Below are positions 1 through 64,000 of a stretch of 64,000 bases of DNA, piece after piece (the first letter of the stretch is position 1; each line of letters opens with the position of its first letter). The translations under genes were made by a program, and so were the position numbers. The notes under the pieces are model-generated. The model worked only from the letters and a program-made list of their open reading frames with translations. It was not told the origin of the DNA and did not search any database. Origin of the DNA: Phycisphaera sp. (lineage in GTDB: Bacteria > Planctomycetota > Phycisphaerae > Phycisphaerales > Phycisphaeraceae); contig WGMF01000016.1 in the NCBI GenBank assembly GCA_016125215.1, forward strand, positions 1-64,000, given 5' to 3'.

Positions 1-18
1 GAACGCCATCAACTTAAG
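1..18 (+). repeat. Left terminal inverted repeat of the insertion sequence
   Basis: It begins GAACGCCATCAACTT and is the reverse complement of the right end. It overlaps the transposase stop codon (TAA on the minus strand at 14-16). It may extend to the left of the window. Confidence 0.85.
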
Positions 19-1378
19 CGGCAACGCTTGTGATTTCAAGGTGTTTGCGTAGTTGGTCGCGGGGTTGGGTCATGTAGCTGTAGCGGTCTTTCCTTCGTTT
101 GACCACACGCGGTTCGTGTCTACCGGGTCTGTGCGGGTTGACGGTCAGCGTCAACGTCGCGGTGATCGGCGGGCCGTGGTGGCGTAGGGCGTCGAGGGTA
201 TCGATGAAGCTGATGCGGTCCACCGCTACGCCCTGGCGCTGGGCGGCGTCGAGCATCAGCAGGCGCACCTGGTTGTAGACGATCAGGAACATCCACAGTT
301 CCTTGGCCACGCCGTCGGTCGTCCGGCTGCGCAGCACGTCCATCCTCATCGTCTGTTTGAGGTGACGCAGGTTGGTCTCGATCTGCCAACGGGTCTGGTA
401 GAGTTGGGCCAGTTCCTCTTTGGAACCCTTCCGGGGGTCGGTGAGGGTGGTGACGAGGGTGACTTGCCGTGTGCGGTAGCCCGGTCGTGTGACACGGTAA
501 CGCAGCTCGCGCAGGGTGAGCGTGTCGGGCAACCGTGCGTAGTCCCGCTCACTCATCCAACCGGGCCGACGGGAGGGCTTGACGTATTCGACGATCTGGT
601 CGTCGTGGCCCAGCGTGCGGACCCACCGGCTCGTGGGCACACCCTTGCGTTGGCTCTTGCGGCATTGACGGCGGTGCCGACGACGCGGGCCGAAGTCCAC
701 GATCTGCCGCTGGTGGACGCGGAACAATCCGTGCAGTTTCTGCTGGATAAGCAGGGCCAGATGCGCGAAGGAGCCAAACGCGCGGTCGCCCACGAGCACG
801 TCGCCCTCGCCCATCTGTGCGTGCAACGCCGAGGCGTGCGCCAGGTCGTGCGTGTTCCATGGCGCGGAGATGAAGTCGCAGATCAACCCCGTCGCCGCGT
901 CGAAGAGCCACAGCACGTGCATCACAGGAAAGCCCACGCCCGGAAGTTGTCGGCCCGGTTGACCGTAGGCTTGTTGCAACCCGGGCGTGTCGGGCATCGA
1001 TAAGCCACTGCCGTCGATGTGCAGCACACGTCGGCCCTTCCATCGTCCGAACGACCCGACGTGTTCACACGCCCGGGCCGTCAACGCCGACGCGACATGG
1101 CCGAGCACATCGACGGGCAGGTTCATCCTGGCGGCGCAGTAGGCCTGCGTGCTCATGAGCGTGTCGCCGAGCATGCGCAGCGTCCGACACGACACGTTGC
1201 CGTGCATCACCTGCAACGCAAACAACCGCAGCAGCAGCACCGGCCCCAGCACCCGCTCACGCCAGTGGACGCCACGCAGGTATCCCGCCGTTGCGCACGC
1301 CGACTCGACGAGTGAGGGTGTGATGAACGAAGCCTGCTGCGACTTGATCCGCCCGAGCGTTACCGCGATACTGGCCAT
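14..1378 (-). CDS. IS4 family transposase
   Basis: A DDE transposase of 454 residues that would cut and join the ends of its own element. The RNase H-like catalytic triad can be placed at D122 (in HIDGSG), D198 (in VGDRAF) and E334. E334 lies in the classic IS4 signature Y-(2)-R-(3)-E-(6)-K, seen here as Y327, R330, E334 and K341. The chosen ATG has AGGAGG six bases upstream; an in-frame upstream extension of 22 residues is possible but lacks such a site. The region between D122 and E334 is long, as expected for the beta-strand insertion of IS4 enzymes. The frame is intact, so the element may be active. Confidence 0.93.
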   Translation of the reverse strand: MASIAVTLGRIKSQQASFITPSLVESACATAGYLRGVHWRERVLGPVLLLRLFALQVMHGNVSCRTLRMLGDTLMSTQAYCAARMNLPVDVLGHVASALTARACEHVGSFGRWKGRRVLHIDGSGLSMPDTPGLQQAYGQPGRQLPGVGFPVMHVLWLFDAATGLICDFISAPWNTHDLAHASALHAQMGEGDVLVGDRAFGSFAHLALLIQQKLHGLFRVHQRQIVDFGPRRRHRRQCRKSQRKGVPTSRWVRTLGHDDQIVEYVKPSRRPGWMSERDYARLPDTLTLRELRYRVTRPGYRTRQVTLVTTLTDPRKGSKEELAQLYQTRWQIETNLRHLKQTMRMDVLRSRTTDGVAKELWMFLIVYNQVRLLMLDAAQRQGVAVDRISFIDTLDALRHHGPPITATLTLTVNPHRPGRHEPRVVKRRKDRYSYMTQPRDQLRKHLEITSVAA

Positions 1379-1489
1379 CCTTGGCCTCCTGTGGTGAGGT
1401 TGTTGAAGCACCACCATCATCACAGGAGGTCTTATTCTGCGCAACCACGCCTAACGCGCGCTGTGGCGCGGAGTTATGAGAGGGTGAGT

Positions 1490-1507
1490 CTAAAGTTGAT
1501 GGCGTTC
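1490..1507 (-). repeat. Right terminal inverted repeat of the insertion sequence
   Basis: Reverse complement of bases 1-18 with one mismatch; the outer 15 bases match perfectly. It lies about 110 bp upstream of the transposase start, leaving room for a promoter. Confidence 0.85.
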
Positions 1508-1518
1508 GTTCCAGGAAC

Positions 1519-1917
1519 CTATTTGATATTGAAGAGTTTGGCGGCGTTGCGCCACATGATCTTTTCCAGGCTCTGCGGTTTGAGGTCCAGGTCGTTCATG
1601 AACTTGATGTACGAGTCCATTTTGCAGATGGGCCAGTCGGTGCCGTAGAGCAGGTAGTCCGGCTCGCCGGCGTAGGTGATCATCTCACGCACCTGCTCGA
1701 GCATGAAGTGTTCAAATTTTTCCTGGAACGACCCGAGCACGAGGCCCGAGACGTCGGCGAAGGCGTTTTCGTTCTTGTACACGACCTCCATGCAGTCACG
1801 GATCCACGGGTTGCCAATGTGGCAGATCACAAACTTCACGTTGGGGTGATCGACCGCGACCTCGTCCATGTTCAGCGGGTGTGAGTAACGGACCTTGCCG
1901 GTCGGCGCGTAGGTGTC
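1519..1917 (-). pseudogene. Amidohydrolase family protein, 3' remnant
   Basis: About 130 codons match the C-terminal third of TIM-barrel amidohydrolases (Amidohydro_2 type). Visible motifs are CHIGNPWIRD, with a probable metal or active-site histidine, and LLYGTDWP, with the conserved late aspartate, followed by a final segment ending RNAAKLFNIK. The N-terminal metal-binding part is missing. The frame continues upstream to 2145 but that stretch is repeat-derived and unlike the family. A palindrome at 1930-1952 marks the breakpoint. The remnant cannot form a complete barrel, so it is called a pseudogene. The insertion sequence starts 11 bp past its stop codon. Confidence 0.75.
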
Positions 1918-1929
1918 GCCGGCGGGTGG

Positions 1930-1952
1930 CACTGGCGGCTTGTCCGCCAGTG
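1930..1952. repeat. REP-like palindrome at a gene breakpoint
   Basis: A perfect 9-bp stem (CACTGGCGG / CCGCCAGTG) with a 5-nt loop. It sits exactly where homology of the amidohydrolase remnant ends. The form resembles short palindromic elements dispersed in planctomycete genomes; I infer this from memory and see only one copy in this window. Confidence 0.55.
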
Positions 1953-1968
1953 GGGTAATAAACGGTGT

Positions 1969-2004
1969 CGGATACCGAACTTCACCCGGATACCGCACCT
2001 CACC
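1969..2004. repeat. Two tandem 18-bp units in non-coding debris
   Basis: The unit CGGATACCGAACTTCACC is followed at once by CGGATACCGCACCTCACC, with two differences. The surrounding 1953-2175 stretch shows no recognisable gene and appears to be decayed or rearranged DNA between the amidohydrolase remnant and the next gene. Confidence 0.6.
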
Positions 2005-2175
2005 CCGCAGCTCACCTTTATTGCCTGCTTTGTCACTCGCACACTGCGGCCTCCGCGGCCACGCTGTGTGGCACCCATTGATTATGCGGCCCGCTCGCTT
2101 ACAGCAGCCCGGCGTGGTGTTGATCCTGCTTGTTTTCTTCCCCACCTTATCTTCCTCACTGAATCCCGAGTCCTG

Positions 2176-3027
2176 TTATGGGGTTTCTTTGGGACTCTCC
2201 GCGTCGGGGTTGATCGTCTCGAGACCCGTGATTTTCAGGAACGCGGTCTCCGCGATGCCCGAGTTGCGGGCGCCGTTACTCTTGCGGATGCGCTCCTGTG
2301 TGAAGCCTAGGTAAAGCTCTCCCTGGTCGGTGATATCGATGCTCATCATCCAGGGGTAATCCACGCCCATCTCACGGGAAGAAAACTCGAAGAGGTATTT
2401 GCCGCTGATCGTCCAGACCATGATGTCCCGGCAGTTGGCGTCCACGATGAATACAAGGTCCTTCCAGCGACAGGCGTTTTTCAGGAAACAGATCTTGCCG
2501 GGGTCCTTGTCGGTGCCCAGCGAAGCCACGTCCTCGCCGGCGGCGTTCTTGATCTGCAGGTGATAGAACGGGTCTTTCTCGACATAGCCGACCATATCGC
2601 CGAGCTTTCGGCTGCTCATGTGCCGCATGAAGTTGGGGAAGTTTTCCGCGGGCTGCCAGGTCGATTCCTTGGGGTCGTACGCCATCACGCCGTGTGTCCC
2701 GAAGCTCTCGTCGTGGGTCAGTTTGCCCTTGTCTTGCTTGGGGATGGTCAGCCGATGCAGTTCTTTGCCTATGAGCACCGTCATCTTGTCACCCTCAACG
2801 CTCAGGCTGTTTGGCCCGCTGAACACCGACTGCGAGAGGTAGGGCTTCTCCATCAGGTAATGCGTCACCGTGAGCACCGCGCCGTTCTTGCGGATGACCG
2901 TGCCAAACTCCAGCGGCAAAGAACCCTCCACCAACGATTCGAACGTCGCGGGCTCCTCCGCGTAGATAAAGCTCGTGCCGAGCAGCAGACAGAGAACAAC
3001 AGGCAATACGCGCATCAAACCGGGCAT
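2176..3027 (-). CDS. Exported protein of unknown function
   Basis: 283 residues. The N-terminus (MPGLMRVLPVVLCLLLG) is a typical signal peptide, with probable cleavage near IYAEE, so the protein should be exported. The start is supported by AAGGA seven bases upstream. The mature part is rich in short beta-strand-like segments (for example LVFIVDANCRDIMVW and GELYLGFTQERIR), which suggests a propeller-like or NHL-like fold, but no family motif can be named. Two cysteines flank the segment ICFLKNACRW. It is transcribed in the same direction as the exported protein upstream (3255-4652), about 230 bp away. Confidence 0.7.
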   Translation of the reverse strand: MPGLMRVLPVVLCLLLGTSFIYAEEPATFESLVEGSLPLEFGTVIRKNGAVLTVTHYLMEKPYLSQSVFSGPNSLSVEGDKMTVLIGKELHRLTIPKQDKGKLTHDESFGTHGVMAYDPKESTWQPAENFPNFMRHMSSRKLGDMVGYVEKDPFYHLQIKNAAGEDVASLGTDKDPGKICFLKNACRWKDLVFIVDANCRDIMVWTISGKYLFEFSSREMGVDYPWMMSIDITDQGELYLGFTQERIRKSNGARNSGIAETAFLKITGLETINPDAESPKETP

Positions 3028-3254
3028 GAGGAATTCCTTTTACGTGAGTGTTGCGGGGCGACCGGCAGGGGGCATCTTACCTGACTCATGAAAAATTTGA
3101 TCCCGGGGAGAATCAATAACTTGGGCAGGGGGTAAGGAGGCGCTGAATCTTCGAGGCCCACCACGTGGGTGACGTTGATCGCGCGTGAAAAATTGCTTGG
3201 TAAGGGTAGGCCGCGAAGACTTGGCCACACCTCAACCGGGGCCCGACCTTATTG

Positions 3255-4652
3255 CTACTTGCTATCGAGACTTGCAGTTTCTGGTTGAATGACATCAGGT
3301 TGAATAAAGCCGAGGAACCGCCATGCGCAGGCTCCCCGTGTGGCATACGGACGGAGCAATTTCAGGTTCTCATAGTCTTCGTATCGCGGATCGTTTTTTT
3401 TCATCGGGTTCGCGACAGGTTGTTTGTCCGCGAAGGTGTACGGGTCCGTGGTGATGACGGATTTGTTGCCCGCAAGGTCTGTGATGAGAAATTGAGGTTG
3501 GGTGCCCGGGACCGGTACAGCCCAGTGTTGCTCGCCGAGACGCGGGGCTGTCTGTTTGTTCCATTGAATGCGTCGGACCTTGGCCTCGCCGGCCAACGAC
3601 ACGCACCGCTGGATCACATCAGCCCTTGGCCCGATGACGTAGAAGCGACTGGCCCAGAAGCTCTCGCCCGGTTGCAGGGGCCCCCGGACGATCAGGGCGG
3701 TGACGAAATAATCCCGTTTGTTGGGTTGTTCGGGGTTGCCCGCGTAACCCCCCCGCCAAAGCTGCTCCGCCTCGGGCCATGTGGCATCGACTTCGCGTCC
3801 GACGACCAGACCCAGTGACGGCGAGTCCGGCTTGTCTGAAATGGAGAACAACAGCCAGCCTTGCGATTCGGTGAGCGGTTTGCCTTGCTTGGGCGTTGGA
3901 AACGATCCGGACTGGGGGATGAGTTGACCATTGGCTTGGGCAATCTCGCGTACCGGGAATGTCGTCGCCCGCACGCCACCCCAGGGCACGTTGAAAAAAT
4001 CCAGAACATCCTCGCCCCAGTTATGCACGCCATAGACCACTTCGAGCGTGATCTCGTCGATCACTCGCAAGCGGGTTGTGTAGAACACCCCCGAGCGAAA
4101 AGGGGTCGGGACGTGAGCCTGCTGCCCCCATGTCATGAGGGTGTAGCTCCGGCGGTCGGGATCGAAACTTTCCGCAACAATGGGGCAGTAGAAGTTCTTG
4201 CTGTGCTTAGGGTCTTTGAGGTAGATGCCGCTGCCGTGGATGTAGTATGGCCAGCCTGATTGCCCGGCGTACCGCTGCCATTTCTGACTGACCGCGACGA
4301 GTTGCCAGACTTCGTCGTTCCACTGCGAGCCTTGATGGACCTGTGGGGGGATGGCCTGCCCAAAGGGGCCGCGGATACTGTAAATCTGTCCGCCCTGACC
4401 GATCCCGATTTCCCAGTTGCCACCCTTGGGCGACAGTCTGGCGTGAAAGACCTCGTGCTCGTCAAGCCCTTGGCCCCATTGAGAATCGGTGGGCTTGAAG
4501 GTCTTGTCGATCTGGATTCCAGTCGCCGGCTCAACAGGAAGACCCTCGGGCAGCCACGAAAAAACCCTTGCGTCATCCACCGGCTGCTGCCCCGCGGCCG
4601 CAACGACGAATGTGCAAACCACCAACAGTATCGATACCGCGATGTGATTCAT
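3255..4652 (-). CDS. Exported protein of unknown function
   Basis: 465 residues starting at MNHIAVSILLVVC, a clear signal peptide ending near AAAGQQP. An in-frame start 20 codons upstream would disrupt it, so the inner ATG was chosen. The mature protein has many aromatic residues and strand-like stretches (GNWEIGIGQGGQIYSIRGPFG, WGEDVLDFFNVPWGGVR), as in large beta-sandwich or carbohydrate-processing domains. No catalytic motif is recognised. Its length, export signal and setting next to another exported protein suggest an envelope or polysaccharide role; this is inference only. Confidence 0.7.
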   Translation of the reverse strand: MNHIAVSILLVVCTFVVAAAGQQPVDDARVFSWLPEGLPVEPATGIQIDKTFKPTDSQWGQGLDEHEVFHARLSPKGGNWEIGIGQGGQIYSIRGPFGQAIPPQVHQGSQWNDEVWQLVAVSQKWQRYAGQSGWPYYIHGSGIYLKDPKHSKNFYCPIVAESFDPDRRSYTLMTWGQQAHVPTPFRSGVFYTTRLRVIDEITLEVVYGVHNWGEDVLDFFNVPWGGVRATTFPVREIAQANGQLIPQSGSFPTPKQGKPLTESQGWLLFSISDKPDSPSLGLVVGREVDATWPEAEQLWRGGYAGNPEQPNKRDYFVTALIVRGPLQPGESFWASRFYVIGPRADVIQRCVSLAGEAKVRRIQWNKQTAPRLGEQHWAVPVPGTQPQFLITDLAGNKSVITTDPYTFADKQPVANPMKKNDPRYEDYENLKLLRPYATRGACAWRFLGFIQPDVIQPETASLDSK

Positions 4653-4959
4653 GGGTGTCCAGAATGATGGGAAGAACAATGGGCGGGATGCAAGCGAACC
4701 TTCTCTTTTCAAAGCGGTCCGGGTATGTCTCGGTCATGGTGATTGGGTCAAGAGACGCTTCAAGCATAATAGAATGCTTCCTCGAACCCAATGACGCCTT
4801 GGCAGCTCGTAGACGATGGGGGATCGCCATCCACGCCGGTGTCAGCCGCAAGGGCGGGTTGGGTTAGGTCCCTCGATGCGCGGACGTGGGACGCCATCGG
4901 GGGTGAGGCGGCCGGTTTGCGGTATCCTGTAGGTTTTTCACGGTACCAAGGACCCACCC
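4653..4959. other. Divergent intergenic region, no gene seen
   Basis: About 300 bp between the exported protein on the minus strand and dapL on the plus strand. It must hold both promoters. AAGGA lies seven bases upstream of the dapL ATG. No convincing RNA, repeat or operator was found. Confidence 0.5.
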
Positions 4960-6207
4960 ATGCCCCGCATCAATGACCACTACCTCAAGCTCCAGGCCGG
5001 TTACCTCTTCCCCGAGATCGGACGAAGGGTCAAGGCGTTCGCCGCGGCCAACCCTCAAACTTCCGGGGGGATCATCAAGCTCGGCATCGGCGACGTCACC
5101 GAACCACTCGCGCCCGTCGTCGTCGAAGCGATGCACTTAGCCATCGATGAATTGAGCAAGCGCGAAACCTTCCGGGGGTACTGCGACGAACAGGGCTACG
5201 ACTTTCTCCGTCACGCGATTGCGGAACACGACTTCCGCGCGCGCGGCTGCGATATCGCTGACGACGAGGTCTTCGTCTCCGACGGCTCGAAGTGCGATAC
5301 GGGCAACATCCTCGACATCCTGGCCCCCGGGAGGGAGAACGTCATTGCCCTCACGGACCCCGTCTATCCCGTCTATGTCGACACCAACGTGATGGGCGGC
5401 CACACCGGCCCCCGCAAGGACAGCGGCGAGTATGAGGGCCTCGTTTACCTGCCGATGACAGCGGAAAACCAGTTCTGCCCACCGCTGCCCGCTCGGAAGG
5501 TGGACGTGATTTACCTCTGCTTCCCCAACAACCCCACCGGCGCAGTGCTGCCGCGCGAGGAACTGGCCAAGTGGGTCGATTACGCACGGGCCAACGATGC
5601 GCTGATCCTCTTCGATGCCGCGTATTGTGCTTTCATCACCGACCCCGCGCTGTCGCGCAGTATTTATGAACTTCCGGGGGCGCGTGACGTGGCCATCGAG
5701 TTCCGCAGCTTCTCCAAGACGGCGGGGTTCACCGGAACGCGATGTGCCTACACCGTCGTGCCCAAGAGCGTCACCGGCTTGAACGCCTCGGGCGAAAAGG
5801 TTCAACTTCACAAACTCTGGAACCGCAGGCACACCACCAAGTTCAACGGCGTGGCCTATGTCGTGCAGCGTGCAGCCGAGGCGGTCTATTCAAGTGAAGG
5901 TCAAAAGCAGGTCCAGGCCACCATCGACTTCTACATGGAAAACGCCCGCATCATCCGCCAGTCCCTCACCGCGCTGGGTATGAAGGTCTTCGGCGGAGAG
6001 CACGCGCCCTACGTCTGGCTCCAGACACCCGCAGGCCTCAAGAGCTGGGCCTTCTTCGACAAGCTTCTCAACGAATGCCACGTCGTCGGCACCCCCGGAA
6101 GCGGTTTCGGGGCATCCGGCGAGGGCTACTTCCGCATCAGCGCGTTCAACTCCCGCGCCAACGTGGAAGAGGCGATGCAACGCATGCGAGACCGGTTAAA
6201 AATTTGA
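4960..6207 (+). CDS. dapL: LL-diaminopimelate aminotransferase
   Basis: 415 residues; a PLP-dependent class I/II aminotransferase that converts tetrahydrodipicolinate directly to LL-diaminopimelate for lysine and peptidoglycan synthesis. Family marks are the N-terminal [17 protein letters not shown], the GIGDVTEPL motif, [17 protein letters not shown] and the PLP-lysine K253 in [10 protein letters not shown]. The length matches DapL (about 410). The gene stands alone, divergent from an exported protein, and is followed by an inverted repeat that begins four bases after its stop codon. The cytoplasmic one-step pathway is usual in Planctomycetota and Chlamydiae. Confidence 0.95.
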
Positions 6208-6210
6208 AGG

Positions 6211-6348
6211 TCTCGCGAAGCTCGCGAAGAGCGCGAAGCTTATGCGATACCTGATTCAGATTACTGGAAATGAGGACGCGCCAGCACAATAATCACCGGT
6301 ATTGCCACGAACTTTTTTCCCCTTAGCGTCTTCGCGAGCTTCGCGAGA
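6211..6348. repeat. 20-bp perfect inverted repeat with 9-bp internal period
   Basis: TCTCGCGAAGCTCGCGAAGA at 6211-6230 recurs as its exact reverse complement at 6329-6348. Each arm is itself built from near-identical 9-bp units (TCGCGAAGN). The left arm begins four bases after the dapL stop. The spacer of 98 bp holds no gene. Confidence 0.85.
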
Positions 6349-6362
6349 ATTGCTGCGACAAC

Positions 6363-7709
6363 ATGCAGGATGAAAAGACACAGCGCGACCTACCGCAGGG
6401 CCTGCTGGCGGTGATCGGGTCGATGGTGGGGTTGGGGCCGGTGCGGTTCCCGGTGCGGGGGTTTGCACGGGCGTTTTCCTCGCTGGAACACCCGGTCTAC
6501 CGCTACCTTTGGCCGGCGGCGCTGTGCAGCACGCTGGGCACGTGGATGCAGAACGTAGCCGCGGCCTGGTTGCTCTATGACATGACCAAGTCCGAGGTGC
6601 TCCTGGGCATCGACCAGGCGGTGACGAGCCTGCCGATTGTGCTGCTCCTGCCGTTGTCGGGCGTGCTGGCGGACAAGGTCTCACGTAAGACGCTGCTGGT
6701 GATCTCGAACATCACGATGCTCTGCGCCGCAACATTCTTGAGCGTTTCGACCGCGTGTCACTGGCTCGTGTGGTGGCACATCATCGCGGTCTCGTTCGTG
6801 CAGGGGCTGTCGATGGGGTTGGCCATCCCGTCGATCCAATCGCTTGTCCCGGCCATCGTCGGTGAGAAATACCTCAACAACGCCATCGCGCTCAATGCGA
6901 TCCAGTTCAACCTCTCCCGCGCACTGGGGCCGGCCATCGGCGGGATCATGTACGAGAAAGCCGGTGCCCAGTGGAGCTTTGGCGCTAATGCGCTGTCGTT
7001 TCTGCCGATCCTCGGCGTGCTGTTGTGGCTGCGTGCCCCGGCGGTGAAGAAAAGCGATGACTCGATCATCAAGAGCCTCGCGGGGGGCTTTGCGTATGTG
7101 CGGTCGCGCAGGGACCTGGTCACGATGCTGGCGCTGATCGTGCTCGTGGGCGTGTGCGTCTCGCCGGTGATGACGATGTTGCCCGCGTATGTCTCGGACC
7201 AGGCGGGCGGGCAGGTCTCCGATTACTCGACGCTGCTGAGCTTATTTGGGGCCGGTGCATTGATCGGCGCCGCCATGCTTGCGGCCCGCAGCGACCAGCG
7301 GCCCACGCCTTGGCGCGCACTGCCCATTGCCATGCTCATGAGCCTGTGTCTGATCTCGCTGGGGTATTTCCATCACGAGTGGGTCATCCGCACGATGGTT
7401 TTTGTCACGGGTGTCGCCTTCTCCGGTTCGATGGTTCGTCTGTTCACCGCGATCATCTCCTCCACGCCCGACGCCGTGCGTGGACGGGTCAGCAGCTACC
7501 AGGTTCTGGCCTTTCGTTCGGGCATGCCCATCGGCGCCCTGACGGCAGGATTCGTAGCCAAAGCGATCGGCGTCAACGGCGCATTTATACTCAACGGCTC
7601 GGTGCTCCTCGTGCTCATCGTCTTCGTCGCGCAGGGTGTGCGCCGCCACGAGGTCGAATACCAGCACCGCCCGATCTCAAACGACCATGAGGTGGCCGAT
7701 GGATCGTGA
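6363..7709 (+). CDS. MFS transporter, EntS/DUF894-like exporter
   Basis: 448 residues with a 30-40 residue hydrophilic N-terminus followed by about twelve membrane segments. The motif AGVLADKVSRK-like stretch (LSGVLADKVSRKTLLVIS) after the second segment matches the MFS loop 2-3 motif. The segment HPVYRYLWPAALCSTLGTWMQNVAAAWLLYD is typical of the MFS_3 group that includes enterobactin exporters. It probably exports a small molecule by proton antiport; the substrate is unknown. The 3' end overlaps the next gene by 11 bp, suggesting translational coupling. Confidence 0.85.
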   Translation: MQDEKTQRDLPQGLLAVIGSMVGLGPVRFPVRGFARAFSSLEHPVYRYLWPAALCSTLGTWMQNVAAAWLLYDMTKSEVLLGIDQAVTSLPIVLLLPLSGVLADKVSRKTLLVISNITMLCAATFLSVSTACHWLVWWHIIAVSFVQGLSMGLAIPSIQSLVPAIVGEKYLNNAIALNAIQFNLSRALGPAIGGIMYEKAGAQWSFGANALSFLPILGVLLWLRAPAVKKSDDSIIKSLAGGFAYVRSRRDLVTMLALIVLVGVCVSPVMTMLPAYVSDQAGGQVSDYSTLLSLFGAGALIGAAMLAARSDQRPTPWRALPIAMLMSLCLISLGYFHHEWVIRTMVFVTGVAFSGSMVRLFTAIISSTPDAVRGRVSSYQVLAFRSGMPIGALTAGFVAKAIGVNGAFILNGSVLLVLIVFVAQGVRRHEVEYQHRPISNDHEVADGS

Positions 7710-8175
7710 AGCATTTCCCGACGCGAGCGTCCACGCTTTCTTGTCCAAGTGGCGCACCGCTTCCCTGGCCACGGTCGACGCGCACAATCAACCGCACGCC
7801 GCGAACGTTCAGTATGTCCATGACGAGCATTGGAATCTCTACTTCGTCTCCAACCCCGCGTCGGCCCACAGCCTCCACGTCGAACATCAACCCCAGGTCG
7901 CTCTGACGGTCTACGCCCACACCCACGCCCCCAACCGGATCCACGGCCTGCAGATTCACGGGATATGCCGACGCATCACCGATGAAAGTGAATCCCGCCA
8001 CGCATGGAAACTCTACAGTTCCAAATTTGTCTTCGTAAAACTTCCGGGGGTCCGAAAGATCGTCAAACGCGAGAGCTTCTACGTGGTGACACCCACGTGG
8101 ATGCGCTGGATCGACAACCGCAGGGGCTTCGGGTTCAAGGTCGAGAAGCGGTTAGCCGCGAATAAACGCGAATAA
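7699..8175 (+). CDS. Pyridoxamine 5'-phosphate oxidase-like flavoprotein
   Basis: 158 residues starting inside the last codons of the MFS gene; GAGGTGG precedes the ATG. The segment RTASLATVDAHNQPHAANVQYVHDE and the following strand-rich part resemble the FMN-binding split-barrel family (PNPOx-like). The exact reaction is unknown: members include heme oxygenase-like, F420-dependent and general FMN reductases. The final residues LAANKRE and the stop codon are encoded by the intergenic repeat that begins at 8151, so the tail looks repeat-derived. Confidence 0.75.
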   Translation: MDREAFPDASVHAFLSKWRTASLATVDAHNQPHAANVQYVHDEHWNLYFVSNPASAHSLHVEHQPQVALTVYAHTHAPNRIHGLQIHGICRRITDESESRHAWKLYSSKFVFVKLPGVRKIVKRESFYVVTPTWMRWIDNRRGFGFKVEKRLAANKRE

Positions 8176-8384
8176 GAATCGATGGGAAACGCCAAGGACG
8201 CCAAGGGGCAATAGCGATCGCCCAATTGGATCAGGGTATGCTATTCAAGTGTTATTGATGTGACTGGGTCGGACACAAAACAAATAGTATTGATCATGAC
8301 TCCGCGAATTCCTGTCTTCTCTTGGCGCTCTTGGCGTTTCAACCCGAAATATTCGCGTTCATTCGCGTTCATTCGCGGCTAATG
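8151..8384. repeat. Composite inverted repeat between convergent genes
   Basis: The left arm holds GTTAGCCGCGAATAAACG followed by AAACGCCAAGGACGCCAAGG (8151-8206). The right arm (8320-8384) carries the reverse complement of both modules in mirrored order. Both modules have an internal short period (GCGAATGAAC, 10 bp; CGCCAAGGA, 9 bp). The outer edges lie inside the 3' coding ends of the flanking genes, giving each a similar tail (AANKRE and AANERE). Confidence 0.85.
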
Positions 8385-8955
8385 CCTTCCCCACCGCGTC
8401 CACGATCGCCTCGGGTTCGCTCATGCGGCCGGCGCCCTGGGTGCGGCAGGCCTGCCAGCCGGTCTCGGGGCCGATGCTCGTGTAACCCAGCACGTCGTTA
8501 ACGGTTTTGACGTTGCGCCGCGTGACGGGGTTCTCCCACATCTGGGCGTTCATCGCGGGGACGATGAGCACCGGCGTCATCTTCGGAGAGCGAGGCAGGG
8601 CACAGGCGGTGAGCGTCACAAGGTCGTCACACGTGCCGGCGGCGAGTTTGGCCAATATGTCGGCTGTCGCAGGTGCGATGAGCATTAACTCACACCACCG
8701 AGCTAGTCCAACATGTTGTGAGTCGGGGTGGTCGTCGGCCTGCCACGTGCTCGTGAGCACACTGTGACCGGAGAGGGATTGGAAGGTCAACGGCGTGACG
8801 AAGCGCGTCGCGGACTCGGTCATGATGACACGGACCACACCGCCGGCCTGCACGAGGCGACTGACCACGGTGGCAATCTTGTAACACGCGATGCCGCCCG
8901 TGACAGCGACAAGGACTTTCCGGCCGGCAACGGGGCTTTGCGGTTGAGAGGGCAT
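8359..8955 (-). CDS. coaC: Phosphopantothenoylcysteine decarboxylase
   Basis: 198 residues; an FMN flavoprotein that decarboxylates phosphopantothenoylcysteine in coenzyme A synthesis. Seen are the N-terminal VLVAVTGGIACYK motif, the histidine in QHVGLARW, the LIAPATADILAKLA segment and the diagnostic PAMNAQMW motif. The CoaB (ligase) domain normally fused in bacterial CoaBC is absent, so this is a stand-alone decarboxylase. The start follows rpoZ by 22 bp, a familiar order. The last residues (AANERE) come from the intergenic repeat. The start at MPSQPQS was chosen because the upstream extension overlaps rpoZ. Confidence 0.88.
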   Translation of the reverse strand: MPSQPQSPVAGRKVLVAVTGGIACYKIATVVSRLVQAGGVVRVIMTESATRFVTPLTFQSLSGHSVLTSTWQADDHPDSQHVGLARWCELMLIAPATADILAKLAAGTCDDLVTLTACALPRSPKMTPVLIVPAMNAQMWENPVTRRNVKTVNDVLGYTSIGPETGWQACRTQGAGRMSEPEAIVDAVGKALAANERE

Positions 8956-8977
8956 CTTCCGGGGGAGGGGATGAGGA

Positions 8978-9193
8978 TCAGCTTTCAGGGGCTTGTTCGG
9001 GGGCGGTCTCGATGTCGATCTTGCCCTCGGCGATCTCGGTGATGGCCACTTCGAGGTCGCTGCGGCCCTGACGCTCCACGAGGGGGCGGGCACCGTCCAT
9101 CAGTTCACGCACGCGGTGCTGGATGAGCGAGGTGAGCTTGAATCGGCCGCCGAGGCGGTGAACGATGGTGTCGTCCTTGAGGGCTTCGATCAT
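8978..9193 (-). CDS. rpoZ: DNA-directed RNA polymerase omega subunit
   Basis: 71 residues. The segment RFKLTSLIQHRVRELMDGARPLVE matches the conserved helix pair of omega that latches the beta' subunit, and the acidic C-terminal segment with AITEIAEGKI is typical. It sits directly upstream of coaC, as in many bacteria, and diverges from pheT. gmk, its frequent upstream neighbour, is not here. Confidence 0.88.
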   Translation of the reverse strand: MIEALKDDTIVHRLGGRFKLTSLIQHRVRELMDGARPLVERQGRSDLEVAITEIAEGKIDIETAPEQAPES

Positions 9194-9345
9194 AATAGGC
9201 GTCTCCGGTGTAGCCCCATAGTATACCCACCCCCGGAAGGGGACTCAAACGCCGGTTTCCCATGCGTCCGGCCCGCAGCCCGGATCGGGCTGAAACACCC
9301 CGTCGGCTTGCTGCGCGGGGCAGGATTGCTACGCTTTGTGTCCCC

Positions 9346-11373
9346 ATGAAGATCAGTCTCGACTGGCTCAACACCCACCTCGACCGTCCCGTCACCGCGG
9401 ACGAAGCGGCCAAACTCCTCGCCGAACAGGGCTTCCCTATCGAGAGCAGCGAACCCCTGCCCGGTGGCGATCACTTGATCGACGCCGAGGTCACGAGCAA
9501 CCGCGGTGACTGTCTGAGTCACGTCGGCATGGCCCGTGAGGTGGCCGCCGGTTCGGGCAGGTCGCTCGTGTTGCCCAATGTTTCGCCCCCCGCAAAGCGT
9601 GGTGAGCCTGTTGGCCAACTCCTGAAGATCACGGTCGAGGATGAAAATCTCTGCCCGCTCTACACCGCCCACGTCGTGCGTGGCGTGAAAGTCGGTCCAA
9701 GCCCCGACTGGCTCGTCACACGCCTCTCCGCGATCGGTCTGCGATCCATCAACAACATTGTCGACATCACCAACTTCATCCTGCACGACACCGGTCAACC
9801 CCTGCACGCCTTCGACCTGGCCAAGCTCAACGGCCCCGCCATCGTTGTCCGTAGCGCCCGCAAGGGCGAGACGCTCACCGCTATCGACGGCTCTAAGCAC
9901 GCGCTGCACACCGATCGACTTGTGATCGCCGACGCCCAGCGTCCCGTCGCCATCGCGGGTGTCATGGGCGGCCTCGAAAGTGAAGTTGGTCCCGGCACGA
10001 CGGACGTGCTCATCGAGTCGGCGGTGTTCGATCCGCTCTCCGTCCGCACCACCGCCAGGGCGTTGAAACTGCACAGCGATTCGAGCTATCGCTTCGAGCG
10101 CGGCCTCGATATCACAAGGGTCGAAGGGCGCGGCCTGATGGCGGCCACCATGATGGTCGATCTGGCCGGCGGAACACTGGGTGAAGGTTCGATTGTTGTG
10201 GGCCAAGCCCTGCGGAAGCCGCGTCATGTCACGCTGCGTCTCTCACGCTGTCGATCGCTGCTGGGCATCGACATCGAGCCGATGCGCGTGGTTGAGCTGC
10301 TCGTGAGACTCGGTCTTGAAACCGTGCTGACCGATAGACAGGGCGAACGTGTTTTCGAGTGCGTCGTGCCCTCGCACAGGCTCGACCTAGAACGCGAGGT
10401 CGACCTGATCGAAGAGGTCGCCAGAATGCATGGCCTGCACAACATCCCCATCAACGAAAAGATTCATATCGTGGCCCGTTCGCTCCAGCCGCATGTGGCG
10501 GCGCGACGCAAGCTCGGGCAGGTGCTCGTCGCGCACGGCTACCACGAGGCGGTGACGTTCAGCTTTGTCAATGAAAAACAGGGGGCCGACTTCACACCCC
10601 CGGATGCACACCCCGTCCAGATCGACGACGCCCGCCGAAAAGCCGAGCCCGTCCTGCGGCCATCGGTATTGCCCAGCCTGCTGAATTGCCGAAAGAGCAA
10701 CCAGGACGTGGGCAATCACGGTGTGAAATTATTTGAAACCGCCTCGACGTGGGTCGGACGTGAAAAAGAGATCATCGAGACGCGCAGGCTCGCGCTCGTG
10801 TGCGATGCGCCCACACCCGAAATGTTGCGCGACCTGCGTGGTACCCTCGAAGAACTCTGCACCGCGATGCACGGCGGGGGCAGCGTCACGTTCGTCGAGA
10901 CACAGGTCGCCAACATGTCCGCCGCGACCGACGTGAGGCTGCTTGACCGGTCGATCGGTTACATGGGCCTGCTCGACGACAAGACGCAAAAGGCCTTCGA
11001 CCTCCAGACCCCCGTGGCCGCCGCGGAACTCGAACTCGAACCGCTTCTGGCCGGCTACCCCCCGGTCAGGCGGGTGGGCCACATCCCGCGCTACCCCGCC
11101 ATCGAGCGCGACCTGAGCGTCGTGGTCGGCGACGAGGTGCGCTGGGAGCGTATCGCGTTTCTCATCCAGCAAACCCAACCCGATAAACTCGAGTCCCTCG
11201 CATTTGTCGGCGTCTACAGGGGCAAACAGGTCGGCAAAGGCAGGAAGAGCGTGACGCTCCGCATGACCTTCCGCGACCCCGCGGGCACCTTGCGTCACGA
11301 CCAGGTCGACGGGCAGGTGACGGCGGTCGTCAACGCGTTGCGCAGCGAATTAGGGGCAGAGCTACGACAGTAA
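9346..11373 (+). CDS. pheT: Phenylalanyl-tRNA synthetase beta subunit, short form
   Basis: 675 residues, about 120 shorter than the E. coli protein. The order is B1 N-terminal part, B3/B4 editing region (LRSINNIVDITNFILHDTGQPLHAFD), B5, the catalytic-like core and a C-terminal ferredoxin-fold anticodon domain (PRYPAIERDLSVVVGDEV to the end). After about residue 40 it runs straight into DAEVTSNRGDCLSHVGMARE: the EMAP/OB tRNA-binding B2 domain is missing. The start at MKISLDWL is the canonical one. The alpha subunit gene pheS is not adjacent. It charges tRNA-Phe in the cytoplasm as an alpha2beta2 enzyme. Confidence 0.93.
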   Translation: MKISLDWLNTHLDRPVTADEAAKLLAEQGFPIESSEPLPGGDHLIDAEVTSNRGDCLSHVGMAREVAAGSGRSLVLPNVSPPAKRGEPVGQLLKITVEDENLCPLYTAHVVRGVKVGPSPDWLVTRLSAIGLRSINNIVDITNFILHDTGQPLHAFDLAKLNGPAIVVRSARKGETLTAIDGSKHALHTDRLVIADAQRPVAIAGVMGGLESEVGPGTTDVLIESAVFDPLSVRTTARALKLHSDSSYRFERGLDITRVEGRGLMAATMMVDLAGGTLGEGSIVVGQALRKPRHVTLRLSRCRSLLGIDIEPMRVVELLVRLGLETVLTDRQGERVFECVVPSHRLDLEREVDLIEEVARMHGLHNIPINEKIHIVARSLQPHVAARRKLGQVLVAHGYHEAVTFSFVNEKQGADFTPPDAHPVQIDDARRKAEPVLRPSVLPSLLNCRKSNQDVGNHGVKLFETASTWVGREKEIIETRRLALVCDAPTPEMLRDLRGTLEELCTAMHGGGSVTFVETQVANMSAATDVRLLDRSIGYMGLLDDKTQKAFDLQTPVAAAELELEPLLAGYPPVRRVGHIPRYPAIERDLSVVVGDEVRWERIAFLIQQTQPDKLESLAFVGVYRGKQVGKGRKSVTLRMTFRDPAGTLRHDQVDGQVTAVVNALRSELGAELRQ

Positions 11374-11401
11374 ACCCAACACCATGTAAGGAATGACAAC
11401 G

Positions 11402-12445
11402 ATGAGTCAAGATCCAATTAGAGCGGTGATCTGCGGTTGCGGGGGCATGGCCAGGGCGTGGATCAATTCCGTCCGCAAGGTCTGCGGCGTCGAGGTCGTC
11501 GGTCTGACCGACCTGCGGCGCGAGTCGGCTGAGGCCTTTGCCGAGAAGTTTGAATTGCCCAAGACGATCGTCTACGACACGCTGCCCAAGGCGATCAAGA
11601 AGAGCAAGGCCCAGGTGGTCTTCGACGTGACGATCCCCGCGGCGCACTACGGCGTGACGATGAAAGCGCTGTCGATGGGCTGCCACGTTCTGGGGGAAAA
11701 ACCCATGGCCGACACCATGCCGCGCGCCCGAAAGATGCGGCAGAAAGCCCAGGAGACCGGGCTGGTTTACGCCATCATGCAGAACCGTCGGTACCTGCCC
11801 AACATCATCGCGCTGCAGGATTTTCTGCGTGGCGACGGGGTGGGTCCGATCGACGAGGTCCACACCGACTTCTTCCTCGGTCCGCATTTCGGGGGCTTCC
11901 GTGACGAGATGGACTTCCCACTGCTGATCGACATGGCGATCCACTCGTTCGACCAGGCGCGTTACCTCATCAACGCCAGGCCCGTCTCGGTGTATTGCGA
12001 GTCGTTCAACCCGGCTCGCTCGTGGTACAAGGGCGACGCTTCGGCGATCTGTCTTTTCGAGATGGTTGATGACAATGGCAAGCCGATTGTTTACACCTAC
12101 CGCGGTTCGTGGGCGGCCGAGGGTTTACCGACGAGTTGGCAATGCACGTGGCGCGTGATCGGCAAAAAGGGCACCGCGTTGTGGGACGGCGATTCGGTTC
12201 CCAAGGTCCAGATCGTGGACACCGATCCCGGGACCCAGCAATTCGGCAAGGTGATCGATGTCCCGATCACGGTGTCGCCCACCGAGTATCAGGGCCACGC
12301 CGGCATGATCGCAGAAAGCCTCGACGCCATCCGCTCCGGGCACAAGCCCCAGACCTACTGTGCCGACAACATCAACAGCCTCGCGATGGTCTTTGCCTGC
12401 CTCAAGAGCGCCAAGACCGGCAAGCGCGTGAAGGTGGAAGTGTGA
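11402..12445 (+). CDS. Gfo/Idh/MocA family oxidoreductase
   Basis: 347 residues. An N-terminal Rossmann fold with AVICGCGGMARAW, the EKP motif (GEKPMADT) holding the catalytic lysine, and a C-terminal beta-sheet domain with IDMAIHSFDQARYLI, where the histidine is the usual catalytic partner. These enzymes oxidise or isomerise sugars and inositols with NAD(P); the substrate is unknown. The second ATG is preferred because AAGGA sits nine bases before it and abuts the first ATG. It lies 28 bp after pheT and may be cotranscribed, but no functional link is evident. Confidence 0.85.
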   Translation: MSQDPIRAVICGCGGMARAWINSVRKVCGVEVVGLTDLRRESAEAFAEKFELPKTIVYDTLPKAIKKSKAQVVFDVTIPAAHYGVTMKALSMGCHVLGEKPMADTMPRARKMRQKAQETGLVYAIMQNRRYLPNIIALQDFLRGDGVGPIDEVHTDFFLGPHFGGFRDEMDFPLLIDMAIHSFDQARYLINARPVSVYCESFNPARSWYKGDASAICLFEMVDDNGKPIVYTYRGSWAAEGLPTSWQCTWRVIGKKGTALWDGDSVPKVQIVDTDPGTQQFGKVIDVPITVSPTEYQGHAGMIAESLDAIRSGHKPQTYCADNINSLAMVFACLKSAKTGKRVKVEV

Positions 12446-12457
12446 ACGCAACGACGC

Positions 12458-13180
12458 TCACACCGCCTTGAAGTCCGCGCCCCTGGGGTCGGCGACCGCG
12501 ACGACGGCGGCGATGATACGGCGGGGGTTGCAGGATAACAATTGATTAGCCGCGGCCCGGAGGGTTGAGCCGGTGGTCTTGACATCGTCCACGAGCACCA
12601 CGTCGTAACCGGTGAGGTCGACGTGTTCTGCGCGGAATGAGCGGGTGACGTTGCGTTCGCGTTGTGAGTGAGCGATGTGCGTCTGCGGCGTCGTCGCACG
12701 GGTGCGGTGGAGCAGGTCGGCCATGACCCACCCCGACGTGCGTGCCAGTGATTGCGCGATGAGCCGACTCTGGTTGTAACCGCGTTGCCACTGCCGTTTC
12801 CAGTGCATCGCCACCGGGCAGACGACGGTGTCCGTGCCCAGAGGCTCTTCGAGGCGGCCGTCCTTGAGGCGGTTCGCAAGCTGCTCACCGAACCATCGGC
12901 CCCACCGCCACGACCCGTGGAACTTCATGGCCACGACCCATTCGGAAAGCGGTTCGTGATAGGCCCCGATGCGGACCATCGCATCCCACGGCAGGTTTGT
13001 CTGGATACACCACGGGCAGCCCGCGTCCGAGGCGGCGTATGGCCCGACACTCGCGCCGCAGCGGGGGCAGCTGGCCTCGGCGGGCTCGTGAAAAAAGCCC
13101 TCAAGCGTTGGTCGGTCGGGCTCGACCCGGCGGTTGTGGGGGAACAAGTCGTATATCAGGCTCCGCAGTGGCCACGACAT
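12458..13180 (-). CDS. comF: ComF family phosphoribosyltransferase-like protein
   Basis: About 240 residues. An N-terminal four-cysteine zinc site (CPRCGASVGPYAASDAGCPWC) is followed by the conserved GAYHEPLSEWVVAMKFHG and a type I PRTase fold ending in the PRPP loop VVLVDDVKTTGST. PVAMHWKRQWQRGYNQSRLIA is another family signature. ComF proteins act in DNA uptake and fork restart; the local reaction is uncertain. The start is not fixed: frames remain open 24 codons further upstream. Convergent with the oxidoreductase, with a 12-bp gap. Confidence 0.87.
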   Translation of the reverse strand: MSWPLRSLIYDLFPHNRRVEPDRPTLEGFFHEPAEASCPRCGASVGPYAASDAGCPWCIQTNLPWDAMVRIGAYHEPLSEWVVAMKFHGSWRWGRWFGEQLANRLKDGRLEEPLGTDTVVCPVAMHWKRQWQRGYNQSRLIAQSLARTSGWVMADLLHRTRATTPQTHIAHSQRERNVTRSFRAEHVDLTGYDVVLVDDVKTTGSTLRAAANQLLSCNPRRIIAAVVAVADPRGADFKAV

Positions 13181-13315
13181 ACTGTCGCGCGGCCACGCCG
13201 GTATGACGCGGCGTAACGTCCCCGGCAGCGTTGTCGCTCTGAGAAGACCCAAGAGACTAAGGATATACTCAAACGCTCGTTTCGCGAAGCCATCACCGAT
13301 TTTTCACCGTTGTCC

Positions 13316-14347
13316 ATGAACGCACTCCCATCGCCGGTCCATGACGTGACGCCGACGCGTGACCTGTTTGAGGCCCGGGTCGAAGTCAACCGACGCATGT
13401 GCCGGGACCACTACCTGCTTCGCCTGCGTATCACCGGCCCGCGTGATTTCCCGACCACCCAACCGGGGCAGTTCATTCAACTGGGTTGTGCCAATCCTGA
13501 TCGTGCGAGTCGGGACACCCGTGAGGAAGTCACGTGGCAACCCGGTGAGGTGCCCGCGCTGCATCAGGACGAACTTTGCCACCCCAGTGCGTTTCTCCGC
13601 AGGCCCTTCAGCCTGTCGGGGCGTGGTGACGACGTGCTGGGCACGTGGGTCGAGGTGATCCACCGTGTCGTGGGCGTGGGGACCGACTGGCTCTCTAAAC
13701 TCCGGGTGGGCGACGCGGTGGATTTCGTCGGCCCGCTGGGGAACACGTTCACGCGGACGCCGGGGAAAAACAACGCGCTGCTTGTCGGGGGCGGGGTCGG
13801 CTTGCCGCCGATGTTTTACTTGGCCGAGGCACTGGACGCGGCGGGTTGGAAGGCGATGGCGTTTGTGGGTGCAACAACGAGTGAGCTGCTTGCGGTCAGC
13901 ATCGAAGAAGGCCTGGTGCCCGAGTCCGATGGCCGACCCAACCGCAGCATCGTGCAGTTTGCAAGTTACTCTGACCCGAGCGTCGTGACGAGCGACGACG
14001 GCACGATCGGGATGAAGGGCCGAGTGACGGACGGGCTGCTGCCGGTGATTGAAAAAATGAGCGGGGCGGAGCGCAGTAAGACGGTCATCTACACCTGTGG
14101 CCCCGAGCCGATGATGCACGCGGTGACCAAACTTGCGGAGCGCTTCGGCATCGAATGCCAGGTCTGTCTCGAACAGGCGATGGCGTGTGGGATGGGGACG
14201 TGCCAGTCGTGCATCGTGAAGATCGAGCCGGACACGGCGCGTGGCGAGGTGGCGCAGGGCCGAAGCGTTGAGGGGCGCGATTGGCGTTACAAACTCGCCT
14301 GCACCGACGGCCCGGTATTCGATTCACGGCGCGTGGTGTGGGGGTAA
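13316..14347 (+). CDS. pyrK: Dihydroorotate dehydrogenase electron-transfer subunit-like protein
   Basis: 343 residues, longer than typical PyrK (about 260). An N-terminal FAD-binding barrel carries RRPFSLSG, an NAD-binding fold carries LLVGGGVGLPPMFY and YTCGPEPMM, and the C-terminus has a 2Fe-2S cluster motif, CLEQAMACGMGTCQSC plus a later Cys in YKLACTDG. This matches PyrK, which passes electrons from dihydroorotate dehydrogenase B to NAD. No pyrD is adjacent, so the partner is unproven. Extra residues around 50-80 and 170-220 explain the length. Divergent from comF. Confidence 0.82.
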   Translation: MNALPSPVHDVTPTRDLFEARVEVNRRMCRDHYLLRLRITGPRDFPTTQPGQFIQLGCANPDRASRDTREEVTWQPGEVPALHQDELCHPSAFLRRPFSLSGRGDDVLGTWVEVIHRVVGVGTDWLSKLRVGDAVDFVGPLGNTFTRTPGKNNALLVGGGVGLPPMFYLAEALDAAGWKAMAFVGATTSELLAVSIEEGLVPESDGRPNRSIVQFASYSDPSVVTSDDGTIGMKGRVTDGLLPVIEKMSGAERSKTVIYTCGPEPMMHAVTKLAERFGIECQVCLEQAMACGMGTCQSCIVKIEPDTARGEVAQGRSVEGRDWRYKLACTDGPVFDSRRVVWG

Positions 14348-14358
14348 TCGCCAGGGTT

Positions 14359-14784
14359 TTACGTCGTTTCGTTCTGAAAAAACTCGATCACTTCACCGTC
14401 GGGGCCTTTGATGAAGGCCAGGCGGATCTTGGTGTCGATGTTGCCGGGGCGGGTGACGATGGTGACATCGCGGGCATCGACCGTCACCTCGGCGCCGGCT
14501 TCGACGGCCTTGGCCAGCGCGGCGTCGGTGTCGGTGGTGCGCAGGGCAAAGTGCAGCATGGTCGAGTCTTCGGAGGACCACTCTTCCTGGGGGCGCTCGA
14601 AGATTTCGAGATAGTTTCCGTCGCCGGTGTCGAGCATGAGCGCTCGGTGCGGCGCGTGGCCCCATTCGATCTTCGGGACAAAGCCCAGACCCTGTTCGTA
14701 GAACGCCCGGCTGCGCGCAAAGTCCTTCACGCGGATGGCCACGTGGTGGAAGCCGCCTCCGCCGAGGGTCTGGTTGTGTCCCAT
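14359..14784 (-). CDS. VOC superfamily (glyoxalase-like) protein
   Basis: 141 residues with two beta-alpha-beta-beta-beta modules. FHHVAIRVKDFARSRAFYEQGLGF opens module one with a probable metal histidine, NYLEIFERP supplies a glutamate, MLHFALRTTD starts module two and GEVIEFFQNE ends it with another glutamate. This ligand set fits a metal-dependent lyase, isomerase or dioxygenase, but the substrate cannot be told. Convergent with the pyrK-like gene, with an 11-bp gap. Confidence 0.85.
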   Translation of the reverse strand: MGHNQTLGGGGFHHVAIRVKDFARSRAFYEQGLGFVPKIEWGHAPHRALMLDTGDGNYLEIFERPQEEWSSEDSTMLHFALRTTDTDAALAKAVEAGAEVTVDARDVTIVTRPGNIDTKIRLAFIKGPDGEVIEFFQNETT

Positions 14785-14888
14785 GGTGTGCCTCTGGTGT
14801 GACGTGACGAGCCGGGATTATGGGGTAAATCCGTTTCGTGTGCCAGCGGCGTTGCATCGGGATCGATAGGCGGATAGTCTCGCCCGCC

Positions 14889-15572
14889 ATGCCCAGAACG
14901 ATCCCCTGGCGAGCACGACTCCTCAACAAGGCCTACGGCTTGCCCTTTGCCGACGCGATCCTCAAGCGCCGGGCGCAGTCGATGATCGACCGGAGTCGTG
15001 TAATGCAGGCCATGCGCCCGGGCGGGGTCTATCTCGATGTAGGCTCGGGCACGGGCCACATCATCGAGCGCCTCGCGCGACAGACGGCGGAACTCGAAAC
15101 GCGCTTCGTCGGGATCGACCTGTTCTGGAAACCCATCGGGCGGGTGACGCGACGCCTGCGGGACAAAGCTCCGGGCAGGGCGGTCTTTACCCACGCCAGC
15201 GCTACGGCGTTGTCCATGCCAGATGCCTCGTGCGACGCGGTGACGTGTTTCTATGTGTTGCACCACATCCCCGACATGCTTCACGCGCAGGTGCTCGACG
15301 AAATCCACCGTGTGCTCAAGGTCGGCGGGACGTTCCACCTGCTCGAAGACACGCCGACCGACGAGGCGTCGTGGGCAAGGCAGGAACGGTGGGACCGCCG
15401 GGTGAATTTCGAGTCACGCAGCGAGAAACACTACTACCGCTGGGCTGGCGATTGGCCGAGCCTGCTCGAACAACACGGCTTGAAGCTGACCCACAGAGAA
15501 GACTTCGAGGAAGACGGCGGCCGCGACGGGATGATCCATCACACGGCTTACGTCACGGTGAAAGAGGGTTAA
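14889..15572 (+). CDS. Class I SAM-dependent methyltransferase
   Basis: 227 residues. Motif I is VYLDVGSGTGHIIERL, the acidic loop is FVGIDLFWKPIG, and the post-motif DAVTCFYVLHHIPD is typical of the Methyltransf_11 group. An HxHx-like substrate site cannot be named. The start at MPRTIPWRARLL was chosen because the upstream 17 codons look unlike coding sequence. The TAA stop is formed by the first bases of the repeat arm at 15568-15585. Confidence 0.85.
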   Translation: MPRTIPWRARLLNKAYGLPFADAILKRRAQSMIDRSRVMQAMRPGGVYLDVGSGTGHIIERLARQTAELETRFVGIDLFWKPIGRVTRRLRDKAPGRAVFTHASATALSMPDASCDAVTCFYVLHHIPDMLHAQVLDEIHRVLKVGGTFHLLEDTPTDEASWARQERWDRRVNFESRSEKHYYRWAGDWPSLLEQHGLKLTHREDFEEDGGRDGMIHHTAYVTVKEG

Positions 15573-15781
15573 CCGCCAAGACGCCGAGAACACCAAGGGA
15601 GAAGGAGTTAGAAGACAGGAGTTAAGAGTGAGGCGATAGACGACGCAAGATCACACTCCCATTTAGCCCGGTCGCTTGCGACCGGTGGTTCCCCGAGTGA
15701 GATCATCAACCATCATTCATCAATTATCAATGGTCTTCTTCTTCGTCTGATCTTGGCGGTCCTGGCGTCTTGGCGGTTAAC
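15568..15781. repeat. 18-bp perfect inverted repeat between convergent genes
   Basis: GTTAACCGCCAAGACGCC at 15568-15585 recurs as its exact reverse complement at 15764-15781. The left arm includes the methyltransferase stop codon; the right arm ends six bases from the mcsB stop codon. The module AACCGCCAAGACGCC is the same CGCCAAG-type unit seen at 8189-8206 and 18967-18989. No gene lies in the 180-bp spacer. Confidence 0.85.
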
Positions 15782-15786
15782 TCGCT

Positions 15787-16851
15787 CTACCGCACCCCCA
15801 GGCGCTGGCGGATCAGCGATGCGCGTGCCTCGCGTCTTGTCGCCGGGTCCATCTGACAACCTGTTAGTTTTTGGAGATGGGCCGGCTGGGTGAGGAGGAA
15901 CATCTCATTGATCGTGCGGATGTCGACGGTGTCGATCCGACCGAGGTTGACGCCCAAGCGGAGGTGGGAGAGGAGCGTGAGGACCTCGTCGGTGGCCAGG
16001 ACGCGGGCGTTGGTGAGGATGGCCCAGGCGCGCCAGACCTTGTCATCGAGCTGCGCGGGTCGTTGACGCAAGAGCGCCTGTCGGGCCTGTTGTTCGTAGG
16101 CAATGATCTGGGGTACGACGGCGTGCTGGAAGTCGGCGAGGATCTCCTGTTCGCTCCGGCCGAGCGTGGTCTGGTTGGAGATCTGGAAGAGGTCGCCCTG
16201 CGCTTCGGAGCCTTCGCCGAAGAGCCCGCGGACTGCCAGGTGCATGTCCCGCGCGGCCCGGCGGACTTTTTCGATCTCGCCTGTGAGCCGAAGCGCGGGC
16301 AGGTGGAGCATGACGCTGATGCGGATGCCCGTGCCGAGGTTGGTGGGGCACGCGGTGAGGTAGCCCCATCGCGGGCTGAAGGCCATGTCGAGTTTTTCTT
16401 CAAGCGAGTCGTCGAGCGAGTTGATCTGGTCGAAGGCCGGCCCGAGTTGCATGCCCGAGCGGAGCACCTGGATGCGCAGGTGGTCTTCTTCATTGACCAT
16501 GATCGCAAAGGTTTCGTCCGCGTCGATGGCGACGGCGCGTGGGTTTTCCCGTCCGCCCTTGGCGTGTTGTCGGCTAATCAACTGTCGCTCGACGAGCAGT
16601 TGCTTGTCCAGTTCGTTGCTCTCGCACAGGTCGACCCAGAGCAGGTCGCTGCCGATGCGTCCACTGACGAGTTCTTCGCGGCAGCGTGCCAGGGCTTCTG
16701 CGCGTTGTCTTCGGTTGCTGCGTCCGACGAAGGGGTAGCCCGCGAGGTTGCGGGCAAGACGGACCCGGCTGGAGATGACGATTTCGGAGTGAGGCCCCGC
16801 GCCGCGCAGCCACTCGCCGGCGTGCTGGGTCATGCGTTCGAGATTCATCAT
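15787..16851 (-). CDS. mcsB: Protein arginine kinase McsB
   Basis: 354 residues, the usual McsB length. It would phosphorylate arginines on misfolded or regulatory proteins, marking them for Clp proteases. Phosphagen-kinase marks are IVISSRVRLARNLAGYPF, VNEEDHLRIQVLRSG and CPTNLGTGIRISVMLHLP, where the cysteine is the active-site residue. The start overlaps the mcsA stop by ATGA, showing translational coupling. CtsR and ClpC, the Firmicutes partners, are not in the window. Confidence 0.93.
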   Translation of the reverse strand: MMNLERMTQHAGEWLRGAGPHSEIVISSRVRLARNLAGYPFVGRSNRRQRAEALARCREELVSGRIGSDLLWVDLCESNELDKQLLVERQLISRQHAKGGRENPRAVAIDADETFAIMVNEEDHLRIQVLRSGMQLGPAFDQINSLDDSLEEKLDMAFSPRWGYLTACPTNLGTGIRISVMLHLPALRLTGEIEKVRRAARDMHLAVRGLFGEGSEAQGDLFQISNQTTLGRSEQEILADFQHAVVPQIIAYEQQARQALLRQRPAQLDDKVWRAWAILTNARVLATDEVLTLLSHLRLGVNLGRIDTVDIRTINEMFLLTQPAHLQKLTGCQMDPATRREARASLIRQRLGVR

Positions 16852-17435
16852 GGGTGCTTCTCCGCCGTGTCGTCGGTGTCACGCCCGGAGGGCTTGGCAC
16901 GGGAAGGCGCTGGACGCGCTTCGTCGGGGTCCACTTCACCCGGGTCGTGCCCCTCGATTTTTCTGATTTCGTCGCGCAGGCGTGCGGCCAGCTCGTAATC
17001 TTCGCCGGCCACCGCTTCGTCGAGGCGTTTGCGCAGGCGTGTGATGGTCTGCTGCCGCATCTCGCTTGCGCCGGCGCGGGAGGGGACCTTGCCGATGTGG
17101 TGCGTCGCGCTCTCGTGGGCCCGTTCGAGCAGGGGCGTGAGGGCCACCTCGAAGGCGGTGTAGCACTGCGGGCAACCCATGAGGCTGCTCTCGCGGAACT
17201 CGCTGAACTTCAGGCCACAGTTGTCGCACTCGAGGTCCTGAGCCGCCGGCGCGCCGCTGTGGAGCTTGACGAAATTGGAGAGCAGTTCGTTGATGGGTTT
17301 GTGGACGGCTTTGACGGCCAGACCCTCCTGCGCGGCGTGGGCGTCGCACAGGTGCTTTTCGATCTTCTGCCCCTTGAGGATCTCCACGCTGTGGTGCGTG
17401 GCCGGCCGGTCGCAGAGGTCGCATTTACGTTTCAC
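16848..17435 (-). CDS. mcsA: McsA-like activator with zinc fingers and UVR domain
   Basis: 195 residues. CDLCDRPATHH starts an N-terminal zinc site, CDNCGLKFSEFRESSLMGCPQC makes a second CxxC pair set, and TRLRKRLDEAVAGEDYELAARLRDEIRKIE is a UVR (UvrB/UvrC-type) helical hairpin. This is the McsA layout; McsA binds and activates McsB. It overlaps mcsB by four bases. The C-terminal 25 residues are acidic, proline-rich and probably disordered. Confidence 0.9.
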   Translation of the reverse strand: MKRKCDLCDRPATHHSVEILKGQKIEKHLCDAHAAQEGLAVKAVHKPINELLSNFVKLHSGAPAAQDLECDNCGLKFSEFRESSLMGCPQCYTAFEVALTPLLERAHESATHHIGKVPSRAGASEMRQQTITRLRKRLDEAVAGEDYELAARLRDEIRKIEGHDPGEVDPDEARPAPSRAKPSGRDTDDTAEKHP

Positions 17436-17457
17436 GGTGAAGCCTCAATGGAACGCA

Positions 17458-18663
17458 CTATTTTACGGTATTGCGCTTGTGGCGTCTATGTTCCTCGGTG
17501 CTGACTGGAGGATTGGCGTTCCCGGAGGTTTCCTTCACAACATCGGGTTTCCACGTGTTATCGACTCGTTTTTCGAGTTCTGCCAGGACACGCGCTTCGA
17601 CATCTTCTCCGCCGGCCTTGGCCGTGTCGACGACAAGGTCCACGAATTCCGCGGGCGTGAGGTTGCGGCGCTTGAGCAGCTCGATGAACCCGGCTTCTTT
17701 GGGGCGGTTGCGCAGGGCGTCGAGCGGGGCAAGCACGACGACCATCGGGGTCGAGTCGTTTCGTCGGGCGGAGTAACTGTACGACCCCAGGCCACGCGAA
17801 TTGGGTTTGATCGACTCGGCAAGCTTGTTGCCACGGTTGGCCAGCTCTTCGAGCTTCTGTGAAGCGATGACCGCGATCTGGATGTCGCCGTCGCCCTTGA
17901 AGCCCAGCCAGCGCTGGCCCTCGGTCATCTGCCGGGTGGGGAAGCCGACCATGCGCATGACGTTGCGACCGGGGAAGGCGGAGTCGGCTTGCTGCTTGGC
18001 AATGTTCTGTCTTTCGCGGTAGCGGTTTTCGAGGATCTGGTCGATGTCCGCCCGGTCGGAGGCCTGTTGGGCGGCCAGTCGGTCGAGGCGGACCTGGTTG
18101 TCGATGGTGACGCTGTCAATGAGCCAGAGGTCGCTGACGAGTGCTTCGTCGGGGCCGAGGATCTTTTCGACTTTGACGGAATGGATGTGGCCGTACTCCC
18201 CGACGGTCAGGTTCGGGAGGGTGTTGACGCCTGCGGTGGCGTCGTCGCGTGTGGGGACCAGTCGCAGTGTGCGTCCCATTCCGTTGAGCGTGATGCGTAG
18301 CTCGCGTGTGTTTTCCTGGATGTACTGGTCGAGGGTCATCCGTTTGCTGCTGGGGTAGCGAGCGTCGAAATCGGGGAAGACGTAGTAAACGTCCTCGAAC
18401 TCGACGTACCTTGCGGCGTAGTTTGGCCAGAACTGTTGCCACATGGCCCGCTTGGTCCCGACCAGGCCGGTGTCGGAAGGGTCGGGGTGGTCGGCGATTT
18501 GGCCCGGTGTGGTGTGGGGTGCGGGTTGGGTTTCGGTGGAGTTATCGAATACCGAGCCGGGCGTGTCGTCGTAGTCCGGTTTGTCGTCTGCCAGACAGAG
18601 GATGGTCACGCCGGGAAACACGCACAAGCAAACCCACGCGAAAAACAGTCGGCTAAGGTTCAT
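17458..18663 (-). CDS. Exported protein of unknown function
   Basis: 401 residues with a signal peptide (LFFAWVCLCVFPGVTILCLA) and a proline/threonine-rich linker (about residues 30-60). The mature region combines a helix-rich segment (SDRADIDQILENRYRERQNIAKQQ) with hydrophobic strands such as TPMVVVLAPLDAL. No family was recognised. It ends 22 bp before mcsA and reads in the same direction, so it may be the first gene of a three-gene unit with mcsA-mcsB. A link to protein quality control would be guesswork. Confidence 0.7.
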   Translation of the reverse strand: MNLSRLFFAWVCLCVFPGVTILCLADDKPDYDDTPGSVFDNSTETQPAPHTTPGQIADHPDPSDTGLVGTKRAMWQQFWPNYAARYVEFEDVYYVFPDFDARYPSSKRMTLDQYIQENTRELRITLNGMGRTLRLVPTRDDATAGVNTLPNLTVGEYGHIHSVKVEKILGPDEALVSDLWLIDSVTIDNQVRLDRLAAQQASDRADIDQILENRYRERQNIAKQQADSAFPGRNVMRMVGFPTRQMTEGQRWLGFKGDGDIQIAVIASQKLEELANRGNKLAESIKPNSRGLGSYSYSARRNDSTPMVVVLAPLDALRNRPKEAGFIELLKRRNLTPAEFVDLVVDTAKAGGEDVEARVLAELEKRVDNTWKPDVVKETSGNANPPVSTEEHRRHKRNTVK

Positions 18664-18784
18664 CCGTGACCTCCGGGCCAGAGGGGTAATTCAACGACTT
18701 ATAGTTTAACCGAACAGGTCGGCAGGTCATTGCGTGTGGTGATGAAAGACCCGTGAAAAACCGGTCGGCGAGGGGAGACTTGAA

Positions 18785-18858
18785 TACACCCGGCAGGGCT
18801 CGAACCTGCAACCTGCGGCTCCGTAGGCCGCCGCTCTATCCAATTGAGCTACGGGTGC
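18785..18858 (-). tRNA. tRNA-Arg (anticodon ACG)
   Basis: Folds as a standard 74-nt cloverleaf: acceptor GCACCCG/CGGGTGT, D stem GCTC/GAGC, anticodon stem GCGGC/GCCGC with loop CTACGGA, and T arm GCAGG TTCGAGC CCTGC. The anticodon ACG reads CGN codons after A34 deamination to inosine. The 3' CCA is not encoded. Confidence 0.95.
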
Positions 18859-18914
18859 GTCGCGTGCAAAGAGGCATTGTAGATCAAGCCGGTGCGGGTC
18901 ACAAGCGGGGGGAG

Positions 18915-19020
18915 TAGCCGCAGATGAACGCAGATGGACGCGGATGGGAAAAGGAAAATACAGCATTAGCCAAGAACGCCAAGAACACGCTTTGCCTCTA
19001 TCGGCGTTTATCGGCGGCTA
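18915..19020. repeat. Inverted repeat of TAGCCGCNGATNAACGC type
   Basis: The left arm is TAGCCGCAGATGAACGCAGA (from 18915, continuing with 10-bp period to 18946). The right arm at 18998-19020 is the reverse complement of a TAGCCGCCGATAAACGCCGA version. A CGCCAAGA-type module (18967-18989) lies between. The TAG at the outer edge of the right arm is the dsbD stop codon. The whole 18664-19017 gap otherwise holds only the tRNA. Confidence 0.8.
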
Positions 19021-20952
19021 TTTCTGCCTTGCCTTTTCCACCGCGGCCACGACCTGTTCGACGGTGTAGAAGTCGCCCTTGAAGACCTCGCGGCCGTCGG
19101 GGGCAAAGATGACGAGAAGGGGGATCGTCAAACGGTCGACGGAGCGGAGCATGTTGTTGCCGGCGGTGTTGTCCTTACTTGTGATGTCGACCTTGATCGG
19201 CGTCACCCCCCCCGCCCCCGGGAGTTTGAAGAGGGCGACTACACGCGGGTCGTGGAGTACGCTCTGTTCGAGGGTCTTGCAGTTGAGGCACCATTCGGCG
19301 GTGAAGTCCATGACGACGACGCTGCCTTTTGCCTTGGCGTCGGTGAAGCGCTGCGGGGTGTAGTAGACCCAATCGATCGGGCCTTTGTCGGTCAGGCGTT
19401 GGCCGAGCACGATTGAGGAGAGGACCACGATCACGCCGAGTGAGACGAAGACGCTCCGCCAGACGGGCTTGCGTGTGATGCGCAGCGTCTTCCATGCGAG
19501 CCAGAGTCCCGCGACGGCGGTGAAGCCAAAGACGACCCACCAGTAGAGGCTCGACGGCGGTTGTTCCGGTGGACGTGGGATCAGGCCGATCACGCCGATG
19601 CCTACGAAATAGGCCGCGGCCGCGAGCATGAACAGGCCCATGATCTGCTTGAGCAGTTCGCTGCCCGGCCCGGTGCGGGGAAGCTTGTCGATGAGCTTGG
19701 TGTTGATCGTAAGGATGAAGTAGGGCAGGGCCATGCCCAGGCCGATGAAGGCGAAGGTGGGCAGCGAAACGGTGGGGGGCTTTTGCGTTGCCCAACCGAT
19801 CGCGGCCCCCATAAACGGCGCGGTGCAGGGCGTCGAGAGCACAGCGGTCATCACGCCGAACCCGAAGCTGCCGAGCAGGGTGTCTTGTTTAGGGGTGACG
19901 TTGTAGACCGCGGTGGGGAGTCGGAAGGCGAAAAGCCCGCACATGCCCACCGCCATCGCCGCGATGAAGGCGCCCACACCGATGGTGAAGACTGGGTATT
20001 GAAAGAGCTTGTTCACCGCGTCGAAGCCGGAGACGGAAGCGATGGCCGCCCCGACCGCCAGCCAGAACGCCACGACGCCCAGCGACATGCTGATGCCCAG
20101 TGGCAGGACCTTGCCGTGCGCCGCCTGTTGCAGAGATAACACCTTGATAGGGATCACGGGCAGGACGCAGGGCGTGAAGTTCAAGAGGAACCCGCCCACC
20201 GCCGCGACAAGCCACAGCGCGATCAACCCGACGCCGGTGTCCGCGTCGATGTGGAAGCGTAAACCGAACAGATCGAAGGCAACGCTCTTCTCTCCGGGGG
20301 GAGTTGAACCGGAGTGGATTTTTGCCCAGACGCCTGCGTCGAAGCCCCGGAAGGTTTCGTCGGTGTCGACGGTGGGGGGCGTCTGGTTGGCGAGTGTCGC
20401 GGGGTCGACGATGTCGAGTGTTACGGTAACAGGCTGATCGAAGACCGGGGCGAGGCAGGTGTGTTCATCACACGACTGGTAGGTCACGTTGAGTGTGAGC
20501 GCGGTTTTACCCAGCGGTGTATCGGGGTTGATCGTGACGGGAACGTAGGCGACCGCCTTGCCCGCGAAGACGGCGTAGTCCACCGATTCACCGGTGAAAT
20601 CGACCTTGACCGTGACCGGTTTGGGCCATTGGATGAAGCCGGTGTGAGCGGTGAAAGTGTGGGGTATCTGCTGGTCGGGGGGTGCGGTGATCTGGGTCTT
20701 GATGTAATCGGAGGCCTCGCCGAGCTGGGGGGGAACCTGCGGGTCGTTCGTGTGGATGTGCCAGTGCTCATCGTGGTCGAAGACGACAGCAATAGCGATG
20801 TCCTGCCCGGGGGCAGCCACGGTGCGCTGGGCGGTCGCGGTGACGTGGACCCGGCTGGAAGAGTCCATAAACCCCTGACCAAGGGTCGTCCGGGTTACAA
20901 AAAAAGCTGACAAGATCAGCAACGGCAGAGGCCATCGAAGAAATCGGTTCAT
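19018..20952 (-). CDS. dsbD: DsbD-type thiol:disulfide reductase
   Basis: 644 residues. A signal peptide is followed by a periplasmic DsbD-alpha-like domain (about 30-190) with a cysteine pair in YQSCDEHTCLAP, then eight membrane segments with two redox cysteines in FTPCVLPVIPIKV and STPCTAPFMG, then a C-terminal thioredoxin-like domain with EWCLNC. Electrons from cytoplasmic thioredoxin would pass through the membrane core to the periplasm for cytochrome c maturation or disulfide repair. The inner ATG (MNRFLRWPLPLL) gives a clean signal peptide. Its stop codon is supplied by the intergenic repeat. Confidence 0.92.
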   Translation of the reverse strand: MNRFLRWPLPLLILSAFFVTRTTLGQGFMDSSSRVHVTATAQRTVAAPGQDIAIAVVFDHDEHWHIHTNDPQVPPQLGEASDYIKTQITAPPDQQIPHTFTAHTGFIQWPKPVTVKVDFTGESVDYAVFAGKAVAYVPVTINPDTPLGKTALTLNVTYQSCDEHTCLAPVFDQPVTVTLDIVDPATLANQTPPTVDTDETFRGFDAGVWAKIHSGSTPPGEKSVAFDLFGLRFHIDADTGVGLIALWLVAAVGGFLLNFTPCVLPVIPIKVLSLQQAAHGKVLPLGISMSLGVVAFWLAVGAAIASVSGFDAVNKLFQYPVFTIGVGAFIAAMAVGMCGLFAFRLPTAVYNVTPKQDTLLGSFGFGVMTAVLSTPCTAPFMGAAIGWATQKPPTVSLPTFAFIGLGMALPYFILTINTKLIDKLPRTGPGSELLKQIMGLFMLAAAAYFVGIGVIGLIPRPPEQPPSSLYWWVVFGFTAVAGLWLAWKTLRITRKPVWRSVFVSLGVIVVLSSIVLGQRLTDKGPIDWVYYTPQRFTDAKAKGSVVVMDFTAEWCLNCKTLEQSVLHDPRVVALFKLPGAGGVTPIKVDITSKDNTAGNNMLRSVDRLTIPLLVIFAPDGREVFKGDFYTVEQVVAAVEKARQK

Positions 20953-21120
20953 GGGCGGGTAGGGGGCGTTGGGGTATTTCATGTTCCGATACAGAAACCG
21001 CAGATTACGCAGATTTCACAGGTTCAGATCAGACGCGGGGTGTCGCAGAGCTTTCAAGCCAAACCCCCGGTGGTTCCGATATTAAGCGATAACCCGCCTT
21101 TGGGTGTATTTGTTCCCCAA

Positions 21121-21213
21121 CCCGTCACCCGTCACCCGTCACCCGTCACCCGTCACCCGTCACCCGTCACCCGTCACCCGTCACCCGTCACCCGTCACCC
21201 GTCACCCGTCACC
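21121..21213 (+). repeat. Heptanucleotide tandem repeat (CCCGTCA)13 before fliM
   Basis: About 13.3 perfect copies of CCCGTCA run to five bases before the fliM ATG, occupying the leader and ribosome-binding region. No Shine-Dalgarno sequence is visible between the repeat and the ATG. Because 7 is not a multiple of 3, all three forward frames read the same heptapeptide cycle PVTRHPS without stops. An in-frame GTG at 21104 could feed through the repeat into fliM at the present copy number. Confidence 0.95.
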
Positions 21214-21217
21214 AATC

Positions 21218-22243
21218 ATGCCCGAAGTCCTTGACCAGTCCGAAGTCGATGCTCTTCTTGCCGCGGTCGATAGCGGTGAAGTCAAGGAGGTCGCGCAAGA
21301 GGGCGAGCTCAAGGTTTTTTCCCGCCGGCACCACGGGGCCGCCCCCGACGCCGAGATCAAGCCTTACGACTTCAAACGCCCCGAGCGCGTGAGCAAGGAG
21401 CAGATGCGCGCGATCGAGAACCTGCACGAGGCGTTCAGCCGAAACTTCGGCGCCTCGCTCTCGGGCTTCCTGCGGACGATCATGGAGTGCCGTGTCTCGA
21501 ACATCGAACAGATGACCTTCAGCGAGTTCACCCACTCGCTTCCCAACCCGACGTGCTTCAACCTGCTCTCGTGCGAGCCGCTCGAAGGCAGCATGTGCCT
21601 CGAGATCAGCCCGCTGATCGTCTACCCCGTGATCGACCGCCTGCTCGGCGGGTCCAACGCGGACCTGTTCATCCCCCAGCGCCCGCTGACCGCTATCGAG
21701 ATGCGGCTGGTCGGCAAGATCATCGCCCGTGCGATGTCCGCGCTCAAGGAAGCCTGGTCCACCGTGCTCAACCTCGAGTTCAAACTCACCGAGAGCGAGA
21801 GCAACCCGCAGCTCGTCCAGATCGTTCCCCCCAACGAGGTGGTGGTCGTGGTGAGTTTTGAGCTGAAGATGGGCGGACGGGCCGGCACGATGAGCCTGTG
21901 CATCCCCTACAACGTCACCGAGCCGGTCATCGAAAAACTGTCCAACCAGACCTGGGCCGCCTACAAACGCAACAAGCGCGACGTCAAGCTGCGCGGCAAG
22001 GTGGCCACCCAACTCGACGCCGCCAAGCTCACCGTCAAGAGCGTCCTGGCCGAGACGAGCATCAAGCTCTCCGAACTCATGTCCCTGCAGGTCGGCGACG
22101 TGATCCTCACCGAAAAACCCGCCACCGCGCCGCTGACATTGCTCATCGGCGGCCGGCGAAAACACATCGGGCACCTCGGCCAATACCGGGGCAACCGCGC
22201 TTTCAAGGTCCTGCGCGCCTATCAGCCCAAAGACCGGGTGTGA
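21218..22243 (+). CDS. fliM: Flagellar motor switch protein FliM
   Basis: 341 residues from the ATG just after the heptamer repeat. The N-terminus LDQSEVDALLAAVDSG is the CheY-P-binding motif, the middle domain (YDFKRPERVSKEQMRAIENLHEAF onward) builds the C ring and binds FliG, and the C-terminal SpoA domain (SIKLSELMSLQVGDVI) binds FliN. The upstream in-frame extension would add a PVTRHPS repeat peptide that FliM proteins do not have. No other flagellar gene is in the window. The following genes are a STAS protein and an RsbW-like ATPase in the same direction. Confidence 0.95.
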   Translation: MPEVLDQSEVDALLAAVDSGEVKEVAQEGELKVFSRRHHGAAPDAEIKPYDFKRPERVSKEQMRAIENLHEAFSRNFGASLSGFLRTIMECRVSNIEQMTFSEFTHSLPNPTCFNLLSCEPLEGSMCLEISPLIVYPVIDRLLGGSNADLFIPQRPLTAIEMRLVGKIIARAMSALKEAWSTVLNLEFKLTESESNPQLVQIVPPNEVVVVVSFELKMGGRAGTMSLCIPYNVTEPVIEKLSNQTWAAYKRNKRDVKLRGKVATQLDAAKLTVKSVLAETSIKLSELMSLQVGDVILTEKPATAPLTLLIGGRRKHIGHLGQYRGNRAFKVLRAYQPKDRV

Positions 22244-22317
22244 ACCCTCCTTCCCATCTTGACTTCCCACTCCAGCGCACTTAAATTGCGCTGACGCCAG
22301 CATTCAGGAGTCCCCGC

Positions 22318-22677
22318 ATGGCAACCCCCGGCTCACGCCTCAAGGTCAAACGCGATGGCGAGGTCACACGCATCGCCTTCACCGACCGAAACATCCTCGA
22401 GGAGGCGAGCATCCAGCAGATCGGCGATGAGGTCGCACGACTCATCGAAGCCACCAACAACCCCAAGCTGCTCATCAGCTTCGAGAATGTCGAGCACCTC
22501 TCCTCCGCGGCGCTGGGCGCGCTCATCACGATCAACAACAAGGTCCGTCACAAGGGCGGGCAACTGCGTCTGTCCAACATCGACGCGCAGATTTACGAAG
22601 TCTTCGTGATTACCCGCCTCAACAAACTCTTCCAGATCTTCCCCGACAACGAACAGGCCATCGCCAGTTTCAAGTAA
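22318..22677 (+). CDS. STAS-domain anti-sigma-factor antagonist
   Basis: 119 residues forming a single STAS domain. The segment NPKLLISFENVEHLSSAALGALITINNKV holds the serine normally phosphorylated by RsbW/SpoIIAB kinases (S in HLSSAALG). It would act as a phosphorylation-controlled switch that binds the kinase and frees a sigma factor or another target. The next gene encodes a matching ATPase 60 bp away, so the two are a likely partner pair. Confidence 0.88.
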   Translation: MATPGSRLKVKRDGEVTRIAFTDRNILEEASIQQIGDEVARLIEATNNPKLLISFENVEHLSSAALGALITINNKVRHKGGQLRLSNIDAQIYEVFVITRLNKLFQIFPDNEQAIASFK

Positions 22678-22737
22678 ACCTCCCAATCCATGGTCGCCCA
22701 CCCCACACTTTAAGTCACCACGGAACAAACCCGCCCC

Positions 22738-23163
22738 ATGGGAGAAGACACAGTTCATCGCGTGGTCATCCCCAGCACCCTCGAAGAGGCCTGCCGGGTG
22801 CAGGAATTGATCCTCGAAGAGGTCGAGAAACTCGATTACAACGACAACGCCCGCTTTGCCATCCGACTCGCGCTTGACGAGGCCCTGGCCAACGCCATCC
22901 ACCACGGCAACCGCGACGACGCCAATAAAAAAGTCACCGTCCGTTACTCGGCCACGCCCCAAGAGGTCCGCATCACCGTTTGCGATGAGGGGCCCGGCTT
23001 CGTCCCCGACACCGTCCCCGACCCGACGTCCGAAGAGAACCTCATCAAGCCCCACGGCCGCGGCGTCATGCTTATCAAGGCTTATATGACCCGCGTCGAA
23101 TACTCCGACCGCGGCCGCTGCATCACCATGACCAAGGCCCGCAACTGCACGCTGCCCGATTAA
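22738..23163 (+). CDS. RsbW-like serine kinase (GHKL ATPase)
   Basis: 141 residues. The N box is FAIRLALDEALANAIHHGN, the G1 box is ITVCDEGPGFVPD and a G2-like region is NLIKPHGRGVMLIKAYM, all of the HATPase_c_2 type found in RsbW and SpoIIAB. It probably phosphorylates the STAS protein encoded just upstream and may bind a sigma factor. The target is not identifiable here. An overall acidic short C-terminal strand is typical. Confidence 0.88.
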   Translation: MGEDTVHRVVIPSTLEEACRVQELILEEVEKLDYNDNARFAIRLALDEALANAIHHGNRDDANKKVTVRYSATPQEVRITVCDEGPGFVPDTVPDPTSEENLIKPHGRGVMLIKAYMTRVEYSDRGRCITMTKARNCTLPD

Positions 23164-23275
23164 CGTCACCCGCGCAGTGCCCATCCCCGCCCACGACCGG
23201 CCGGGCAACACGGGCACCGATTTTCGGGGGATATTCACAGACCGCCCCTTACCCGATACACTACGCCAAGCCCAT

Positions 23276-23899
23276 GTGTATACCGTCCGTTTGACCGTGC
23301 CCAGCACCCGACAAACCCGTCACGCCCCGCCCACAACGACCGCCCGTCGCCTGCGTCTGTCCATCACGCACGCCGTGCCCCTCACCGGCCCATCCACCTC
23401 GACCTGGCTTAAAAAAAATTACCGCGCGGTCCTGCGTCAGGCCGGCGTCGGGGAGTGTGCCATCCACCTCCACATCGTCAGCGATAAAGAGATGGCACAG
23501 CTCCACCAGCAACACGCCGGCGTCGCGGGCACCACCGACGTGCTCACCTTCGACCTGCGCGATGACCCTGCCGACCCGCTAATCGAAGCCGACATCGTCA
23601 TGTGCATCGATGAAGCCCACCGCCAGGCAAACGTGCGCAACCACGATGTCAATACCGAACTGCTTCTCTACGCGACGCACGGCCTGCTCCACCTGCTGGG
23701 CTACGACGACCACGACCCGGCGCAATCCCAACGCATGCACAAACGCGAAGACGAACTTCTTCAAGCCGTCGGACTGGGTGAGGTCTACCACGCAACGCCC
23801 CACACCCGCAACATGGATACAAGCGCCCACCCGAACGCCGATTCCACTATCCGGGGGCGGGGTCGGGATCGGGATCGGGTTAGGGGGAGGGGGTTATGA
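23276..23899 (+). CDS. ybeY: Endoribonuclease YbeY
   Basis: About 207 residues. The zinc site HGLLHLLGYDDHD (HxxxHxxGxxxH pattern) and the upstream DVLTFDLRDDPADPLIEADIVMCIDEA define YbeY, which matures 16S rRNA 3' ends and takes part in ribosome quality control. The start is uncertain: a GTG at 23276 is used; other GTG codons lie nearby and the frame is open from 23177. The C-terminus is extended by a low-complexity RGRGRDRDRVRGRGL tail encoded by a G-rich stretch that also serves as ribosome-binding site for the next gene, which it overlaps by ATGA. Confidence 0.85.
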   Translation: MYTVRLTVPSTRQTRHAPPTTTARRLRLSITHAVPLTGPSTSTWLKKNYRAVLRQAGVGECAIHLHIVSDKEMAQLHQQHAGVAGTTDVLTFDLRDDPADPLIEADIVMCIDEAHRQANVRNHDVNTELLLYATHGLLHLLGYDDHDPAQSQRMHKREDELLQAVGLGEVYHATPHTRNMDTSAHPNADSTIRGRGRDRDRVRGRGL

Positions 23900-25203
23900 A
23901 GGGCACGCTCTGGATTGCGTTTTTTGCGGCGCTGGTGAGTTGCTACGCCAACGCCTGTTACGCCTCGCTGCGCATTTTCAGCAGAAAAAAACTTGAAGAG
24001 CTTCTCTCACAACGCGAACGCTCCGACCAGTTCCAGCCCTTCATCGATCGGATCGACCAGGTCCAGTTGATGGTCGGGATCGTGCGCGCGATCGTCAACA
24101 TGATCGTGCTCCTGGCGGTGCTGCACTACGTCCAGTATTCACTCTGGCCCATCAGCGAGCCCGGCACGCGCGACGACCTCTGGGCCCAGTACCTCACCGC
24201 GCTGCTCATCGCCGGCACGCTCGTGAGCATCTTTGGCGTGGCGATCTCTTCGAGCTGGGCACGCTACCGCGCGGAGAACCTCCTGGCCGCGTCGCTGCCC
24301 TTTATCAATATTGCCCTGCACGTCTTCCTGCCCATCGCCAACCTCCTGCACCTGACCGACCCGCTCGTCCGTCGCATCTCCGGCGTCGATGAAAAACCGA
24401 CCGACGGCGACGAGCAACTGAGCGAAGAACTCATCTCCGTCGTCGAGGAACACGAAAAAGGCGACGTGGATGAATCGCAGAGGCAGATGATCGAAGCCGT
24501 CGTCGAGTTCCGCTCGACCACCGCCGGCGAGATCATGACGCCGCGCACCGACGTGGTGGCCATCCCCGTCGAGGCGACGCTCGAAGACATCCGCCACGCG
24601 GTGATCGTCGAGGGCCACAGCCGGGTGCCGGTCTACGACGAGACCATCGACCACGTGGTCGGCATCCTGTACGCGCGGGACCTGATCGCGCAGCTCGGCT
24701 CGGACAAGCCCCTGGAACTGCGCAAGACCCTGCGCGAAGTTCTGATGGTCCCCGAGAGCAAGTCCGTGCGTGACCTGCTCGCCGAGTTCAAGAGCAAAAA
24801 GGTCCACATCGCTATCGTGCTCGACGAATACGGCGGGACAGCCGGGCTGGTGACCATCGAGGACGTGCTCGAAGAACTGGTCGGCGAGATCGAGGACGAA
24901 TACGAACAAACCGAGGAACGCCCCTCGATCCGCAGGCTCGACGACCACAGCGCCGAAGTGGACGGACGGGTCTACATCGACGACCTCAACGACGAAATGG
25001 ACCTCGAACTGCCCGAGGACGAAGACTACGACACGGTGGGGGGTTACGTCTTCTCAACGCTCGGCCACGTGCCCGCAGCGGATGAAACCTTTGAGCGCGA
25101 CGGCGTGCGCGTCACCGTGACCGAGGCCGACCGCACCAAGGTGGTCAGCGTCCGCATCGAGGCGCTCGAACACAGCGAAAACGAAGAGGGCGACGGGGTG
25201 TGA
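23896..25203 (+). CDS. CNNM/CorC-HlyC family membrane protein with CBS domains
   Basis: 435 residues. An N-terminal membrane domain of three to four segments (to about residue 150) is followed by a CBS pair beginning with VEFRSTTAGEIMTPRTDVVAIPV, and a C-terminal CorC_HlyC domain with GGYVFSTLGHVPAADETFERDGVRVTV. The motif VLDEYGGTAGLVTIEDVLEELVGEIEDE is diagnostic. Related proteins take part in magnesium or cobalt efflux. The ybeY-corC order is common in bacteria. Four-base overlap with ybeY indicates coupling. Confidence 0.92.
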   Translation: MKGTLWIAFFAALVSCYANACYASLRIFSRKKLEELLSQRERSDQFQPFIDRIDQVQLMVGIVRAIVNMIVLLAVLHYVQYSLWPISEPGTRDDLWAQYLTALLIAGTLVSIFGVAISSSWARYRAENLLAASLPFINIALHVFLPIANLLHLTDPLVRRISGVDEKPTDGDEQLSEELISVVEEHEKGDVDESQRQMIEAVVEFRSTTAGEIMTPRTDVVAIPVEATLEDIRHAVIVEGHSRVPVYDETIDHVVGILYARDLIAQLGSDKPLELRKTLREVLMVPESKSVRDLLAEFKSKKVHIAIVLDEYGGTAGLVTIEDVLEELVGEIEDEYEQTEERPSIRRLDDHSAEVDGRVYIDDLNDEMDLELPEDEDYDTVGGYVFSTLGHVPAADETFERDGVRVTVTEADRTKVVSVRIEALEHSENEEGDGV

Positions 25204-25218
25204 GTTCGGGATTGAAAA

Positions 25219-25346
25219 CTCCCCTCCCTCTTCAGAGGGAGGGGCTGGGGGAGGGTGTTAAGAATCCCCACAATGGGAAAGCGAATGGAATACCAAACAG
25301 CACATCCCCTCCCCAACCCCTCCCCTTCAAAGGGGAGGGGCTTTTT
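25219..25346. repeat. Mirrored pair of CCCCTCCCC hairpin elements
   Basis: The first hairpin (25221-25244, stem CCCCTCCCTCT/AGAGGGAGGGG) is followed by GCTGGGGGAGGGTG. The second (25303-25340) is the same element inverted, with CCCCTCCCCAACCCC before the hairpin. The spacer of about 50 bp has no gene. A single related copy lies at 57411-57437. Confidence 0.8.
25317..25346 (+). terminator. Intrinsic terminator after the ybeY-corC unit
   Basis: Stem CCCCTCCCC/GGGGAGGGG closed by TTCAAA, then CTTTTT. It lies between the CorC-like gene and cysS and would end transcription from the fliM-corC side. Confidence 0.7.
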
Positions 25347-25381
25347 ATGCACATTCTGAGTTTCAACGTGTAACTATATCC

Positions 25382-26896
25382 ATGCCCACCGAACTGAACT
25401 TCTACAACACGTTGACCCACCGCGTCGAGACGTTTGCGCCGATTGAGCCGCCGCGCGTGCTCATGTACAACTGCGGGCCGACGGTTTACGACTTTGCCCA
25501 CATCGGCAACTTCCGCGCGTTTGTTTTTGCCGACGTTCTGCGTCGCTTTCTGGAGATGGTCGGCTACGACGTGAAACAGGTGATGAACATCACCGACGTG
25601 GGCCACATGACCGACGACCAACTGGCCGACGGCGGGGGCGAGGACAAGATGGTCGCGGCGGCCAAGCGCGTCAAAGAAGCCAAAAAACAGGGCACGCTGA
25701 CCACCGACCAGATCGACAACCCCGATGACCCGTACCAGGTTGCGAAGTTCTACACGAACGCCTTTCTGGAGGACGCGAGGAAACTGGGCCTGAAAATCGC
25801 TGACGAATACCCCGAGCACATGCCGCGTGCCACAGGTTTCATTGCCCAGATGCAGCGCTTGATTAGTCGGCTCATCGACAAGGGTCACGCCTACGAGTCG
25901 CCCGCCGGAGGCACGGTCTATTTCAGCGTCGAGAGCTTCCCCGAGTACGGCAGGCTCTCGGGCAACACGCTCGACAAGCTGCGCGGCGGGGCGGGCGGCC
26001 GCGTCCTCGACGAACACCAGGCGGGCAAACGCCACCCCGCTGACTTTCTCTTGTGGAAGGCGGACTCCTCGCACGTGATGAAATGGGAATCACCGTGGGG
26101 CGTGGGCTACCCCGGCTGGCACATCGAGTGCAGCGCAATGTCGCTGGCGGTGCTCTCCAAACTCGCGGGGCAGGAGGTCACGACCATCGACATCCACACC
26201 GGCGGCGAAGACAACATCTTCCCCCACCACGAGTGCGAGATCGCCCAGTCCTGTGGTTCGACAGGGTCTTCAAGCTTTGCCCGGTTGTGGATGCACACGC
26301 GCTTCCTGCTCGTCGAGGGCCAGAAGATGTCCAAGAGCAAGGGGAATTTCTACACCGTGCGCGACGTGCTCGAGGGCAAAGCCACCGGCCGCCCCGTGGA
26401 CCCCGCTGTGCTGCGGTATGAACTCCTGCGTTCGCACTACCGCTCTAACATGAACTTCACCGCCAAAGGCTTGGAGGACTCCGCCGGCGCGGTGGCGAAG
26501 CTGCGTGATTACACCCAGAGATGGGAACAAGAGGTTAATGGCCAATCGGTTGAAGTGGACCCCCAGCACCCGATGCTCGCAGACTTCACACGGGCCCTGT
26601 CGGACGACCTGAGCATCAGCGGCGGCATCGGGGCGCTGTTCACGTGGGCGGCGGGCAAGCACCCGGACCCGGCGCAATCGCTGGCGGCCTTGCGGGCGGT
26701 GGACGGCGTGCTGGGCGTGTTGGGTTCGGCGTCGGCACCGACCGATGATTCAGCCGAGCTCTGCCGACAACTTGACGCCGCCCGCGCCGCGAAGGATTTT
26801 GCCAAAGCCGACGCCATCCGCAGGCAACTCCAGGACGCCGGCTACGAGGTCATGACGACCAAGGCCGGCACGACGGCGAAAAAGAAACTCGCCTGA
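25382..26896 (+). CDS. cysS: Cysteinyl-tRNA synthetase
   Basis: 504 residues; class I synthetase charging tRNA-Cys. The zinc ligand Cys and HIGH box appear in [20 protein letters not shown], further zinc ligands in GWHIECSAM and [11 protein letters not shown], and the KMSKS loop in [11 protein letters not shown]. The C-terminal helical anticodon-binding part ([20 protein letters not shown] onward) is complete. The last 15 residues are lysine-rich. It lies 35 bp after the terminator and so is probably transcribed on its own. Confidence 0.97.
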
Positions 26897-26939
26897 CATT
26901 CTTTCCACCTTCACAGGCCGATAAGTCGATAAATTCGAC

Positions 26940-29792
26940 ATGCGCCATTGTTTCCCGACGATCAGCCGACTGACCGCCGCGATGTGGGGGTGCCTCCATA
27001 GCGTGACCATTGTGGTCACGTTACTGATCCCGTTATTCATCACGTGTGTGGCCCCCGACTCACGGCTGTTCATTTCGCAAGCAATGGGGCAGTCGGTGAA
27101 CCTCGGCCAACTCGACCCGGCGATGCGGCGCAGGCTCGTGCGGTATTTTGATTTTGAAGAGGCATGTGAGAATGTCTACGATGCCCTGCCCCGCCACTGG
27201 TTTGTCACCGGGCGGACCGCCGCGACGAGCGATCCGAACTTCATGCGGATCCCGCTGCACCAGCAGATGGTGGGCAAGCCCGGCTACCCGCGGTTCAACG
27301 AGGTCCGTTTCAACATCCCCACGGTCGAACGGGGCAACCACAGCCTCTACCTCGGACTCGACGGCGGCAACGTCGGGGCCTACCTCGCCGTCGGGGCGAT
27401 ACCGGCTGTCCCCGGGTCGGACTACCTCGTGACATTCCGGGCATCAACAAAGCTGCTCAAGCACTCCGGGGCTTACCTCAAGGCATACTTCGTGGACAGC
27501 GCGGGCAAAAGGATCGACGCGAGTGTCCGGTCGGTCGGACCGATCAGGATCGAATCGCAGTGGGGTGCCTTTTCCGTGCGGATGACGGGCGACTACCCCG
27601 AGGCCGCGTGGATCGGGCTTGAGGTCGGCATCGAGCAGCCCGAGGCGGACCCCTCCTCACCGCTGGGCAACCATCAGGTGGTGCTTGAAGACGTGCAGGG
27701 CGCTGCGTGGTTCGACAACATCGCGGTGTGGCAACTTCCCCGCGTGGTGGTGCAGACACAGTCGAGGACCAACATCCTTCACGACCCTGACCGTCCCCGG
27801 CTGGAGATGGAGGTCCGCGACCTGACTGGGCGGTCACTCAAAGCCGGCGTCACGATCTACGATGCGCAGCGCCGTGTTGTCGCTCAGCAAAGCTACGGCG
27901 TAGGCGGGGGTGAGCCGACCGCCTGGTCGTGGACGCCGACCATCGAAGAGCACGGCTGGTACCTGGTGGATTTCAAGGTGTACGAGGGCACGGGCAAGCC
28001 AATCGCCCGGTCGATCACGTCATTTATCTGGATGGGCGGTGAGGGGGCTTTGTCCTCGCTCAGTGGTCGGCGGTTCGTACTCGATGCGACCGGCCTGCCC
28101 GCCGACCAGCTCGCGTTGCTACCGGACATGGTCGAGTCAATGGGGCTGCGTTCCGTGTATGTCAGCGCGTTCGATCAACGCGATACTCGCCAGCAGATCG
28201 ACCGCGGCGACACCGCCAACGACCGCGCGATCTCCGAACTGGTCGCACAGGGGCGTTACGTCGGCGTCGGTCTTGCGCCGCTGCCTGTGGAGCTGACGCA
28301 GTCGCAGGACCTTGACCGTGACGACGTGGCGGACCTGTTCCAAAAAGATTCGAGTGTGTGGCTGCCCTATATCCTGCCGGTGATGGTTCGGCACGGCCAG
28401 CGTGTGAGGCACTGGCGTCTGGGTCCGCCCTCGACGGCGGATCTTTTCTACCAGGGATCGCTGCCGTCGAAGATCGAGGGCGTGTTGTCCGCGTTGCGTG
28501 ACGTGACGCCGGGACCCATCGCGGTCTTGCCGTGGGTCCTGAACCAGTCGCGCAGGCCCGACCTTGACGACCGGGGGTTGGTGTATGCGATGCGTGCACC
28601 CGCGTCGGTGCAGCCCGGACACCTCGGTGAATACCTTGAGCCTTGGATGAAAAGCCCCGAGGCCGACGTGACGCTTCACCTTGAGACACAGCCGGCCGAC
28701 CGCATGGATCAGCCCCGTCGGATCACGGACATGGCGCTGCGGATGATTCACGCATGGGAGGCGGGCGTGCACGCGCTGGCGATCGACCGTCCGTGGACGC
28801 GCGGGACCGACCGGACGATCACACTGTTGCCCGACCCTGTCGCCGGTGTTTTTTCCACTGTCGCGCACCGTTTAGCCGACCGCCAAGCCCTGGGACGCAT
28901 GCCCATCGGTCCGGGGCTGGAGTGTGTGGTCTTCAGCGCGCCCTCGGACAGTTCGAGCGACGACCACGCCACGGGCATGTTGGCCATGTGGAACCGATCA
29001 GCCTCCGACGACCCGAGCGAGATCGAGACCTACCTCGGCCCGAATCCCGTGATGATCGATGTCTGGGGCAACCGCCAGCCGTTGACCACGGTCGACCGCA
29101 AGCAGCGCGTCCGGGTTGGCAAGACGCCGATCTTCATCGAGGGCGTTGACACGCAACTGGCACTGTTCCGCGCGGGCTTCACGATTGACAACCCCTTCAT
29201 CGAATCCCGCCAGACGCCGCACGACCGTGTGCTGACGATCCGCAACCCGTGGAAGCGGACGATCAGCGGGAGCGTGTTCATCACCGACCCGCGCGACTGG
29301 ACGATCTCGCCGCGCAAGTATTTTTTCTCGATCGCATCGGGTCAGAGTGAAGAGCTTCCCGTGCGGATCATGCTGCCGATCTCGGAGGTGGCCGGTCGCA
29401 AGACGCTCGTGGCGCGCATGGATTTCATCGCCGACCGCAGGTACCAGACGGACCTGACGGTGGACCTTGAAGTCGGGCTGAGTGACATCGACTTCGATGC
29501 GACGCTGGCCATGGAGGCGGGCACCGAGCCGGGCACGCTCGACGCCGCGATCACGAGCGTGGTGAGCAACACGGGACTCAAGCCCGTCTCGCTCTACGCC
29601 TTTGCCGCGCTGCCCGGTTTCCCGAGGCAGGAGCACATCATCTCACGTCTTTTGCCCGGTCAGACCATCGTGCGTCGCTTCCGATTCAAAGACGCGGCGG
29701 GCAAGGTCGAGGGGGTCCCGATCCGTGTCGGCCTGCGCGAAGCGGCCGGGCCTGCGGTGCTCAACAAAATCCTCGAACCCGACGAGCGGTGA
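26940..29792 (+). CDS. Large exported protein of unknown function, possibly glycoside hydrolase-like
   Basis: 950 residues. A hydrophobic N-terminal stretch (VTIVVTLLIPLFITCVA) is a signal peptide or anchor. Residues about 60-280 look like a carbohydrate-binding beta-sandwich (LYLGLDGGNVGAYLAVGAIPAVPGSDYLVTFRAS, AAWFDNIAVW). Then comes an Ig-like region (NILHDPDRPRLEMEVRDL), an alpha/beta stretch that could be a TIM barrel (MGLRSVYVSAF, VLPWVLNQS), and two C-terminal beta-sandwich regions (about 730-950). No catalytic residues could be assigned. It lies 43 bp after cysS in the same direction. Confidence 0.72.
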   Translation: MRHCFPTISRLTAAMWGCLHSVTIVVTLLIPLFITCVAPDSRLFISQAMGQSVNLGQLDPAMRRRLVRYFDFEEACENVYDALPRHWFVTGRTAATSDPNFMRIPLHQQMVGKPGYPRFNEVRFNIPTVERGNHSLYLGLDGGNVGAYLAVGAIPAVPGSDYLVTFRASTKLLKHSGAYLKAYFVDSAGKRIDASVRSVGPIRIESQWGAFSVRMTGDYPEAAWIGLEVGIEQPEADPSSPLGNHQVVLEDVQGAAWFDNIAVWQLPRVVVQTQSRTNILHDPDRPRLEMEVRDLTGRSLKAGVTIYDAQRRVVAQQSYGVGGGEPTAWSWTPTIEEHGWYLVDFKVYEGTGKPIARSITSFIWMGGEGALSSLSGRRFVLDATGLPADQLALLPDMVESMGLRSVYVSAFDQRDTRQQIDRGDTANDRAISELVAQGRYVGVGLAPLPVELTQSQDLDRDDVADLFQKDSSVWLPYILPVMVRHGQRVRHWRLGPPSTADLFYQGSLPSKIEGVLSALRDVTPGPIAVLPWVLNQSRRPDLDDRGLVYAMRAPASVQPGHLGEYLEPWMKSPEADVTLHLETQPADRMDQPRRITDMALRMIHAWEAGVHALAIDRPWTRGTDRTITLLPDPVAGVFSTVAHRLADRQALGRMPIGPGLECVVFSAPSDSSSDDHATGMLAMWNRSASDDPSEIETYLGPNPVMIDVWGNRQPLTTVDRKQRVRVGKTPIFIEGVDTQLALFRAGFTIDNPFIESRQTPHDRVLTIRNPWKRTISGSVFITDPRDWTISPRKYFFSIASGQSEELPVRIMLPISEVAGRKTLVARMDFIADRRYQTDLTVDLEVGLSDIDFDATLAMEAGTEPGTLDAAITSVVSNTGLKPVSLYAFAALPGFPRQEHIISRLLPGQTIVRRFRFKDAAGKVEGVPIRVGLREAAGPAVLNKILEPDER

Positions 29793-29923
29793 GGGCGGTC
29801 CCTCCTGTCCCACACGGGGAACCATCACCGACAAAGACGTGACAGCCCTGTGGTGGCCGGGCCTGTTCGACATACAATAACGCTATTGATCTTTAGCCCC
29901 ATCCATATCCCCGGCGGTCCGCA

Positions 29924-30964
29924 ATGATCCTCTACATTCTCCGTGGCGCGTTTATCATCCTCACCGCTTCCGTGACGCTGCTTTACGTCCTGCCTTTCCA
30001 GGAAGACGAGCACCTGGAGTTCGGCAAGGTGGTGGCCCTGGTCGGCGCGGCGATCGGCGTGTCAATGGCGATCGTCGTGGCGGACATCTTTGTCAGGCAA
30101 AAAAGGCTCTCCGCGCTATCGGGCATCTTCATCGGTCTGATCGCCGGGCTGCTTGCGGCCTATGCGTTGTCGTTCGTCGTCGACCTGTTCGGCGTCATCG
30201 TCCCGCCGCCCCACGACATCACCCCCGAGAGCTATCTCACCCTGCTCAAGGGGGTGAAGGTGCTCATCGGTCTAATCACATGTTACCTGGGCATCTCCCT
30301 GGTCATCCAGACCAAGGACGATTTCCGGTTTGTCGTGCCGTATGTCGAGTTTGCCCGGGAGATCCGCGGCACCCGCCCGACCATCATCGACACGAGCATC
30401 ATCATCGACGGTCGAATCCTCGATATTGCCCAGACGCACGTGCTGCAGGGGGAGATGATCGTGCCTCGCTTTGTCGTCAATGAGCTGCAATTGCTCGCGG
30501 ACTCGCCGGACAAGATCAAGCGTTCGCGTGGGCGGAGGGGTCTGGACATCCTGAACAAACTCGTGGACGACCCGTCGGTGAGTGTCACGATACAGGACCT
30601 CGAAGCCGAGGGGGGCACGGTGGACCAGAAACTCGTGAGCCTCGGTCAGAAGCTGCGCGCCCGTGTGATGACCAACGACTTCAACCTCGGCAAGGTGGCC
30701 ACACTGCGGAACGTGGAGATCATCAACCTCAATGAGCTGGCCAAGACGCTGCGGCCGGTCGCGCTGCCGGGCGAGCTGATGCACGTGAAGATCGTCAAAG
30801 CCGGTGAGGGGCCTGGGCAGGGCGTGGGCTACCTCGAAGACGGCACGATGGTCGTGGTCGAGGGCGGCCGCGCTATCATCGGTCACGACTCACCGGTCTC
30901 CGTGACGAGCACGATCCAGACCTCGGCCGGCCGCATGATCTTTGCCAAGGTCTCGGAGGGGTGA
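29924..30964 (+). CDS. PIN and TRAM domain membrane protein, YacL-like
   Basis: 346 residues: about four N-terminal membrane segments, then a PIN nuclease-like domain (TRPTIIDTSIIIDGRILDIAQT with the first catalytic aspartate, VVNELQLLADS, and ARVMTNDFNLGKVA with a later aspartate), then a C-terminal TRAM domain (HVKIVKAGEGPGQGVGYLEDGTMVVVEGG). This is the layout of Bacillus YacL. A membrane-tethered RNase or RNA-binding role is likely but unproven. Its stop codon overlaps the GTG start of the gluconokinase gene. Confidence 0.9.
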   Translation: MILYILRGAFIILTASVTLLYVLPFQEDEHLEFGKVVALVGAAIGVSMAIVVADIFVRQKRLSALSGIFIGLIAGLLAAYALSFVVDLFGVIVPPPHDITPESYLTLLKGVKVLIGLITCYLGISLVIQTKDDFRFVVPYVEFAREIRGTRPTIIDTSIIIDGRILDIAQTHVLQGEMIVPRFVVNELQLLADSPDKIKRSRGRRGLDILNKLVDDPSVSVTIQDLEAEGGTVDQKLVSLGQKLRARVMTNDFNLGKVATLRNVEIINLNELAKTLRPVALPGELMHVKIVKAGEGPGQGVGYLEDGTMVVVEGGRAIIGHDSPVSVTSTIQTSAGRMIFAKVSEG

Positions 30965-31494
30965 GCATTCGAGCCACACACACGCTTGTGGTTCTCATCA
31001 CCGGTGTCTCAGGCTCGGGGAAGACGACACTGGGCCAAGCCCTGGCCTCGCGCCTGGGTTGGCCCTTCATGGACGCGGATTCGTTCCACCCGCAGGCCAA
31101 CATCGACAAGATGTCGCGTGGCGAGCCGTTGACCGACGAAGACCGTCAGCCGTGGCTCGATGCGATCCGGGGCAGGATCGAACGTTCGTTGCACGAGCGT
31201 TTGCCAGTCGTGCTGACGTGCTCCGCCCTCAAGCGGCGTTACCGTGACCAACTCATCCATGCGTATGAACCGGTCCTGCTCGTCTATCTCCGTGCGGGTC
31301 GTGACCTGCTCACGCGGCGTTTGCAGGATCGCCCCGGCCACTTCTTCAAGACGAGCCTCCTGCAAAGCCAACTCGACGCGCTGGAAGAGCCCTCACCGGA
31401 TGAAGCGTTGATTCTCGACGCCGGCCAGCCGGTCGAGGTGATTGTGGATCAGGTGATTCAAGCGGTCGGGACAGATGCCCGGCGAAGTGACTGA
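30961..31494 (+). CDS. gntK: Gluconokinase
   Basis: 177 residues; phosphorylates gluconate to 6-phosphogluconate for the pentose phosphate or Entner-Doudoroff route. The P-loop is ITGVSGSGKTTLG; further marks are FMDADSFHPQANIDKMSRGEPLTDEDRQPWL and CSALKRRYRDQL. The GTG start overlaps the stop of the upstream gene (GTGA), so translation is probably coupled. No gluconate transporter or regulator is nearby. Confidence 0.92.
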   Translation: MSIRATHTLVVLITGVSGSGKTTLGQALASRLGWPFMDADSFHPQANIDKMSRGEPLTDEDRQPWLDAIRGRIERSLHERLPVVLTCSALKRRYRDQLIHAYEPVLLVYLRAGRDLLTRRLQDRPGHFFKTSLLQSQLDALEEPSPDEALILDAGQPVEVIVDQVIQAVGTDARRSD

Positions 31495-31504
31495 TCGTTC
31501 AGGA

Positions 31505-33202
31505 TCAAACGTTCTCGGTGTGGAGCTGGTTGGCAAACATCATGAAGACGCTTGAGGTCCAGGTGTAGGCGCTGTCGTAGTAGCCTTGGCCGGTGATCGG
31601 GTCGAAGTTTTCGTAGAAGCCGTGCTCGGCACACAGGTCGCAGAATCGCCGCATGATGGTGTGGGCCAGTTCGATTTCGCCGATCTGGATGAGGCCCGAG
31701 GTGATGAGCATGGTGGAGGGTGCCCAGATCGGGCCGCGCCAGTAACCGCCTTGGACGTACTTGGGGCTGTCGAGTTTTTCGGTGGCCAGGCCGTGTGGCG
31801 TGAGATGGCCTTTGATGCGTTCGACCAGGGCTTGTTGGATCGTTTGAGGCAGGCGTTTGCCCAGCACCATGGGCATGCAGGTCAGAAGGCTCTCGCACAC
31901 CACGACCTTGCCCGACGGACGGATGACGCCGACGAAGCGGTCGTTCTGCCAGAGGTCATCGACGAGCGCGTTGAGCATGGCCCGGCCGCGGGCTTCCCAG
32001 TTTTTCGCTTGCTCATCTTGCCCCATCGCGGCGGCCAGGTCGCGCAGCGCCTCCATCTGCAGGACGGTATATGCGGCGTAGTCGGGTGTGATGATGGGGA
32101 CGCCCTCGTCGAAGATCGATGAGTTGTCCCATCCGCCGTCGAAGCCGTGGTGGTGGAAGGGCAGTCGGTCGCCGGGCCAGGTGCGGTGCGTTGTGATCCA
32201 GTCGGTCCACTTCGAGAGATAGTTGTAAGCGTCCGCAATGTGTTTGGGCGTGAAGAGCGCGGGGTTGCGGTCCCACATGTAGCGCAGGCCCCAGCCGTGG
32301 ATCGGGGAGTTGGTGATGGTCGTTCGCAAGCCCGAGCGGTTGAGGCTGGTGGGGCTTTTGCCGAAGCGGTCCTGGTGGTCAGCCATGACCAGGAGCTGGT
32401 CGAACGCCAGTCCGGGCTGGTGCGTGCAGTGCGCCATGGCGTTGAAGACGTTGTCCCAGTTGTAAACGTTGCACATGCCGGCTTTGGACATGAACATCGT
32501 GGGGCGCGTGACCAATCCCTCGGGCTGGACGACCGCGGACCAGTTGACATAGGCGGCCAGGTCGCGTGCGGCGGTGTATTGCTCTTCGACCTCGGGCAGC
32601 CCTTGCGTCCAACGGGAATACTCCTGTTCCACTTCGTCGCGGCATGCGTCAAACGCCGGGCGCTGCGGCTTGATCCACGTGGTGAGAAACTCATCGATGG
32701 CCGCTTCGAATTCACCGCTTGAGTCCGGGCTGAGCGTAACGGTGGCCTGTGTGGTCTCCCAGCAAAAGCCCTTGCCTTTTTCCCACGGCGCGACCACATC
32801 AACCTTGCCCCGCAAGACATCCAGTCCCAGTTGGAATTGTTCGGTCGAGATGTTGAACGCCCATCCCCATGGGAGTTGATACGCCCAGGTCCATCGTTCG
32901 GGGGGCATGTGCAGTTGGAGTGACACACCCTTGCCGCGCACGCGCACCGAGGCGTCCCGCACCGAGATCACGAACCCGACCTCACCGCCGCCCTCGGGCT
33001 TGAGCCGGAGAAGGTGGGGTTCAGCCTGAGCTTCGTAGCCCAGCACTTTGCCGTCGCGGACGGGGTCGATCTTGAAGACCTGCGGGCTTTTGCCGGAATG
33101 GACGCGAAGATAAAGCCCGTTGCCCAGCGGGCCCCAATCATTGATTAGAAATGAGAAGTACGAACCGAATCGGCTGAACGGGACTTTGTCGAGGTCGAAC
33201 AT
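31505..33202 (-). CDS. Glycoside hydrolase family 63-like protein
   Basis: 565 residues without a signal peptide, so cytoplasmic. An N-terminal beta-sandwich (to about 190) is followed by an (alpha/alpha)6 barrel with MCNVYNWDNVFNAMAHC, HHHGFDGGWDNSSIFDEG and GYWRGPIWAPSTMLI, then ENFDPITGQG. These match GH63-type enzymes such as mannosylglycerate or glucosylglycerate hydrolases and processing alpha-glucosidases; the aspartate in DGGWDNS and the glutamate in YENFDP are the expected catalytic acids. The start at MFDLDKVPF was preferred over longer in-frame starts lacking support. Convergent with the gluconokinase gene by 10 bp. Confidence 0.86.
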   Translation of the reverse strand: MFDLDKVPFSRFGSYFSFLINDWGPLGNGLYLRVHSGKSPQVFKIDPVRDGKVLGYEAQAEPHLLRLKPEGGGEVGFVISVRDASVRVRGKGVSLQLHMPPERWTWAYQLPWGWAFNISTEQFQLGLDVLRGKVDVVAPWEKGKGFCWETTQATVTLSPDSSGEFEAAIDEFLTTWIKPQRPAFDACRDEVEQEYSRWTQGLPEVEEQYTAARDLAAYVNWSAVVQPEGLVTRPTMFMSKAGMCNVYNWDNVFNAMAHCTHQPGLAFDQLLVMADHQDRFGKSPTSLNRSGLRTTITNSPIHGWGLRYMWDRNPALFTPKHIADAYNYLSKWTDWITTHRTWPGDRLPFHHHGFDGGWDNSSIFDEGVPIITPDYAAYTVLQMEALRDLAAAMGQDEQAKNWEARGRAMLNALVDDLWQNDRFVGVIRPSGKVVVCESLLTCMPMVLGKRLPQTIQQALVERIKGHLTPHGLATEKLDSPKYVQGGYWRGPIWAPSTMLITSGLIQIGEIELAHTIMRRFCDLCAEHGFYENFDPITGQGYYDSAYTWTSSVFMMFANQLHTENV

Positions 33203-33338
33203 GCGAAAAACATCCTGTGGTGTGTTCCGTGGACTCTTGACATCACACCCCGCCCTGTGCAACGGGTTCAACGGTGTTAGCGTGGACTTGGGGTGGCCTT
33301 GACACACCGGAAGGGCGTGTCGGTGCAAGACCATTCAA

Positions 33339-33412
33339 TGGGCGATACAGGGCTCGAACCTGTGACCTCACGGGTGTGATCCGTGCGCTCTGGCCAACTG
33401 AGCTAATCGCCC
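33339..33412 (-). tRNA. tRNA-Val (anticodon CAC)
   Basis: Complete 74-nt cloverleaf: acceptor GGGCGAT/ATCGCCC, D stem GCTC/GAGC, anticodon stem CACGG/CCGTG with loop ATCACAC, T arm ACAGG TTCGAGC CCTGT, discriminator A. The 3' CCA is not encoded. The rest of the 33203-33519 gap shows nothing else. Confidence 0.95.
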
Positions 33413-33519
33413 GACTGGTCCATATCTTAGCAGCATCGTCGGCGTTTGCCATCACCGGTATCGCCGCACCGGTGCGGGGCTTGATCGCAAGCGTTGGGCA
33501 TGAAGAGGGTCGGCCGCGG

Positions 33520-34593
33520 TCAATCCTTGAATGCCACCGTCCGGTGGAAGAACCCGAAATCGCAGGCTTTTTTGGCCATCGCCAGCGTCTTTTCTGCCTG
33601 GTCGTTGGCGCGTTGCGTGCCGTCACGCAGGACCGCCAGCACGTCGCTGTCGCTGACCTGAGCGCGCTTTTCCCGGATCGGGCTGAGCATGGCATTCAGG
33701 ACCTCGGCCAGTTCTTTTTTGACCTGGCCGTCGCCGATGCTCCCGGATTGGTATTGCTCCTTGAGCTGCGTGACGCGCTGCGCGTCGGGGTTGAAGGCGT
33801 CGTGGTATTCAAACAGGACGTTGCCCTCGACGACGCCGGGGTCGGTTGCGCTCTGGCGGCCGGTGAAGATTTTGTTGCACTTTTTCTGGACGGTCTTGGG
33901 GTCGTCGCTGAGGAAGATGGCGTTGCCCAGGGACTTGCTCATCTTGTTCTTGCCGTCGGTCCCGGTGAGGCGTGCGACGCGACCGACCTTGACCTCGGGC
34001 ACGGGAAAGACGCCGCCTGCGGTTTCGTGGTCGGCATCATCCGTCTTGCCGGTGACGCCGCAGTAGACCTGGTTGAACCGTCGCGCCAGCTCGCGTGTCA
34101 TCTCGATGTGCGGCACCTGGTCTTCACCGACTGGCACGACTTTCGGGCGGAACGCCAGGATGTCGGCAACCTGGCCGACGGGGTACATGAGGAAGCCGAA
34201 GGAGTAGTTGTCGCCGAGGTTCTTGACGCGGATCTCGTCTTTGATGGTCGGGTTCTTCATCAGTCGGCCGTAGCCCAGGAGCATGGCAAAGTACCAGGTG
34301 AGTTCCGCGATGGCGGGGACTTCGCTCTGGAGGAAGAACGTCGCCTTGCGGGGGTCCAAGCCGACGCTGACCCAGTCCTTGACGATCTCGAGTGTGTCGC
34401 GTCGGATGTCGGCTGTTTCCTGGCTGCGCGTGGTCAGGGCGTGGAGGTTGGCAATGAGGAAGTAACAGTCGTACTCGTCCTGGAGTTGCAGGCGGTTTTC
34501 GAGCGAGCCGACGAAGTGGCCCAGGTGGAGCGAACCGGTCGGGGTGTCGCCGGTAAGCAGCCGGGGTCTGGCAGGGGAGGGGTGTGCTGACAT
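33520..34593 (-). CDS. trpS: Tryptophanyl-tRNA synthetase
   Basis: 357 residues; class I synthetase for tRNA-Trp. The HIGH-type motif is GSLHLGHFVGS, the tryptophan pocket region includes FLIANLHALT, and KMSKS appears as GKNKMSKSLGN. GDNYSFGFLMYPVGQVADIL and VGEDQVPHIEMTRELARRFN are typical of bacterial TrpS. Length is normal. It diverges from the phosphatase gene, whose start is 55 bp away, so both promoters share that short region. Confidence 0.96.
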   Translation of the reverse strand: MSAHPSPARPRLLTGDTPTGSLHLGHFVGSLENRLQLQDEYDCYFLIANLHALTTRSQETADIRRDTLEIVKDWVSVGLDPRKATFFLQSEVPAIAELTWYFAMLLGYGRLMKNPTIKDEIRVKNLGDNYSFGFLMYPVGQVADILAFRPKVVPVGEDQVPHIEMTRELARRFNQVYCGVTGKTDDADHETAGGVFPVPEVKVGRVARLTGTDGKNKMSKSLGNAIFLSDDPKTVQKKCNKIFTGRQSATDPGVVEGNVLFEYHDAFNPDAQRVTQLKEQYQSGSIGDGQVKKELAEVLNAMLSPIREKRAQVSDSDVLAVLRDGTQRANDQAEKTLAMAKKACDFGFFHRTVAFKD

Positions 34594-34648
34594 GGGCCAT
34601 GTTTTACCGGCTTAGCCGCTAGCGGGCAATGCAGGCTAGAATCTTCGC

Positions 34649-35323
34649 ATGATGGCCCAGACAGAAAAACACGAACAAGCCGGGGCGACGCCTGAGAAGA
34701 AAAAGCCCGCGCTCTTTGCGTTGTGGGTGGTGCTGGTTGTGGCGGTGACGGTGGGTTTGGGTTGGTGGTGGTTTGACGGCTTGCGGTACGAGTTTTTCCC
34801 CAAGCGTTTTGGCGTGGTGACGCCGGGGCTGATCTATCGCGCGGGGCAGATCGATGAGAGCCTCATCCGGGAGACGCTCGAGAAAAACCGGATCAAGGTG
34901 ATCGTCGACCTCAACGGTCGGGAACAGGGCAACCCGGACCAGCTGGCTGAGGACGCCGCCGCTCGGGCTTTGGGCGTGGCACATCTGAACTTTCCGTTGA
35001 GCGGTGATGGCACGGGCGAGATTGAACATTACGCCGAGGCGATCGCCGCGATGAAAGCCGCTGCCGATGTGGGCCAACCGGTGCTTGTGCATTGCAGCGC
35101 CGGTTCGCAGCGGACTGGGGGCGTCGTGGCGTGCTACCGAGTGCTGGTCGAGGGTAAGAGCGTCGAAGAGGCCAAGCGTGAGATGCAGCGCTACGACTGG
35201 GACCCGGTCAAGGATCACATCTTGTTAGAGTATCTTGATCGGCACATGCCGGAACTGGTCCGGGCCTTGGTTGATCGGGGCGTGATCCCACAAGAGCCTG
35301 AGTCCCTGCCGCGTTTCCAGTGA
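34649..35323 (+). CDS. Membrane-anchored dual-specificity phosphatase-like protein
   Basis: 224 residues. A charged N-terminus and one membrane segment (FALWVVLVVAVTVGLGWWW, about residues 23-41) precede a phosphatase domain with the P-loop VHCSAGSQRTGG: C149 is the nucleophile and R155 the phosphate-binding arginine of the CX5R motif. IKVIVDLNGRE contributes the usual strand and general region. It would dephosphorylate proteins, inositol phosphates or lipids on the outer face of the membrane. The substrate is unknown. Confidence 0.85.
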   Translation: MMAQTEKHEQAGATPEKKKPALFALWVVLVVAVTVGLGWWWFDGLRYEFFPKRFGVVTPGLIYRAGQIDESLIRETLEKNRIKVIVDLNGREQGNPDQLAEDAAARALGVAHLNFPLSGDGTGEIEHYAEAIAAMKAAADVGQPVLVHCSAGSQRTGGVVACYRVLVEGKSVEEAKREMQRYDWDPVKDHILLEYLDRHMPELVRALVDRGVIPQEPESLPRFQ

Positions 35324-35689
35324 TTTCGAACGGTATGACCTGACCTGACCTGACTTTGGGTCGGACCCTGACTGTCACCGGTTGTCCATGGCTGCGCCGA
35401 TACTGACGCAAGAGTGCTATTAAAATTCCGCAATATTCATATTGAACAAACCAAATTGCGGTGTATTTTGTGGTTACGTCGTGTGATCGTTGTATCTAGA
35501 AACGAACGCACACACCTGTTTGATGGCGGCTAATTATACTCAAATATTTATACAGCAACACATTACAAGCAATATGATTTCCGGGTCGCACACACGGACT
35601 TCGTGCCCGTTCGCTCAAAAATGGAATCCACTTGATCCCGTGAAGCTGATTGAATCCACATGCCGTTTCGTCTTTGCAAAGGAGGTCCC
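35324..35689. other. AT-richer intergenic region upstream of the M64-like gene
   Basis: About 365 bp between the phosphatase and M64-like genes. It starts with a CCTGA-type pentamer repeat (35337-35352) and from about 35410 to 35600 is much richer in A and T than the surrounding DNA. It may be a promoter region or a trace of inserted DNA. No RNA gene or ORF is convincing. Confidence 0.45.
35678..35686 (+). promoter_or_regulatory. Ribosome-binding site that fixes a TTG start
   Basis: AAAGGAGGT, a near-perfect anti-16S match, lies four bases before an in-frame TTG at 35690. It argues against the ATG at 35660, which would place this site inside the coding region. Confidence 0.75.
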
Positions 35690-37177
35690 TTGAACGCTTT
35701 GTTTACCCCCGGACGTGTTGGCTTTTTTACCCTGTTCGCCAGGGTTGTGGCTTTAGCTGGAGTGGGGTGCGTGAGCCTGCCACTGTCAGCCCAGACCGCC
35801 GACCCCAATCCCACCGCGTCGTTCATTCAGAACAAGGGCGACAAGTCCAACCGTGTCGACTTCTTCCTGCTCGGCGATGGGTACACCGCAAGCGAGATCA
35901 ACACCACCTACACCAGCCACATCAACAACGTCCTGGACAACGGCTACTTCAACACGACCGGCGGTTACACGGGCATCACCAACCCTTACGTCCGCTACCG
36001 GAACTTCATCAACATCATCCGAGTGGATGTCAAGAGCGTGGACTCGGGGATCGACTACTACGACGGCTCGACATTCACAATCAAGAACTCAGCGTTGTCG
36101 GGCCAGCAAGGCTACCCCAGCTCGTCGACCATGTTTATCACCAACAGCAAGGCCGACGCCGCAATCAACACCGCCGGCGCAGCGCTGGGCTATACCCTGG
36201 CCGACGCCGATTGGAAACTGGTCTTTATCAACACGGCCAACTACGGCGGCGCCTCGTCGGGGGGGTACCCGGTCTTCTCCGCGGGCTGGTACAACGCGCC
36301 CGAGGTCGCCATGCACGAAGGCGGCCACGCCAATCACAACCTGGCTGACGAATACTCGGGGTCCGGCACCTACACCGGCAGCGAACCGACCCGCGTCAAC
36401 GTGACGAAAGACCCGACCGGCGCGAAGTGGAGTCAATGGTTGGGTTACAACGACCCGCAGACCGGCGTCGTCGGGGCCTACGAGGGCGCGCTGGGTAAAA
36501 ACTTCGGCATCTACAGGCCCAGCGACGAAACACTCATGAACCTGGTGTTCGGGGACAACGTCTTCGGGCCTATCGCACGTGAAAAAATCATCCTCGACAT
36601 CTACGACATCGTAAACCCGATGGACGCGTTCCTGAGCACCACGCCGACCTACACCCTCGCCGACAACCTGTGGGTCGATGTCGTCGACACCAATGTCATC
36701 AACGTCCAATGGAAGTTCGACAGCACCGTCATCACCGACCAGACCAGCGAAACGTTCGACCTCCAGCAGGCGGTCTCCCTGCTCGGCCCCGGCGTGCACA
36801 CCATCACCGCGCGGGCCTACGACACCATCCTCGACCACAATTTCTCCGACAACAACAACCCCGATCCGCTCGACCTCGTCCGCAGTAACCTCGACAAGCT
36901 TGAACAGAGCGTCAGCTACACCGTCAACATCGACTGGCTCGTGGGCGACGCGGACTTCGACGGCGACGTGGACAACGACGACCTGGTCATCGTCACCAAC
37001 GCCCTGGGCCATACCACATTCCTGGGCAACGCGGCGGGCGGCGACCTCAACGGCGACGGCTTCGTCAACCAGGCGGACCTTGACATCGTCACCGCACTGG
37101 TGCCCGAACCCACAAGCGCAATGCTCTTTGCAGTCTTCCTGGGCACGGTGCTGCGTGGACGCAGGAAAGTAACCTGA
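35690..37177 (+). CDS. M64 (IgA peptidase)-like metalloprotease with dockerin-like and PEP-CTERM modules
   Basis: 495 residues from a TTG start. A signal peptide (about 1-35, ending near SLPLSAQT) is followed by a zinc peptidase domain with RVDFFLLGDGYTASE and HEGGHANHNLADEY, where two histidines and a glutamate form an HExxH zinc site (H209, E210, H213) and the late aspartate fits the M64 pattern. Next come two calcium-binding dockerin-like loops (DADFDGDVDNDDL, DLNGDGFVNQADL) and a PEP-CTERM tail (VPEPTSAMLFAVFLGTVLRGRRK) for exosortase sorting. It probably acts at the cell surface. No exosortase gene is in the window. Convergent with the esterase by eight bases. Confidence 0.86.
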   Translation: MNALFTPGRVGFFTLFARVVALAGVGCVSLPLSAQTADPNPTASFIQNKGDKSNRVDFFLLGDGYTASEINTTYTSHINNVLDNGYFNTTGGYTGITNPYVRYRNFINIIRVDVKSVDSGIDYYDGSTFTIKNSALSGQQGYPSSSTMFITNSKADAAINTAGAALGYTLADADWKLVFINTANYGGASSGGYPVFSAGWYNAPEVAMHEGGHANHNLADEYSGSGTYTGSEPTRVNVTKDPTGAKWSQWLGYNDPQTGVVGAYEGALGKNFGIYRPSDETLMNLVFGDNVFGPIAREKIILDIYDIVNPMDAFLSTTPTYTLADNLWVDVVDTNVINVQWKFDSTVITDQTSETFDLQQAVSLLGPGVHTITARAYDTILDHNFSDNNNPDPLDLVRSNLDKLEQSVSYTVNIDWLVGDADFDGDVDNDDLVIVTNALGHTTFLGNAAGGDLNGDGFVNQADLDIVTALVPEPTSAMLFAVFLGTVLRGRRKVT

Positions 37178-37185
37178 ACAGCGAC

Positions 37186-40101
37186 CTACTCATTACTTTC
37201 CGCCAGCGTCGCCATCTGCCGAGCAAGCTCAGCAAAACTCTTCGGCCAGGCGTCGAGGGGGAATGACCTCGCTCCCGGTAGGGTCGGTGATGTGATCCCC
37301 GCAACGAGTTTTTCGCTTGGCTGGGCGTAAATGAACAACACCTTGTCCTGGCCGTAGGTCTTCGGCAGGCTCCGGGCGTAGGCCTCCAGTTCGTCGGCGT
37401 ATTCCGCGGGGCGGTAGCCGATGCTCTCGGGCGTCGGCACCCAGATCACACCCGCGACCGCCATCGGTGTCAGCGGGCTGACGCACCAGTTGTAGGCGTA
37501 GGTCGGAACCTCGTCGCCCCGCACGTCGGGACTGCTTCCGGGTGTGGGGAACTTGGGGTAGCCCAGCGGCGCGGTGGATAGATCGCCGCCTCGCTTGGCG
37601 ATGTCGAGGATCGTGATGACGCAGGCCTTGACCTGTTCAATGTGAAGGTCGAGCGCCGCCTTGGCGACATCCGATTCGGGGTATTGCAGGAACAACTCGT
37701 TGAGTCGCGCCCTGAACTCGGGGGCCTTCAAATCCCTGACACCCGCATAGGATGTCCACGACAACGGCGAGGCCATCTGGCCCTTGGCACCCGAGGACAT
37801 GGATACAAAACCCTGCGGAACCCCCGGACGGTTCAGGGTCTTGGCAAACGTGTAGGCAAACATCGTGACGCCGGCGTCATTGACCGCGTAGTCCGCGGGC
37901 AACCAGTGTGAGCGGTACTTTCCGCCACCGGTCTCGAAGCGACGCTTCCTCGGGCTGGCGTCGGTGCTGGCCTTCGTGTTGCGTTTGAACTCCCGAACCC
38001 ACGGTAAAGCCTCGGGAACCTTGGCGTCTTTCGCTCGTGGGTCGTATGCCATCTCGTTCGTGATCGCGCTGCCACCGGTGAGGTACCACACGTCCCCGAC
38101 GAGGATGTTGCCCACCTCTCCCCGGCGACCGTTGCTAGCCTCGACTACCAGCGTGATCGGCTGCGTCGAAGCCACCATCGCGGGCATCCTGACCGACCAC
38201 TGTTCGAGATCATTGGCGGTGGTCGTCATCACGTGATCACCAAGTTTCACCGTGACCTTCACCCCCGCGTTGGCGTGTCCCCACACGGGGATCGGCTTGT
38301 CACGCTGGACGATGACACCCGGTCGGTAGTATTCGGCGATGTGCAGCATCGGTCGTTCAAGCGCGGGCGCTTCGCCGAGTTCGGAACTGTCCGTGTCGTC
38401 TTCGCCGGCGTGCACTGTCTGCTGGTCTGGTAAGGCGGCCAGCTTGTCTTCCTGGAAGATCAGTTCACCGTTGACCGCGGCGAACGGCGTCGCGGGCAGG
38501 CCGGCTTTGTTGTAAAGGTTCGAGTTCTCCGGCACCGCGCTGTAGGCATACTGCACACCGATGGGCTTGGGCACGTCCTTGCTTGTGACCACAACCGCGT
38601 CGCCGACGATCTGCGCCTCGGCCGCGTGCCACTTGCGGTCTTCGCCGCACAAACGGAAATGGTTGAGTTGCACGCCCGGTGTGGGCACGGCGGGTTCAAC
38701 AAACTTGCCCGGTGTGCGGTAGTCCTTTTCCATCCCCTTGTTGCCGACCATGAGGCCGCCGAAGAGACTCTCCTTCTCGAACGACACGGTCACCTTGTCG
38801 CCCTCGATCTTGTAACCCTCATAGATCGGGCCGGTGTAGGCCACGTCTTTGCCGTACTCGTGCGCCAGCGCCCAGCGGGCCAGTCGCAAGCCGGGGTGGA
38901 GCTTGTTGAAGTAATGGATCCCGCCGGGGTTGGCGGAGTTCAGGTCGGTCTGCACCACCATGCCGACGTTCTTTCGGTTGTCGAGGAAAAACTTGAACTG
39001 CGCCTGACGGATGTCAGCAAAGCCCACGTTGTCCGGGTCGGGCGAACCGTAGGGCTGCATCTGTGTGAAGTAGAAAGGCATGTTGGGCATGTTCCACGCA
39101 TCGCGCCAGCCCTTGACGAGCGCCTCCATCCGCGCCGCGTAGATGCGGCTGTCCCCGGAGTTGCTTGTGCCCTGACACCAGATCGCGCCTCGCACGGCGT
39201 AAGGCACCACGGGGTTGATCTTGCCGCTGAAGAATTGCGAGGGCCCACGCCAAAGGCCCGCGATGCCGGGGAGGTTGGGCCTGGCCGGGATCGTCCCGCC
39301 GGCTTCCGAGATTTCAATAGCGCGCTTCTGCCAGTCTTTGAGGTCTTTGTAGTATTGCTCGAAAGCGTTGCGTCCCTGATCCGTCAGCACGTCGCCGTCG
39401 TGGATCAGGTCGGCGTCGACTTTCAGGAGCGGGTGGGCCTCGATGGCCTGTCGCTGCGTGAAAGCCTCGATGCGCGTGTTGCTGTGCGCGCTGAGCAGGA
39501 TGCCGACCGGGACGTTGAGTTGTTTGTATAGCTCGTAAGCAAACGACAGCGACAGCGCGGAAAAGTTGCTGGCATCCCGGCTGGATTTCCAGCCCCCATC
39601 CGAGGTCGCACGCTTCTGAGGGTAGAGCGCCGACACGGTGTTGATGCTGATCTCACGGACCGGCGCTTCGTCCTTGGCGTTAGCCAGCTCTCGCGCCAGG
39701 TCCGAGCACATGCTCTTGCCCGCGAGCCACACCATGTTCGACTGGCCCGATGAAAACCACACCTCGCCTACCAGCACGCGCTTGAGTTCAATGCTCTGCC
39801 CCGTGTTGTTCGACACCGTGAAAATGCGCTCTTCAAACGAAGCAACGAGTGGGTCCAGGTCGGTCCGCCACTCGCCCCGGTCATCCGCCTTGACCGACTT
39901 CGTCTGGCCCGCAAACGAAACTGTCACATCCCGGCCGGGCACGTCGAAGCCCCACACCGGCACTTTCACCCCACGTTGCAGGATCATGTTGTCGGTAAAC
40001 GGTGCCGACAGTTCCAATCCCCGATCCGTTTGATCCGCGACAGCGGTCATCGCATCAAGCAACAATGTCACCACCAGCAATATCAGCATCCGTTTAGACA
40101 T
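37186..40101 (-). CDS. Sialate O-acetylesterase-like protein with degenerate second copy
   Basis: 971 residues with a signal peptide (MLILLVVTLLLDAMTAVA). The first half is a SASA-type SGNH esterase: FTDNMILQRGVKVPVWG, then the nucleophile S121 in WFSSGQSNMVW, QGTSNSGD and the late histidine in FNKLHPGLR. The second half, from about residue 620, repeats the layout (RPGVIVQRDKPIPVWG, GDVWYLTGGSAI), but the GQSNM box has become GGSAI and no DxxH equivalent is seen, so it is probably inactive and perhaps binds substrate. Expected role is removal of acetyl groups from exported polysaccharide. The start at MSKRMLI gives the best signal peptide. Confidence 0.86.
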   Translation of the reverse strand: MSKRMLILLVVTLLLDAMTAVADQTDRGLELSAPFTDNMILQRGVKVPVWGFDVPGRDVTVSFAGQTKSVKADDRGEWRTDLDPLVASFEERIFTVSNNTGQSIELKRVLVGEVWFSSGQSNMVWLAGKSMCSDLARELANAKDEAPVREISINTVSALYPQKRATSDGGWKSSRDASNFSALSLSFAYELYKQLNVPVGILLSAHSNTRIEAFTQRQAIEAHPLLKVDADLIHDGDVLTDQGRNAFEQYYKDLKDWQKRAIEISEAGGTIPARPNLPGIAGLWRGPSQFFSGKINPVVPYAVRGAIWCQGTSNSGDSRIYAARMEALVKGWRDAWNMPNMPFYFTQMQPYGSPDPDNVGFADIRQAQFKFFLDNRKNVGMVVQTDLNSANPGGIHYFNKLHPGLRLARWALAHEYGKDVAYTGPIYEGYKIEGDKVTVSFEKESLFGGLMVGNKGMEKDYRTPGKFVEPAVPTPGVQLNHFRLCGEDRKWHAAEAQIVGDAVVVTSKDVPKPIGVQYAYSAVPENSNLYNKAGLPATPFAAVNGELIFQEDKLAALPDQQTVHAGEDDTDSSELGEAPALERPMLHIAEYYRPGVIVQRDKPIPVWGHANAGVKVTVKLGDHVMTTTANDLEQWSVRMPAMVASTQPITLVVEASNGRRGEVGNILVGDVWYLTGGSAITNEMAYDPRAKDAKVPEALPWVREFKRNTKASTDASPRKRRFETGGGKYRSHWLPADYAVNDAGVTMFAYTFAKTLNRPGVPQGFVSMSSGAKGQMASPLSWTSYAGVRDLKAPEFRARLNELFLQYPESDVAKAALDLHIEQVKACVITILDIAKRGGDLSTAPLGYPKFPTPGSSPDVRGDEVPTYAYNWCVSPLTPMAVAGVIWVPTPESIGYRPAEYADELEAYARSLPKTYGQDKVLFIYAQPSEKLVAGITSPTLPGARSFPLDAWPKSFAELARQMATLAESNE

Positions 40102-40298
40102 GGTCGAATATCCTTTGATTTCCAGAATACAACGTCGTCCAATACAATGATTCAAGTAGATGACTTATGCAATCCAAGTTGAAACTGACTTAAAACCAGC
40201 CTGCGTATGCGGTCGGATATCGCACACTCATAAACCGGCAAGCGTGTTTACGCAAAGCGCTCAGGCCGATGCGATTCGCGCCGGAGACAGGTGAAGCG

Positions 40299-40988
40299 TC
40301 ACTCTTGATCCGCGCGGCGAACCGCTTCACAGAATAGCCGGATAAGTCTGGCGTCCTTCACCCCGCGTGAAGACTCGACGCCACTCGACACGTCCACCGC
40401 ATAGGGACGGATCGTCCGCACGGCGTCCACGACGTTGTCGGGGTTCAGGCCACCGGCCAGGATCAGACGGGATCGGACACTCACATCACCCCCGGCTTCG
40501 CACGCCTTGAGCGTATCGTTGAGCATCGCGTGGTCGATGACGCGACCACTGCCGCCGCGAGCCGAAGGTAGGTGTGATTGGGGCGGGGCGTCCACGAGCA
40601 CCGCCGACAGGTTCGAGGGACGTTCATGCCAATTGTTGAAGGCCTCAACACCGGTTTGCACATCGGTGAAATGGACGGCTTTGAGGATACGGATCGGGGA
40701 CAAATCTTCCGCGGCCTGTTGCGTCTCGTCGCCGTGGAGTTGCACCGCGTCAAGGGCCAGCTCTTCAGCGAGCATTCGGATGTGATCGGTTTGCTCATCG
40801 ACGAACAGACCGACCGTTGCCACAAAGGGCGGCAGCGACTTGACGATGAGCGAGGCCTCGTGCGGTTTGACGTACCGCGGCGACTCTTTGACGAACACAA
40901 GCCCCACCGCGTCGGCACCGGCCTGGGCACAGGCCAAAGCCGTCCGCTCGTCCCGTACGCCGCAGATTTTGATCCGTGTCCTGTTCAT
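40299..40988 (-). CDS. trpF: Phosphoribosylanthranilate isomerase
   Basis: 229 residues; a TIM barrel catalysing the third step of tryptophan synthesis. IKICGVRDE holds the catalytic cysteine (C in KICG), VQLHGDE and LAGGLNPDNV are phosphate-site strands, and DVSSGVESSRGVKD is the C-terminal phosphate-binding signature. The enzyme stands alone here with no other trp genes. The insertion LPSARGGSGRVIDHAML is a normal loop before strand 6. Confidence 0.95.
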   Translation of the reverse strand: MNRTRIKICGVRDERTALACAQAGADAVGLVFVKESPRYVKPHEASLIVKSLPPFVATVGLFVDEQTDHIRMLAEELALDAVQLHGDETQQAAEDLSPIRILKAVHFTDVQTGVEAFNNWHERPSNLSAVLVDAPPQSHLPSARGGSGRVIDHAMLNDTLKACEAGGDVSVRSRLILAGGLNPDNVVDAVRTIRPYAVDVSSGVESSRGVKDARLIRLFCEAVRRADQE

Positions 40989-41000
40989 GACAAGAAGCAG

Positions 41001-41149
41001 TTTAGCCTCGAATGAACGCGAATGAACGCGAATGGAAACAGAATAACAAAGAGATACTAATCAACACGGGTTGAAGGCACGGCCTGTGTCATGAGGGCCA
41101 TGAGTCAATCCGGTTTCATTTGCGTTTATTCGCGTTCATTCGCGGCTAA
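41001..41149. repeat. Inverted GCGAATGAAC repeat between trpF and the helicase gene
   Basis: The left arm (41001-41035) reads TTAGCCTCGAATGAACGCGA and continues with the same 10-bp period. The right arm (41115-41149) is the reverse complement, ending in CGCGGCTAA. The right arm abuts the TGA stop of the helicase gene at 41150-41152; the left arm lies upstream of trpF, so here only one stop codon is involved. Confidence 0.85.
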
Positions 41150-43438
41150 TCAGAACTCCACCCGTTGCAGCCGGGCGTATTCGAGGATGAGCGTCTTGGA
41201 GCCGACGGTGTTGAAGTGGACCTTGGCGCGGGTCTGCAGGCCGGAGGTGGCAATGTTAACCACACGGCCGAGGCCGAACTGCGGGTGACGCACGTTTGTG
41301 CCCGGGGGAAACTCTGACGCCAGGCCGGTGGCGTCGAGGCGGTCGAAGGGGTCGCTCTCCTCGCCGCCCGAGTCTTCGGTCTCGATACCCTCGCTGGGTA
41401 ATTCATTGAGGAACGCGCTGCGGATGGTCGGTTGGGTCTGGCCGAAGATCGTCCGGCGTCTGGCACGGGTGATCGAGAGCCTGCGCATGGCGCGGGTGAT
41501 GCCGACAAAAAGCAGTCTGCGTTCCTCTTCGAGTTCTTTTTCGTTGTCCCGGCTGCGCTGGTGGGGGATCAGCCCGTCCTCGAAACCGACGATCACGACG
41601 GCGGGGTACTCCAGGCCCTTGGCGGCGTGGAGGGTCATAAGTGTGACCATGCCGTCGGTGGCACGGGCGGGGTCGCCTTCGAGCGAGTCGACGTCACTCA
41701 CGAGGCTGACCTGTTCGAGGTAGCCTAACAACTTGTTATTCACGCCCGGCTGGGGCTGTTCGTCGAGTTGGGCCTGGGCATCGGCGTCGGACTCGTATTG
41801 CTGGACACTGGTGATGAGTTCGCCGAGGTTGGCTAACCGTTCGCTGTCGGGGTCGCCCTTGTCGTTGCGGTAGTAATCTTCGAGGCCCGACTCACGCAGG
41901 ACGCGCTCGACGAACATGCGCAGCGACGGCGTGGTGTCGTGGGTGGGGGAGGGCTGGTTTTCAATCAGCCCCGCGTCGCGCCGCCAACCGAGCAGTTGGG
42001 CGTTGAATTTCTGCACCGCCGAGACCGCACGGGCGTTGAGCGCCGTGACCGGTCGCACGTCGTCGAGCACGTCGGCAAGGGGGAGTTGATGCGCGGTGGC
42101 GTAGGCCTGCATCGCCTTGACCGTGTTGTCGCTGATCCCGCGTGCGGGGGTGTTGATGATGCGCAGCAGGTTGACCTCGTCGCTGGGGTTGGCCAGCACG
42201 CGCAGGTAGGCAATCAGGTCCTTGACCTCCTTGCGGTCGTAGAAGGCTGTGCCCCGTGCGATCTGGTAGGGCACCGCCGCGGCGCGGAACGCCTCTTCAA
42301 GCGATCGGCTCAAGCTGTTCACGCGGTAGAACACCGCCATGCCCGACCAGGGGATGGCCTGCCGGTCGTGCAGGAGAGTGAGGTGTTCGACAACCCACCG
42401 GGCCTCGTCGCGTTCGTCGGCACAGGTGACGACAAGGGGTTTGTCGCCCTGTTCGTTTTCGGTCCAGAGGCGTTTGTGTTTACGCTGGCGGTTGCGCTGG
42501 ATCAGCGCGTCGGCCGTGTCGAGGATGCGCTGCGTCGAGCGGTAGTTCTGTTCGAGCTTGACGATCGCGGCGTCGGGGTAGTGGGTTTCAAAGTCGAGGA
42601 TGTTGCGGATATCCGCGCCGCGCCAGGCGTAGATCGACTGGTCCGGGTCGCCGGTGGCACAGATGTTGGGCCTGGCACGCCCCGATGCCAGCGCGTGGGC
42701 CAGGACGAACTGGGCGTGGTTGGTGTCCTGGTATTCGTCGATGAGCAGGTACTGGTAACGGTCGCGCAGCGCCTCGGTAACATCCGTCTGCTCGCGCAAC
42801 AACCGCACGCACAGCAGCAGCAGGTCGTCGAAGTCCACCGCGTTGGAGGCCCGCAGGATCGACTGGTACTTCGAGAAGAGCTGGGCGACTTTTTTGTCAA
42901 AAAACCCCGAAGCGGCGGCCGCGAACGCCTCGGCGTCGATCAGCTCGTTCTTGGCGTTGGAGATCGTGGCCAGCACACGCGCGGGGGGGAAGTTGTTCGA
43001 GCTGAAATCGAGGTCTTCGAGCGCCCGCTTCATCGCCCGCTGCTGGTCGGCGGTGTCGTAGATGGTGAAGGTCGGTTTCAATCCCACGAGGTCGGCGTAA
43101 TCCCGCAGGATGCGGGCACAGAAACTGTGGAAGGTCATCACCGTCGTCGCGCGGGCCTGACGCTCGGAGAGCGAACGCCCTACGCGCTCGCGCATCTCGC
43201 CCGCCGCCTTGTTGGTGAAGGTGATCGCCAGGATATTCCACGGCGCGATGCCCACGCCTTTGACGAGATACGCGATCCGCCTCGTGATGACGCGCGTCTT
43301 GCCCGACCCCGGACCGGCGAGCACCAGGAGTGGCCCCTCGACGTGCGTCACCGCTTCACGCTGCGGCTCGGTCAGGTCGGCGAGCATGTCGTCATCACGT
43401 TGTATGCCCGCGTGCGTCTGTCCCGCTTCAATCGTCAT
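41150..43438 (-). CDS. pcrA: UvrD/PcrA-type ATP-dependent DNA helicase
   Basis: 762 residues; superfamily 1A 3'-5' helicase for repair and recombination. Motifs in order: Q motif LTEPQREAV, Walker A AGPGSGKTRVI, Ia FTNKAAGEMRERV, II LLIDEYQDTN, III GDPDQSIYAWRGAD, IV NYRSTQRIL, V TLHAAKGLEYPAVVIVG and VI ERRLLFVGITRA. The C-terminal part (GTNVRHPQFGLGRVVNIATSG to VEF) is the PcrA/UvrD tail that can bind RNA polymerase. The frame may begin at MLADLTEPQ, 17 codons downstream of the ATG shown. Gene symbol is by best resemblance. Confidence 0.93.
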   Translation of the reverse strand: MTIEAGQTHAGIQRDDDMLADLTEPQREAVTHVEGPLLVLAGPGSGKTRVITRRIAYLVKGVGIAPWNILAITFTNKAAGEMRERVGRSLSERQARATTVMTFHSFCARILRDYADLVGLKPTFTIYDTADQQRAMKRALEDLDFSSNNFPPARVLATISNAKNELIDAEAFAAAASGFFDKKVAQLFSKYQSILRASNAVDFDDLLLLCVRLLREQTDVTEALRDRYQYLLIDEYQDTNHAQFVLAHALASGRARPNICATGDPDQSIYAWRGADIRNILDFETHYPDAAIVKLEQNYRSTQRILDTADALIQRNRQRKHKRLWTENEQGDKPLVVTCADERDEARWVVEHLTLLHDRQAIPWSGMAVFYRVNSLSRSLEEAFRAAAVPYQIARGTAFYDRKEVKDLIAYLRVLANPSDEVNLLRIINTPARGISDNTVKAMQAYATAHQLPLADVLDDVRPVTALNARAVSAVQKFNAQLLGWRRDAGLIENQPSPTHDTTPSLRMFVERVLRESGLEDYYRNDKGDPDSERLANLGELITSVQQYESDADAQAQLDEQPQPGVNNKLLGYLEQVSLVSDVDSLEGDPARATDGMVTLMTLHAAKGLEYPAVVIVGFEDGLIPHQRSRDNEKELEEERRLLFVGITRAMRRLSITRARRRTIFGQTQPTIRSAFLNELPSEGIETEDSGGEESDPFDRLDATGLASEFPPGTNVRHPQFGLGRVVNIATSGLQTRAKVHFNTVGSKTLILEYARLQRVEF

Positions 43439-43525
43439 GCGACGATTCTAGCACACTCTGATTTAGCTCGGTCGCCCCCGGATTGCGACTGGTGGGGCGT
43501 GGTCTGAAACGATACCTCTTGATGT

Positions 43526-44380
43526 TCAGTGGCTCACCAGCCAACCCAGGTTGAAAATCGAAAACCCCGTAAAGGCCTTGAGCAGCATGTCGCCCGCCGC
43601 CAGGCCTGCCACGACATAGAGCGTTGCGGCAAAGGGTTTCTCGGGCACACGCTTGTGAAGCCAGATGCCCATGAGCGTGCCCACGGGGATGAGCGGGATG
43701 AACCAGATCGAATCGTGCAGCGTCTGCGCGTTGATGAGCGGTCGGCCGTCGTCGGTCATGGGCAAAAGCAAAAACGTCGGCAGCTTCGCGGTGTTGATGA
43801 GCAGGAAATAAAACAACTGCGTGCTGACGAATCGCTGCTTGTTGAGCTTTTCCTGAAGGAGATACACCGTGATGATCGGGCCGGCCGAGTGGTTGAGCGT
43901 CGAAGCGGTGCCGGCCACGGTGCCTACGACGACGGACGACGCGGGGTGCGAGGGCAACGTCGGCACCTCTCGGCCCGTGAGACGATATGCCTGCAACAAC
44001 ACCACCGCGAGGCAGATCGAACCCACCATCACGGTCATGAAGAAGTTGAAACTCTCCGGCGATTCACCCCGCAGATGCACGAGCACGAGTGTGCCCGTTC
44101 CCACGCCGATCACCGCGCCCGGGAGCAGCCACTTGAGCAAACGCCACTCGTAATGCCCGAGGTGGTGCAGGTTGGCCAGGATGTCGCAGGCAATGAGCAG
44201 AGGCAGCATCATCCCCAGCATCTGCCGCGGCCCGACGGCCAGGCTCATCAGCGGCACCGCCAGGATCCCGATGCCCCCGCCAAACCCCGCCTTGGCAATG
44301 CCGATCACCAGCACCGCAGCGCCGATGCAGACGAAATACCACCAGGCTGGGATGTGCGCGGGGATCGTGGGGAAGAACAT
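43526..44380 (-). CDS. TauE/SafE (DUF81)-type membrane transporter
   Basis: 284 residues and about eight membrane segments. The family motif IGIAKAGFGGGIGILAVPLMSLAVGPRQMLGMMLPLLIACDI is in the first third, and NHSAGPIITVYLL in the middle echoes the second repeat. Members export sulfite or organosulfur compounds. The start at MFFPTIPAHIPAWWYF is preferred over a frame extending to 44551 because the extra 57 residues are unlike a transporter. A sulfur link with the sulfatases downstream is possible but not shown. Confidence 0.85.
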   Translation of the reverse strand: MFFPTIPAHIPAWWYFVCIGAAVLVIGIAKAGFGGGIGILAVPLMSLAVGPRQMLGMMLPLLIACDILANLHHLGHYEWRLLKWLLPGAVIGVGTGTLVLVHLRGESPESFNFFMTVMVGSICLAVVLLQAYRLTGREVPTLPSHPASSVVVGTVAGTASTLNHSAGPIITVYLLQEKLNKQRFVSTQLFYFLLINTAKLPTFLLLPMTDDGRPLINAQTLHDSIWFIPLIPVGTLMGIWLHKRVPEKPFAATLYVVAGLAAGDMLLKAFTGFSIFNLGWLVSH

Positions 44381-44666
44381 GGGGCGATAGTTTACGGTAT
44401 CACCGGCACACACGGTCGGTTGATGAAAAAGAACGGCTGCAAACCCGGTTTGGTTTCGCAGCCGATGGAGGGGGTGGGGATCATCGTCGCCCACAGTGGA
44501 CCAGCGTCGGATCCGTGAAATGGCCGGTGTGCCGATCTCCGCGATCGACACCGCTCCGCAATAATCGATGCACTCAGCGGAGATGCGTGAAAAGAGTGGC
44601 TCATTGGGTCTTAGTGGCGATTATCAACGCAGATCGACACCGTCAGACTTATGTTTGGAATGATGC

Positions 44667-45590
44667 TTATTTCGCTGGGGATCGCCGTGGACGCTTGAGG
44701 GCAATGGACAAAAGCAGCACGCTGATGAGTGTGCCCGGCTCGGGGACCGCGGCGAACTGGCTGTTATGGTCGACCACAGCCCAGACGTTCCCGCCGTCCT
44801 GGGGGTTTTCGCGTGTGCCGGGGATGCCGATGTCGGTGCCCCAACTGCCCAGAAAGCTTGCAAGGTTTTCTTCGGTCACGCCATACTCCAGCACGAACTG
44901 GGCCCAACTGCCCTGGTAGTTCTCCACCACGTTGGACCCGATGTTGAAGTTGCCCCACTCGCTCGTGGGCGGGGTGTTGTACCAATCCCAGCCGGACAGC
45001 GGCCCGACGGTGGGGACCCAGTAATCATCGACCCAGCTCGTGGTGTCGTAGGTCAGGTCGGCTCCGGGGTCGAGCGTGTTGACGGTGATGTTGAACAGCG
45101 CAGCGTGCTGGGCCTCGGTCAAGAGGACCGTGGCGGGCGTGTCGTACATCTGGAACAAGGCGACCTCGTCGTAACTGACCTGGATAGTGAACACATCGGT
45201 CTGGTGGACCGGTCCCCGGCTCAGGCCGTTCACCGGCTGGGCAATGCCGCTCACGTCAAAAGCATCGCTGAGCAACATGCCGTGGCCAGCCGAGTCGAGC
45301 ATGGGCACGACTGTCGAGGTGAGGTAAGACTCGTTGGCGGTGGGTTCGCGGTAGTCGATGGTGACCGTGGTCGCAGAGCTTGCAGTCCCGGCCAGGATGC
45401 TCACGGTGCTCATGAAGTTCGTGTTGGGGGACTGAAAGGTGATGCCCGCGTAGCTTTGCCCCTGGGCAATCTCAAATGAAGCGCCGGGCAGGAGGGTGTA
45501 AACATCCGCACGAACCGACGAGACCGCAGAGCCGACCATGACGACAAACGCAAGCACAGCAAGGACACGCCACGATTTAACTGGGATCAT
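44667..45590 (-). CDS. PEP-CTERM exported protein of unknown function
   Basis: 307 residues. A signal peptide (VLAVLAFVVMVGSAVSSVRA) and a C-terminal VPEPGTLISVLLLSIALKRPRRS sorting tail mark an exosortase substrate. The middle is strand-rich and polar (FEIAQGQSYAGITFQSPNTNF) with no recognised enzyme motif. AGGAGG sits eight bases before the ATG. A palindrome lies 33 bases upstream. The proteins of this class are usually sent to the cell surface or matrix. Confidence 0.85.
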   Translation of the reverse strand: MIPVKSWRVLAVLAFVVMVGSAVSSVRADVYTLLPGASFEIAQGQSYAGITFQSPNTNFMSTVSILAGTASSATTVTIDYREPTANESYLTSTVVPMLDSAGHGMLLSDAFDVSGIAQPVNGLSRGPVHQTDVFTIQVSYDEVALFQMYDTPATVLLTEAQHAALFNITVNTLDPGADLTYDTTSWVDDYWVPTVGPLSGWDWYNTPPTSEWGNFNIGSNVVENYQGSWAQFVLEYGVTEENLASFLGSWGTDIGIPGTRENPQDGGNVWAVVDHNSQFAAVPEPGTLISVLLLSIALKRPRRSPAK

Positions 45591-45622
45591 GCTTCGAGCC
45601 TCCTGCGGCCTTCACTGGACAT

Positions 45623-45640
45623 GGACCAAAATTTTTGTCC
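45623..45640. promoter_or_regulatory. 18-bp palindrome upstream of the PEP-CTERM gene
   Basis: GGACCAAAATTTTTGTCC is symmetric at 16 of 18 positions. It lies in the leader of the gene at 44667-45590 and could bind a dimeric regulator or form an mRNA hairpin. No regulator is assigned. Confidence 0.45.
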
Positions 45641-45944
45641 GGGTCGGCCGTTGTGATGAGAATCCGGTAAAGGGTTAAAATACAGCTATTTATCGTTAAT
45701 AAAACTCACAGACGCTTGATACGCAACACGAATGCGTGGCGAAAGTTGGGTGCATAATAACGAGAGGGCGGCGTAAATGCAACCACTTTTTGGATCAATC
45801 TGTGGGTGCAATCAAAAAATATTTTGGCTTGTGATGGGGGCATCCCCTTACGGGCGGTTGAAAGTGATCTGTTTGGAACGATTTCGAGTCGAGGCGGGTC
45901 ATGCATTGGTACGAGACGAAATTCAAGTGCGATACGATGTGAGC
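45641..45944. other. AT-rich divergent intergenic region
   Basis: About 300 bp between the PEP-CTERM gene and the receiver-like gene. The part 45660-45720 is A/T-rich (TTAAAATACAGCTATTTATC) and probably includes promoters for the minus strand. A frame open from 45777 into the receiver-like gene has no start-site support. No RNA gene seen. Confidence 0.45.
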
Positions 45945-46328
45945 ATGATTGTCTACTGCACCACGGACCTGATCTTTGCCACGAAAATCCGGGGGACCGC
46001 TGAGGCTTTGGGGATCGTCTCCCGACCGGCGCGGGACGTGGGGATGTTGCGGAATCGGCTGGACCGTGTGGAGGATGGCAAGGCCAACGGTCAGGTGCGT
46101 GGCGTGTTGGTCGACATGGAGCAGGGCGACGCGGCGCTGGAGATGATCCGGTTATGCAAGGCCCATACGGGCACGTTGCCGGTCATCGCGTTCGGCTCAC
46201 ACGTTGCGGTGGACCTGCTCAACCAGGCTCACGAGGCCGGGGCGGATGAGGTGTTGCCGCGCAGCCGATTCTCCGCGACGCTGCCGGCGATTCTTGAGCA
46301 ACTGAGTAATCGTCCAAGCGGAGCATAG
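45945..46328 (+). CDS. Receiver-like (CheY-fold) protein with altered active site
   Basis: 127 residues. Strand 3 ends in GVLVDMEQGD, where the aspartate fits the phosphoacceptor; PVIAFGSH gives the serine of strand 4; but the conserved lysine after strand 5 is replaced (VLPRSRF) and the acidic pair near the N-terminus is reduced to one residue in CTTDLI. It may be a pseudo-receiver that does not follow the normal phosphorylation cycle. ATG at 45945 was preferred to the longer open frame. The TAG stop is the first codon of an intergenic repeat. Confidence 0.7.
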   Translation: MIVYCTTDLIFATKIRGTAEALGIVSRPARDVGMLRNRLDRVEDGKANGQVRGVLVDMEQGDAALEMIRLCKAHTGTLPVIAFGSHVAVDLLNQAHEAGADEVLPRSRFSATLPAILEQLSNRPSGA

Positions 46329-46397
46329 CCGCCGATGAACGCGGCTAATCCTCTCCCCGGTTCCCATCGGCGTTCATCTGCGTTCATCCGCGGCTAA
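46326..46397. repeat. Inverted repeat of TAGCCGCNGATGAACGC type between convergent genes
   Basis: The left arm begins TAGCCGCCGATGAACGCGGC at 46326 and its TAG is the stop codon of the receiver-like gene. The right arm, 46364-46397, is the reverse complement of a TTAGCCGCGGATGAACGCAG version with a 10-bp period and ends six bases from the stop of the gene at 46403. Confidence 0.85.
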
Positions 46398-46402
46398 ATC
46401 CC

Positions 46403-47065
46403 TCACGCCGCGAGCATGGGCTGCGTCGGGGCACGGTGGTGACTGCGAGCCTTTGCCATCGGTTTGTGCCCCGCGCCGACGTGGGCCAGCACGCGCAGCT
46501 GGTCGCCGGCCTGACCGAGTGTTGCCCGGTGGTCGTCGAGTCGATCGAGCATCTCGGCAAAACGCACCGACCCCCGGAAGGTGGGGTTATCCGCCAGGAG
46601 CGCCAGGATGAAGGCGGTGGTCAGGTCGCGGTCGTCTTCGCCGCGGTCGTCGGCGTCGGCAAAGCCGGGGTGATCGGGGTCCTGGCTTTGCTGTGCGACG
46701 AGTGCCACCAGCGCCCGGTCCCGCGCCTGCGCCACCATCTCATCGATCTGCGGGTGGTCGGATAGCAGTTTGTCGAACGCCGACACCAGGCACGCCATGG
46801 CCAGCACGTCGTCCCCGGATTCGACATCAGCTTCGAGCAGGAACCGCACCATCGATCGGCTTAAGGGTGTCGGGCCATAGGTCATCTCGGCCACCCGCCG
46901 CAGGCCCAGCGCCACCGCGGGCACGGCGGATCGACTGAGCTTGACACGCAGGCCCACGGGCAGGTCCCACCCGTGCGAGGCCACAGCCCCGAGCAGGGCG
47001 TCGAACTGTCGATTCTCGAATTTCTTCTCGATCAGGTAAGTGCTGAGCATGGCGGTTCGCTCCAT
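46403..47065 (-). CDS. Hypothetical helical protein
   Basis: 220 residues with no signal peptide or membrane segment. It is rich in alanine, leucine and charged residues, consistent with an all-alpha cytoplasmic protein (DDVLAMACLVSAFDKLLSDHPQIDEMV, DRALVALVAQQSQ). The C-terminus has a histidine/arginine-rich stretch (AKARSHHRAPTQPM). No family recognised. Two in-frame ATGs five codons apart are possible starts. It diverges from an oxidoreductase gene. Confidence 0.65.
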   Translation of the reverse strand: MERTAMLSTYLIEKKFENRQFDALLGAVASHGWDLPVGLRVKLSRSAVPAVALGLRRVAEMTYGPTPLSRSMVRFLLEADVESGDDVLAMACLVSAFDKLLSDHPQIDEMVAQARDRALVALVAQQSQDPDHPGFADADDRGEDDRDLTTAFILALLADNPTFRGSVRFAEMLDRLDDHRATLGQAGDQLRVLAHVGAGHKPMAKARSHHRAPTQPMLAA

Positions 47066-47372
47066 CTGGTTGGCTTATCCCGTTGCGTGAACCCCTCGTT
47101 CGATACCCTATCATCTACCGAACGGATCGGTTTGTCAAGGGCTAAAGTTAGAATTTTGTACGGTAGTTTTATTTTCGTGGAAAATCGAGCCGGCCAGGGC
47201 GTCGGGACCAGTGGAACGGGCCTAGTTCGACTGTAACTCGGCGGTTTGAACGTGTGGCCCGTGCGACAAACCGGGGATCGGACGCTATTTTGTATGACAC
47301 CGTCGGCGAGATGTGTGAGCGGATGTCAGGGGCATCAGACGGATTGATGGGTTCCCGAACGGATATTGAGAG
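47066..47372. other. Divergent intergenic region with a repeated 10-mer
   Basis: About 300 bp. CCGAACGGAT occurs at 47118-47127, inside a small dyad ACCGAACGGATCGGT, and again at 47355-47364, just before the oxidoreductase start. The middle part near 47150-47175 is A/T-rich. This could be a shared control region; no gene seen. Confidence 0.4.
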
Positions 47373-48458
47373 ATGTCTAATCAAATACGAGTCGGTGTGA
47401 TCGGGTGTGGCGTCATCAGCGCAACGCACATCGAAAGTTACCGGGAGGTTGAGTGCGTCGAGGTCGCGTGGGTGTGCGATGTCAAGGAAGACCGGGCACG
47501 CGGCACTGCCGAGAAATACGCTGTGCCCCGTGCCACGACGGACTACCGTGAACTGCTCGCGGACGGGTCGGTCGACGTGGTGAGCGTGTGTACCGATCAC
47601 GCCAGTCACGCCCGGATCGTGTCAGACGCGTTCGAGGCGGGCAAGCACGTGGTCTGTGAAAAGGCGCTTGCGAGCACGTCCAACGCTTTGGACAGCATCA
47701 TCGCTTCACACGCCGCGCACCCGGAGCTGGCTTTTGCCGGCATATTTCAGCACCGTTTCGAGGGCATCAACCGTGTGCTGCGCCAACTCGTCGCGGACCG
47801 TGCGTTCGGGCGTGTGCTCACCTCCGCGATGACCGTTCACTGCCTGCGACCCAACTCCTACTACGAAGACGACTGGCACGGCAAACTGGCCCTGGAGGGC
47901 GGAAGCGTGCTCATCAACCAGGCGATCCACTTCATCGATGCCATGGCGTGGATCATGGGCGGCGTACGCTCGCTCTGTGCGATCAAGGACAACCTGGCCC
48001 ACGAGGGGGTGATCGAGACCGAAGACACCGCCGTCGTAGCGCTGCGGTTTATCGACGGCTCCGTCGGCACGATGGAAGCGACCTGTGCCAGCAACCTCCA
48101 CTGGGAGCACAGCCTGGCGATCCACGGCACGCTTGGCGCGGTCGAGATGCGAAACAACAAGCCAACCAAGGTCCGCTTTGCGGACAAGCAGGCCGAGCAG
48201 CACGTAAAACATCTTCTTGAAACCGCGGACAACCCCGAGGGCGTGGCCGGTGCACGGTCGCACTACGGCACGGGTCACAAGGCCCAGATCGCCGACTTTA
48301 TCGACGCGATCCGCCAGGGCCGACGGCCGTTCGTCACCGGCGAGATGGCCGCCCACGCCAACCAGATCGTGCTGGCCGCCTACCGGTCCGCCGATGAAAA
48401 CCGCTGGGTCGATGTGCCCGCCCCGATGGAAGACGCCGCGGTGGTTTCGACGCGGTGA
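47373..48458 (+). CDS. Gfo/Idh/MocA family oxidoreductase
   Basis: 361 residues. Rossmann motif GVIGCGVISATHIESY, EKP-type motif VCEKALAST with the catalytic lysine, and the C-terminal catalytic region INQAIHFIDAMAWIMGG. It is clearly a different subfamily from the enzyme at 11402-12445. It would oxidise a sugar or cyclitol with NAD(P); its proximity to sulfatases suggests sugar catabolism, but the substrate is unknown. Convergent with the sulfatase gene by 44 bp. Confidence 0.85.
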   Translation: MSNQIRVGVIGCGVISATHIESYREVECVEVAWVCDVKEDRARGTAEKYAVPRATTDYRELLADGSVDVVSVCTDHASHARIVSDAFEAGKHVVCEKALASTSNALDSIIASHAAHPELAFAGIFQHRFEGINRVLRQLVADRAFGRVLTSAMTVHCLRPNSYYEDDWHGKLALEGGSVLINQAIHFIDAMAWIMGGVRSLCAIKDNLAHEGVIETEDTAVVALRFIDGSVGTMEATCASNLHWEHSLAIHGTLGAVEMRNNKPTKVRFADKQAEQHVKHLLETADNPEGVAGARSHYGTGHKAQIADFIDAIRQGRRPFVTGEMAAHANQIVLAAYRSADENRWVDVPAPMEDAAVVSTR

Positions 48459-48502
48459 GAAGAGACGGCGCCCGACCGAGTCCGCACATCACTATTGATT
48501 AG

Positions 48503-49966
48503 TCAGCGCCCCAGGGTCGTGCCCGCGTGGGATAGGGCGGCTTTCTGCGGCCTGCCCGGGACGAGTTTGCCATCCTCAACGAAGCCCTCTTCGCGGTCCG
48601 CGAGTTCGTCGATCAGTTTAGAACGCAACGACTCAACTTCCCCCGGACGGTCGGCAGCGATGTTGTGCATCTCTTTCGGGTCGTTTGCCGTGTCGAAGAG
48701 GTATTCCCTGCCGGTCTGTGACCACCAGATGTATTTGAGTTTGCCGTCGGTGATCCAGTGGTTGGAGAGTTCCTGTCGGAAGTGTTCGCCGTGGAGGTAG
48801 TCGCGTTTCACCCGGCCGCGTGCGGTGTCCAGCATGCTGATGCCGTCGTGGTCCGGCTGGTTGCCGGGGTCGATGCCCGCAAGGTCGCAGCACGTTGCCA
48901 GCACGTCACGCAGCTCGACGACGGCGTCGCTGGTCTGACCCGTGAGTTCGTCCGCCTGCCACGAGCGCGGCGGGCAGACGATACAAGGGATGCCCGCCGA
49001 AGCTTCAAAGGGTGCCGCCTTGGCCACCTGGTTGTGGTCGTAGAGCATCTCGCCGTGGTCGCTGACAAAGATAAACGCGGTGTTGCGGATCGCGTTGTCG
49101 CGGATGAGTGCGTGGGTGAGGCGGTTGATCTGCGTGTCGATGTGAGTGCACTGTGCAAAGTAAGCCTGTCGTGCGAGCTTGATCTGACGCGGGTCTTGCG
49201 GGACGGGGGATTCGGGGCTGGCACCTTGGGGGAGTTTGAAATCGCTTGCCCAGTCGCCGATCACGGGTTCGGGGATGTCGATGCCCGGTTGCTGGTAATA
49301 CGACAGACAGGACCTCGGCGGGTCGAGCGGCGGGTGGGGACGGTGGTAGCTGACCTTGAGGAAGAACGGTCTTGAAGGGTCCCGCCGACGGTGGAGAAAG
49401 TCGACCGCCTGGTCGGTGACCCACGTGGTGGGGTGGAGCGATTCGTCATAGGGCCATAGCGCGACAGCGTACCCGTTGCAGCCGATGCCCGAGTCGAGGT
49501 AGTCCGCCTCGGGTCTGCCGAGCCTCCTGCGCAGGTCGGGCAGGTAGTCGTCGTAGAGGGTGTAGTCGTCGCGTCTGCCCTGCACGGTGTGGAGGTAGCC
49601 GTCGTGGAGGACGACGTTGTGAAAGCCCATGAGGTTGCGGTAGGGCTTGACGTGCATCTTGCCGACGCACTGCGTGTGATAGCCGGCCGAGGCAAGCGTG
49701 CCCGCGAGGGTGGTTTTGTAGTTCCACTGCACGTTTTCGTCATACCCGACCAGACCGTGGCGTTTCTGGGACAGGCCGGTGAGCAGCGCAGCCCGCGCGG
49801 GGACGCAGGTGGGCGTGGCGGAGTAGGCGTTGGTGAAGCGGACGCCGTCAGCGGCAAGCCGGTCGAGGTGCGGCGTGCGCACACAGGGATGACCCGCACA
49901 GCCGAGCGTGTCGCTGCGCCACTGGTCAACGACGATGAGGACGATGTTGGCGGGTTGCCTGTTCAT
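48503..49966 (-). CDS. Sulfatase, family S1, cytoplasmic form
   Basis: 487 residues; hydrolyses sulfate esters through formylglycine. The N-terminus PANIVLIVVDQWRSDTLGC supplies metal-binding aspartates, and C54 in TCVPARAALLTG is the C-x-P-x-R maturation site. FIFVSDHGEM and KVSYHRPHPPLDPP are later active-site segments. No signal peptide is visible, unlike the neighbour at 51298. It begins 12 bp after the glycosyltransferase gene, in one likely operon. The substrate is unknown; the formylglycine enzyme is not in the window. Confidence 0.92.
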   Translation of the reverse strand: MNRQPANIVLIVVDQWRSDTLGCAGHPCVRTPHLDRLAADGVRFTNAYSATPTCVPARAALLTGLSQKRHGLVGYDENVQWNYKTTLAGTLASAGYHTQCVGKMHVKPYRNLMGFHNVVLHDGYLHTVQGRRDDYTLYDDYLPDLRRRLGRPEADYLDSGIGCNGYAVALWPYDESLHPTTWVTDQAVDFLHRRRDPSRPFFLKVSYHRPHPPLDPPRSCLSYYQQPGIDIPEPVIGDWASDFKLPQGASPESPVPQDPRQIKLARQAYFAQCTHIDTQINRLTHALIRDNAIRNTAFIFVSDHGEMLYDHNQVAKAAPFEASAGIPCIVCPPRSWQADELTGQTSDAVVELRDVLATCCDLAGIDPGNQPDHDGISMLDTARGRVKRDYLHGEHFRQELSNHWITDGKLKYIWWSQTGREYLFDTANDPKEMHNIAADRPGEVESLRSKLIDELADREEGFVEDGKLVPGRPQKAALSHAGTTLGR

Positions 49967-49978
49967 GTTTGCAGGGGT

Positions 49979-51148
49979 TCAGGGGTTGGTGCTGGTCAGC
50001 TCGATCATTCGTTCGGCTTGTTCGATCACCTGCTCGGGCGTGACCTTTTCGATGCAGAGGTTCTGGTATGGGCACGCCTCCAGCAGGCACACCGCGCAGT
50101 CGACCGACTCATCACGCAGGACGTGATTCATACCATCATTCGGCGGGAACCACTTGCCGGAAAAATCTCGCGCGCTGAAGATTGCCAGCACCGGCGTGCC
50201 GACGGCGTAGCTCAGGTGCATCGGCCCAGTGTCGTTGCTGATCGTGAATCGGCAGTGTGAAAAGAGCACCGCGCTCTCGACGGGGAGCAGTTGCCCGCAG
50301 AAGCTGTAAGCCCCGGTGATCTTGTTGCCCGCTTCGATGTCGTCCTTACCGCCCGCGATCAGGATGCGATAGCCCTTTGCCCGGAAGTGCTGGCTGACCA
50401 TTTCGAAGTTTGCAGCCGACCACCGGTTGGGCAGACGCTTGGCACCCACGACCATGCCGATGTTGCGGGAGCGGTCGGACAGGTTGCGCTCCTCGATGAG
50501 CTTGCGGACCTTTTCGCGGTGTTCGTCCTTGATGTTGAGCGGGTAGGCAATCTCCCCGGTCGGTACGCCGTGTTTGCGCAGCATGTTGAGCAGGCGGTCG
50601 CGTTCGTTGGTGAAGTCGAAGACACGCAGTTGAGCCTTGCGGAAACGCATGAAGGTTTCGTATTCCCACCCGAAACCGCGCTTGATGCCGATGGAACGGA
50701 AAACGAGCGTGTCCCGGAGCAGGCGTGGGAGCGTGGCCCCGTTTTGCGCGAGCTGGATCACGCAATCGTAGTGCTCATCCTTGAGCAGTTGGAAGAGCTT
50801 GCGTTTGGGGTAGCCCAGGTAGTCGATCAGTCGGTCGTAGTGGTCGGGGTGGTAGAGGCTCTCGAGCGAGACGAGGTTGGACCGACCGGCGTTGATGAGG
50901 ATGTGAATCTGCGCTTTGGGGAAGGCCTTGCGGATCGCGTACAGCGCGGGCATGGCGCAGATGTTGTCGCCGATCGACCCGGTCCTGAAGACGAGCACCT
51001 TGCCTTGGGTGTTCAGGTCGACATTGGCATAAAGCATCCAGTGCAACAGGGCCAGCAGCACGTTGGCCAGTTTTCGAAAGCCCTGAGCGAACCGGGCGGC
51101 ACCGTAAGTGACTAGCGAGACGCCGTGGAGGTCCTTTTTGAGTTTCAT
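49979..51148 (-). CDS. Glycosyltransferase family 9 (heptosyltransferase-like)
   Basis: 389 residues; two Rossmann-like domains of GT-B type. VLVFRTGSIGDNICAMPALYAIRKAFP is the N-terminal motif, ISNDTGPMHLSYAVGTPVLAIF the C-terminal donor-binding motif. The tail has conserved cysteines (CAVCLLEACPYQNLC) and the usual final I.PEQVIE helix. It adds sugars in lipopolysaccharide or other envelope glycan. The start MKLKKDLHG was chosen since the frame upstream to 51238 is unlike the family. Placement between two sulfatases is unusual. Confidence 0.88.
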   Translation of the reverse strand: MKLKKDLHGVSLVTYGAARFAQGFRKLANVLLALLHWMLYANVDLNTQGKVLVFRTGSIGDNICAMPALYAIRKAFPKAQIHILINAGRSNLVSLESLYHPDHYDRLIDYLGYPKRKLFQLLKDEHYDCVIQLAQNGATLPRLLRDTLVFRSIGIKRGFGWEYETFMRFRKAQLRVFDFTNERDRLLNMLRKHGVPTGEIAYPLNIKDEHREKVRKLIEERNLSDRSRNIGMVVGAKRLPNRWSAANFEMVSQHFRAKGYRILIAGGKDDIEAGNKITGAYSFCGQLLPVESAVLFSHCRFTISNDTGPMHLSYAVGTPVLAIFSARDFSGKWFPPNDGMNHVLRDESVDCAVCLLEACPYQNLCIEKVTPEQVIEQAERMIELTSTNP

Positions 51149-51297
51149 CGACGGAGCCTGTGAGCTTCGGTTTCGGGGGCTTGGGGATGATACCGTAATC
51201 GGGTCGTCTTCATATCCGCAACCGTTTGGACTCCACACAGCGGTAGCTTGTCGTGTTGATAGGCGTACCTATGTTTTCCATCCTGTGGCAGGGCAAT

Positions 51298-52635
51298 CTA
51301 TTCAACATCAGCGTGATCTTGACCGCTCGTCGTGGTATCTCCGCGTGGCGCGTTGCCGTTGGCTTGGATGGTCTGGTCGAGCAGGGTGAGCATCTGTTTT
51401 AGGCGTTCGGGCTGGTCGGTTGCCAGGTCTTGTTTTTCACTGATGTCGTTGGCCAGGTTGTAGAGTTCGGGTTGTCCGGCACTGTGACGGATGACTTTCC
51501 AGTCGCCTTGTCGCAGGGCAAACTCGCCGGGCTTGCTGCCACAGTGGAGGATGACCTCGTGTGGAGAGGGGGCGTTTTGAGTGAGGACGGGCCAGATGTT
51601 TTGGCCGTCAAGCGTGGGGTTGTTTTCGAGCGATCCGCCCGCGAGTTGGACGAGCGTCGGGTACCAGTCGACACCGTGCATCGGGGCGTCGAGGCGTTTC
51701 CCTTCGGGGATGTGCCCGGGCCATGTGGCAAAGGCGCAGACGCGGACACCGCCCTCGTAGACGGTGCCTTTGCCCGCACGCAGTGGGGTGTTGTCGGTGA
51801 CGCGCCCGGGTGAGGGACCGCCGTTGTCACTGGAGAAGAGGATGAGCGTGTTGTCGAGCAGATTTTTTTCTGCAAGCGTGTCGATGATGTGCCCGACCTG
51901 TTCATCCATTGCGGCGAGCATGCCGGCGTAAGTCTGGCGTGGCTTCTTGAGATTGCCGAACGGCTTCATGTATTCATCGGGCACCTGCAGTGGGTTGTGG
52001 ACCGCGTTGAAGGGGACATAAAGAAACAACGGTTTGTCGGGCGATTTCTCACGGATGACGCGGCAGGCCTCTTGCCCGATGAGCGTGGTGGAGTAGCCCC
52101 GGTCTTCGCAGGGTTGGTCGTCTTTGTGCCAGTCGAGGACGCCGTCACGCAGGTGCGTGAAGTAATCGATCATGCCGAACCACAAGCCGTATTGGTGGTC
52201 GAAACCGCGGTGCGTAGGACGGTAGGCTTCCTCGAATTCACCGAGGTGCCACTTGCCGACGATGGCGGTCTGGTAGCCCGCGTCGCCAAGCGCGTTGGCA
52301 AGCGTGCGTTCGCTCAATGGCAAGCCCCAATGCGCATGGGGACGCACGACGGTGTAAACGCCGGTGTGCGTAGCGTAACGGCCGGTCATGAGCGCTGCGC
52401 GTGTCGGTGAGCAGACGGGTAGGACATAAAAGGAGGTCAGCACCGTCCCGCGCGCAGCGAGTTTGTCGAGGTTGGGGGTTTTTGTATCGGTAGCGCCCAT
52501 GAAGCCGGCGTCGGCGTAGCCCATGTCGTCAGCCAGGAGATACACGATATTGGGCTGCGGGTGCAGGACATCCTGCCCGAGTGCGCGGGTGGTCATGGCG
52601 ATGGCTAGCATCAGCGAAGACAAGATGAATTTCAT
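51298..52635 (-). CDS. Exported arylsulfatase, family S1
   Basis: 445 residues with a signal peptide (MKFILSSLMLAIAMTTRALG). PNIVYLLADDMGYAD gives the paired metal aspartates and C75 in CSPTRAALMTGRYATHTG is the formylglycine site of the C-S-P-T-R class. GKWHLGEF and LILFSSDNGGPSPG are further family blocks. It is related to arylsulfatase B/GALNS-type enzymes and would remove sulfate from a polysaccharide outside the cytoplasm. It reads into the GT9 gene 149 bp downstream. It diverges from the esterase gene. Confidence 0.93.
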   Translation of the reverse strand: MKFILSSLMLAIAMTTRALGQDVLHPQPNIVYLLADDMGYADAGFMGATDTKTPNLDKLAARGTVLTSFYVLPVCSPTRAALMTGRYATHTGVYTVVRPHAHWGLPLSERTLANALGDAGYQTAIVGKWHLGEFEEAYRPTHRGFDHQYGLWFGMIDYFTHLRDGVLDWHKDDQPCEDRGYSTTLIGQEACRVIREKSPDKPLFLYVPFNAVHNPLQVPDEYMKPFGNLKKPRQTYAGMLAAMDEQVGHIIDTLAEKNLLDNTLILFSSDNGGPSPGRVTDNTPLRAGKGTVYEGGVRVCAFATWPGHIPEGKRLDAPMHGVDWYPTLVQLAGGSLENNPTLDGQNIWPVLTQNAPSPHEVILHCGSKPGEFALRQGDWKVIRHSAGQPELYNLANDISEKQDLATDQPERLKQMLTLLDQTIQANGNAPRGDTTTSGQDHADVE

Positions 52636-52713
52636 GGTTTTACTCCGAGGGAAGAGATGCGCAAGAACTTGAGCAGATGTGAATGACAACTCATCGATTA
52701 TAATACCCGCACT

Positions 52714-53652
52714 ATGACCTACCAGACCGCAGTGACCCTATCGTTTGCGTTATTGCCGGCTTTGTTGCTGGTGACCGGTTTCTCTGACGACGCGATCGCC
52801 GGTGAGGAGGCGCGCAAGGACACGCTCACGCAGCGGGATTATTTTCTATACACACCCGAGCAGATCGACCCCGCCAAAACATACTGGCTCGTGGTCGGCG
52901 TACACGGCTGGAAAGGCAACGGCAAAGGCGCGGGCGGGCTGGCGGGCTGGGTGAATAAATTCGACTGCATCGTGGTCGGGCCGTCGTTCCCCAACGACGG
53001 GTACCAGACCCTCGGGTTTCGCAGCGACGAGCAGCTCATCGCGATTGCAGGTGAACTGGGCAAGCAATACAAGCTCCATCCCAAACTATACATCCACGGC
53101 TTCTCGGGCGGGGCGCAGTATGCGCACAGGTTTATGATGAAGTACCCGCAATATGTCGTGGGATGTTCGTCCCACTCGGCGGGATCCTGGGCCACGGGCG
53201 GCCCCTGGCTGAGCGTCAACCCGCAGGCCAAAGGCGTACCCTTCGTCATGTCCTGCGGTGAGGCGGACACCAATAAGAGCTTCGACGGCGCCCCCTACAC
53301 ACGCATCGAATGGGCCAAACTTTTCGAGTCGCAGATTAAAGAAGCGGGGTTCTTCTACGCGGTCAAGTTCTTCCCCAACGTCGGCCACAAACAGACCGGC
53401 GAGGTCGGGAAGATGAACGAAGAGTGCTTCGTCACCGCGACACAGTTGATGCCCTTTTACAAAGACGTGTTCAACGACCTTCCCAGGCTCGAACGCATGG
53501 GCAAACGCGACGAGGCGCTCAAGCTGGCCCAGTCGGCTTACGACAAAGAACCCATGAGTGAGGACGGCCTGTCGCAACGGCTCATACAGGAGGCGCGTGT
53601 CAAACTCGAGCCGATTCTCAAGCGCCTTCAAGCGGCGCAGCCCAAGCCGTAG
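52714..53652 (+). CDS. Exported alpha/beta hydrolase (esterase)
   Basis: 312 residues with a signal peptide (SFALLPALLLVTGFSDDAIA). The nucleophile elbow is HGFSGGAQ with S131, the oxyanion-side motif is VVGVHGWKGNG, the acid is likely the aspartate in CGEADTNKS and the base the histidine in FPNVGHKQTGE. It resembles PHB-depolymerase or feruloyl-esterase types. Since it shares a promoter region with a sulfatase gene it may help to remove ester groups from the same polysaccharide; this is inference. Confidence 0.82.
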   Translation: MTYQTAVTLSFALLPALLLVTGFSDDAIAGEEARKDTLTQRDYFLYTPEQIDPAKTYWLVVGVHGWKGNGKGAGGLAGWVNKFDCIVVGPSFPNDGYQTLGFRSDEQLIAIAGELGKQYKLHPKLYIHGFSGGAQYAHRFMMKYPQYVVGCSSHSAGSWATGGPWLSVNPQAKGVPFVMSCGEADTNKSFDGAPYTRIEWAKLFESQIKEAGFFYAVKFFPNVGHKQTGEVGKMNEECFVTATQLMPFYKDVFNDLPRLERMGKRDEALKLAQSAYDKEPMSEDGLSQRLIQEARVKLEPILKRLQAAQPKP

Positions 53653-53770
53653 CGCGTGGTATACGATCCGGCTGGTGTACGCGGGCTGTTAAACAAGAAC
53701 ATTAAGCGCCGCCGGCCCACCGTGTCGAACCCCCTCGCCTGATACGGCCAGAACTTACAAGATGTTAATT

Positions 53771-54103
53771 TCACGCCTTCTCGAAGCGCAGCAGGCGTTC
53801 GACGTTGCAGTTGCGCAGCACTTCGAGGACCTGCCCCTTGGCCTCACACAGTTCGAGTTTCGTGCCCTCACGCTGGAGTCGGACGACGAACTCGACGATC
53901 ACGCCCACGAGCACGCTGTTGATGAATGTCAGTTCGGAGAGGTCGAAGACCACGTGCTTGGGCGGGTGCGTGGTGACGCCGGTCAGCTCGTCACGGATGC
54001 GCTGGCCAAAGATATTTGAACCATCACCGATCAGCGACACGGTGACGGAGTCCAATTCGTGTCGGATGTTCAGGACAAGCCCCTGGCTGGGTTTGTTGGA
54101 CAT
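53771..54103 (-). CDS. STAS-domain protein
   Basis: 110 residues. The pattern KHVVFDLSELTFINSVLVGVIVEFVVRLQREGTKLELCEAKGQ is the STAS core with an acceptor serine in INSVLVG. It differs from the STAS protein at 22318 and has no kinase gene nearby. It may take part in another partner switch or act as a regulatory subunit. Convergent with the esterase, with no repeat between. Confidence 0.8.
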   Translation of the reverse strand: MSNKPSQGLVLNIRHELDSVTVSLIGDGSNIFGQRIRDELTGVTTHPPKHVVFDLSELTFINSVLVGVIVEFVVRLQREGTKLELCEAKGQVLEVLRNCNVERLLRFEKA

Positions 54104-54259
54104 GGTCGCCTCGCGGTGCGGATCGGGTCGGCGGAGGGTCAGAGAATTACTATCGCTCCACGGTGGATGGGCGTCAAGATCGGCCCTTGCGGGATGACGG
54201 AGATCTGATAGACCATAGCCATGTGCGGGGCTTTACCGTTTTAGCCAGAAAGGCATCCC

Positions 54260-55027
54260 ATGGACACGGGCTTGCGGGGCAAAGTGGCGTTGGTGACAGC
54301 GGCGTCGAAGGGGCTTGGCAGGGGGTGCGCCGCGGCGCTGGCGGCCGAGGGCGTTCGCGTGGCGATCTGTGCGCGACATGAAAACGAAGTCCGGCGCACA
54401 GCCGACGAACTCGGGGGCGGGGTGTTGCCGTGGGTCTGCGACGTGACCGATACGCAACAGGTCGGGAAATTACTCGGTGACGTACGTTCGACGCTGGGCG
54501 AGATCGACATCCTCGTGACCAACGCGGGCGGCCCGCCGGCGGGGACGTTTGCGACGACGCCCATCGAACAATACCCCAAAGCCATCGACCTGAACCTGAT
54601 GTCGGCGGTGCGCCTTGTACACGGTGTGGTCGGTCCGATGAAAGAAAAGCACTGGGGAAGGATCGTGATGGTCACGTCGATCAGCGTCAAGCAACCGATC
54701 GGGAACCTGCTGCTCTCGAACATGGCCAGAGCGGGCCTGACGGGTTTTATGAAAACGATTGCCACCGAACTGGCCCCGCACGGCATTACCGTCAACGCGC
54801 TGTTGCCCGGCTTGCACGAGACCGACCGGGTCAAGAGTCTGCTCGCATCACAGACCGGCGATTTCGAGAAAAACAAGGCCCAGATGGTGGCCGGCGTCCC
54901 GATGAAGCGCCTGGGCAACGCGGCGGACTTCGGCGCGGCCTGTGCGTTTCTCTGTTCGATGCAGGCCGGCTTCATCACCGGGCAGAACCTGCTCATCGAC
55001 GGCGGGGCGTATGCGGGGCTGATCTGA
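54260..55027 (+). CDS. Atypical short-chain dehydrogenase/reductase-like protein
   Basis: 255 residues with a Rossmann fold. The glycine motif is degenerate (TAASKGLG instead of TGxxxGIG), NAGGPP follows strand 4, and the usual YxxxK catalytic pair is missing: the aligned stretch reads LLLSNMARAGLTGFMK. This matches the group of SDR-like proteins that lack the active-site tetrad (BKR_like_SDR_like). Whether it binds NAD(P) or has a different reaction is unknown. The C-terminus QNLLIDGGAYAGLI is standard. Confidence 0.83.
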   Translation: MDTGLRGKVALVTAASKGLGRGCAAALAAEGVRVAICARHENEVRRTADELGGGVLPWVCDVTDTQQVGKLLGDVRSTLGEIDILVTNAGGPPAGTFATTPIEQYPKAIDLNLMSAVRLVHGVVGPMKEKHWGRIVMVTSISVKQPIGNLLLSNMARAGLTGFMKTIATELAPHGITVNALLPGLHETDRVKSLLASQTGDFEKNKAQMVAGVPMKRLGNAADFGAACAFLCSMQAGFITGQNLLIDGGAYAGLI

Positions 55028-55124
55028 AGACTCCACCGTCGGTTTCAACAGCGTTGTTGCGACGCACACCGTGACGGGACACAATACCCCTTCAGCGCTC
55101 AACGGATGAGCGCCCACCCCGCAC

Positions 55125-55129
55125 GGAGG
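55125..55129 (+). promoter_or_regulatory. Ribosome-binding site for a TTG start
   Basis: GGAGG lies seven bases before the TTG at 55137, the first codon of the GH15-like gene. No ATG in this frame lies near the expected N-terminus of the family. Confidence 0.65.
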
Positions 55130-55136
55130 CGCCAGA

Positions 55137-57380
55137 TTGCCACGCGATATCCCCATCGGCAACGGGCAGATGCTGGTCGCATTCGACCATCACTACCAGG
55201 TCCGTGACATCTACTTCCCCCACGTCGGGCAGGAGAACCACGCCGGCGGCGGCCCGTGTCGCTTCGGCGTCTGGTCCGACATCGACACCCCTCGTAAAAG
55301 CAGTGGGGGACACCCGCAAGACAAACCCACGCACCGACTTTACTGGACCGACCACGGCTGGGACATCGACCTGGGCTATGTCGAAGACTCGCTGGCAACG
55401 CAGGTGACGCTCACCCACCCGGTGTTGAATCTGACACTGCGCTGCACCGACGTGATCGACTTCCACCGCCCCGTGATGGTTCGGCGGATCGAGATTGCCA
55501 ACCTCACCGACCGTCCGCGACAAGTCCACCTCTTCCACCACAACGACCTGATGATGTACGGCTCAAAGGTCGGCGACACCGCGTTCTTCGATCCGAAATT
55601 GCGATCCGTGATCCACTACCGCAAGAGCCGATACCTGATGGCCTGCTGGTACGCCGACGGCGAGCCACGCATCGATGAATACGCCACGGGCACGGCGGGC
55701 TTCAACGGCGCGGAGGGGACGTGGCGCGACGCGGAGGACGGACGCCTGGGCAACAACGCCATCGCGCAAGGCGCAGTGGACTCGACGATCATGCTTCAGG
55801 TGCCGCTGGGCCCCAAGGGCACCGCCAACGACAAGCGGATTGTCTACCTCGTGCTCGGCGCGGGCTTTGCCTACCGTGAGGTCGCGGAGGTCCACCGATT
55901 CCTCAACCGTGAATCCCCCCAAGGCGTGATCGATCGCACCACCGCTTACTGGCGATTGTGGCTGGCGGCGGCCAGGACCCAGTTCCCCGCGCCCGAGCAC
56001 CACGGGCCATCGCCCAAAGTCACCGAGATCTACAAACGCTCGCTCCTGATCCTGCGCACGCAGATCGACAACAGCGGCGCGATCATCGCCGCCAACGACT
56101 CGGACTTCATGCAGTATTCTCGCGACACCTACTCCTACCTCTGGCCGCGCGACGGCGCGCTTGTTGCCGCCGCGCTCGACGACGCGGGGCTGCCCGACAT
56201 TGCCAAGAGTTTTTACACCTTCTGTTCCAACATCCTGACCGACCACGGCTGCTTCCTGCACAAATACAACCCCGACGGCTCGCTGGCGTCGAGCTGGCAC
56301 CCGTGGGTCAGCCTGGGCAACCCGCAACTGCCCATCCAGGAAGACGAGACCGCCCTTGTCGTCTGGGCGTTGTGGCGGCACTACGAGCACTACCGCGATA
56401 TCGAGTTCGTCCGACCGCTCTGGCTGCAACTCGTCACCCGCGCAGCCGACTTCCTCGTACGATTCCGTGACCCGCGCACCAAGTTGCCGCTGCCGAGCTA
56501 CGACCTGTGGGAAGAGCGGTGGGGCGTCCACGCCTTCACGGTCGCCAGTGTGTACGGCGGGCTGATGGCGGCCTACAACTTCGCGGTCTGCTTCGGGGAC
56601 ACACGCCGGGCCAACACCTACCAAACCGCGGCGCAGGAGATGCGTATTGCGTTCGAGAAACACATGTGGTCCGAGGAGCACCAGCGGTTCTACCGGCGGA
56701 TCGTCCCGCTCGACCACGAACACACCGCGCGGATGGTGGCGTTGATTATGGCCGGCCGCTCCCCAAGGCTGGCCGACCTGCAGCCCGGATCGAGCGTGAC
56801 GGACATCAACAAACCCAAGCCACCCGAGGACCTCACGCAACCCCCGCCCTTCGAGGTCGACCACGTCATCGACAGCTCGATGTACGCCATCTTCGCGTTC
56901 GGCCTGCTCGACGTCGGTGATGAGCGCGTGGACAAGACGATGAAAGCCATAGAGAAACGCCTGTGGGTCCGCACGCCCGTCGGCGGGGTCGCGCGGTACG
57001 AGGGCGACACCTATCACCGTGTCACCGACGACACCGCCGCCGTGCCCGGCAACCCGTGGTTTATCTGCACCCTCTGGCTGGCGCAGTGGCACATCGCACG
57101 CGCTAAAAACGCCGCGGAACTCCGCCAGGCCCTGCCGATACTCGACTGGGTGGCCACGCGAGCGCTCAAGTCCGGCGTCCTGGCCGAGCAGGTCCACCCC
57201 TTGAGCAACCACCCGCTCTCGGTCTCGCCGCTCACCTGGAGCCACGCGACGGTCGTGGCCACGTTGCTGGATTACGCACGCAAGCTCGACACCATGAACG
57301 CCTGCCCGAGTTGCGGACGGCCGATGCCCCACGACCACGACACCAAGCCCACCGCCATGAACAAGCGGTCCCGAGAGTAA
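55137..57380 (+). CDS. Glycoside hydrolase family 15-like protein (glucoamylase/trehalase type)
   Basis: 747 residues from a TTG start. An N-terminal beta-sandwich (RDIPIGNGQMLVAFDHHYQVRDIYFPHVGQENH to about 270) precedes an (alpha/alpha)6 catalytic barrel with YSRDTYSYLWPRDGALVAAAL, a typical GH15 block, and SYDLWEERWGVHAFTVAS, whose glutamate is the expected acid. No signal peptide, so cytoplasmic. The C-terminus ends in NACPSCGRPMPHDHD, a CxxC/histidine tail that could bind zinc and is not usual. Likely substrates are alpha-glucans or trehalose. Confidence 0.87.
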   Translation: MPRDIPIGNGQMLVAFDHHYQVRDIYFPHVGQENHAGGGPCRFGVWSDIDTPRKSSGGHPQDKPTHRLYWTDHGWDIDLGYVEDSLATQVTLTHPVLNLTLRCTDVIDFHRPVMVRRIEIANLTDRPRQVHLFHHNDLMMYGSKVGDTAFFDPKLRSVIHYRKSRYLMACWYADGEPRIDEYATGTAGFNGAEGTWRDAEDGRLGNNAIAQGAVDSTIMLQVPLGPKGTANDKRIVYLVLGAGFAYREVAEVHRFLNRESPQGVIDRTTAYWRLWLAAARTQFPAPEHHGPSPKVTEIYKRSLLILRTQIDNSGAIIAANDSDFMQYSRDTYSYLWPRDGALVAAALDDAGLPDIAKSFYTFCSNILTDHGCFLHKYNPDGSLASSWHPWVSLGNPQLPIQEDETALVVWALWRHYEHYRDIEFVRPLWLQLVTRAADFLVRFRDPRTKLPLPSYDLWEERWGVHAFTVASVYGGLMAAYNFAVCFGDTRRANTYQTAAQEMRIAFEKHMWSEEHQRFYRRIVPLDHEHTARMVALIMAGRSPRLADLQPGSSVTDINKPKPPEDLTQPPPFEVDHVIDSSMYAIFAFGLLDVGDERVDKTMKAIEKRLWVRTPVGGVARYEGDTYHRVTDDTAAVPGNPWFICTLWLAQWHIARAKNAAELRQALPILDWVATRALKSGVLAEQVHPLSNHPLSVSPLTWSHATVVATLLDYARKLDTMNACPSCGRPMPHDHDTKPTAMNKRSRE

Positions 57381-57410
57381 CAGCATGTTAGCGCCACTGG
57401 CGTCTATTAC

Positions 57411-57444
57411 CTCCCCTCCCCTTGAAAGGGGAGGGAGATTTTTG
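57411..57444 (+). terminator. Intrinsic terminator of the GH15-like gene
   Basis: Stem CCCTCCCCTT/AAGGGGAGGG followed by AGATTTTTG, 30 bp after the stop codon. It is the third copy of the CCCCTCCCC hairpin family seen at 25219-25346. Confidence 0.7.
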
Positions 57445-57466
57445 ACACCAGTTGCTCTAGTCGCCA

Positions 57467-59446
57467 TCAATACGGCAGGATATTCACCGACTGGTATTCC
57501 AAACTATTGATCGCAAGATAGGCCGCGAAACCGGCCCAGAAGAGTAACGCGAAGAGTTCCCCCATCAGGCAACCGATGAACAACGGCTTGGCGTTGTTGT
57601 AAGCGCGTGTGCCGCCGAGTTGGATGAGGATATTTCGGACCAGCCAGCCGAGGAAGACGCTGGGCCAGATCTGGTTGACGCACCACGTCCCGGCGCCGAG
57701 CAGCCCGATCGGGTGCAGGGGCCAGGCCGGGTAACGCTTGCACAGCTCGAAGAGCGCGATCACCAGCACGCTCCCGCCGAGGATGTAGGGCAGGTGGTCG
57801 GAGATCGGCGTGGAACGGATGCCGTCGAGCGTGTCCATCATCAGGTTCTCACCGACCCGGAACTGCTGCCGACCCCACCCGGCGATGGGCGTCTCCATCG
57901 GCGTGTCGCTGTGGTGGTAGCTCATCCAAAGGATCAACAGCCAGCCGCAGACCAGGGCGACGACCGCGACGAAGATGAACAGCCCGCCGAGCTTGAGGTG
58001 ACGCGGGGTGTCGTCGTCGGGTTCGATCGCCATCGCCTGCGTCGCCACCGCGCCCACGCACATGCGTTGCCCCTCGCCCAGCCACGCCGAGAGGATGCCG
58101 CCGAAGTACATCGTCGGAAGCGTCCGCAACGCCAGCGGGAGCATGCGCAGGAAAATCTCGAACGTGTACCGCGTCAGGAAAAACAACGGCAGCCCGGTCT
58201 CCGCGACGACGCGCATGAGTGTGAGCGTCGCCATGACCGCCGAGACGACAAAGAGCACCGCGAACACCGGCGGGACACGGACCCACATAAGCCAGGTGAA
58301 CATCCCCAGGCACCCGCCGACCATGCACCACCCCGCCAGCCGGTACGCCCGGTCTCGCTCGGCGGAGGGTCTGCTGAACATGCAACGCGCCACATGCGCC
58401 AGGTGCTTACGCGCCAGCCAGGCGACGCACAGTGCGAACATGACCGTCACGCCGGCACGCGCGTCACTCACCACGCCGCCGTTGAACGGGGGGAAATAGG
58501 CTGTGCCGACCATGATGTAGAGGGCCGTGAGAATCTGCGCCGACCAGATGGAAAAGCCCGTGCGGTTGGGCAGGAAATAGGCCACGGCCAGGAACGTAAA
58601 GAAGAGTCGGCCGCCCTTGATCCATCCGGGGAGGTACCGCCACGGCGGCTCTTGGAAGTAGGGCCAGAGGTTCCAGTGGATGTCGATGACCGGCACGCTC
58701 GCCGGCGCGTAACGGTGGCCCTGCGCAAGCGAGTGCAACAGGAACACCACGACACAGCCGACCCAGAACAGCCGGCTGGTGAAGATCGCCGGGACCTTGC
58801 GCGACGATCCTTCGGGCACATCGACCAGCGAACGGAAGATCGTCAGCAGCGGGAAGGGGACCCGTTCCTCTTGCAGCCAGTAACGGGTCATGACCACCGA
58901 CAGCGCGATCATCATCACGTACCACGGGACGACAAAGCCCGACCAGCTTGCGATCGGCGCGACCCACCTGCCCCACGGGACCGGCTTGCCCGGTTCGAGT
59001 TCATCCAGGAACGGCTCGGCGACAGGGAGCTTGGCCTCGTATTCCAATGAGTCGGGGTAGAGCGCCTTGGGCGGGTCGAGCGCCTTGTAAGCCGTGGCCA
59101 TCCGCTGCTCGGTGTTCGCGCGACGCACCGCGTCCACAAGAGGAAACGCCAGTTGCCTGAGAATCCCCGCGCTGGGCGGCAGCGCCACGATCATCAGCAC
59201 GCCGCAGATCACCGCAAGGCCGCGTCGTGAAAAACTCAACCGGGGAGCGAAACGCCTGAGCAACGGGTTGATGCCGAGCACGACCACCAGCAACGCAAGC
59301 GTCGCCACCGGCACGAGGTAGTCGTCGGCGATCAACGCGTTGTGGAAGGTGAAGTTGTTCCAGATCGTGGCGACCCAGATGCACACCGACAGCGCCGCGC
59401 ACAGCAGCACCGCCAGGATGCACTTGCCCCATGCGTACCTCTTCAT
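57467..59446 (-). CDS. Large polytopic membrane protein, DUF6785-like
   Basis: 659 residues with about fourteen hydrophobic segments. It begins with one segment (GKCILAVLLCAALSVCIWVAT), carries the conserved block LSFSRRGLAVICGVLMIVALPPSAGILRQL, and later WYVMMIALSVVMTRYWLQEERVPFPL. The layout resembles the OPT-like families DUF6784/DUF6785 common in Planctomycetota, which have no known substrate. An ATG at 59473 is possible but adds nine polar residues. It lies downstream of secA in the same direction, separated by a tandem repeat. Confidence 0.75.
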   Translation of the reverse strand: MKRYAWGKCILAVLLCAALSVCIWVATIWNNFTFHNALIADDYLVPVATLALLVVVLGINPLLRRFAPRLSFSRRGLAVICGVLMIVALPPSAGILRQLAFPLVDAVRRANTEQRMATAYKALDPPKALYPDSLEYEAKLPVAEPFLDELEPGKPVPWGRWVAPIASWSGFVVPWYVMMIALSVVMTRYWLQEERVPFPLLTIFRSLVDVPEGSSRKVPAIFTSRLFWVGCVVVFLLHSLAQGHRYAPASVPVIDIHWNLWPYFQEPPWRYLPGWIKGGRLFFTFLAVAYFLPNRTGFSIWSAQILTALYIMVGTAYFPPFNGGVVSDARAGVTVMFALCVAWLARKHLAHVARCMFSRPSAERDRAYRLAGWCMVGGCLGMFTWLMWVRVPPVFAVLFVVSAVMATLTLMRVVAETGLPLFFLTRYTFEIFLRMLPLALRTLPTMYFGGILSAWLGEGQRMCVGAVATQAMAIEPDDDTPRHLKLGGLFIFVAVVALVCGWLLILWMSYHHSDTPMETPIAGWGRQQFRVGENLMMDTLDGIRSTPISDHLPYILGGSVLVIALFELCKRYPAWPLHPIGLLGAGTWCVNQIWPSVFLGWLVRNILIQLGGTRAYNNAKPLFIGCLMGELFALLFWAGFAAYLAINSLEYQSVNILPY

Positions 59447-59510
59447 CGCGTGCGGTCCCTCAGGACATGACAACGACCGGAGACGTGGACCCGTCCACTA
59501 TAAACGATCA

Positions 59511-59565
59511 CCCCCGGAAGTTTCCCCCCGGAAGTTTCCCCCCGGAAGTTTCCCCCGGAAGTTAT
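59511..59565. repeat. Four tandem CCCCCGGAAGTTT units downstream of secA
   Basis: Units of 13-14 bp in succession: CCCCCGGAAGTTT, CCCCCCGGAAGTTT twice, and CCCCCGGAAGTTA. They lie between the secA stop and the DUF6785-like start. A similar CCCCGGAA-rich block lies upstream of secA. Confidence 0.9.
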
Positions 59566-59609
59566 TTCATCGGTCGCATCATCACTTGGCCCGGTTCATG
59601 GAGGCTCGA

Positions 59610-63686
<4,077 letters not shown>

Positions 63687-63771
63687 GAGGGGTTCCTCGG
63701 GGCGGTGCGGTGTGGTTGGATGGAAAGATAGACGACGCGCGTGACAGTGGATGAAGAAAGCCCGGTTCTAA

Positions 63772-63827
63772 CTTCCGGGGTTCCGGGGTTCCGGGGGACT
63801 GCTTCCGGGGTTCCGGGGTTCCCGGGG
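63772..63827. repeat. TTCCGGGG tandem units upstream of secA
   Basis: Six TTCCGGGG-type units of 8-9 bp in two groups of three, separated by ACTG. The reverse complement is CCCCGGAA, the core of the repeat downstream of secA. The block lies between secA and the partial gene at the right edge and may include promoter elements of secA. Confidence 0.85.
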
Positions 63828-64000
63828 TCAGCGCGTGGGTGGGGGGAGGTCGATGTGGGCGAAGCGGGAGGTGTGCGATTGCGATTGCAGCGCGGTGGGT
63901 GTGGCTTCAGAGGTTTGGCGGTCAACCGTCAGGGATGTCGGGCAATGGCCATTGCACTGGGTGAGGATCGCGGCAAAGGGTGTCTGTCCGACGGGTTTGA
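63828..64000 (-). CDS. Partial gene, C-terminal 57 codons, unidentified
   Basis: An open frame enters from the right edge and ends with TGA at 63828-63830. The visible protein is KPVGQTPFAAILTQCNGHC, then a polar serine/threonine-rich stretch ending HIDLPPPTR. It has no known motif apart from a CNGHC pair that could bind metal or form a disulfide. The low-complexity end and short length leave doubt. If real, it lies directly upstream of secA in the same direction. Confidence 0.4.
   Translation of the reverse strand, partial: KPVGQTPFAAILTQCNGHCPTSLTVDRQTSEATPTALQSQSHTSRFAHIDLPPPTR

Follow-up and report, generated by a model that had tools for sequence, protein, structure and literature searches.

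The heptanucleotide array that ends just before fliM in the 64-kb window analysed here (the whole stretch of 64,000 nucleotides) is probably a recently expanded, homogeneous member of an intergenic heptamer family with the consensus TCACCAG, and its effect on the gene would be neutral or weakly graded. The preliminary description had proposed that slipped-strand changes in the array switch fliM, and with it motility. We found no support for this, because the array is one of roughly 40 related arrays that this Phycisphaeraceae-like planctomycete genome has beside unrelated, largely essential genes, and it is better regarded as an ordinary leader repeat that has recently lengthened. The features of the region are as follows.

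19018..20868, minus strand: DsbD-like thiol:disulfide interchange protein, the divergent neighbour (Pfam DsbD_TM, Thioredoxin_7, DsbD_N); its longest ORF extends to 20982
21053..21058, plus strand: -35-like element TTCAAG of the predicted fliM promoter, a motif class at fixed spacing in relatives
21076..21083, plus strand: -10-like element CCGATATT of a putative sigma-28 (FliA)-type promoter (CCGATA is 21076-21081)
21104..21106, plus strand: GTG that matches the fliM frame when 13 units are present; it lies in the predicted leader and is probably no start codon, the N-terminal extension not being conserved
21120..21213, plus strand: heptanucleotide array (ACCCGTC)13.4 (TRF: period 7, 100% matches, no indels)
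21120..21213, minus strand: G-rich strand (TGACGGG)n of the same array
21218..22243, plus strand: fliM, 341 aa, ATG start at 21218 (Pfam FliM PF02154, E = 3e-66; FliMN_C, E = 3.3e-17)

The array and the translation start of fliM

With a TRF score of 188, the fliM array ranks highest among the tandem arrays of the window. Positions 21121-21211 hold 13 full CCCGTCA units, all identical, in agreement with the 13 or so perfect copies reported earlier (13.4 copies by TRF); chance origin of 13 identical tandem 7-mers within 64 kb is excluded, and across the genome the CCCGTCA pattern gave 14 matches versus none for the reversed motif. The last full unit ends at 21211 and is followed by CCAATC and then by the fliM ATG, so the distance of five bases first given between array and ATG holds only approximately: the ATG at 21218 is 4 nt past the TRF end and 6 past the last full unit. 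What had been said of the reading frames was correct, in that the forward frames of the repeat are open and encode a PVTRHPS cycle and the minus-strand unit TGACGGG gives a TGA in every frame. The leader of fliM does contain a simple repeat that is long and homogeneous; this repeat is likely to be unstable in length, and variation in its copy number is plausible. Because the genome is a draft in 58 contigs, one might suspect that the exact copy number, or even the array as such, is an artefact of assembly; however, ordinary reads span 94 bp, and similar arrays are present in independent assemblies, one of them with a 4.1-Mb contig, which makes an artefact exceedingly improbable.

The fliM start was compared among relatives, with 40 named loci from GTDB contigs, mostly Phycisphaeraceae MAGs, and with a set of 42 unique upstream regions; the relatives represent one genome per species, none of the same genus. 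FliM is present in 48 of 51 family genomes and aligns from residue 1 in nearly all, and its N-terminus is conserved among the relatives from the ATG at 21218. Three exact 7-mer copies upstream of fliM were found in 0 of the 42 unique upstream regions. In-frame stops occur 2-26 codons upstream of the gene in about 70% of relatives, so an N-terminal extension of FliM is not conserved. The lack of a visible Shine-Dalgarno (SD) sequence noted earlier also holds (no SD-like 4-mer at -20..-4); since only 14 of 42 relatives have such a 4-mer in that interval, a missing SD seems normal for fliM. Given the conserved N-terminus, the absence of the repeat from relatives and the position of the array inside the 5' UTR as set by a conserved promoter (below), translation almost certainly starts at 21218, and gain or loss of a unit would alter the length of the leader and leave the frame of FliM from this ATG unchanged.

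An on/off switch by frame would call for a different start. The GTG at 21104 does, as first described, share the reading frame of fliM at the present 13 units, opening an ORF of 21104-22243, and so does the TTG at 21110; with every frame of the repeat open, translation from either codon would leave it to the unit number modulo 3 whether FliM is synthesized. Two codons in frame at n = 13 are what a functional extension would give, and they count to that extent against the explanation that we prefer. However, no SD is visible before the GTG or the TTG, the ATG at 21218 is usable at any copy number, and the N-terminus of FliM is conserved at that ATG, with relatives that lack the repeat and mostly carry the upstream stops. 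We therefore take the GTG reading to be incidental and consider a frame switch highly improbable.

Promoter, leader and FliM level

The promoter predicted for fliM in the window reads TTCAAG-N17-CCGATA (21053-21081). Of 42 family relatives, 41 have a YCGATA element ahead of fliM, where 0.04 would be expected per 125 bp, and T-T-n-A-A/G-G stands 17 bp before it in 19 of the 42 and 16 bp before it in three; when spacings from 12 to 22 were scanned, none of the 42 relatives had the -35-like motif at any other spacing. A FliA-family sigma factor is encoded in the genome (252.6 bits, over the cut-off). Because the -35 element and the spacing are unlike the E. coli sigma-28 consensus, the sigma-28 (FliA)-type assignment is likely rather than proven. 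Transcription would start near 21088-21092. The -10 element lies 142 bp from the ATG; subtracting the 91 bp of the 13 units leaves 51 bp, near the median of 49 among relatives with the motif, and for this reason the array is most readily interpreted as having expanded within the 5' UTR.

When the leader was folded in silico with 0 to 20 units, the predicted accessibility of the start region was 0.51-0.53 for n = 1-20 and 0.41 at n = 0, so no strong structural effect of unit number is predicted. Taken with the conserved N-terminus and the place of the array in the 5' UTR, this flat profile leaves the earlier proposal of a fliM or motility switch unsupported. According to the explanation that we favor, the array would have grown by replication slippage inside the 5' UTR, its copy number would drift in 7-nt steps and FliM would always be read from the ATG at 21218; any effect on FliM level, through leader length or a pyrimidine-rich leader without an SD, would be nil or mildly graded rather than on/off.

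Alternatively, the number of repeats in the 5' UTR could set the FliM level stepwise and so produce cell-to-cell variation in motility. The array does lie between promoter and start codon, its perfect homogeneity suggests a recent change in length, and there is a precedent in Haemophilus influenzae, where 7-bp repeats upstream of the adhesin loci hmw1A and hmw2A are reported to have a length-dependent effect on expression (PMC2651432). The likeness to hmw1A/hmw2A lies in the copy number (about 13-38 heptads) and in a position roughly 70-110 bp upstream of the gene, near the promoter; unlike those repeats, the array here belongs to a genome-wide family. Set against such tuning are the related arrays at essential, unrelated genes and a predicted start accessibility that does not change from 1 to 20 units, and we regard it as rather unlikely.

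The heptamer family and its polarity

Further CCCGTCA arrays are present in the genome at C9:7122 (4 units), at C58:6414 (3 units) and at five 2-unit sites. A search for TCACNNN x3 gave 99 overlapping matches, versus 7 for the reversed control, which correspond to about 39 separate arrays, an array being counted in the family when it has 3 or more TCACNNN units. The unit consensus is TCAC-C/T-A/C-G/C, most commonly TCACCAG (44 units) and then TCACCCG (29), the latter being the variant found at fliM. Most arrays are degenerate and a few are homogeneous; no other member in this genome is as long or as homogeneous as the one at fliM, which might accordingly be under special selection, a point that also counts against the explanation we prefer. 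Of 67 period-7 arrays in a sample with 85% coding DNA, 64 lie outside called genes.

The functions of the adjoining genes (bamA, nuoK, groES, hisS, gatB, ahcY, rplK, tgt and fliM) are unrelated. By Pfam, the 39 neighbors examined include O-antigen ligase, BamA, NuoK, RuvA, GroES, AhcY and L11, together with T2SS F proteins, TGT, HisRS, GatB, a Rieske protein, an L,D-transpeptidase and FliM. The class thus showed no association with contingency or surface genes, its neighbors being mostly housekeeping, and since a cell that lost HisRS or GatB to such a switch would presumably die, the heptad class as a whole does not appear to be a contingency system.

What the arrays do share is orientation. 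Of 36 evaluable arrays, 32 come closer to an ORF with the 3' end of the C-rich strand than with its 5' end (p about 1e-6 by a one-sided sign test; 31 of 36 when the edge tolerance was set slightly differently), and an ORF lies within 50 bp on the 3' side of this strand in 32/36, as against 9/36 on the other side. Gene edges came from our own calls with a codon model that had been trained on the genome sample, and they are only in part supported by Pfam families whose ends are known (NuoK, Cpn10, HisRS, GatB, L11 and BamA), which is a further reservation about the preferred explanation. The near edge is either a start, in which case the mRNA has the C-rich strand, or a stop, in which case it has the G-rich strand, sometimes supplying the TGA; the fliM array, 4-5 bp from the ATG, fits placement on the start side. 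Other TCA-core heptads of the genome have a like polarity (23/27, p = 1.6e-4), and arrays of other periods have no clear one (period 8, 6/15; period 9, 25/40; period 10, 13/18; period 12, 5/9). We considered a per-unit TGA acting as an all-frame stop at ORF exits and rejected it: it fits the TCAC heptads but not the GGGAATC heptad of Xanthomonas, which has no stop on either strand.

The minus strand of the fliM array, (TGACGGG)13, contains three consecutive G3N4 quadruplex motifs (G4Hunter 1.29), and the heptads of Xanthomonas and Nostoc form G-quadruplexes (G4s) in vitro (PMC4692102). A G-quadruplex on the template strand, or an i-motif, might accordingly be thought to modulate fliM transcription. 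However, only 3 of 39 arrays (fliM and two others) are G4-capable by sequence, and among the 36 of 39 that are not, polarity is kept in 28 of 33 evaluable arrays (p = 3e-5). G4 formation thus neither defines nor places the family, and we consider a quadruplex or i-motif element at fliM decidedly unlikely. As G4-forming units, preferably four, are not found across the family as a whole, it is classed here by heptad period and position and not as a G4 repeat.

Several other repeats were observed. TCACCAG regions of this genome often have, in a composite layout, ATTGATG and ATGTCTG (then TCAGAG) heptad arrays as well (L129, L131, L132, L134, L144, L147, L148, L149); the C-rich strand of the ATTGATG/ATGTCTG arrays faces the opposite way, to the other edge of the region. 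The 5' flanks of several arrays share ATTGATG, ATGTCTG and the GGTCGCAAGCGACC palindrome, with no common boundary evident, and an origin from a mobile element was rejected. The palindrome is dispersed, REP-like and intergenic (CCGGTCGCAAGCGACCGGGCTAAAT, with a GGTCGCAAGCGACC core), occurring at window position 15670 (minus strand) and at L016, L021, L131, L134, L135, L136 and L140; its core has one copy in the window and 8 both-strand matches in the rest of the sample. Nonamer-type direct repeats, CGCAGATTACGCAGATT, are found at window positions 18919 and 20999, the latter just upstream of the fliM promoter, and the rest of the sample has 21 copies of a looser form. The window also has short 9-10 bp tandem arrays that are paired in inverted orientation at a distance of about 100-200 bp, for example CGCGAATAAA ... 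ATTCGCGTTC (8157-8377, 6212-6347 and 41009-41144), and CCCCCGGAAGT-type tandem repeats (59511-59563 and 63773-63828), to which CCCCCGGAAG arrays at other places of the genome sample (such as L157, L158 and L149) are related.

Related genomes and known heptamer systems

CCCGTCA x3 is confined to this genome, none of 60 relatives having it. Arrays of TCACNNN x4 are present in 13 of 61 genomes, and others have arrays with another phase or another heptad. The sequence varies by genome: TCACGAC in G011, TCACTCR/TCACTGT in G009, CACTGAC in G014 and CACTAGG in G048. G009 has a clear polarity (20/23, p = 2e-4, with 22/23 within 50 bp), and a weaker one is seen in G011 (10/15) and G014 (10/15), in the last of which the codon-model calls partly missed an ORF-stop / array / array / ATG layout that is seen in the sequences. 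Inverted-pair heptads occupy both edges of one intergenic region in G009, where this is frequent, and in G014 (L190, L194, L202, L211, L215), the G-rich strand of each running outward from the ORF. A literature search found no report of heptad arrays in Planctomycetes.

Rehm et al. (2015) described GGGAATC / GGGGA(C/T)T (GGGNATC-type) heptads in Xanthomonas and Nostoc that occur as inverted pairs, lie between divergent ORFs in only a few cases and have neighbors of random function; phase variation was judged unlikely and G4s were stressed (PMC4692102). The arrays reported here are similarly dispersed, non-coding 7-mer arrays with inverted pairs, rare between divergent ORFs and beside genes of random function; as in Xanthomonas and Nostoc, their G-rich strand is non-coding at most 50 bp upstream of ORFs or coding at most 50 bp from stops, some overlap the stop codon, and the fliM array shares G3N4 units (PMC4692102). 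They differ in the heptad itself (TGACTGG/TGACGGG on the G-rich strand), in units that are mostly degenerate and not G4-capable, in the host phylum, Planctomycetota, and in that each relative has its own heptad (PMC4692102). TAACTGA repeats that end just before starts are known from marine Beggiatoaceae (MacGregor 2015; PMC4679880), and these too are direct repeats of a heptamer that are oriented, lie mostly between genes and end a few bases before starts that mostly lack an RBS, at genes without a functional pattern. In Beggiatoaceae, however, the heptad is another one, the TGA-strand runs toward the start codon where the TCA-strand does here, and the repeats are rarely at stop codons (PMC4679880). 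Like the arrays of Rehm et al., those of this genome are many, of one heptad family, intergenic, polar and beside unrelated genes, and we place the fliM array as a further member of this known, dispersed kind of heptamer repeat with ORF-edge polarity.

One could go further and suppose that each Phycisphaeraceae genome has a heptad "dialect" of its own, made up of polar repeats that are anchored at ORF edges and point outward, and that were placed by some directional process, or by a factor linked to translation or transcription, and not by G-quadruplexes; the fliM array would then be an expanded and hypermutable member with an added role in tuning FliM. In this full form we hold the idea to be unlikely.

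A suspected motility switch thus becomes one example of a class that is still poorly understood, the polar ORF-edge heptamer arrays of distant phyla, which now spans Xanthomonas, Nostoc and Planctomycetota and which a published idea links to G-quadruplexes. Because polarity persists in the arrays that are not G4-capable and related genomes have different heptads, the origin of this polarity, whether selection on mRNA ends or directional growth of the repeat, is directly testable.
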